A stretch of DNA of 37,877 nt from Fidelibacterota bacterium (lineage in GTDB: Bacteria > Fidelibacterota > Fidelibacteria > Fidelibacterales > Fidelibacteraceae), in NCBI GenBank assembly GCA_018400915.1, contig JAGYLW010000006.1, forward strand, positions 1 to 37,877, in the 5' to 3' direction. The notes under the pieces are model-generated. The model saw only the letters and a list, made by a program, of their open reading frames with translations, was not told the origin of the DNA and searched no databases. Made by a program: the position numbers and the translations under genes. Positions within the stretch are counted from its first letter, which is position 1, and each line of letters opens with the position of its first letter. Shown piece by piece: positions 1 to 37,877 of this stretch.

Positions 1-522
1 TGGGTGGATCCCTCTCCCAATATGCGCAATGTCAACGAGGCGCTGGTCTATCCGGGAATGTGCCTTTTCGAAGGCACCAATTTCAACGAAGGCCGCGGGA
101 CGGAACATCCTTTCGAATGGGTGGGCGCGGCGTACATCGACGGTGAGACCCTGCTGGAGGAACTCCGCAAGCGCGATATCCCGGGGGTGGACCTTGAAAC
201 CGTCACCTTTGTTCCCGTGGATATGCCCGGCTATGCCATGAACCCGAAATTCGAGGGAGAAACCTGCGAAGGGATCGCCATGACCGTAACCGACCCCGCT
301 TCCTTCAAAGCGGTGGAGCTCGGCGTACATATGCTTGACCTCCTCCGCACGCTCTATCCGGAGGAATTCGAGATCCGGGAACGGCGTTTCAACATTACCT
401 GGGGAAATGACGTTGCCTACACCATGCTCATGGACGGACGGGATGCGGAAGCGATCATCGGCAGCTATCAGCAGGAATTGTCACGCTTTCTCAAAATGCG
501 CGAAAAATATCTACTGTATTAG
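1..522 (+). CDS. DUF1343 / NamZ-like (exo-beta-N-acetylmuramidase family) protein, C-terminal part (5' truncated by window)
   Basis: Open frame from the window edge; motif PSPNMRNVNEALVYPGMCLFEGTNFNEGRGTEHPFEWVGA is typical of the DUF1343 family as recalled. Confidence 0.85.
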   Translation, partial: WVDPSPNMRNVNEALVYPGMCLFEGTNFNEGRGTEHPFEWVGAAYIDGETLLEELRKRDIPGVDLETVTFVPVDMPGYAMNPKFEGETCEGIAMTVTDPASFKAVELGVHMLDLLRTLYPEEFEIRERRFNITWGNDVAYTMLMDGRDAEAIIGSYQQELSRFLKMREKYLLY

Positions 523-528
523 GAGCCT

Positions 529-1833
529 ATGAACACTGTTGCCATCGTCGGCCGGCCCAATGTCGGGAAATCCACACTCTATAACCGCTTCCTGCAGGAG
601 CGGCGGGCCATCGTGCACGAAAGCGAAGGCGTCACCCGCGACCGGACGTATGCCGAGGTCGAATGGAGCGGCCGCTATTTCAATATTATCGATACCGGCG
701 GCATCACCATCGATCCCCGCGATACCATTGAAGCCGCCATGCGCGAACAGGCGCTTATTGCCGCGGAAGAGGCGGACCTTCTCCTGCTTGTCGTCGACGT
801 GACCGCCGGGGTCACGCAGATCGACGATTATATCGCCCGCCTGCTGCACCGCAGCGGCAAACCCGTGATCGTGGTCGTCAACAAGGTGGACGATGAGCGT
901 TCCGAACCCGAGGTGCATGTGTTCAACTCCCTGGGATTCGGGCCTCCGGCGGAAGTCAGCGCCATGACCGGCCGTTCAAGCGGCGACCTGCTGGATACCA
1001 TCATTGCGAAACTGCCGCCGGACAGCGGCAGAAAGGGCAAGGAATTCGATATCCGCATCGCCATCCTCGGTATGCCGAATGCCGGGAAATCCACGATCGC
1101 CAATACCTTCCTGGGAAAGAACCGCCACATTGTCACGGAAATCCCGGGCACCACGCGCGACAGCATCCACAGCGAAATGAAATACCGCGGAAGATCGGTG
1201 CAGCTCGTTGACACCGCCGGCCTGCGGAAGAAAAAACGGATCCACGACGATATTGAATTCTACAGCTGGGTACGCACCCGCAACGCCATCCGAAACAGCG
1301 ATGTCTGTATCCTGGTCGCGGACACGGAGAAGGGTTTCGGCAACCAGGACGGACGCATTGTCCAGGAGATCTACGAGCAGCGGAAAGGGCTGGTCCTGGC
1401 GATGAACAAATGGGACCTGATGGAAAAGGAGACCAATACCGCCAGGGATCATACCCGTGAACTGATCTATGCATTTCCCGTCCTTGCGAATACGCCCGTC
1501 ATCTACGTCTCCGCGCTGAAAAAACAGCGCTTGCTCAGGCTGCTTGATGAAGCGATCGCGGTCAATGAAAGGATGCAGCAGCGGATCCCCACTTCCGAGC
1601 TGAATCATTTCTTTCTGGATATCATCCGTCACAATCCTCCGCCTGCCGTGAAAGGCAAGTATATCAGGATCAAATATGTGACCCAGATCCTGGAGAACCC
1701 CCCGCTGATCGGATTCTTCTGCAACGAGCCGAAGCTTGTCATGGACAATTACAGGAAATTCCTCGAGGCCGCTTTCCGCAAACATTACGACTTCCGGGGC
1801 GTACCCCTCCATTTTGTTTTCAAAGCCAAATAA
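529..1833 (+). CDS. der: Ribosome biogenesis GTPase Der (EngA)
   Basis: Two tandem G domains (GRPNVGKST, GMPNAGKST), DTGG and DTAG switch motifs, NKVD/NKWD, C-terminal KH-like region; AGGAG upstream of ATG. Confidence 0.97.
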   Translation: MNTVAIVGRPNVGKSTLYNRFLQERRAIVHESEGVTRDRTYAEVEWSGRYFNIIDTGGITIDPRDTIEAAMREQALIAAEEADLLLLVVDVTAGVTQIDDYIARLLHRSGKPVIVVVNKVDDERSEPEVHVFNSLGFGPPAEVSAMTGRSSGDLLDTIIAKLPPDSGRKGKEFDIRIAILGMPNAGKSTIANTFLGKNRHIVTEIPGTTRDSIHSEMKYRGRSVQLVDTAGLRKKKRIHDDIEFYSWVRTRNAIRNSDVCILVADTEKGFGNQDGRIVQEIYEQRKGLVLAMNKWDLMEKETNTARDHTRELIYAFPVLANTPVIYVSALKKQRLLRLLDEAIAVNERMQQRIPTSELNHFFLDIIRHNPPPAVKGKYIRIKYVTQILENPPLIGFFCNEPKLVMDNYRKFLEAAFRKHYDFRGVPLHFVFKAK

Positions 1834-1952
1834 AGATACATGAGTGCCTGATCTGTGGTTCTCTGAACGCTCACAGGATCGGACCCGACGATTCTCACGG
1901 CATTTGTAGATGATCCGGCCGGAACGGGTTCCCGGGGTATTCCGGAATTTCC

Positions 1953-1985
1953 TTTGATATCCCTGTTTATTGATATATATTTTTG
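1953..1985 (+). promoter_or_regulatory. Putative Bacteroidota-type promoter TTTG-N21-TATTTTTG upstream of the histidine kinase gene
   Basis: TTTG at 1953-1956 and TATTTTTG at 1978-1985, matching TTTG/N19-21/TAnnTTTG; start codon at 2007. Confidence 0.5.
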
Positions 1986-2006
1986 GAATAGAGAGAGATT
2001 TTTAAA

Positions 2007-4166
2007 ATGAGAAAATATTTTATTGCCGTAAGCATATTACTGCTTCTGTGTAATTTCGTTTCGGGGCTGAATACAAGGGACAGCCTGGAATCCGTTGTGC
2101 AGAACAGCACGGGGAAAGTGAAGACCGAGGCCTTGCTGGAGCTGGCGTTCATGACTCGTGTCAATGATTTTCCCCGGTCTCACCGCTATGCTTCCGAGGC
2201 GCTGCTGGAAAGCCGGAGGACCGGCAACCGGGAGCAGGAGGCGAGTGCACTGTATTACCTGGGCATGGCGTATTATTACAACTCACAGATCGATACCGCC
2301 ATGACCTTTTTCAGGCGATCCTGCGTGATGGCCGAAGCCCAGAACAACCACAAGCTGCTGGGAAATATTTATCTTTTGATGGGATCGGCCAATAATATCT
2401 ACTACGGGGATCTGGAAAAAACCTTCGACTATTATAATCAGAGCATCCATCATTTCCTGCTGGCAGAGAATTACCGGGGGCTCGGAGCCGCGTACTCTTC
2501 TCTCTCCAATATCTTCCGCGTCAACGGATCCTATGAAAAATCGCTGGAATTCATTCACCGGGCAAGCAGCAATTACCGCAAAGCGGACTACCGGGAAGGA
2601 GAGGCATGGATCTACTATCTGACGGGCCTCTTGTACAATTCCGTGGGGCTCTATGACGAGTCGGAGGATGCCCTTCAGCGGTCCCTGGACCTCTATCGTG
2701 AGATCTCAGCAGAAAACGGAAATATGACCGGGGTGGCCATCTGCCTGGACCAGCTTGCAACGGTCAGTAAAAAGAAAGGCGAACTGTCAAAGGCAAGACA
2801 GTACAATCACCGGGCGCTTGAACTGCACCGGCAGGGTGACTCCCGGTTCGGGATCTCCACTTCCCTGAAATACCGGGCGGATATTGAATACCGCGACAGG
2901 AATTATCAGTACGCGCTTTTCTGCCTGGACAGTTCCCTGAGCATTAAGAAAAGCACCAATGACCTTATGGGATATGCCAGCGTTTACGAGCTGTACGGCC
3001 TGATCTTTGCGGAAGACGGGCAGTACCGGCGCGCGATCGACAGCCTTGAGCTGGGAATGGAACATGCCCGCAGGAACGATCAGCTCCGGCACATTATGGA
3101 TATCAACGGACATCTTTCCGATATTTATCAGAAACTGGATGATTTTGACAAGGCCTATCATTTTCTGAATGAGCAGAGGAAGACCGCCGATTCCCTTTAC
3201 AGTACCAAGGTCACCCGCAACATGATTCAGCTGGAAACGCTCTACGAAACGGAAAAACGGAAAGAAAGGATCCACAAGCTTGAACAGGAAAAGCGCATCA
3301 CGGAACTGTCCCTGGCCCGTGAAAAGCAATTCCGTTATTTCCTGATCGGGATCCTGGCGCTGTCGCTGATCATCATGGTCCTTTTTGTTTTCTTTTACCG
3401 TGCAAAAAACCGTGCCCATCAGGCCCTGGCCAGAAGCAAGGAGATCTCCGACGAGGCAAATGCGGCAAAGGATAAGTTCTTTTCCATCATCGCACACGAC
3501 CTGCGCAGTCCCTTCAACGGCATACTGGGCATGACCGGAATCCTGAAGGACCGCTATGACGACCTTGATAAAAAGGAAAAGCAAAAAATGCTCGCCGCAC
3601 TTCATGATTCCCTGCATAAATACTATGAACTGCTGAATAACCTCCTGGAGTGGTCCCGTTCCCAGAGCGGCAGGATCGATTTTTCACCGGAAAACCTCCG
3701 GTTTGACAGTGCTCTTCAGGATGTGCTGAAACTTTTGTCCAACAGTGCCGCGCAAAAAAATATGAAGATCATCAATGTTGCCGGATCCCCGACCATACAT
3801 GCGGACAGGAACATGCTCCACGCCATCCTGCGGAATCTGATCTCGAACGCCGTCAAATATTCATATCCCGGCGGCAATATCCGCATCGGCTCGGAAAAGC
3901 AGGAGGACAAGATCATCATATCGGTCTCCGACTCCGGCATCGGCATCCCCGCATCCCGGAAAGACCGTCTTTTTCATATCACAAGCACCTACAGGATCAA
4001 CGGGACTTCCGGGGAAAGCGGAAGCGGCCTGGGGCTGATCATTTGTAAGGAATTCGTGGAAAAACACGGGGGCAGCATCGGGGTGGAGAGCGAACCCGGG
4101 AAGGGATCGACCTTTTATTTCAGCCTTCCCGCCGGAAACAATGCGCTGGGAAAAGACCAGCAGTAA
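2007..4166 (+). CDS. TPR-repeat sensor histidine kinase (signal peptide, TPRs, TM, HisKA, HATPase)
   Basis: N-terminal signal-like hydrophobic stretch, repeated TPR-like motifs, one TM segment ([21 protein letters not shown]), H-box [17 protein letters not shown]-box [11 protein letters not shown] boxes DSGIGIP and [12 protein letters not shown]. Confidence 0.93.
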
Positions 4167-4222
4167 AAAAACCCGGCGATCCTTCCGCACATTCCCCTGC
4201 AGGAGGGCATGACCCCGTATGC

Positions 4223-5041
4223 TTATTTCACTTTGTAATATTTCATGATAATGCTGTCAAAACAGCGTCCCGGCAATATTTTTTTGAGAAAAACGGAGAG
4301 CTTCTGGTCAAAGGCCCCGATGCTGTAACGCAGACGCGGATGTTTCTTCCTGATGATCCTTTCAATGAGCATGGCGACCTTTTTTGGCGGGCGTCCGCCC
4401 TGCTCATCCTTCTCGATCACGGTCCTCGAAGCCTCCAGGGGGTCATTGCCGGACATCGCTTTCACGATCTGACGGCTGGCGGTGAAGCCCGTCCTGAAGT
4501 CACCGGGCTCGATCATGACCACACGGATGTTCCGCGGCGACAATTCCTTGTACAGGGCCTCCGTGAGACCTTCAAGGGCAAATTTCGAGGCACTGTAGAT
4601 GCCCTGGTAAGGAAGACCGATCACCCCGCCGATGGAGCTCATATTGATGATCAGGCCCCTGCCCTGCCTCAGCATCTGCGGCAACACATAATGCAATACG
4701 TTGTAGGCGCCGAAAAAATTGGTGTCGAACTGTGCTTTCACCGTTTCCGGACCGGTGTTTTCAATGGCACCGCCGACACCGTAGCCGGCATTGTTGATCA
4801 GAACGTCGATCCGCCCTTCTTTTTCGATGATCTCTTCAACGGCCATTTTCACGGACAGTTCATCCCTGACATCCGCCTTGAGCATAATGAAATTTTCAGG
4901 CTCCGGGTAGGACTCCGGCCGGCGTGAAGTCCCGTACACAATATGCCCGCAGCGGGCCAGGTGTTCCGCCGTACACTTTCCGATCCCGGAGGAGGTTCCC
5001 GTGATAACAACAACGTTTTTATTCGAATCTTCCATCAGCAT
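4223..5041 (-). CDS. Short-chain dehydrogenase/reductase (classical SDR)
   Basis: TGTSSGIG cofactor motif, NNAGYG, catalytic S...YSASK; 81 nt downstream of the alpha-oxoamine synthase on the same strand. Confidence 0.93.
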   Translation of the reverse strand: MLMEDSNKNVVVITGTSSGIGKCTAEHLARCGHIVYGTSRRPESYPEPENFIMLKADVRDELSVKMAVEEIIEKEGRIDVLINNAGYGVGGAIENTGPETVKAQFDTNFFGAYNVLHYVLPQMLRQGRGLIINMSSIGGVIGLPYQGIYSASKFALEGLTEALYKELSPRNIRVVMIEPGDFRTGFTASRQIVKAMSGNDPLEASRTVIEKDEQGGRPPKKVAMLIERIIRKKHPRLRYSIGAFDQKLSVFLKKILPGRCFDSIIMKYYKVK

Positions 5042-5122
5042 CTTTCTTTGTCTTTATTGAAAGATTAAGACTTTGAGAAATGAGGTATCGCCGCCTGCTT
5101 CCCTCAACAACTCAACGTCCTC

Positions 5123-6403
5123 TTAAATGACTTTCGCCTTCTTTCCCACCTTCTCAAAGGTCTCGAGGCAGAACTCCAGCTGCTCCCGGGTATGTGTGGC
5201 CATATAGCTGGTCCGCAGAAGCCCGCGGCCCGGCGGGGTTGCCGGAGCAATGACCGGATTGGTATAGACGCCGGCATCCATCAGGCTTTTCCAGACCTGG
5301 AAGGTTTTCGTGTCTTTCCCGATGATGATGGGAATAATGGGCGTGACGCTTTCACCGATATTGTAACCGAGGGACCGGAGACCTTCGCGGATGAATTCCG
5401 TGTTTTCCCGGAGCCGCTCCCTGCGTTCCGGTTCGGACCGGATAATCTCCAAAGCCGCCATTACCGAAGCCACATTAGAAGGAGGCAGCGCTGCCGTAAA
5501 GATCATTGCCCGGGTGTGATGCTTGAAATATTCGATCACCATTTTTTCACCCGCAATAAAGCCGCCTACGCATCCCAGGGACTTGCTGAATGTTCCCATG
5601 ATCAGGTCCACGTCCTTCGTGACATCGAAATGCGCGGACGTCCCTTCCCCGTTCGGGCCAAGGACCCCGATGGAATGGGCGTCATCCACCATAAGCCGTG
5701 AAGGGTATTTTCTGGAAAGCGCGACGATCTTATCCAGCTTTGCAATATCGCCCTCCATGCTGAACACGCCGTCGGTGACAATAAAACGCGGCACTTTCGG
5801 ATCGGAAGCCGCAAGCTTTGCTTCAAGGTCCTGCATGTCGTTATGCCGGTATCTCTGCTTCGCGGCTCCGGAAAAACGCACGCCGTCCACGATCGAGGCA
5901 TGATTGTACTGATCGCTGAAGATCATGTCGCCGGGGCCGCATACCGTGCTGATGCTCCCGAGATTGACCCCGAATCCGGTCGAGAATACCAGCGCACTCT
6001 CCATGTGAACGAAATCCGCGAGCCGCGCTTCAAGTTCGTCATGCAGGAGAATATTCCCGTTCAGCAGGCGGCTGCCGGTCAGTCCGGACCCGTATGTTTT
6101 CAGTGCTTTGATACCGGCTTCGATCACCCTGGGGTGGTTGCTGAGACCCAGGTAATTGTTGGAACCCAGCATGATCTTCTGTTCACCGTCAATGGTCACT
6201 TCCGTGGCGTCGGACTTTTCGATCTTCGGATAATAAGGATAGTACCCCATTGCCCGCGCCGTTCCGCTGCGTGTAAAGGCATACATTTTGGTGAAAACAT
6301 CCGGATATTTTCCGAAGTATTCCTTGCGTTTTGCGCGCAGTTTCTGTCTGGCGACATCTTTGAATGCTGTTAACATATTGTTCCTTTTGTCATCGTTCAC
6401 CAC
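5123..6403 (-). CDS. PLP-dependent alpha-oxoamine synthase, probably serine palmitoyltransferase-like
   Basis: GSNNYLGLSNHPRV, YGSGLTGSRLLNG, DGVFSMEGD, DDAHSIGVLG, PLP-lysine motif MGTFSKSLGCVGGF, C-terminal TNPVIAPATPPGRGLLRTSYMATHT. Confidence 0.85.
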   Translation of the reverse strand: MVNDDKRNNMLTAFKDVARQKLRAKRKEYFGKYPDVFTKMYAFTRSGTARAMGYYPYYPKIEKSDATEVTIDGEQKIMLGSNNYLGLSNHPRVIEAGIKALKTYGSGLTGSRLLNGNILLHDELEARLADFVHMESALVFSTGFGVNLGSISTVCGPGDMIFSDQYNHASIVDGVRFSGAAKQRYRHNDMQDLEAKLAASDPKVPRFIVTDGVFSMEGDIAKLDKIVALSRKYPSRLMVDDAHSIGVLGPNGEGTSAHFDVTKDVDLIMGTFSKSLGCVGGFIAGEKMVIEYFKHHTRAMIFTAALPPSNVASVMAALEIIRSEPERRERLRENTEFIREGLRSLGYNIGESVTPIIPIIIGKDTKTFQVWKSLMDAGVYTNPVIAPATPPGRGLLRTSYMATHTREQLEFCLETFEKVGKKAKVI

Positions 6404-6687
6404 GCAAGATCAGAGGTATCCCGCACGGAGCGGTTCTCCGGGACAATACCGTGCTCCCTTTCACCATCCGCACTGAAAACATACCTTCTTCTGACTGCAT
6501 GTAAAGATCCCATCCTGTGTTTTCGCACCCTTAATAGCTCCGGCCCGGCGGGACGGCAAAATAATAATGATCTTTTCAAATATACACAACGCTTTTTTTC
6601 AGCGGAAGGGGAAATCCCTGTTGCGCTTCAACGGAGGGATATTGACGATACCCTCCGCCGGTGATCAGCGAAGCGTTTCACACCGGC

Positions 6688-7374
6688 TCACGCTTGCCGC
6701 TCGCCAGGTTTCAATTTACCTGGACTTCCCGCCGCCTGAGAATTGCGGTCCACGGCCTTAAGCACCTCCCCGGCAATGTCGGGATATAGCTTTTTCATGC
6801 AGTCGGAACAAATACCGTGGGAGATCCTTTCGCCGATCAGTTCCGAAAGGCCTTCGGGAAGATATATCCACTGGTCATCCTCTTTTTTTATTCTGTGACA
6901 CAGACTGCAGACCGTGATAAAGGAATACTTTCCCGCCGCACGGGTTCCCGAACGGTAGATCACCGAAAGCAGTGCATCAATATCCGTACCCCGCTCCGAC
7001 TCTTTCCCGAGATCGATCACGATCCCCCGGATCTTGAGGGGTTTGCCGTTTCCGTCATCCTGCATGATAATACCGCGGTCCATGAACCATAAATAATTTC
7101 CCCGGATGGTCCTGATGCGGTAATCCACCTGATACAGTTTCGTCTCTCCCCGCAGAACGGCCCGCATGGCTTCCATGGTCTTCTCATAGTCTTCAGGATG
7201 CACCCGTTCCGTAAAGGCCCGGAACCCTCTGCCGCGGAAATGATCGGGATGATATCCCAGCAGCACCGCCTTCAGGTCATTGAATTTTACGGTATTCCTG
7301 ACAATGTCCCACTCCCACCAGGCGAACTCCGATTCCCGGAGGACCTTTTCCCAGGCCTCTTTGTACTTATCCAT
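6688..7374 (-). CDS. PAS-domain protein with C-terminal CxxC...CxxC module; no kinase domain
   Basis: PAS/PAC-like WWEWDIVRNTVKFN...HPEDYEKTM...YRIRTIRGNYLWFMDRG; tail VCSLCHRIKKEDDQWIY...ISHGICSDCMKKLYPD. Start chosen at 7374 because of GGAGGCGGCGG immediately upstream. Confidence 0.8.
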   Translation of the reverse strand: MDKYKEAWEKVLRESEFAWWEWDIVRNTVKFNDLKAVLLGYHPDHFRGRGFRAFTERVHPEDYEKTMEAMRAVLRGETKLYQVDYRIRTIRGNYLWFMDRGIIMQDDGNGKPLKIRGIVIDLGKESERGTDIDALLSVIYRSGTRAAGKYSFITVCSLCHRIKKEDDQWIYLPEGLSELIGERISHGICSDCMKKLYPDIAGEVLKAVDRNSQAAGSPGKLKPGERQA

Positions 7375-7448
7375 GCCGCCGCCTCCTTTATGTATTTCCG
7401 TCAGGGAATTTGTACCGTGCACACCCTTTACCGCCGGACTTTTCTCGC

Positions 7449-8132
7449 TTACGTATTTTTATCTTCCCTTTCCTCCCGCTTGATCCTTTTTCCGTCGACA
7501 ATGAGGGAGATCACAAAAAAAACAAAAAGCACCACGGTCAGGAAGATCGCGGCGATATCGAGTATTGTAAAGGTAAAACCTTTGAAAGTATATTGTCCGG
7601 CGCCCAGAAAAAAGATCAGTGTATTGACCAGGATGATAAAAACCCTGATCTCCGTCGGGCCGAACCCGTAAAATGCGATCCTGAACACCCCCCTGACGGC
7701 CGTGTTGATATACACCAGGGTGGACATCAGCAGATATCCTGTCAGGGCAAGCAGGACAAGGTCCAGGCGTGCATAGGGGGAAAGCCCGGCGCCGAGCGTG
7801 ATCAGGACCATGGAGATCGAATCGATCGTATGATCGATAAAAAAGCCGTATTTCGGTTTTTCAATATTCCGGTAACGCGCGAGGGAACCGTCCAGACTGT
7901 CGCCGAACCAGTTGACGAGAAGCCCGAAACTTGACAGCCACAGGTATGCGGCGTTGAAATTTGAAAGATAATAGGCGAGCCCGCTCAGCAAAGCGCCCAG
8001 CAGTCCGACCATCGTAAGCATATCCGGAGTCACGCATTCAGGCAGTATTGTGACCAGCCGGCGAATCAGGGGCTTTTCCATAAAGCTCAGTGAGGTTTTC
8101 GTTTCCCGCGTACTGTTTTTTATGTCGAACAT
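7449..8132 (-). CDS. CDP-alcohol phosphatidyltransferase family membrane protein
   Basis: Motif DGSLARYRNIEKPKYGFFIDHTID fits DGx2ARx9Gx3Dx3D; multiple TM segments; start reassigned to MFDIKN (8132) inside the longer ORF. Confidence 0.85.
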   Translation of the reverse strand: MFDIKNSTRETKTSLSFMEKPLIRRLVTILPECVTPDMLTMVGLLGALLSGLAYYLSNFNAAYLWLSSFGLLVNWFGDSLDGSLARYRNIEKPKYGFFIDHTIDSISMVLITLGAGLSPYARLDLVLLALTGYLLMSTLVYINTAVRGVFRIAFYGFGPTEIRVFIILVNTLIFFLGAGQYTFKGFTFTILDIAAIFLTVVLFVFFVISLIVDGKRIKREEREDKNT

Positions 8133-8256
8133 GGCACTCCCGTTTTTCCTTTCCTGACACATAATTTGGGACATATTCTTCTCATTATCAAGCCGTTTAT
8201 TGCCGGGGCACAAAAAAAGCCCCGTACATCCCTGTGACCGATCATGATCATCCTGC

Positions 8257-8287
8257 TTGTGTTTTGCCGACCTTTTTCGTAAACTTG
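8257..8287 (+). promoter_or_regulatory. Putative Bacteroidota-type promoter TTG-N20-TAAACTTG upstream of the ABC ATPase gene
   Basis: TTG at 8257-8259, TAAACTTG at 8280-8287 (one mismatch to TAnnTTTG); start codon at 8316. Confidence 0.4.
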
Positions 8288-8315
8288 CATTATAAAAATA
8301 TTCAGAGGTGGAAGT

Positions 8316-9206
8316 ATGATCGAAGTACAGCAGCTGACACATATCTATAAAAGCGGGAAAGGCGTCTTTGACCTTGATTTTTCCATCCGGGAAGGCGAGG
8401 TCTTCGGTTATCTCGGTCCCAACGGCGCCGGGAAGACCACCACGATACGGAATATCATGGGGTTTACAAATCCGTACAGCGGCCGTGTGACCATACGCGG
8501 GCTCGATTGCCGCAAACATGCGGCTGAACTGCAGAAGATCATCGGTTACCTGCCGGGGGAGATCGCCTTTTTCGACAATATGAAGGGGCTGGAATTCCTG
8601 AAATTCGTCGGGGACATGCACAATATGAAGGATACGCGGCGGCGGGACCGCCTGATCGAACAGTTCGATCTCGATGTTTCAGGCAGCATACGCAAAATGT
8701 CGAAGGGCATGAAACAGAAGCTCGGGATCATCGCAGCCTTCATGCATGATCCGGAAGTGTATATCCTTGATGAGCCGACCGGCGGCCTGGACCCCTTTAT
8801 GCAAAACGTCTTCATGGATCTGATCAACAAAGAAAAGTCCCGGGGAAAGACCGTGATGATGTCCTCCCATCTTATTGAAGAAGTGCAGCGAAGCTGCGAC
8901 CGCGCAGGGATCATCCGCGAAGGCCGCCTGGCGGCGATCGAGGATATCAACTCGCTGAATGCGATGAAAACCCGTGAATTCATTGTCGCCCTTAAAAGCA
9001 AGGAGGATGCAAAGAAACTCCTGGACTCCCCTCTCGAGACGAAGAAGCTCAATGAAAAAAAGGTCATGGTGCGCGTCGGAAAGCATTTCAATGATTTTAT
9101 CCGGACCCTTTCGGCCCTGGATGTAACGAACCTGGACCTGCGTCAGCGCCTGCTTGAGGATATTTTCATGAACTATTACGGTAAAAAAGGGGATCACAAT
9201 GAATAA
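8316..9206 (+). CDS. ABC transporter ATP-binding protein
   Basis: Walker A GPNGAGKTTT, signature-like MSKGMKQKLG, Walker B VYILDEPTGGLDP, H-loop SSHLIEEV. Confidence 0.96.
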   Translation: MIEVQQLTHIYKSGKGVFDLDFSIREGEVFGYLGPNGAGKTTTIRNIMGFTNPYSGRVTIRGLDCRKHAAELQKIIGYLPGEIAFFDNMKGLEFLKFVGDMHNMKDTRRRDRLIEQFDLDVSGSIRKMSKGMKQKLGIIAAFMHDPEVYILDEPTGGLDPFMQNVFMDLINKEKSRGKTVMMSSHLIEEVQRSCDRAGIIREGRLAAIEDINSLNAMKTREFIVALKSKEDAKKLLDSPLETKKLNEKKVMVRVGKHFNDFIRTLSALDVTNLDLRQRLLEDIFMNYYGKKGDHNE

Positions 9207-9999
9207 GACACTTTTTATGGCTTCGCTGAAAGCAAACTGGAAACTGCTGACGGGGACCTTCCTGATCCTGCTGATGTACCAGAGCGTGATCCTCGGCATG
9301 TATGACCCCGAAAATGTTGAAGCCATGCGGTCCATGGTGGAGGCGCTGCCCGAGTCCCTGAGCGCCGCCTTCGGATATGATGTTCTGGCAGTTGATCTTA
9401 CAAGTCACATCGGGGCATATTTATACGGATTTATTTTTCTTATTTTTCCCCTGGTCTATATGGTTCCCGCCGCCAATAACCTGATCGCAAAGCATGTGGA
9501 CAAGGGATCGATCGTGTATATGCTCGCCACCCCGAACACCCGGAAGACCCTTGCCATCACCCAGGCCGCCTTCATGGCGGGCTCCACCCTGATTCTGTTT
9601 TTATCCGTGATCCTCACAGGTATCGTCATGAGCGAATCCATGTTCCCGGGCGAACTGATATATCGCGATTACATGCTCCTGAACCTGGTGACCGTCGCTG
9701 TGCATCTTGTCCTTGGCGGGATCGCTTTCCTTGCATCGAGCATCTTCAGCGAATCCCGTCACTCGGTCGCTGTCGGACTGGGATTTCCCCTGGCTTTTCT
9801 TTTATTCAAAATGCTCTCCGATACCGGTGACAAACTGGAACCTCTGAAATACGCCTCGCTCTTTTCCCTTATCGATGTGTACAGGATCTTTGACGACACC
9901 TCCTACGCCCTCACTTCCTCCGCCCTCCTGATCCTTGCCGCCTTTTTCTGCTTTGCCGCCGCCGTTTACATTTTTGACAAACGCAGCCTGAATGTCTGA
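9199..9999 (+). CDS. ABC-2 type transporter permease
   Basis: About six hydrophobic segments; start overlaps the end of the ATPase gene by 8 nt. Confidence 0.88.
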   Translation: MNKTLFMASLKANWKLLTGTFLILLMYQSVILGMYDPENVEAMRSMVEALPESLSAAFGYDVLAVDLTSHIGAYLYGFIFLIFPLVYMVPAANNLIAKHVDKGSIVYMLATPNTRKTLAITQAAFMAGSTLILFLSVILTGIVMSESMFPGELIYRDYMLLNLVTVAVHLVLGGIAFLASSIFSESRHSVAVGLGFPLAFLLFKMLSDTGDKLEPLKYASLFSLIDVYRIFDDTSYALTSSALLILAAFFCFAAAVYIFDKRSLNV

Positions 10000-10070
10000 G
10001 CCGGGGATCAGCGCAGACACGCCGGGCAGAACGTCTGGTTGATAAATACCGGTGCCGCATTCCCCCTTTC

Positions 10071-10121
10071 CGCTCCCTGCTTTTCGCTCCCTGCTTTTCG
10101 CTTCCTGCTTTTCGCTTCCGG
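10071..10121. repeat. 14-bp tandem repeat, about 3.6 copies (cgctccctgctttt)
   Basis: cgctccctgctttt at 10071-10084 and 10085-10098, cgcttcctgctttt at 10099-10112, then cgcttccgg. Confidence 0.9.
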
Positions 10122-10273
10122 ATCCCTGTGCCCGGCTTCCTCCTCCGGAGGACTTCGTCATTGTGCAAGAGAAATATTATGCTTAATATCCGGGCAGCGG
10201 AGCGTGTCACCTGTTTTGTGACGGACCGCATACGGCATACTGAAAAACGGAACACCCTCAACGGGAGAAAAAA

Positions 10274-11254
10274 ATGAATACGATAAAACATATCGGGATA
10301 TTGAGTTCGGGAGGCGATGCGCCGGGCATGAACGCCGCCATCCGCGCCGTGGTACGTACGGCGATATATCACGGCCTGCAGGTATCCGGCATCTATCGGG
10401 GCTACCAGGGCCTGGTTGACAACAGTATCAACACGATGCATTCCTCCTCCGTGAGCAATATCATCCAGTCGGGCGGGACCCTTCTGAAGACCGCCCGCTG
10501 CCGTGATTTTCTGAACAAAGCAGGCCGGGAAAAGGCCCGTCAAAACCTTCAGGAGCACGGCATTGACGCCCTCGTGGTCATCGGAGGGGACGGGACTTTC
10601 CGGGGAGCAAAGGTCTTCGGTGACGAATTCGGTTTTCCCGTCATTGGGATCCCGGGCACCATTGATAACGACCTTTACGGCACGGACAACACCATCGGCT
10701 ATGATACCGCCTTAAATACCATCGTGAATGCCGTGGACAAGATCCGCGACACGGCAACCGCCCACAACCGCCTCTTCTTTATCGAGGTAATGGGCCGGGA
10801 GGCCGGATTTCTCGCCCTTTCCGGAGGGATCGCCTCCGGAGCGGAGGTGGTCCTGGTCCCGGAAATTGAAGACGATTACAAACAGCTTCATGACTTCCTG
10901 AAAAGCGGATACAAAAAAGGGAAAAACAGCAGCATCGTCCTGGTCTCGGAAGGCGACGAGATCGGCGGCGCGCTCAGGATCGCCGAAAACGTGGAAAACA
11001 CCTATCCGGAATACGATGTGCGCGTTACGATCCTCGGACACCTGCAGCGCGGCGGCGCTCCCTCGGCATACGACCGCGTGTCCGCCAGCCGCATGGGAGT
11101 CTCGGCGGTGAACGCCCTGCTTGACGGAAAGGCCGGCATCATGGTGGGGCTGGTGAACCACTGCATTGCGCATACCTCCTTCGGGGATGCCCTGAAACAT
11201 AAAAAGCCCCTCAACGCCCATTTACTTGAGATCATGAAGATCCTTTCCATCTGA
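10274..11254 (+). CDS. pfkA: 6-phosphofructokinase, ATP-dependent type
   Basis: GILSSGGDAPGMNAAIR, GGDGTFRGA, PGTIDND (Gly at the position associated with ATP rather than PPi use), EVMGREAG, GHLQRGG. Confidence 0.96.
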   Translation: MNTIKHIGILSSGGDAPGMNAAIRAVVRTAIYHGLQVSGIYRGYQGLVDNSINTMHSSSVSNIIQSGGTLLKTARCRDFLNKAGREKARQNLQEHGIDALVVIGGDGTFRGAKVFGDEFGFPVIGIPGTIDNDLYGTDNTIGYDTALNTIVNAVDKIRDTATAHNRLFFIEVMGREAGFLALSGGIASGAEVVLVPEIEDDYKQLHDFLKSGYKKGKNSSIVLVSEGDEIGGALRIAENVENTYPEYDVRVTILGHLQRGGAPSAYDRVSASRMGVSAVNALLDGKAGIMVGLVNHCIAHTSFGDALKHKKPLNAHLLEIMKILSI

Positions 11255-11710
11255 CTTTCCGGTACATCCGTCCGGCACTTAAAGGTATTTTTAATATTTT
11301 GTTAAAATTTTGTTTGCTTTTATTAACATTCCGCATAAATTCATAGTAACAATTTATTAAGGACATCATATGTGGCTCATCGATCCGCATATTTTCCCTG
11401 TTCGCGTATCGTCTGATATATGCATCCCGGAGCAGGGCTTTTTATATTCCCGGAATTTTTTTATCCACGTTCATAATCTACCAATATCCATCAATATAAT
11501 ACAGAAATTCCTGAACGTTTTCTATTGCAGGTTTATGCTGTTTGACGACAGCTGAGACCGCTTCGCCGATACTGACAATTTCTTTTGTTAAGAAAATTGA
11601 AGACGGCGACGTGATAATTTCGTCAGGCTGGAGGTGTAAGATCGAAGTTAAGCCTGCGGGTTTTCATGTGAAGATCTGAGATAAAAAACATAAAAAAACT
11701 GAGGTAAACA

Positions 11711-14700
11711 ATGGAAAAAGCAAGATCGTATGCAACAAGGGCACTCATGCTCATGTGCGTGTTCTGCCTGACATTTGCTTCGGCCGATGTCACACGGGAA
11801 TTCCGTGCAATGACAGAAAGCGAATTCAACCGGCTCGTTGAGCGTGAAGGCGTTTATCAGCCGGATGTCAACTATAATGTGATCGTGAACGGATTCGGTA
11901 CCGGGCTGCGTCCTCCCCGGGAAACAGAGTGGCGTGAACTCAGCCAGCGATCTGTCATTCTCGATCTCCCGGCAACCATGAGCTCCACCGTGCCAACGTC
12001 TCACGATAACTCGGCAACGGTCTGGTTCCCGCCCGTGGGCAATCAGGGCGCGGAAGGCTCCTGTGTTTCGTGGGCGACGGCATACTATACCAAGACCTTT
12101 CAGGAAGCCTTCGAGCACAACCGGGATCTGTCCGGCGCGCTCTGGGAAGGCAGTGCAACGGGGTATCCGAGCCCTGCGTATCAGGACCTGATCTTCAGTC
12201 CCGATTTCATCTATCATCAGGTCTGTGACGGTGAGGATAACGGTTCCTATTATTCGGATAATCTGAACCTCATGAATTACATCGGATGCTGTTCCTGGGA
12301 AAAAATGCCCTACGACCCCACGCAGCAGACGGTGTGGCCGTCCGAACCCGCCTGGCGGCAGGCACCCCTGTACCGTTCGGACACGGGCTACGGCTGGATA
12401 TGGACCGATACGGATACCGGCCTTGACGACCTGAAATGGTGGCTTTCCGAGAATAATCTGGCGATCATCAGTGTTGACGCCTACAAATACGAATATCTGA
12501 CTGCCGAAGATCTCTGGACCACGGACCAGTACTCCAGTCCTTCGCGAAATCACGCGAATACGGTCGTCGGCTACGACGATAGTTACGGGCCCTATTCTGA
12601 GGGCGGAGAACAGCGTTACGGCGCTTTCAAGGTCGTGAATTCCTGGGGTACGGAAGAATGGGACAATAATAACGACGGTTTTTACTATATCTCCTACGAA
12701 TGTATGAAACAGTGGATCGAATACGTCTTTGCCTATGTGGACCTGATCGGATATCAGCCACAGTTGCTGGCCGTTTTCAGCATTCAGCATGATCAGCGGG
12801 GAAGATGCGAACTAGCATTCGGCATTGAGGAATCTCCGGGAACTTATTTTACTAAGAATATGAGCCGGGATTTTACCCTTCACGGCGGAGATCACCCTTT
12901 CCCCGAAAATAATATGGTGATTGATATCAGCGAATTCCTCCCTTACGGGAGCGGTGCGGGTGATAATCTGTATCTCTCGGTATGCGATTCAGGCAGTACG
13001 ACGGGCTGGATCAATGCGTTTTCCGTTGAATTTTATGACGATTACCTGTCGGGGTCTCCCGTTCAGACATGGCATTCCTCCGACATACCGCTGCAAACCG
13101 CGGCACTGACCCCGGTCTATGCAACAATTTACACGGACTCGGGCGCGGTCCCGGATATTGCGGTCTCGCCGGCCGGCCTGTATCACAATGTCCACACCGA
13201 CACCCTCATTACGGATGAGATCCTGATACGCAACGACGGCAGCGGGGAACTGACCTTTGATGTCGAGATCGCCTTTACCTCCGCTTCCCCCGTCCATTCG
13301 CTCAAAATTCTGAAAGCCGGCAGCGGACCGAATGACGGTCCGAACGATTATACGGAATATCTTCTGGCCACAGCTGAAGAAAAAGGAAGCACTGCCGGCT
13401 GGCTCAACGTGACACCGCTTTCCGGAAGCCTGGCGGCCTCCGAAAGCATGACGCTTGAGGTCGTTTTCAATTCGGAACTTGTCAGCGAGGCGGTGCACAC
13501 CGCCAGTATCCTCATTCATTCCAACGACCCCGAGGATCCGGTCATTACGGTAGGAGCGACCCTGAACAAGACCTACCGTAACCTGACCACGAACGACAAT
13601 GAAAACAACGCTTATGAGGGTATCCCCGATTACGATATGGATACCTATTTGTTCAATACCTCATCCATTACACCGATCGAATTCAATATCTTTATCGGGG
13701 AGAGCACGATTGCCGATGCGCAGCTGAGCATTTATGCCTGGGATATCGACGAAACCTCCGGTGAGATCGACCAGGTCTATCTGAACGGTCATTATATCGG
13801 CGACCTGACCGGTGCCGACAACCAGTGGAGCACCTCGGTATTCAATGTCGATCCCGCATACCTGAATCCCGGGCCCTCGGGAAAAAATACGGTCATGATC
13901 GATATCGACATACATAATTCCGGATACTGGGCGACAACGGTTGACTGGGGACAGCTGGTCATCAACGGCGGCACTTCTGTAAGCTCCGCATGGATACGTA
14001 CCGTAAATCTGGATAATTCCCAGTATCATGCCGATGAAAATATTGCCGTGACCGTGGAGGTCGATACGGATACCAGCAGTATGGAAGTCGTGCTGGAAAC
14101 CAATCTTTTGGATCCGGACGCTGTGAACATTGCGGGCATTTCGAATACGGTAACGATATCCGGTACGGAAGATGACCCGGTCACCGAACTGCTGTACATT
14201 CCCTACGGAAGCGCTCCGGGCACCTACACGGTGCAGGTCCTGGTCTATGATGCAGAAACCTATATCCAGCAGGATATGGAACTTATCGAGGTGAATGTGG
14301 TGGACCTGACGGCCGGCATCACTGTCACGCCCGCCTCCCTGTCCGAAGAACTGCAGACGGGTACCATGTCCACCCGGATCCTCAGCATCTCCAACACCGG
14401 GGGCTCTGACCTCAGCTGGGAAACGGTTCCCCTCACTTCCCTTTATCTGAGCGAATACCACCCGTTTACCGGAACTTCTGTAACGACCATAGATAATCTT
14501 CCGACAACCCCGGCACCGGAAACCGGGACAGCCTGCCGGCCGCTGTTCAGCAAACGCATTTACGATACTCGCGATGCATCTCTCAGCGAACTGAACACCC
14601 TTCTCCTTGAAGAGCACAACGGTATCTATCATTATGACAATGCTTTGAACGCGCTGGGGATGGGGCGGACGCTGGTAACGACCTGGGATCATTTTTATAC

Positions 14701-17005
14701 CGAACTGACCAACGGTACCCCCTGGGACCTGGTGATCGTCAACAGCTACAGCAATCCCCCGGGAAGCGTCACCCTGGATCAACTCAGCAGCTATGTGAGC
14801 GGCGGCGGACTCCTCATTTTCACCGACTGGTATCTTTCCTCCTACGCAACACACAGTCTTGTTGCGGAGATGAACATTTCCTGGGAGAGCGATCTTTATT
14901 CCCCGCTCGGATTTTATCCCACCGTCCCCTCACATCCCGTTTTCAATTTCCCGAATCAGACCCCGGATTTCGCCGTCACGGATGATCAGTACAACATTGA
15001 CGGTCAGCGGGTCGGCGTGAGCGGCGGCGGCAACGCGCTGGCCGCATATACGGGCTATCCCTCCAACCCGGCGATCGTCCTGAACGCTTCCGGGAACTGC
15101 TTTTTCAACGCTTTCCAGGCGGTCAATTTCAATGCGGATAACGACACCGACGGTAAAGCCGACATCCAGGAATTGATCGAAAACCAGATCATGTACCTGA
15201 CGGAAACGACCTATATACCCGAATGGCTGAGCACAGGTCCGCCCTCCTCGGGGATCATTCCCCCCGGCGCCTCGCAGGACGTACCGGTTAATTTCGACGC
15301 CACCTGCCTTTCGCCCGGAGAGTACACGGCCAGCATTGATGTCGTCAGCAACGATCCGGACCACGGATTGATCAGCATTCCGGTGCTGTGCAATGTGATT
15401 GATCTTCTGGATGCCGACATCACGCTCAGCATCGCCGGGACGGAAGGCGTGCTCGGAAACATCGTCAGTATTCCGGTCATTGCGGATTCCGGCTTCACGA
15501 ACGTCGGCATGCTGGAACTGCAGGTCGCTTTCGACACCACCTTGCTGGGCTATGAGAATATGTACAGCGAATATCTTTCAGCCGGCGATGTCAACGCGGC
15601 GGGTGAAAATATCAATATCGTATGGGTTTATTCCGGTACGCCGATGATGATACCGGACGGAGACACGCTGATCGTGTTCCACTTCCGGGTCAGCGAACTT
15701 GCGGCGGGAGGCGATCACTGCGTCCTCGGATTCACTGAAAACTGCAATATCGCCGACCCGGACGAAAACACCTTTGCCCTTGCCCTGAACCCCGGTACGT
15801 TCACGGTCATCCAAAGCTACGGCATTTCGGGCTCACTCAGCTACTGTGATAACGGCAGCCCCCTTATTGCCGATACCCTGTACCTTTGCGGGGATGTCAA
15901 TGCGACCGCCGTCACGGACGGAGACGGACGATTTATCTTCTCCGCCGCCTTCGGATCCCTGGCGCTGTTCCCCCTGAAGGAGGATGAGATCAGCAGCATT
16001 GACGGATTTGACCTTCTCCGCCTGAAAAACAGCCTTCTTGAGGTTTCTGATCTAACAGCGAATGAAATGCTTGCCGCGGACTGCGACGGGAACGGAACGC
16101 CGGACGGCCTGGATCTTCTGCGGCTCAAGAACCATCTCCTGATGATCCCCGTGGACCCGCCGGCACTTACCTGGGCTTTTACCCCGGAAGCTTACTTCTA
16201 TGATTCGCTTGCATCCGATATGGACGACCAGGACTTCACGGCATTCCTGTACGGGGATGTCAACCTGAGCTGGGGAACTTCCGCCGCCACCCCGGCAGGA
16301 TCGGAAGAAAACGCAATGGCGCAGGTGTCCTTCGGGGAATTTTCCGTCGATGAACAGGGATTTTTGCATCTTCCCGTCTATACCGACCGTGACCTTCGGA
16401 TCGCCATGCTCGACTGGAATATCCGCTTCGATACCACCGAACTCCGTTTTACCGGGCTGGAAAGCGAACTGATCGGCGATTACCATTGCTCTGGCAATAC
16501 GCTCAACTGTATCTGGCTCTATGACGGTGAAGAAAAGGAAATTGCCGCAAACAGCATCATTGCAGAGCTGATATTCAGGCCCGAAGCTTCACAGGCCGCC
16601 TCTGTGATCGCATTCAGCGGGGCGAATCACCTGGCCGCAGCGGATGAAAGTCCCGTTGAGGCCATATACGGCAGCGTGACCGTCAACACGGCCCTCCTGA
16701 GTCTTCTGGAGGGCGCACAGCTTCCGACAGAAACAACCCTCTACCGGAACTACCCGAATCCCTTCAACCCCAGCACTGTGATCTCCTATTATCTGAAGGA
16801 TGCATCCGACGTGACGGTAAAGATCTACAATCTCCGCGGCGAATCCCTTCAGACCTGGCACAACGGCTATCAGGACCCGGGCTTCTATCAGCTTACCTGG
16901 AACGGCCGCGATGCGCAGGGCCGTTCGGTCCCCACGGGGATCTACTTTTACCAGCTGCTCCATGGCGAAGGAACGGATGTCAGGCGCATGGTCTACATGA
17001 AATAA
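11711..17005 (+). CDS. Giant secreted papain-like (C1-type) cysteine protease with Ig-like/anchor repeats, a GATase/ThuA-like segment, cohesin-dockerin-cohesin module and C-terminal T9SS/FlgD-like sorting domain
   Basis: Signal-like N-terminus; catalytic motifs QGAEGSCVSWA, NHANTVVGYDDS, VVNSWGTEEWD; two cohesin-like domains (about 15410-15811 and 16316-16690); dockerin-like repeats ISSIDGFDLLRLKNSLL / DCDGNGTPDGLDLLRLKNHLL; C-terminus LYRNYPNPFNPSTVISYYL...GRSVPTGIYFYQL...MVYMK. Confidence 0.9.
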   Translation: MEKARSYATRALMLMCVFCLTFASADVTREFRAMTESEFNRLVEREGVYQPDVNYNVIVNGFGTGLRPPRETEWRELSQRSVILDLPATMSSTVPTSHDNSATVWFPPVGNQGAEGSCVSWATAYYTKTFQEAFEHNRDLSGALWEGSATGYPSPAYQDLIFSPDFIYHQVCDGEDNGSYYSDNLNLMNYIGCCSWEKMPYDPTQQTVWPSEPAWRQAPLYRSDTGYGWIWTDTDTGLDDLKWWLSENNLAIISVDAYKYEYLTAEDLWTTDQYSSPSRNHANTVVGYDDSYGPYSEGGEQRYGAFKVVNSWGTEEWDNNNDGFYYISYECMKQWIEYVFAYVDLIGYQPQLLAVFSIQHDQRGRCELAFGIEESPGTYFTKNMSRDFTLHGGDHPFPENNMVIDISEFLPYGSGAGDNLYLSVCDSGSTTGWINAFSVEFYDDYLSGSPVQTWHSSDIPLQTAALTPVYATIYTDSGAVPDIAVSPAGLYHNVHTDTLITDEILIRNDGSGELTFDVEIAFTSASPVHSLKILKAGSGPNDGPNDYTEYLLATAEEKGSTAGWLNVTPLSGSLAASESMTLEVVFNSELVSEAVHTASILIHSNDPEDPVITVGATLNKTYRNLTTNDNENNAYEGIPDYDMDTYLFNTSSITPIEFNIFIGESTIADAQLSIYAWDIDETSGEIDQVYLNGHYIGDLTGADNQWSTSVFNVDPAYLNPGPSGKNTVMIDIDIHNSGYWATTVDWGQLVINGGTSVSSAWIRTVNLDNSQYHADENIAVTVEVDTDTSSMEVVLETNLLDPDAVNIAGISNTVTISGTEDDPVTELLYIPYGSAPGTYTVQVLVYDAETYIQQDMELIEVNVVDLTAGITVTPASLSEELQTGTMSTRILSISNTGGSDLSWETVPLTSLYLSEYHPFTGTSVTTIDNLPTTPAPETGTACRPLFSKRIYDTRDASLSELNTLLLEEHNGIYHYDNALNALGMGRTLVTTWDHFYTELTNGTPWDLVIVNSYSNPPGSVTLDQLSSYVSGGGLLIFTDWYLSSYATHSLVAEMNISWESDLYSPLGFYPTVPSHPVFNFPNQTPDFAVTDDQYNIDGQRVGVSGGGNALAAYTGYPSNPAIVLNASGNCFFNAFQAVNFNADNDTDGKADIQELIENQIMYLTETTYIPEWLSTGPPSSGIIPPGASQDVPVNFDATCLSPGEYTASIDVVSNDPDHGLISIPVLCNVIDLLDADITLSIAGTEGVLGNIVSIPVIADSGFTNVGMLELQVAFDTTLLGYENMYSEYLSAGDVNAAGENINIVWVYSGTPMMIPDGDTLIVFHFRVSELAAGGDHCVLGFTENCNIADPDENTFALALNPGTFTVIQSYGISGSLSYCDNGSPLIADTLYLCGDVNATAVTDGDGRFIFSAAFGSLALFPLKEDEISSIDGFDLLRLKNSLLEVSDLTANEMLAADCDGNGTPDGLDLLRLKNHLLMIPVDPPALTWAFTPEAYFYDSLASDMDDQDFTAFLYGDVNLSWGTSAATPAGSEENAMAQVSFGEFSVDEQGFLHLPVYTDRDLRIAMLDWNIRFDTTELRFTGLESELIGDYHCSGNTLNCIWLYDGEEKEIAANSIIAELIFRPEASQAASVIAFSGANHLAAADESPVEAIYGSVTVNTALLSLLEGAQLPTETTLYRNYPNPFNPSTVISYYLKDASDVTVKIYNLRGESLQTWHNGYQDPGFYQLTWNGRDAQGRSVPTGIYFYQLLHGEGTDVRRMVYMK

Positions 17006-17030
17006 GGATTACGATGAAATAAGGATTACG
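16997..17030. repeat. Perfect 17-bp tandem duplication atgaaataaggattacg spanning the stop codon of the first giant gene
   Basis: 16997-17013 and 17014-17030 are identical. Confidence 0.95.
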
Positions 17031-17055
17031 GACAACCAATAGAAAGGAAAAGCAT

Positions 17056-20000
17056 ATGAAATTTACAAACACTGCAGTCAACAGGAAAAGCGGAGGGACC
17101 GTCTTTACCGCCCTCTTGATCCTTTTCCTGCTCACGACCCTGAACGCATGGGGTCAGGAAAACGGAAGGAGACCCTACCCCGCCGGTTACCGGCCGGATG
17201 CGATCCCTTCGCTGAGATCCTCACAAGTACAGACCCTCCGGGACGGCATTCCCGTCTCCCTGCCCTATTCGGAAGATTTTGAAAGCGGGGCGCTGGGATG
17301 GATCAGCGACGGATTCTATCACCTGAAAGAGAACCCACAGCATATCAGGGTCCTGAATCCGCTTATCAACCCGAACATGGTCCGCCTCCCGGATGCGGGA
17401 TATCTCCCTGCGGCCCACAGCGGCAGCGGGGTCATGTGGTTTGGTGAAGACACCACGGGAACGTTTATCGGAAGTGACTTTGATCCCGACCAGGAGCCCC
17501 TGAGCGGAGGCACTTCCGTTTCCGCCTTTACGGGAAATCTGATCTCTCCGGAGATCGATCTGACGGGTGTCCTGAATGCACAGCTGGAATTCTTCACCTG
17601 GTGGGAGATCGAAGGTGTGGATGCCAACGCCTATGACATGATGTATGTCGACGTTTCAACGGACGGCGGCGTCACCTTCATAATCCTGGGGACGCTGAAT
17701 CCCCTGAACGACCTGGACGGAGAGCCTTACGTATCCTTTACGAATTCCGGCCTTGGCGAACCCGCTCACTGGGGAAAAAAGATCTTTGACCTTTCCGCAT
17801 TTGCCGGGGATCACATCCTGATCCGCTTCCGTTTTGAAACGGTGGATGAATTGTACAACGGCTTCAGAGGCTGGCTTATTGATGACGTGGCGGTCACGGA
17901 AGGAATACTGGCCGCCCCGCAGATCGCAGGTGTTGAACCTGACAGGGGCATTGTGGAAAGCATGTTCATGATACAGGGAGATGATTTCGCCAACAGCGCA
18001 ACCGTGTTCCTGGGCGATACACCGATACCTTCCTCGGTGCTGAACACGCAAAGCATTCAATGTCAGGTCCCCTATCTGCCCACAGGTGTCTATGATGTGG
18101 CCGTTGAAAATCCCAACGGTCTGGCGGACACGCTTTACGGTGCTTTTTCCGTCACCGAGGACCTTCCGCCGCTGATCGTTTCGGTGGACCCTTCGGAAAC
18201 CTACATCGGCGAACCTGTCACTATTTCCATCAGCGGTGAAAATTTCCATCCCTCCGCGGTACCCTATGTCGGAGGAGAAGGATCTCCCGACCACAGCTGG
18301 GTGGATTCGACGCTCATCCGCTGCCTGACACCGGCCGGTCTCGGTATCGGCACGCACAACGTGAAAGTGGTCAACCCGGACGAGCAGTATGATCTTCTGG
18401 TGGACGCATTCACGGTAAGTCCGCACGGCACAGCCCTCTCAGGTTACGTGACCGACGCCTTCAACGCACAACCGGTCGAAGGGGCGGTCGTCACCCTGGC
18501 AACGGTTTCCGACACTACCGACAGCGAGGGATACTATCTTCTGTCAGATGTTCCCGCCGGGGAACTGACGGCGGAATTTATGGCGACGCCCACTGCCGGA
18601 GAGGTTCCGCTAACCGTCAATTTCATGGACCTTTCCACTTCCAACACCCAGACCGTTACGGCCGCCGCCGAAGGTTATATGGATTACTTTAATACGCAGG
18701 TACCGGTATTTGCCGGCGAGGAGAACATCCTGAACATTTCCCTGTCTCCGGAGATCGGCGAAGGGGAGATGCGATTCGTGCTTACCTGGGATGACGATCC
18801 CGCAGACCTGGATTCTCATCTGAAAACCCCGCCGATCGACGGAACAAGCTATCATGTCTATTATGCTGCGAAAGGCGATTCGCTGAATCCTCCCTTTGCC
18901 CGGCTGGATGTGGATGACGTCACCGGTTACGGCCCGGAAACCATTACCCTGTATGAGACCTTTGACGGCACCTACTATTACTATATTTACAAATATTCCG
19001 GATATGAAGAGATCACGCAGTCCAATGCGGTCGTCAATATCTATGACAATACGGGGCTTGTGCAGACCCTTCAGGTCCCGACGACCGGAATCGGACGATT
19101 CTGGAATATTGGTACGATCGACGGTGCCAGTAAACACATCACCCTTGTGAACCGGATACAGGAAACGGAGCCCGGGATTCCCTCCCTCGCCGCCGCTTTC
19201 CCGAAAAGCCCGGAATATCTGGCAACACGGTCCGGTACCGGCGTCAGCGTCGGTATCAGCACCTGGGAATGGGATTTCGGCGACGGAGAAGGCAGCACAG
19301 TGGCCAATCCCGAACATATCTATACGGAGCCCGGAAGCTATACGGTAAGCCTGACGGTCAGTGACGGTGTGAATCAGCGGACCCGGGTCCGGGAAAACCA
19401 CATCAACGCTTTCACCGGCAACGATATCTCCCTTACCGTTGCTTCCGCAGAGGGATATGCCGGTATTACCGTTGATATCCCGGTCATCGTCAATTCCGGC
19501 TTCAGTAATGTCGGGATGCTGGACCTTCAGCTTCAGTATGACACCACCATGCTTCATCTTGTGGACATCGGAAGTGAATACCTGTCTCCCGGTGATATGA
19601 ATGCCGCGGAAGACCGGATCAACGCGGTCTGGGTCTATCCTGGAACAGCCCTGGAGATCCCGGACGGTGATACGCTGATGCTGCTGCATTTCGGCGTGAA
19701 CGGATCCGTCATGGAGGGTGATCACAGCCTGATCTCCTTCTCCGGGAACAACCTCATTGCCGCCCCCGATGAGAGCCTCTTTGACCTTGAGCTCAGCAAC
19801 GGGGTTTTCAGCGGTCTTATGACACCCTATCTTGAACTCCATCTTCCCGACGAAACAAGCTTGCGGGAAGACTACCTCATTGAGATCGGCATCGATTACA
19901 ATGCTTTCCCGGATACGGAAATACCCCTGGAGATCAATGCGGCACCGGAATACCTTGCGCTGAATGCGGACAGTTCCGCACTTACGGGCATACCGGGCAA

Positions 20001-21615
20001 CCGGGATGTAGGTCTCAATACCCTATCGGTAACGGCATATGACATCGTCTACGGCGGCCAGTTCACGGAAACGATCACTTATACCGTTGAAAATGCCCCC
20101 TGTGAGATCCGTTCACTGCCGCCGATCGCCATCCTCACCGGCATGGAGTATGTATATGACGTCAATGCCGACGATGAGAATGAAGGAGCCGTATACAGCT
20201 ACCTCCAGGGACCCGCATTCCTCTCCATCGATGACAGTACCGGCGTCCTTTCCGGTATTTCCGATGCTTCGTATGTGGGATCCCACTATATGCGTGTCAT
20301 GGTCGATGACGGGAACGGCAGCACCGACATCCAGGAATGGATGCTTTCCATCCTGCCTGCGAACGATGAAGAAGAAGCGCCGCCGGTGCTCGGCGAATTT
20401 CCGCCCTTCATTTTTAACGAGGACGACACTTCCTCGCTTATCCTGCTTGACGATTATGTGGAGGATGCAGACACGCCGGACGAGGAGCTGGAATGGCTCT
20501 TTATCGTCAACGGGAACGAACACACCGATCTCTATGCCCTGCTCTATGATGACGATGGTACTTCCCCACGGACAAAAAGCAGTGTGCTCGGCCTTAATGT
20601 CCTCTATCACCCCGAGACCCGCGAACTGGCCTTCTACGGCGAGCCGGACTGGTACGGTGAGACCATGGTTACCGTGGTTGTTACCGACGGCGACCGCCTG
20701 GCCGTAGGCTATATCCCCGTCACGGTGCTGAACGTGAACGACGCACCGCATATGATTCCCTTTACAAATGTGGTCTTCCTTGAAGATGCACAGTCCGCGG
20801 TGTATGACCTTTCCGCTTATATTCAGGATATTGACAATACCTTCAGCGAACTGGACATTGAAGTCACGGGGAATACCGATATCAGCTTTACACTACTGAA
20901 CGGAAGTTTACAGTTCAGTGCAGCGGAAGACTGGAACGGACAAGAAATGCTGACCCTCAGTGCCAGCGACGCGGAATATACCGCCTCCTGTGAATTTCTG
21001 GTCGTCGTTGTCCCGGTGAACGATCCCCCGCAGAGCTTCGCGCTCAGCTCCCCGTCCGAAGGGGAAGTGATCGATACTTCCTTTATTCGTTTCAACTGGG
21101 AAACGGCGGTTGACGTGGATGAAAACGATATTGTGACCTATTCCCTGACGGTCACGGATGCCGATCTGAACGTGATCCTGGAGACGGAGACCGAAGCGAC
21201 GGACTTTTCCTGGGATTCGCCCCTTAACGGCAATTACGAATGGAAAGTGGAGGCCCGGGATATCGCGGAGGCGGTCACCGAAAGCGAAACCCGCGGATTC
21301 ACCGTCGATGTTCTGAGCATGATCAGGGCCGTTCCGGCGGAATTCGCGCTCCTGCAGAACTATCCCAATCCCTTTAATCCGCTCACCTGCATTCAGTACG
21401 GACTTCCCCACCCATGTGATGTCCGCCTCAGCATTTTCGATATCAGCGGACGCCGTGTCCGGGAATGGCATGACGGAACCCGGCAGGCCGGCTGGCATGA
21501 AGTGGTCTGGGACGGCAGGAACCATTCCGGCCGGCAGGTTTCCACCGGCATCTACATTTACATGCTACAGGCCGGGAACTTTACGGAAACCCGTAAAATG
21601 CTCTTCATGAAATAA
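17056..21615 (+). CDS. Giant secreted multidomain protein (MAM-like, IPT/TIG, carboxypeptidase-regulatory-like, YfaP-like, PKD, cohesin, cadherin/Ig-like, C-terminal sorting domain)
   Basis: Signal-like N-terminus; LPYSEDFESGALGW...WLIDDVAVTEG; TIG repeats; LSGYVTDAFNAQPVEGAVV; LTWDDDPADLDSHL...YHVYY; WEWDFGDGEGSTVANPEHIYTEPGSYTVSLTVSD; cohesin about 19420-19821; C-terminus LLQNYPNPFNPLTCIQYGL...MLFMK. Confidence 0.88.
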   Translation: MKFTNTAVNRKSGGTVFTALLILFLLTTLNAWGQENGRRPYPAGYRPDAIPSLRSSQVQTLRDGIPVSLPYSEDFESGALGWISDGFYHLKENPQHIRVLNPLINPNMVRLPDAGYLPAAHSGSGVMWFGEDTTGTFIGSDFDPDQEPLSGGTSVSAFTGNLISPEIDLTGVLNAQLEFFTWWEIEGVDANAYDMMYVDVSTDGGVTFIILGTLNPLNDLDGEPYVSFTNSGLGEPAHWGKKIFDLSAFAGDHILIRFRFETVDELYNGFRGWLIDDVAVTEGILAAPQIAGVEPDRGIVESMFMIQGDDFANSATVFLGDTPIPSSVLNTQSIQCQVPYLPTGVYDVAVENPNGLADTLYGAFSVTEDLPPLIVSVDPSETYIGEPVTISISGENFHPSAVPYVGGEGSPDHSWVDSTLIRCLTPAGLGIGTHNVKVVNPDEQYDLLVDAFTVSPHGTALSGYVTDAFNAQPVEGAVVTLATVSDTTDSEGYYLLSDVPAGELTAEFMATPTAGEVPLTVNFMDLSTSNTQTVTAAAEGYMDYFNTQVPVFAGEENILNISLSPEIGEGEMRFVLTWDDDPADLDSHLKTPPIDGTSYHVYYAAKGDSLNPPFARLDVDDVTGYGPETITLYETFDGTYYYYIYKYSGYEEITQSNAVVNIYDNTGLVQTLQVPTTGIGRFWNIGTIDGASKHITLVNRIQETEPGIPSLAAAFPKSPEYLATRSGTGVSVGISTWEWDFGDGEGSTVANPEHIYTEPGSYTVSLTVSDGVNQRTRVRENHINAFTGNDISLTVASAEGYAGITVDIPVIVNSGFSNVGMLDLQLQYDTTMLHLVDIGSEYLSPGDMNAAEDRINAVWVYPGTALEIPDGDTLMLLHFGVNGSVMEGDHSLISFSGNNLIAAPDESLFDLELSNGVFSGLMTPYLELHLPDETSLREDYLIEIGIDYNAFPDTEIPLEINAAPEYLALNADSSALTGIPGNRDVGLNTLSVTAYDIVYGGQFTETITYTVENAPCEIRSLPPIAILTGMEYVYDVNADDENEGAVYSYLQGPAFLSIDDSTGVLSGISDASYVGSHYMRVMVDDGNGSTDIQEWMLSILPANDEEEAPPVLGEFPPFIFNEDDTSSLILLDDYVEDADTPDEELEWLFIVNGNEHTDLYALLYDDDGTSPRTKSSVLGLNVLYHPETRELAFYGEPDWYGETMVTVVVTDGDRLAVGYIPVTVLNVNDAPHMIPFTNVVFLEDAQSAVYDLSAYIQDIDNTFSELDIEVTGNTDISFTLLNGSLQFSAAEDWNGQEMLTLSASDAEYTASCEFLVVVVPVNDPPQSFALSSPSEGEVIDTSFIRFNWETAVDVDENDIVTYSLTVTDADLNVILETETEATDFSWDSPLNGNYEWKVEARDIAEAVTESETRGFTVDVLSMIRAVPAEFALLQNYPNPFNPLTCIQYGLPHPCDVRLSIFDISGRRVREWHDGTRQAGWHEVVWDGRNHSGRQVSTGIYIYMLQAGNFTETRKMLFMK

Positions 21616-21631
21616 CGGATCCTGATCCCTG

Positions 21632-21663
21632 AAAAAAAGCCGTCCCCATCGGACGGCTTTTTC
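21632..21663 (+). terminator. Rho-independent terminator after the second giant gene
   Basis: aaaaaaagccgtccccatcggacggcttttt: GCCGTCC/GGACGGC stem followed by a T run. Confidence 0.9.
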
Positions 21664-21729
21664 ATTTTCCCCTGCGCTTTTCCCGGGAGGATACTGCTTT
21701 GCAATTCAGATTCCGAAGCGCACTTCGCG

Positions 21730-22368
21730 CTAACGGAGCTGCTTGCTCAGCAGGATCTTGCTGATCTCCACCCTGGCTTGTGACTGCAGTTCTTTCTCAG
21801 AATCCGGGATGGATTCAATGATCTGGATGGCCATCCCGACCTGATTGATCCGTTCCAGCACGTTCATGCTCTCCGTGGCCTGGTTGATGGTCGAGCGATA
21901 GACCACCATAAAGGTGGCTCCGATAAATTCGGTGACGATCCCGGCAACGGAGGTCAGGTAGGTCAGGGTCAGCACCTCCGGCTGACCGACCGAGATCAGG
22001 ACCCCCCAGATGATAAAGGCGAACCCGCTCAGCATCACGGCGATACTGATCCAGAAAATGCATTTCGATTGTGAGAGGTTCCGGTCGAAATACGATTCCA
22101 GCTTGATGCGGGCGATGTCCCAGGAATATTTCGTTTTTTCGGGATTCGCTTCCCGTTTTTCCTCGATCTCCTGCAGTTTATCTTCCAGCCGCTGCCGGGT
22201 CAGGTTTCGCTGCCGCGTGTACATCACCAGGTAATAGGTCAGATAGATCAGAATGACGGGGATGGCGATCGTAAAGAACAGCGGATAACGGATGATTCCG
22301 GTCAGGACCAGAACGAACAGGACGATCAGCACGCCGATATAGGATAGCGATATGATTCTCTCTTTCAT
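21730..22368 (-). CDS. Membrane protein with a C-terminal 2-TM domain, possibly TRADD-N-associated-TM-like
   Basis: N-terminal TM pair, charged coiled-coil region (LTRQRLEDKLQEIEEKREANPEK), then SQSKCIFWISIAVMLSGFAFIIWGVLI...TYLTSVAGIVTEFIGATFMVVYRSTINQATESMNVLERINQ. Start uncertain (could extend to 22446). Confidence 0.6.
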   Translation of the reverse strand: MKERIISLSYIGVLIVLFVLVLTGIIRYPLFFTIAIPVILIYLTYYLVMYTRQRNLTRQRLEDKLQEIEEKREANPEKTKYSWDIARIKLESYFDRNLSQSKCIFWISIAVMLSGFAFIIWGVLISVGQPEVLTLTYLTSVAGIVTEFIGATFMVVYRSTINQATESMNVLERINQVGMAIQIIESIPDSEKELQSQARVEISKILLSKQLR

Positions 22369-22620
22369 GTTCAGCCCCGGATTTTCCTTGCAATTGCAAG
22401 CGGTAATTCCACGAATAATGGACGCCGCTTCCGGTGCAGCGTTCATTTCGGAAGCTTACCGCATTCCTTATTATCAACAATAAGTGTATTATAATAAATC
22501 AACAACTAGATATCAAGCATTTTAACAAAACTGCCGCAGCATGGGGACAAAAGACAGAAAACGACACCACACCCCCGAAGTACATGCGGGGGAACAGGGG
22601 CTCCGGATATCTCCCGGTGT

Positions 22621-23043
22621 TTACCGCAATTTCGCTTCCATCACGATCTCCGTATCCAGAAGCCTTGAGACCGGACATCCGTTCTTTGCATTTTTTGCGG
22701 CTTTTTCAAAGGCGGCGGGATCCGCCCCGGGAACCTCCGCGCTCACATCCAGCCGGATCCGTGTCACCGTAAAGCCCGCCTCTGTTTTTTCAAACAGCAG
22801 GGTCGCTTCGGTGTCGATACGCTCCGCTTTCATGCCTGCTTCTTCAAGTTGTCCGCTGAGCGCCATGGAAAAACAGCCCGCGTGCGCGGCGGCGATCAGT
22901 TCCTCGGGGTTCGTGCCCTTTCCTTCCTCAAAGCGTGTACTGAAGGAAAACTGCGTTTTGTCAAGCACGCCGCTTTCGGTTGATACATTGCCTCTGCCGT
23001 CTTTCAATCCGCCTTCCCAGGCGGCTGATCCTTTTCTTTTCAT
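22621..23043 (-). CDS. OsmC/Ohr family protein
   Basis: GKGTNPEELIAAAHAGCFSMALS...and CPVSRLL motifs; start at 23043 (MKRKGSAAWEG) with GGAG upstream. Confidence 0.92.
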   Translation of the reverse strand: MKRKGSAAWEGGLKDGRGNVSTESGVLDKTQFSFSTRFEEGKGTNPEELIAAAHAGCFSMALSGQLEEAGMKAERIDTEATLLFEKTEAGFTVTRIRLDVSAEVPGADPAAFEKAAKNAKNGCPVSRLLDTEIVMEAKLR

Positions 23044-23230
23044 CGGAGACTCCTTTTTTTTCCTTTTAACGTCCGGGACGGAATAAGTTCCTCTTACACG
23101 TAATCCTCTTTTGCAAAGGCCGCGGCGGCAATAAGAATATTTGTTTTTTACGTATCCTTTACTAAATTCATTCTGAAGATCAGAAACGGGTACGCGAAGT
23201 ATCCGGAAAAGAGAAGATCCGCGGAAATAT

Positions 23231-24352
23231 ATGAAAGCGATCATACTGACATCTCAGACAGGGCAGGGACATGTCTCGGCCGCCAACGCGATCCGGGAAG
23301 TGCTGCAGCGACGGAAAATTCACTGTGAGATCACTGACACCCTTTCCTTCGTTGGAAAGCAGGCGGCCGAACGGATCGCCGGCGCCTTCGTGAACGTCGC
23401 AGTCAAAGCCCCCAACGTATTCGGTATGATGTATCAGGCCGCCGATGCGGTAAGCTCGGAAAAACGGAAATCCCCGGTCTATTATGCCAACTCCCTCTAT
23501 GCGGACAAGCTGTATGACCACCTTTGCAAACATCGGTTCGACGCCGTTATCTGCCCGCACCTTTTCCCCGCCGAGGCGTTCAGCTATCTGAAACGCGAAC
23601 GCAAGCTCCGCATGCCGGGATATTTTGTCTCCACGGATTATGCCCCTATCCCCTTTCTCGAAGAGCTGAACATGGACGGGATCTTTATCCCGCATGAAGA
23701 TCTGAAAAAAACCTTTATCGATCAGGGAATACCGGAAAACCGCCTGATCTGTACGGGGATCCCCGTATCCGCAAAATTCCGGACCAGGCTTTCGAAACGC
23801 GAGGCCAGAAAACGGACCGGGATCCCGGAGGATGCTGTAATGTTTCTGGTCATGACCGGCGGGGACGGCGGCGGGAATGCGGTCGCGCTTACGAAAGAAC
23901 TGCTTGAAAATACCGGGAGCCGGGCCCGCGTGGTGGTGCTGACCGGGAGGAATGAAAATCTGAAAGATTCCCTGGAAGAACGTTTTGCGACGGACGAACG
24001 CGTGATGCCCGTGGCGTTCACCGAAACGGTGGAAGTCTACATGGATGCCTGCGATGTCCTCCTGAGCAAGCCGGGGGGCATTACCAGCACCGAAGCGGCG
24101 GTCAAGAACGTTCCCCTGATCCACAGCACTCCCATTCCCGGGGTGGAAACAAAGAACGCCCGCTTTTTCTCCCGCCACGGCATGTCGGTCCTGGCGGCCG
24201 GTAAGGACGATGCGGCCGAAAACGCCGTCCGGCTTTCCCGCGACCCGGAAGCTATGAAACGCATCTGCGAAGCCCAGCGGCAATATGTCAATGTCCGGGC
24301 GGCGGAAGACATCTGCGAACACATTTTCCCGGGAAAGGCCGGGGATCAATGA
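23231..24352 (+). CDS. MGDG-synthase/MurG-like (GT28-type) glycosyltransferase, diacylglycerol glucosyltransferase-like
   Basis: SQTGQGHVSAANAIREVL, N-terminal MGDG synthase-like region, C-terminal MDACDVLLSKPGGITSTEAAVKNVPLI. Confidence 0.87.
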   Translation: MKAIILTSQTGQGHVSAANAIREVLQRRKIHCEITDTLSFVGKQAAERIAGAFVNVAVKAPNVFGMMYQAADAVSSEKRKSPVYYANSLYADKLYDHLCKHRFDAVICPHLFPAEAFSYLKRERKLRMPGYFVSTDYAPIPFLEELNMDGIFIPHEDLKKTFIDQGIPENRLICTGIPVSAKFRTRLSKREARKRTGIPEDAVMFLVMTGGDGGGNAVALTKELLENTGSRARVVVLTGRNENLKDSLEERFATDERVMPVAFTETVEVYMDACDVLLSKPGGITSTEAAVKNVPLIHSTPIPGVETKNARFFSRHGMSVLAAGKDDAAENAVRLSRDPEAMKRICEAQRQYVNVRAAEDICEHIFPGKAGDQ

Positions 24353-24408
24353 CCATGGCGACACTGCCGGCCGAAAACATGTCTGACAAGCGGCTTACGG
24401 TCCGTGGC

Positions 24409-25578
24409 CTATAATTTGCGGTCCACGGCATCCTTCAGCTGCTTCATCGCTTTTTTCAGCGTACGCCGGCAAGTGCCGATATTCATGCGCATAAACCCTT
24501 TTCCGCATTCACCGAAGCTGGCCCCGTCGTTCAGCCCGAGCCCGGCTTCTTCAATAAAGAAGGTGTTCAGGGCCTTCTGATCCATTCCCCACGCACGGCA
24601 ATCGAGCCAGAGCAGGAAGGTGCTTTCGGGGGCGGTGATATGCAGGGAGGGGATGTGTTCCCTTGCATAGGAAATGACGAAGTCGATATTTCCCTGCAGA
24701 AATTTCAGTGTGCGTTTCAGCCAGGGTTTCCCGTGCTTGTAGGAAGCGATCAGCGCCGTATCCCCCAGAATATTCCCGTTGCAGATATGCAGGGTTTCCG
24801 TGATATACCGGAATTTATTGCGGATCGCCTCGTTTTCAATAATGATCTCGGAGGTGGCGAAACCCGCGATATTGAAGGTCTTGCTCGGCGCCATACAGCT
24901 TATGGTCTGATCGGAAAATTCCTTTGAAATACTTGCCAGGGGCGTGTGCCGGTGGGGCGGATAGACGATATCGCCGTGTATCTCGTCGGAGATGATGATA
25001 ATATTGTTCTCCAGACAGATCTCCGCAAGCCCGCTCAGTTCTTCCCGGGTAAAGACGCGGCCTACGGGATTGTGCGGATTACAGAGGATCAGCAGCTTTG
25101 TCCTGCCACTGATCTTTTGTTTCAGGTCCGCGAGGTCCATGGTGTAATGCCCGTGCTCCTCTTTCAGGGGGTTGGTCACAAGCGTACGGCCATGGTCGGT
25201 CACCGCCTTGAAGAACGGGGGATACACCGGCGGCTGGATAACGACCTCGTCACCGGGCTGTGTAAGGCTCATTACGGCAATATTCAGGGCGGGCACGATC
25301 CCGGGCGTGCAGGTGATCCACTCCTTTTCAATATGATAATCAAATTGTTCCGCCATCCATTTTTTTATGGACCGGAAAAAGCATTCATTATGGATGGAAT
25401 ACCCGTAAACGGGGTGCAGGATGCGCTTCATCAGCGCAAGCCTGACGGGAAGCGGCGCGGGAATATCCATGTCGGCCACCCACAAAGGAATGACATCTGC
25501 TGTACCGAAGACTTTTTCCGCCGCATCATATTTCAGGCAATCGGTATGATGCCGGTCAATTTTTCTCCTGAGGATCAT
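24409..25578 (-). CDS. PLP-dependent aminotransferase class I/II, PatB/MalY (cystathionine beta-lyase) type
   Basis: DVIPLWVADMDIPAPLPV, CNPHNPVGRVFTREEL, SDEIHGDIVYPPHRHTP, APSKTFNIAGF, C-terminal FMRMNIGTCR. Confidence 0.93.
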   Translation of the reverse strand: MILRRKIDRHHTDCLKYDAAEKVFGTADVIPLWVADMDIPAPLPVRLALMKRILHPVYGYSIHNECFFRSIKKWMAEQFDYHIEKEWITCTPGIVPALNIAVMSLTQPGDEVVIQPPVYPPFFKAVTDHGRTLVTNPLKEEHGHYTMDLADLKQKISGRTKLLILCNPHNPVGRVFTREELSGLAEICLENNIIIISDEIHGDIVYPPHRHTPLASISKEFSDQTISCMAPSKTFNIAGFATSEIIIENEAIRNKFRYITETLHICNGNILGDTALIASYKHGKPWLKRTLKFLQGNIDFVISYAREHIPSLHITAPESTFLLWLDCRAWGMDQKALNTFFIEEAGLGLNDGASFGECGKGFMRMNIGTCRRTLKKAMKQLKDAVDRKL

Positions 25579-25693
25579 ATAACTCCTTATTGATTTAATG
25601 AACCTGAAATGTAATCATTATTCCCCGGTTTTTAAATCATTTTCGCCCCCTTTTCGCTTTTTTTTGCCTGCGGCATGTTATAAATTGTCCCTG

Positions 25694-26650
25694 ATGAACA
25701 AAGCATCTCCCAAAAAGTCCGGAAATATTCAGATCTGTGTGATCGGTGATGTCATGCTCGATGTCTTCGCGTACGGAACCGTGAACCGCATATCGCCGGA
25801 AGCTCCGGTCCCGGTGCTGGATATTGAAACGGAGACTTTCCATCCCGGCGGCGCATTGAACGTATGCAATAATCTTATCGCCCTCGGGGTGAACACCGGG
25901 ATCATTTCCGCATACGGCGACGATTTCGAGGGTTTCCGGCTCGAGGAGCTTTGCGAAAGGGCCGGCATTGACAACAAGGGACTGATCCGGGACGCAGACC
26001 GCGTAACGACCTGCAAAACACGCTTTTTTGATAAAGATGAGGCGCTCATCCGGACGGACCGTGAACAGCGGGTGGCCGTCAGCCCGGAGACGGAGCAAAA
26101 ACTGGAATCCGCAATGCGGCGCGCCCTGCCGTCGGCAGACGCCTGCATACTTCAGGATTACAACAAAGGCGTTTTGACACCGGAACTGATAAAAGCGACA
26201 CTTTCCGAAGCAAAAAAACGGAATATTCCCGTTTTTGTCGATCCGAAATTTGAGAACCTGGAGCAGTATACGGGGACCTTCGTCATCAAACCCAATCTCC
26301 ATGAGGCCGAATACATACTGAAACGCAGGATCAGGGGAATGGAAGCGGCGAAAAATGCCGCAGAAACACTTTTCAGCACCTTGTCCCCCCGGCACATCCT
26401 GCTGACAATGGGGGCGGACGGCATGATCCTGAAAGACGCCGGACGGCTCCTGCATATCCCCGCGAGGCGCATCGAAAAAGCGGACATCACGGGGGCCGGG
26501 GATACGGTCATTGCCACTCTCGCTGCGTATTACTGCAGCGGCATGGACATGGAGGAAAGTGCGGAAAAGGCCAACCTGGCGGCAGCGGAGGTTTGCGCAC
26601 ACCCCGGGGTCAGCACGGTGACAGTGAAAACGTTGCACAAAGACCGCTAA
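25694..26650 (+). CDS. rfaE1: PfkB-family sugar kinase, D-glycero-beta-D-manno-heptose-7-phosphate kinase-like (RfaE1/HldA)
   Basis: GDVMLDVFAYGTVNRISPEAPVPVLDIE, GGALNVCNNL, C-terminal DITGAGDTVIATLA; start moved to 25694 from the longer ORF. Confidence 0.87.
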   Translation: MNKASPKKSGNIQICVIGDVMLDVFAYGTVNRISPEAPVPVLDIETETFHPGGALNVCNNLIALGVNTGIISAYGDDFEGFRLEELCERAGIDNKGLIRDADRVTTCKTRFFDKDEALIRTDREQRVAVSPETEQKLESAMRRALPSADACILQDYNKGVLTPELIKATLSEAKKRNIPVFVDPKFENLEQYTGTFVIKPNLHEAEYILKRRIRGMEAAKNAAETLFSTLSPRHILLTMGADGMILKDAGRLLHIPARRIEKADITGAGDTVIATLAAYYCSGMDMEESAEKANLAAAEVCAHPGVSTVTVKTLHKDR

Positions 26651-26682
26651 AGGGCACCGCACGCTTCCCGGCAAAAAAACTA

Positions 26683-26712
26683 TTGCAGTTTGAATCTGCT
26701 TTTCACTATATT
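26683..26712 (+). promoter_or_regulatory. Putative promoter for the tRNA cluster (TTGCAG-N18-TATATT)
   Basis: TTGCAG 26683-26688, 18-nt spacer, TATATT 26707-26712, 14 nt before tRNA-His. Confidence 0.45.
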
Positions 26713-26726
26713 AACGGGCTTTATAT

Positions 26727-26800
26727 GGTGGATGTAGCTCAGTTGGTAGAGCGCTTGGTTGTGGCCCAAGTGGTCGTGGGTTCAAGTCCCATCATTCACC
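26727..26800 (+). tRNA. tRNA-His (GTG)
   Basis: Cloverleaf with extra G-1 opposite C73, acceptor GTGGATG/CATTCAC, anticodon loop TTGTGGC, T loop GGTTCAAGTCC. Confidence 0.95.
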
Positions 26801-26847
26801 CTTCCGGGGCCTTGCGCCCCGATTTCACCAGACAGCAAAATGTCCGG

Positions 26848-26922
26848 CGGGGCGTGGCGCAGCCCGGTTAGCGCGCCTGCTTTGGGAGCAGGAAGTCGGA
26901 AGTTCAAATCTTCTCGCCCCGA
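26848..26922 (+). tRNA. tRNA-Pro (TGG)
   Basis: Acceptor CGGGGCG/CGCCCCG, anticodon arm CCTGC TTTGGGA GCAGG, T arm AGTTCAAATCT. Confidence 0.95.
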
Positions 26923-26927
26923 CATGA

Positions 26928-27001
26928 GCCCCGATAGCTCAATTGGATAGAGCAACGGTCTTCTAAACCGTAGGCTACAGGTTCGATTCCTGTTCGGGGT
27001 A
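26928..27001 (+). tRNA. tRNA-Arg (TCT)
   Basis: Acceptor GCCCCGA/TCGGGGT (one G-U pair), anticodon arm ACGGT CTTCTAA ACCGT, T arm CAGGTTCGATTCCTG. Confidence 0.95.
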
Positions 27002-27087
27002 CTTTTCCAAAGAAGACGGGCGGATCTCCGCGCATTCCATGGACCTGAAAATCACATATACCTCATTCACGGTCACCGGTACTGATA

Positions 27088-27117
27088 AATAAAAAGCCCG
27101 CTGTGCTCAGCGGGCTC
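27088..27117 (-). terminator. Rho-independent terminator, minus strand, downstream of the ferritin-like gene
   Basis: AGCCCGCTG-TGCT-CAGCGGGCT stem; the T run (TTTTTATTTA) lies 3' of the stem on the minus strand. Confidence 0.75.
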
Positions 27118-27147
27118 TGTGTATTTCCATTCATAAAACGGGATCAT

Positions 27148-27660
27148 TTACATCCGGATCTTCTTGATATCTTCTCTCAGGATATCAATGTCTCCGAGCC
27201 AGTCTTCAATTTCCTGTTCATGTTCCAGTTCGTCGTTCAGGATATTGATGGCCATCTGATAGGTGCTGTGGTCTTTCCCTTTGGTATAGTTGGCAATTTC
27301 CTGATACCGCCTGATGGCGCAGCGTTCACCGTTCAGGTTCTGTTTGAGGATCGCTTCCACATAGGGATCGGAAGGGGTCTCATATTCGCAGCTGCTCCAT
27401 TTGGGCCAGTCCATGGGCGACAACACCGGCGTGCCTCCAAGCTGATCGATACGGTCCACCACCATCACGGCATGATTGAGTTCTTCATCGGCGTGCACCA
27501 GAAGTTCCGGTTCCACCTCGGTGCGCATCGGGCCTTCGAGTACGCGTGCGCCGATCCAGTACTGGTAATATGCCAGCCATTCTTCGCTCAGCGCTGCGTT
27601 CAGCATTTCAATTAACTTCTCAACGTCCAGATCAAGAATGTCAACTCCTTGTTTTCCCAT
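27148..27660 (-). CDS. Ferritin-like diiron protein, possibly Dps-like/thioferritin (DPSL) type
   Basis: E...AYYQYWIGARVL...HADEELNHA...NLNGERCAIRRYQEIANYT...LNDELEHEQEIEDWL; conserved-looking Cys pair SSCEYETPSDPY...GERCAIR; GAGGTGA upstream. Confidence 0.82.
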   Translation of the reverse strand: MGKQGVDILDLDVEKLIEMLNAALSEEWLAYYQYWIGARVLEGPMRTEVEPELLVHADEELNHAVMVVDRIDQLGGTPVLSPMDWPKWSSCEYETPSDPYVEAILKQNLNGERCAIRRYQEIANYTKGKDHSTYQMAINILNDELEHEQEIEDWLGDIDILREDIKKIRM

Positions 27661-28031
27661 TTTTTCACCTCATGGTTTTGTTTCATCGATCATGCACCCG
27701 GAAAGCTTCGTATCCCGGAAAATTTCCTTATTGTGCATTATTCTGTCATTATAGAAAATATTAATAAAAATTCATGCGATAATCAAATGGTATTTTATGC
27801 ACCGTACACACGGCGATCCGGCCCCGGGGAGACTCACAATTCCATTTTCTTGATGATGACAATATGCGCTTCCTTCGTCTTCCGGCATCAGCAACCGGAT
27901 CATCTGTTTTTTTGATGGCACTTCCCCATGTTTTCTGTTCAACACGATCCCGGTAATGGCATGAATAAACATGACCGGTTTTCGATAACCTTTTGGCAAT
28001 GTCGCTGCCGGCTATTTTCCATTTTCCGGGA

Positions 28032-29081
28032 TTAGGCGATCGTGACATCCTTTGAAAGATACACGTCCTGGATCGTATTCAGGAGCTTGACACCGTCTTT
28101 CATGGGACGCTGAAATGCCTTTCTTCCCGAGATAAGCCCCATCCCGCCGGCACGCTTGTTGATCACGGCGGTACGCGTCACCTCCGCAAAATCATTCTCC
28201 CCGGAAGCGCCGCCGGAATTGATGAGCCCGGCACGGCCCATGTAACCGTTGGCGACCTGATAGCGCGTCAGATCGATGGGATGTTCCGAGGTCAGCTTGT
28301 CATAGACATCATCATCGGTCTTGGCAAATTTCAGGGCTTTGAACCCGCCGTTGTTCTGCGGCTGCTTCTGCTTGACGATATCTGCCTCCAGGGTAACGCC
28401 CAGGTGGTTCGCCTGACCGGTCATGTCGGCGGCGACATGATAGTCCTTGTCCGCCTTGAATGCCGGATTCCTCAGGTAACACCAGAGCACCGTGACCATT
28501 CCGAGTTCGTGCGCCCGCTGAAATGCCGCCCCGATCTCCTGTATCTGACGCCGCGATTCCTCCGAACCGAAATAGATCGTGGCGCCGACCGCCACGGCAC
28601 CCATGTCGAAAGCCTGTTCGACGCTGGCAAACAGGGTCTGGTCATAGATATTGGGATAGGTCAGCAGTTCATTGTGGTTGATCTTGACGATAAAGGGGAT
28701 GCGGTGCGCAAATTTCCGGGCGACCGCCCCGAGCACTCCCAGGGTTGACGCGACGGCGTTACATCCCCCCTCCACCGCCAGTTTCACGATATTTTCCGGA
28801 TCAAAATAGGCCGGATTGGGGGCGAAGGATGCGCCTGCCGTATGTTCAATGCCCTGGTCCACGGGCAAAACGGAGAGATATCCGCTTCCCGCCAGGCGGC
28901 CGGTGTTAAAGATCTGCTGCATGTTCCGCAGCACCGCCGGAGACCGGTCCGTCTGGGCGACCACGCGCTCGACGAAATCGGGTCCGGGCAAATGAAGTGT
29001 TTCCTTCTTAATGCCCTTGCATTGATGACTGAGAAGCGTCTCGGCTTCCCGGCCAAGGTATTCTCTGATCTTTGCTGTCAT
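28032..29081 (-). CDS. fbaB: Class I fructose-bisphosphate aldolase (FbaB/DhnA type)
   Basis: [39 protein letters not shown] (Schiff-base Lys region), [29 protein letters not shown] upstream. Confidence 0.93.
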
Positions 29082-29154
29082 GTCGTTACCTCCTTGATGA
29101 GTTTATGTCAACCGGCCGGATCACGGAAAAAGTGCGTCAACGGACTGCCCTGCT

Positions 29155-29361
29155 TCACAGGTCGTCCCTTTTTGTACCGTCCGGCAGCATATTGTCCGGG
29201 TGATATTCACCGTTTTCCTGCATGCGAAAGCGAACGCAGTGCTTATTTCCCCGCATGCAATAATGTTCCACCCAGTAAGGTTCCAACTTCCCCTGCCCGG
29301 TAAAAGTCCGGATGGGGCATGTCGTGTACCATTTACAGACTTCTTGTGCTATTTTTTCCAT
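29155..29361 (-). CDS. Small Cys-containing protein (68 aa), conserved hypothetical
   Basis: MEKIAQEVCKWYTTCPIRTFTGQGKLEPYWVEHYCMRGNKHCVRFRMQENGEYHPDNMLPDGTKRDDL: four Cys in a C-x5-C-x19-C-x6-C pattern; resembles short proteins often annotated uracil-DNA glycosylase-like. Confidence 0.65.
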   Translation of the reverse strand: MEKIAQEVCKWYTTCPIRTFTGQGKLEPYWVEHYCMRGNKHCVRFRMQENGEYHPDNMLPDGTKRDDL

Positions 29362-29635
29362 TCCGCAGATCCGGGATAAGCGATCGTGTAACACGTTTCT
29401 ACTGAAATAAAGTATCAATATGGCGCCGGAATCACAAGAGAATTGTTTCACTGCCATTATTCCGGGGACCCGTCATCTCTTTATTCCCCGCATCCTGCCC
29501 GGTGTTGTTCACACCCTCCCCCGTTCACTTTCCGCCTGCATCACTTCGGCAATATATCCGTTGTGCCGTGAACGGACGGATCGACGCACTGCCGGATGTT
29601 CCGATCGTCAAATTCACTTTATTCATAAATATTTC

Positions 29636-29680
29636 TTGCATATTGGTGGGTCAATGTGTAGATTTGTGGGAGATTGTGGG
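29636..29680 (+). promoter_or_regulatory. MraZ operator (GTGGG repeats, 10-bp period) overlapping a putative TTG-N20-TAGATTTG promoter
   Basis: GTGGG at 29646, 29666 and 29676, degenerate GTGTA at 29656; TTG at 29636-29638, TAGATTTG at 29659-29666. Confidence 0.8.
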
Positions 29681-29718
29681 TAATTTTACCCCTTTCGAAG
29701 GAAAAAGGAATAGGTAGA

Positions 29719-30186
29719 GTGGGTTATTCAGACTTTACAGGCCAATTCAAGTACTCGGTGGATTCAAAGAATCGTGTCAATATTCCGTCACGGTACCGGA
29801 AGATCATGTCCGAGGAAGATGTGCGTGAAGTCGTTATTTCCAAAGGCATTGATTCACATCACATCGACGTGTATCCTCTTCCCAAGTGGATCGCGCTGCG
29901 TGATAAGATCACGGCCTCGATGCAGCTTGTCAACCGTGTGCATCGGAACTTTCTGCGTCAGTTCACCCAGAACGCCGCACATTGTACGCTGGACAGCCAG
30001 GGCCGCATTATGCTTACGCCCCCGCTGATGGAGAAAGCCGGCATTAAGGGCAACGGAAATGTGGTGATCATCGGCATGATCGATTTCATGGAGATCTGGG
30101 ACCCTGATGAACTGAAAAAACACGAAGACAATACCCCACTTACAGACAGTGATTTTGAGAAGCTGGAGCAATTACCGTTAATCTAG
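29719..30186 (+). CDS. mraZ: Transcriptional regulator MraZ (GTG start)
   Basis: SDFTGQFKYSVDSKNRVNIPSRYRK and second repeat NAAHCTLDSQGRIMLTPPLMEKAGI; GTG at 29719 preceded by a purine-rich stretch; dcw cluster context. Confidence 0.92.
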   Translation: MGYSDFTGQFKYSVDSKNRVNIPSRYRKIMSEEDVREVVISKGIDSHHIDVYPLPKWIALRDKITASMQLVNRVHRNFLRQFTQNAAHCTLDSQGRIMLTPPLMEKAGIKGNGNVVIIGMIDFMEIWDPDELKKHEDNTPLTDSDFEKLEQLPLI

Positions 30187-30193
30187 GGTAATC

Positions 30194-31111
30194 ATGACAA
30201 CTCTCTACCAGCACACGCCGGTATTGCGCGACGAGGCTGTGCGGCAGCTCGTTGTATCACCCGCAGGCGTATATGTGGATGCAACCTGCGGACTGGGCGG
30301 TCATTCCGAAAAGATCTGTGAACAGCTGGGGCCGCAGGGCCGGCTGTTCTGTTTCGACCTTGATCCCCGTGCCCTGGAGATCGCAAATGCACGATTGATA
30401 CGTTTTACGAACGTGCATTTTATCCAGAATAATTTTGACAAGATGAAAGTGGAACTGCATGCGGCAGGTGTAAGGCACATTGACGGCGTGCTCTACGATC
30501 TCGGGGTTTCCTCGATGGAGATCGATGCGCCGGAACGCGGATTTTCCTTCATGCAGGACGGCCCCCTCGACATGCGGATGCAGCACGACGGAACAACGGC
30601 AGCGGACCTGGTCAATACGTCTTCACGCGAGTCCCTCGAAGCGATCATCCGGGAATACGGGGAAGAACGCTTTTCGGGACGGATCGCACGCAGTATCGTT
30701 GAAACGCGCCCTCACACCCGTACGGGGAGCCTGGCGGATGCGGTCCGCCGCGTTGTACACGGGCCCCATGTCAACAAGAGCCTGGCCAGAGTCTTCCAGG
30801 CATTGCGCATCGCCGTGAATCATGAGCTGGAAAGCCTGAAAACAAGCCTGGACACTGCGATCACCCTGCTGAACCCCGGAGGCCGTCTGGTGGTCATTGC
30901 CTATCATTCCCTGGAAGACCGCATTGTCAAACACCGCATCCGGGAAGCCGCCAGCGATTGTATCTGTCCCCCCGAAGCCCCGGTATGTGTCTGCGGGCAC
31001 AGGGCCGAAATGAAGATCATCAATAAAAAACCTCTCACCCCGTCTGATGAGGAGATCGCAAAAAATCCCCGAAGCCGGAGTGCCAGATGCCGGGTGGCCG
31101 AAAAGTTATGA
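30194..31111 (+). CDS. rsmH: 16S rRNA (cytosine(1402)-N(4))-methyltransferase RsmH (MraW)
   Basis: HTPVLRDEAV, DATCGLGGHS, DGVLYDLGVSSMEIDAPERGFSFMQDGPLDMRM, VIAYHSLEDRIVK. Confidence 0.98.
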   Translation: MTTLYQHTPVLRDEAVRQLVVSPAGVYVDATCGLGGHSEKICEQLGPQGRLFCFDLDPRALEIANARLIRFTNVHFIQNNFDKMKVELHAAGVRHIDGVLYDLGVSSMEIDAPERGFSFMQDGPLDMRMQHDGTTAADLVNTSSRESLEAIIREYGEERFSGRIARSIVETRPHTRTGSLADAVRRVVHGPHVNKSLARVFQALRIAVNHELESLKTSLDTAITLLNPGGRLVVIAYHSLEDRIVKHRIREAASDCICPPEAPVCVCGHRAEMKIINKKPLTPSDEEIAKNPRSRSARCRVAEKL

Positions 31112-31437
31112 GTGCAGTGAAGATACATAAGCACCGGGAAACCGGATTCCTCCGATGGATACAGAACCGCATCTTTTTCTTTCTGATGGTCCTGATGATC
31201 CTGGTCCTGACCCTTATTGGCTATATGTATATCCGCAACGCACTTAATGAGACCAGCGCGCGGAATCTGGCCCTTGACAATACATGTTCCCGCCTGGAGC
31301 AGGAGATCATTTATCTTGAAAGCGAGATCAATGAGCTTCGCCGGCCCGGCTACATCAAACGAATCGCCGGGGAGGAGCTGGGAATGATCGATGCCCGGCC
31401 GCAGGGGGATGTCATCATCATAAAGAAACGGAAATGA
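31108..31437 (+). CDS. ftsL: FtsL-like / septum formation initiator-like small membrane protein
   Basis: Single TM followed by coiled coil (LEQEIIYLESEINELRRPGYIKRIAGEELGM); position between rsmH and ftsI; ATGA overlap with rsmH. Confidence 0.8.
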   Translation: MSAVKIHKHRETGFLRWIQNRIFFFLMVLMILVLTLIGYMYIRNALNETSARNLALDNTCSRLEQEIIYLESEINELRRPGYIKRIAGEELGMIDARPQGDVIIIKKRK

Positions 31438-33479
31438 TCGAGACACTGGACAAAAAACGGGATCCTTATTCATTTCGCGCGGGCGTGGTCAGCACGGTGA
31501 TCCTTGTATTTGTATTCATCGTGGTGGCAAAGCTCGCCGCCATCCAGCTCCTTGATTCCGAAAATCTGCGCGGGTACGCGGACAGTCAGGGAATGCGCTC
31601 GGAAGATATCCTTCCGGAGCGGGGACTGATCCTGGACCGCAACAACAAGGTCCTTGCCAACAATATCATTGAATACACGATCGGTGCACGCTATGTGGAC
31701 CTTCTTGAGCCTGAAAATGCTTTCCGGTCACTGGCAAAAGCCTTTGACAAGACCACGGCATACTACCGTGATCAATTCAAGAAAGAGACCAATTTTTATA
31801 TCCTGGAAACCGGTGTGCGCCCCGAGATCGCCGAAAAACTGCAGTCGGACAAGGCATGTCACGGCCTGAAATACGATAAGAAAATGAGCCGTTTTTATCC
31901 CTATAAGGATGCCGCCGGGCAGATACTGGGGTTTCTCTGGGAGGACGGCTCCGGCCAGGCGGGAATTGAAAAGTACTATGAAAGCGTGTTGCGGGGCGAA
32001 AAAGGGTTTAAGGTGATCCAGCGGGACAAACGGGGTTCGGTGGTATCTGCTTACGGGGATATCAAGGCCCGGCCGGCCGTTCCCGGAGGCAACGTCCAGT
32101 TAACGATCAATATCGACTATCAGATCATCCTGGAAGAGGAAATTGCGAAAACGGTGAAAAAGCACAAAGGCAAAAGCGGGATGGGAGTGATCATGGACCC
32201 CCGCACCGGCGAGGTCCTGGCAATGGCCAATTATCCATCCTTCGATCCGAATCAGGTCCGGAATTCTTCCCCCGACATCCGCCGCAACCGTGTGATCGCC
32301 GACCAGTTCGAGCCCGGTTCGGTCTTCAAGTTCATTCCGGCTTCGGCGGCACTGGAAAACAAGGTCTTTACTCCGTCAAGCCGCATTTTTTGCGAGAACG
32401 GCGACTGGAAGGTCAGGGATCGTATTATTCATGATACAAAGCCGCATGAGTGGCTGACACTGGAAGAGATCATTATTTATTCCTCCAATATCGGTGCGGG
32501 CAAGATCGCACAGCAGGTAGGCGACCAGGCGATCTATGAGATGGCAAGAAAGTTCGGTTTCGGTGAAGCAACGGCCGTGGGGCTCTGGGGGGAAAGCGAC
32601 GGTCTCCTGAAAACACCGGACAAATGGAGCAGTGTGGGATTTTCACAGCTGGCCATGGGGCACGGAGTGACCTCCACGCTCATGCAGCTGGTCAATGCGT
32701 ATGCGGCGATATCAAACGGCGGGACCCTGCTGAAACCCTATATCGTTTCCACCGCATTTAATGAAAAAGGTAAGGTGATCCGGGAGTCCGACGTCTATCC
32801 GGTCCGCAGGGTCATCAGCGGGAACACTTCGGAGATCCTGCGATACATCCTTGAAAAGGTCGTGGAAGAGGGGACCGGGACCCGTGCCCGTATCGAGAAG
32901 TATCACGTTGCCGGGAAAACCGGGACCGCACAGAAGGTCGTTGACGGCAAATATTCAAATTCCAAATACTATGCCAGCTTTATCGGTTTTTTCCCGGCGA
33001 ACGACCCCGTCATGGTCTGCGGCATTGTGATCGACGAACCTGCCTACGGCCTGCATCACGGCGGGACTGCCGCAGCCCCCGCAGTGAAGGAGACCTTTAC
33101 CCGTATCATCAATATGCGTGATTTCAATACTATTTACCGGTCTCTGCCGAAACCCGATACGGAGCCGGTCGCGAAGAATGATGCTGCTTCTCCGGGACTT
33201 CTGCTGTCCATGCTGCACCGTTCGCAGAGGTCTCCGGATTTCCCGGAGGAACGCACGGAAAGCCCGGATGAGAACACAACGGACCTCCGGGAAGAACTTT
33301 ACGATATCATCATGCCCGACGTTGTGGGAATGCATATCCTGAATGCCGAGAAAAACCTGAAAGCGACCGGCCTCAGCGTCGAGCGCAATGCTTCGCGGGG
33401 AAAGGTCGGCTATCAATATCCTCCGCCCGGAACCTATCTGAAGGAAAATGCGTCTTGCCGCCTGGAGGTGCATTCATGA
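31434..33479 (+). CDS. ftsI: Penicillin-binding protein FtsI/SpoVD-like transpeptidase with C-terminal PASTA domain
   Basis: SxxK in EPGSVFKFIP, SSNIGAGK, AGKTGTAQK; PASTA-like MPDVVGMHILNAEKNLKATGLSVE. Confidence 0.96.
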   Translation: MIETLDKKRDPYSFRAGVVSTVILVFVFIVVAKLAAIQLLDSENLRGYADSQGMRSEDILPERGLILDRNNKVLANNIIEYTIGARYVDLLEPENAFRSLAKAFDKTTAYYRDQFKKETNFYILETGVRPEIAEKLQSDKACHGLKYDKKMSRFYPYKDAAGQILGFLWEDGSGQAGIEKYYESVLRGEKGFKVIQRDKRGSVVSAYGDIKARPAVPGGNVQLTINIDYQIILEEEIAKTVKKHKGKSGMGVIMDPRTGEVLAMANYPSFDPNQVRNSSPDIRRNRVIADQFEPGSVFKFIPASAALENKVFTPSSRIFCENGDWKVRDRIIHDTKPHEWLTLEEIIIYSSNIGAGKIAQQVGDQAIYEMARKFGFGEATAVGLWGESDGLLKTPDKWSSVGFSQLAMGHGVTSTLMQLVNAYAAISNGGTLLKPYIVSTAFNEKGKVIRESDVYPVRRVISGNTSEILRYILEKVVEEGTGTRARIEKYHVAGKTGTAQKVVDGKYSNSKYYASFIGFFPANDPVMVCGIVIDEPAYGLHHGGTAAAPAVKETFTRIINMRDFNTIYRSLPKPDTEPVAKNDAASPGLLLSMLHRSQRSPDFPEERTESPDENTTDLREELYDIIMPDVVGMHILNAEKNLKATGLSVERNASRGKVGYQYPPPGTYLKENASCRLEVHS

Positions 33480-34924
33480 AATATCTCAGCGAACTGCTGA
33501 AACACCTTCAGCAGCCTTACTACTACGAGGGTCCCGATCCCCGGATCCGGGATGTTGTCTACGACTCCCGTATGGCGGGAAAAGATGCGCTTTTTGTGGC
33601 CGTCAGGGGATACCGGACGGATGGGCATACCTACATTTTCAGCGCTTATCAGAACGGAGCGACCGCCTGCGTTGTCGAGAAACCGGTTGACTGCCCCGTT
33701 CCCCAGATCGTGGTGAACGACAGCAGAAGCGCCCTTGCGGACCTGAGCCACGCACTTTACCACTCGCAGCCTCTCCCCTTCCCCCTGCTCGGCATCACCG
33801 GCACGAACGGAAAGACCACGATGACCCATCTTCTGTACCAGCTTGCGGAAAGCAGCGGATCCAGCCCGGCCCTCATCGGCACACTCGGAGCCCGGAGTGC
33901 AGGCCGTTACAGGGATGAAGCCCGCACCACTCCTGAAAGCCGCGATCTCGCACTGCTCTTCCGCCGCTTTGAACGGGAATACACCACCGCGGTATTTATG
34001 GAAGTCTCCTCACACGCCATTGCGCTTCAGCGGATCCACGGACTGCTTTTCGATTCCGCCGTTTTTACGAACCTCAGCCGGGATCATCTTGATTTTCATA
34101 CCGATATGGAGGCGTATTTCCAGACAAAAGCGCGGTTGTTCCGTCAGCTCCGCCCGGGAGGCGTCAGCATCGTCAATACCGGCGATGCCTACGGAAAACG
34201 TCTGTACGACCTGATAAGCACGGAGAAAATATCTTACGCAGTGCATGATGCAAATGCGGACTTCCATTTCTCGGAACTGTCCGTGAACATTCACGGCGTG
34301 CGCGGTGTACTGAACACCCCGGCCGGTGCCTTTCGCGTGGATTCGCCCCTGCTGGGTACCTTTAACGCTGAAAACATCTGCGGGAGCATCGCCGCATGGC
34401 TACAGCTTTTCCCCGGAAAAAACGCCATCGTTGATAATTTTCCCTTCCGTCCGGTGGACGGCCGGATGGAAATGATCAAAAGCTCCCGGGGCACCGCCGT
34501 GATCGATTATGCACACACGCCGGATGCCATGGAAAAAGCGCTGAACGCCGCCTCCCGCCTGAGCGGACGCAAGCGTATCATTACGGTCTTCGGCTGCGGT
34601 GGCGACCGTGACCGTGAAAAAAGGCCCATGATGGGCAGGATCGCGGAAGCCGGTTCGGATATCATCATTCTCACAAACGATAATCCGCGCAGAGAGGACC
34701 CGCGGCAGATCGCGGAAAATATTCTATCCGGGATCGCAAACAGGGAAAAAACGGAGATCTGCCTCGACCGTAAGGAAGCCCTGAAGAAAGCTTACGGATA
34801 CTCTGAGAAGGGGGATATTATCATGATCCTGGGGAAGGGAGCGGAAAAGTATATGGAGATCAGGGGGGAAATGATCCCCTTTAATGATAAATCGGTCATA
34901 AACGAAATGGAGAGACACAAGTAA
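33476..34924 (+). CDS. murE: UDP-N-acetylmuramoyl-tripeptide synthetase MurE (meso-DAP-type motif)
   Basis: GITGTNGKTTM, ARTTPES, EVSSHAIALQRI, DNPRREDP (DNPR motif associated with meso-diaminopimelate); ATGA overlap with ftsI. Confidence 0.96.
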   Translation: MKYLSELLKHLQQPYYYEGPDPRIRDVVYDSRMAGKDALFVAVRGYRTDGHTYIFSAYQNGATACVVEKPVDCPVPQIVVNDSRSALADLSHALYHSQPLPFPLLGITGTNGKTTMTHLLYQLAESSGSSPALIGTLGARSAGRYRDEARTTPESRDLALLFRRFEREYTTAVFMEVSSHAIALQRIHGLLFDSAVFTNLSRDHLDFHTDMEAYFQTKARLFRQLRPGGVSIVNTGDAYGKRLYDLISTEKISYAVHDANADFHFSELSVNIHGVRGVLNTPAGAFRVDSPLLGTFNAENICGSIAAWLQLFPGKNAIVDNFPFRPVDGRMEMIKSSRGTAVIDYAHTPDAMEKALNAASRLSGRKRIITVFGCGGDRDREKRPMMGRIAEAGSDIIILTNDNPRREDPRQIAENILSGIANREKTEICLDRKEALKKAYGYSEKGDIIMILGKGAEKYMEIRGEMIPFNDKSVINEMERHK

Positions 34925-34933
34925 CCCTCTACC

Positions 34934-34967
34934 ACCCCGGTGCGGAGAGCCCTCTCCGTACCGGGGT
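34934..34967 (+). other. Strong intergenic hairpin between murE and murF
   Basis: accccggtgcggagag-cc-ctctccgtaccggggt: 16-bp stem with one G-U pair; no T run afterwards. Confidence 0.85.
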
Positions 34968-34975
34968 TCCTAAAA

Positions 34976-36325
34976 ATGATGAAAACGCAACAGTTACATC
35001 ACGGTCCCTTTACGCTGCGCAATATCCGCTTCGCTTTTTTCCGCGGTGTCAGTATTGATTCCCGCAATATTCCCGAAACCCACATTTTCTGCGCACTGAA
35101 GGGGGAACACACGGACGGCCACCGTTTTGTCAGGGATGCGCTGGACAATGGTGCGCTGGCGGCCGTGGTGGACCGTGATTATGCTGAAAAAGCGGATCCG
35201 CGGGATCCGCTGATCATTGTGGACGACACCTATCAGGGCCTGAAGGATATGGCGGCCGTGTATGCACACAGTCTGAACGTACCGGTCTTTGCGATCACCG
35301 GAAGTGCCGGAAAGACCTCAAGCCGCCGGCTGCTTGCGGAGGTCCTGCGTTCGGAAATGATCATTGCCGAAAGCCCGAGGAATTTTAACAACCACATCGG
35401 CCTTCCGCTGGCCGTCCTGCAGATCAGGGGCGATGAGGATATTGCCATTCTGGAGATGGGAATGTCCGCCCTGGGTGAGATCCGTGAACTCTGCGGCATT
35501 ATTCCGCCGGACTACGGACTGATCACGGTCATTGCACACGCCCATATCGGCGGACTCGGGTCCATCGGGAACGTCCAGAAAGCAAAATTCGAGCTTTTTG
35601 ATTCGGTGAAGGATGACGGCATTCTCTTTCTCAATCTCGATGACCCCCGCATCGCCGCTTATCCGGAGGACAGGCGCAGGCGGATAAGCTTCTCCCTGGA
35701 GAAGCCGGGGGATTTCACCCTGCGCATATGCTCCGTTGATGAGAACGGCTGTTATACCCTGAATGCGGAGGGCGCACGGTTGCGTCTCAACGCTCCCGGC
35801 AGGGGTGCCGCAAGCAATGCCGCCGCCGTGTACGCCGCGGCGCGAAGCCTGGGGATGGACCGCGACAGCATTGTCAGACAGATCGAGCATTCCTCTCCTT
35901 CCGCCGGCCGCGGCCGCATCGACAGCTGGCGTGGGGTCAGCATCATCGATGATACCTACAATGCCAATCCTCTGTCGGTCAAAAACGCCGTTGACGCCCT
36001 GCAGGCAATGCAGGTATCCGGGAAAAAGATCATGGTCTTCGGCGACATGCTGGAAATGGGTGCCGAATCCCGCTCCAGTCACGAGACCGTCGCCGGACAG
36101 CTTGCGGTTGCGGGGGTCCGCTGCCTCCTCTGCTACGGCGAAGCAAGCCGCCACACGGCGGAAAAGGCCCGGAAGCTGGGACTGGACGACGTAAAACATT
36201 TCAGCAGTAAACAAAAACTGGCGGAGGAACTGGCCGGTATCGTTAAAGCCGGAGATGCGGTGTTGTTCAAGGGGTCACGCGGCATGGCGATGGAAGACGT
36301 TATCTCCATAATGAAGGGAATGTAA
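34976..36325 (+). CDS. murF: UDP-N-acetylmuramoyl-tripeptide--D-alanyl-D-alanine ligase MurF
   Basis: VSIDSRNIPETHIFCALKGEHTDGHRF, AITGSAGKTSSRRLL, IDDTYNANPLSV; start at 34976 or 34979 preferred over GTG 34940, which lies inside the hairpin. Confidence 0.92.
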   Translation: MMKTQQLHHGPFTLRNIRFAFFRGVSIDSRNIPETHIFCALKGEHTDGHRFVRDALDNGALAAVVDRDYAEKADPRDPLIIVDDTYQGLKDMAAVYAHSLNVPVFAITGSAGKTSSRRLLAEVLRSEMIIAESPRNFNNHIGLPLAVLQIRGDEDIAILEMGMSALGEIRELCGIIPPDYGLITVIAHAHIGGLGSIGNVQKAKFELFDSVKDDGILFLNLDDPRIAAYPEDRRRRISFSLEKPGDFTLRICSVDENGCYTLNAEGARLRLNAPGRGAASNAAAVYAAARSLGMDRDSIVRQIEHSSPSAGRGRIDSWRGVSIIDDTYNANPLSVKNAVDALQAMQVSGKKIMVFGDMLEMGAESRSSHETVAGQLAVAGVRCLLCYGEASRHTAEKARKLGLDDVKHFSSKQKLAEELAGIVKAGDAVLFKGSRGMAMEDVISIMKGM

Positions 36326-36326
36326 T

Positions 36327-37430
36327 ATGCTATATGAACTTTTATATCCGTTGCGCGAATATATTTCGGGGTTCAATATCGCCGGCTATATTTCGTTCCG
36401 CAGCGCCGCCGCCGCCATTACGGCGCTGCTGATCACCTTTTTCCTGGGTCCGCCCATTATCCGTTCGCTTCGCCGGCATCATATCGGCGAAACCATACGT
36501 ATCGAAGGGCCTGAAAGCCACAAGGTCAAGGCGGGTACGCCCACCATGGGCGGCCTTATCATTCATCTGGCTGTATTTGTCCCCACGATACTGTGGGCGG
36601 ATCTCAGCAACCGCTACATCCTGCTCATGATGTTCGTGGTGCTGTGGATGGGGGTGATCGGTTTTATCGACGATTATCTGAAAGTGGTGAAAAAATTAGA
36701 AAAGGGACTGGTCGCACGCTACAAACTGATGGGACAGGTTATTCTCGGCCTTATCGTAGCGGCTTTCATGTACCTGTATCCCGGGAATCCGGAGCTGGTC
36801 ACCGTAACCTCCCTGCCCTTCCTGAAAAACGTGATGATCAACTTCGGTATTTTCTACATCCCCTTCGTAATTCTGTATATCACCGGTTTTTCCAATGCCG
36901 TCAATCTGACGGACGGACTGGACGGGCTGGCGTCCGGCCTGATGGCGCTGGCGGCATTTTCCATGCTGGCCATTGCCTATCTCTCCGGCCGCGTGGATTT
37001 CAGTCAGTATCTCGGCATCCTTTACCTTCCCACGATCGGCGAGCTGACCGTCTTTCTCTCCGCCATGGTGGGGGGACTGGTGGGATTCCTCTGGTTCAAT
37101 TCACGGCCGGCGGAAGTCTTTATGGGAGATACGGGCTCCCTTGCCTACGGGGCGGCGCTGGGAACCATCGCCATTCTCTTAAAGAAAGAGATCGTGTTCC
37201 TGCTGATCGGCATGGTCTTCGTGATCGAAGCGGCGAGTGTTGTCATACAGATCGGATGGTTCCGGCACACCAAAAAACGTTTCGGTGAAGGACGGAGGGT
37301 GTTCCGCATGGCGCCGCTCCATCATCATTTTGAAGAACTCGGCTGGCCGGAAAGCAAGGTAGTGGTCCGCTTCTGGATCATGGGGATCTTTTGTGCACTG
37401 ATGTCACTGGCAACGTTCAAGATACGCTAG
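36327..37430 (+). CDS. mraY: Phospho-N-acetylmuramoyl-pentapeptide-transferase MraY
   Basis: HKVKAGTPTMGGLI, FIDDYLKVVKK, NAVNLTDGLDGLASG, EVFMGDTGSLAYGAALG, MAPLHHHFEELGWPESKVV. Confidence 0.98.
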   Translation: MLYELLYPLREYISGFNIAGYISFRSAAAAITALLITFFLGPPIIRSLRRHHIGETIRIEGPESHKVKAGTPTMGGLIIHLAVFVPTILWADLSNRYILLMMFVVLWMGVIGFIDDYLKVVKKLEKGLVARYKLMGQVILGLIVAAFMYLYPGNPELVTVTSLPFLKNVMINFGIFYIPFVILYITGFSNAVNLTDGLDGLASGLMALAAFSMLAIAYLSGRVDFSQYLGILYLPTIGELTVFLSAMVGGLVGFLWFNSRPAEVFMGDTGSLAYGAALGTIAILLKKEIVFLLIGMVFVIEAASVVIQIGWFRHTKKRFGEGRRVFRMAPLHHHFEELGWPESKVVVRFWIMGIFCALMSLATFKIR

Positions 37431-37440
37431 AAGGAACGAT

Positions 37441-37877
37441 ATGCGCGTAAGCGATAAGAACATTACGGTTCTGGGCGCCGGCCGAAGCGGCGTCTCCGCG
37501 GCCATCCTGCTGGCAAGGCATGATGCCCGCGTGTGCGTCAGCGAACAAAACAAAAAACTCAAAACCCCGGGGCTGCTGAAGATTTTTGACGAACATCATA
37601 TTGAATACGAATTCGGAGCTCACAGTGAAAAGATATTCCGGTCTGAGCTGGTCGTGCTCAGCCCGGGATTTCCGGCATCCTCGGGGGTAGTCCGGGAGCT
37701 GCGTGAACGGGATATCCCGGTCTATTCCGAGATCGAGGCTGCCAGCTGGTTCACGGAAAGCCCCGTTATTGCGGTGACGGGCTCGAACGGCAAGACCACC
37801 ACCACCTCCCTGATCGCGAACATGCTGGAGCGTTCCGGCATTTCCGCCGTGGCCTGCGGCAATATCGGCCATTCCTT
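37441..37877 (+). CDS. murD: UDP-N-acetylmuramoylalanine--D-glutamate ligase MurD, N-terminal part (truncated by window end)
   Basis: Open frame MRVSDKNITVLGAGRSGVSAAILLARHDARV...LSPGFP...VIAVTGSNGKTTTTSLIANML...GNIG. Confidence 0.95.
   Translation, partial: MRVSDKNITVLGAGRSGVSAAILLARHDARVCVSEQNKKLKTPGLLKIFDEHHIEYEFGAHSEKIFRSELVVLSPGFPASSGVVRELRERDIPVYSEIEAASWFTESPVIAVTGSNGKTTTTSLIANMLERSGISAVACGNIGHS

Follow-up and report, generated by a model that had tools for sequence, protein, structure and literature searches.

A secreted papain-family peptidase carrying cohesins and an X-dockerin, beside a cohesin-bearing neighbour, in a Neomarinimicrobiota genome

The 37,877-nt window, the whole stretch of DNA analysed here, comes from contig JAGYLW010000006.1 of the Fidelibacterota bacterium MAG GCA_018400915.1, whose phylum we call Neomarinimicrobiota. 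It holds two adjacent genes for large modular proteins, the peptidase p1 and p2, the protein of the next gene (Table 1). Namely, p1 consists of a papain-like domain, then Ig-like repeats, and near its C-terminus a segment of cohesin and dockerin modules, a molecular plug-and-socket pair well known from cellulose-degrading complexes. This segment covers residues 1236-1660: the first cohesin, Coh1, begins at residue 1236 (nt 15416), the X segment GISGSLSYCDNGSPL at residue 1371, the dockerin repeats occupy residues 1423-1443 and 1457-1477, and the second cohesin, Coh2, residues 1535-1660. All motifs quoted in the initial annotation of a cohesin-dockerin-cohesin module are present in p1 where it had placed them.

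Table 1. Features of p1 and p2 with positions in the window.
Feature	Position (nt)	Strand	Basis
p1, 1764-aa secreted papain-family peptidase, Coh1-X-Doc-Coh2-CTD	11711..17005	+	ORF, Pfam
p1 signal peptide MEKARSYATRALMLMCVFCLTFASA	11711..11785	+	read from sequence (no predictor)
p1 papain-like (C1) catalytic domain	11996..12745	+	alignment, profile search
p1 catalytic Q112, C118, H281, N310	codons 12044, 12062, 12551, 12638	+	invariant, three-row alignment
Coh1, free-moving cohesin class	15416..15811	+	profile to solved cohesins, AF2, Foldseek, clade
X module immediately C-terminal to Coh1, beta domain of CnaB/transthyretin-like type	15818..15976	+	AF2/Foldseek (low confidence), relatives
Dockerin repeat 1, helix DLLRLKNSLL; loop lacks calcium ligands at positions 1 and 5	15977..16039	+	PF00404, loop table
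Dockerin repeat 2, helix DLLRLKNHLL; calcium loop complete (DCDGNGTPDGLD)	16079..16141	+	PF00404, loop table
X-Doc tail, W-x-F-x-P ... GDVNLSWG	16142..16276	+	alignments
Coh2, class directly after X-Doc	16313..16690	+	profiles, AF2, clade
p1 C-terminal FlgD_ig / Por_Secre_tail sorting domain	16736..17002	+	Pfam
p2, 1519 aa: MAM, TIG, CarboxypepD_reg, PKD, cohesin, He_PIG, FlgD_ig	17056..21615	+	Pfam
p2 cohesin, Coh1 class	19423..19821	+	PF00963, own-genome census, clade

The host MAG (1.7 Mb, 88% complete) belongs to a genus represented by itself and nine other genomes, within a phylum sample of 149 Neomarinimicrobiota genomes. GC and GC3 of p1 and p2 resemble those of the flanks, so composition lends no support to a recent foreign origin. 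The neighbouring phosphofructokinase is 67-68% identical to same-genus genomes, a value that fits the genus and speaks, without proving it, against mis-binning of the contig. Gene order around 6-phosphofructokinase is not kept across the genus, so no insertion site could be shown.

The peptidase assignment comes through relatives, as p1 has no Pfam match to PF00112 itself. Q112, C118, H281 and N310 are all kept, in this order, in the three peptidase orthologs (p1 and two others, 52-57% identical to p1), and a profile made from their alignment finds relatives at E about 1e-50 that themselves pass PF00112 at 45 bits, so that the papain-like label first given to p1 is correct; a match to Lpg2622 has E 0.01. 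The profile also reaches eight further genomes of the phylum sample, two of which (G026 and G081) encode a protein that passes Peptidase_C1 and carries an ordinary C-terminal dockerin. A dockerin-bearing papain-family peptidase is thus recurrent in the phylum, whereas the cohesin-flanked form is restricted. At L118:3159-5300 and L119:1010-3043, in two other Neomarinimicrobiota genomes, papain-family peptidases combine a MAM domain with an ordinary C-terminal dockerin that has two calcium loops.

At its C-terminus, p1 matches PF13860 over the cut-off (36.5 bits) and PF18962 Por_Secre_tail under it (20.6 bits, cut-off 27). The FlgD_ig end, together with the SprA translocon (T9SS) encoded in the host genome, makes it likely that p1 is secreted by the type IX system and retained at the surface.

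We then consider the dockerin, for which Dockerin_1 (PF00404) matches residues 1429-1477 at 31.3 bits against a cut-off of 22.9 (E 2.4e-7), covering profile positions 9-57 of 57 and bearing out the dockerin-like repeats of the initial annotation. Its reading of the calcium loops was equally correct, with a full loop in repeat 2 and a repeat 1 loop, KEDEISSIDGFD, that is non-acidic at positions 1 and 5; the p1 dockerin therefore does not have two calcium-binding F-hand loops, loop 2 being full but loop 1 degenerate. This asymmetry recurs among twelve X-dockerin (X-Doc) sequences compared: of the three principal acidic ligands, loop 1 retains no more than one in 12 of 12, and loop 2 one to three, usually three, being partly degenerate too in three copies from one genome (G066). 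Such relatives were recovered by alignment-based search; a single-protein search of the genome contigs with the dockerin region returned none, and one X-Doc alignment was too diverse for use as a search profile.

The recognition helices of the two p1 repeats are identical at 11 of 14 positions. Across the twelve sequences, which were hand-picked, helix agreement between repeats averages 10/14 within a protein versus 3.4/14 between lineages, and 2 of 120 arrangements were as good or better in a five-lineage permutation. Two studies give two similar cohesin-binding faces as the mark of dual-binding dockerins (PMC4728124, PMC5429695), from which the interface is apparently under selection with one calcium site given up. 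Judged from these helices and loops, a lineage-specific, symmetric dockerin interface appears to have been kept though loop 1 lost its calcium ligands family-wide.

That same family-wide loss would also suit modules that are vestigial or purely structural, a beta-sandwich stalk and an EF-hand-like spacer that bind nothing, as would the 5 of 37 genomes that have an X-Doc-profile match and no detected cohesin. The concerted change of both recognition helices by lineage speaks against this, as do the dockerin and free cohesin genes that lie adjacent at independent loci and the presence of cohesins in 32 of the 37 genomes with an X-Doc-profile match versus 58 of the 112 without (Fisher p 0.0002, which larger secretomes may confound). 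We consider inert modules an improbable explanation.

Beyond the repeats, F, P, D and GDVNLS of the X-Doc tail are conserved across three alignments, and the X-Doc module measures 153-155 aa in 6 of 7 alignment rows. From the conservation up to GDVNLSWG, the dockerin may be embedded within the X domain rather than simply attached to it. Modelled alone with AlphaFold2 (AF2), X-Doc reaches a pLDDT of 60, and its best Foldseek matches, CipA X-dockerins (2b59, 5g5d) and CnaB folds, are a low-confidence hint; the dockerin part of this pLDDT 60 model superposes on 1ohz_B with TM 0.82. The carboxypeptidase-regulatory-like segment initially described here stands in part, since CarboxypepD_reg is sub-threshold in the p1 X segment and gives a weak Pfam match in relatives. 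Elsewhere (L040, G069), an apparent serralysin-type metalloprotease closes with an X-Doc-like module whose last residues are GDVDGSW and which no cohesin follows.

The two cohesin-like domains of p1 are cohesins, as their initial description implied, although Pfam alone delivers half of the HMM check proposed with it: Dockerin_1 exceeds its cut-off, but Cohesin (PF00963) has no match to p1 at E<=1. The homologous p2 cohesin, 52% identical to p1 Coh1, passes PF00963 at 26.1 bits (cut-off 24.1). A cohesin profile from fourteen relatives matches the solved cohesins 5nrm/5nrk at E 5e-7 and 1g1k at E 7.5e-4, and a whole-cassette profile matches solved dockerins (E 5e-9) and cohesins (E 3e-4). For Coh2, the profile match to 4ums has E 0.015 and the own-genome cohesin-profile search E 4.5e-41. 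Both Coh1 and Coh2 are modelled at a pLDDT of about 90, and Foldseek matches the cassette model to solved cohesins at TM 0.77-0.80, with cohesins throughout the top list; the first three matches are the CipA Coh-X-Doc trimodule (3kcp, 4fl4), which has the same module order, and the solved cohesins matched include the non-cellulosomal 2xdh of Archaeoglobus.

In a tree, Coh1 and Coh2 fall into separate clades (support 98/94) that span Neomarinimicrobiota and one Bacteroidetes MAG. Without exception, Coh2 follows X-Doc directly, and Coh1 varies freely in position and occurs on partner proteins. The two are thus not equivalent, with Coh2 constantly joined to X-Doc in one X-Doc-Coh2 block. From this distribution we infer that Coh1 is the likelier dockerin socket, and Coh2 may not be the main X-dockerin receptor.

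Tight packing of the cassette, in which modules abut almost without linker and no more than about five residues separate Coh1 from X, would agree with an intramolecular lock, the dockerin binding Coh1 or Coh2 of its own chain and so stiffening or masking the cassette; fusion of X-Doc to Coh2 throughout the close family points the same way. However, the AF2 model of the whole cassette (pTM 0.45) combines confident cohesins and a disordered tail with no confident docking, and Coh1-class cohesins occur on separate, dockerin-free proteins. We rate such a lock as very unlikely.

In a sensitive-profile census of the host MAG, the one X-dockerin and each of the three cohesins found belong to p1 or p2. 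Neither a dedicated scaffoldin nor the combination that defines a cellulosome, a multi-cohesin scaffoldin with several dockerin-bearing glycosidases, was found in this MAG; as it is 88% complete, further partners could have been missed. One weak cohesin match (G000:C6, 12.1 bits, under the cut-off) was absent from the sensitive cohesin-profile results and was dropped. With genuine modules and a census of one dockerin and three cohesins, the initial picture of cohesin and dockerin on a papain-family peptidase outside a cellulosome is upheld. None of the nine remaining genomes of this genus gave a peptidase match or a Pfam cohesin match, so the system is dispensable; with Pfam cohesins above the cut-off in 81 of the 149 phylum genomes, its parts are widespread in the phylum and patchily distributed within the genus.

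Comparison of loci shows how the modules are distributed between neighbouring genes. The closest split version of the p1/p2 system lies on CAJXLK010000001.1 (L032), a MAG contig labelled Bacteroidetes. Its peptidase ortholog, 52% identical, lacks a dockerin and has two Coh1-class cohesins (together 64.5 bits), and X-Doc-Coh2 is found in the adjoining p2-like gene, an arrangement hinting at inter-phylum transfer or a shared older origin. In G038 (L024:4673-10144, + strand), the gene for a VWA protein with X-Doc-Coh2 immediately precedes that of a small protein combining three cohesins with a sorting tail. This small protein is a miniature scaffoldin, and both Pfam cohesin matches found in G038 lie there. 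The G038 peptidase ortholog has cadherin-like repeats only, so the enzyme does not need cohesin or dockerin modules. Dockerin and Coh1-class cohesins lie on separate adjacent genes at L032, L024 and L025, and two X-Doc-Coh2 genes adjoin one cohesin gene (59.5 bits) in G141.

The cassette itself recurs. G066 encodes four proteins with the cassette or its X-Doc-Coh2 part, among them the peptidase and the p2 ortholog (56-57% identity), as well as a 572-aa protein composed solely of signal, Coh1, X-Doc, Coh2 and CTD (L023:14509-16224, - strand). The latter is a bare connector resembling an isolated cassette. Two different G066 proteins have nearly identical X-Doc-Coh2 segments (L022:18221-19063 and L023:9756-10628), which suggests that the cassette was recently duplicated or underwent gene conversion. 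More divergent Coh-X-Doc-Coh-CTD cassettes are present in G127 and G120.

With p1 and p2 the only partners found in the genome, the initial suggestion of self-association or docking of neighbouring proteins narrows, the split loci favouring neighbours, but the cohesins on which it drew are not equivalent. Self-association would take the form of a homotypic chain in which the p1 dockerin enters Coh1 or Coh2 of other p1 molecules, p2 capping or decorating the result as a single-cohesin protein; the product would be a protease mesh or branched chain on the cell surface whose catalytic protein is its own scaffoldin, with no dedicated one. The census supplies such parts, one dockerin and two cohesins on p1, no other dockerin and one other cohesin; p1 Coh1 and the p2 cohesin are of one class and 52% identical, so a dockerin fitting one should fit the other, and the bare connector of G066 fits this reading. 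Against this, dockerin and Coh1-class cohesins sit on different proteins at L032 and in G038, which favours heterotypic docking, and, to our knowledge, known multi-scaffoldin systems keep specificities apart and their scaffoldins do not self-bind. Moreover, the cohesin-adjacent X-Doc of ScaP bound no cohesin tested (PMC4217186). We therefore hold a p1 polymer to be unlikely, if the most plausible of the alternatives.

We favour, as probable, a Coh1-[X-dockerin]-Coh2-CTD cassette that docks in trans to one or more Coh1-class cohesins and forms a small proteolytic complex, not a cellulosome, at the surface. The p1 X-dockerin, carried by a secreted papain-family peptidase that is probably sorted to the surface, would plug, presumably in a calcium-dependent manner, into the Coh1-class cohesin of p2 and/or Coh1 of another p1, and such p1-p2 or p1-p1 docking would build the complex on the cell. 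Coh2, which accompanies the X-dockerin throughout, may serve as a spacer or as the socket for a different partner.

One dockerin and three cohesins on two adjacent genes make a very small natural cohesin-dockerin inventory, so small that four purified modules could settle who binds whom, and two cohesin classes with a one-calcium dockerin yield concrete predictions. The locus suggests that a cohesin-dockerin pair wires proteolysis, not cellulose breakdown, in Neomarinimicrobiota. Its variants, with the modules united in a single protein or divided between neighbours, offer a natural experiment on the evolution of complexes, and the pair could serve as a new orthogonal protein connector.

Several known systems come close. 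ScaP of Acetivibrio cellulolyticus is likewise one secreted protein in which a peptidase is combined with a cohesin and the X-dockerin next to it (PMC3413522, PMC4217186), but its peptidase is of the S8 subtilisin type, its cohesin is type II and its species bears a cellulosome, whereas p1 joins a papain-family peptidase to an X-dockerin flanked on each side by a cohesin and to a FlgD/T9SS-type tail. CipA of Clostridium thermocellum shares the Coh-X-Doc order and gave the best Foldseek matches (3kcp, 4fl4; X-Doc 2b59, 5g5d); it is a non-catalytic scaffoldin, and p1 adds the GDVNLSWG tail and a second cohesin and has lost loop 1. The planctosome of Nemodlikiaceae, proposed as a non-cellulosomal cohesin/dockerin complex for polypeptide degradation (PMC6461901), similarly has an adaptor with both dockerin and cohesin, but its peptidases (M12B, M14) are separate proteins, whereas the p1 peptidase itself carries the dockerin and cohesins. 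In Ca. Stygibacter (Cloacimonadota), a cellulosome-like surface system likewise bears CTDs and comprises peptidases with dockerins alongside a cohesin-bearing scaffoldin (PMC8542988); that scaffoldin has 3,755 aa and carbohydrate-binding modules, and no comparable protein was detected in the host MAG. ANME archaea combine a dockerin and multiple cohesins in one polypeptide outside cellulosomes, as p1 does, and archaeal pairs are reported to bind (PMC9012536); these modules and the equally non-cellulosomal Archaeoglobus cohesin 2xdh differ in their archaeal context, in which no papain-like enzyme is described. Under the phylum name Marinimicrobia, our literature search returned no paper combining Marinimicrobia with cohesin and dockerin. 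In aggregate, a single protein uniting peptidase, cohesin and X-dockerin is already known, and proteolytic cohesin-dockerin systems outside cellulosomes have already been put forward; the arrangement in p1 is a new variation on this theme.
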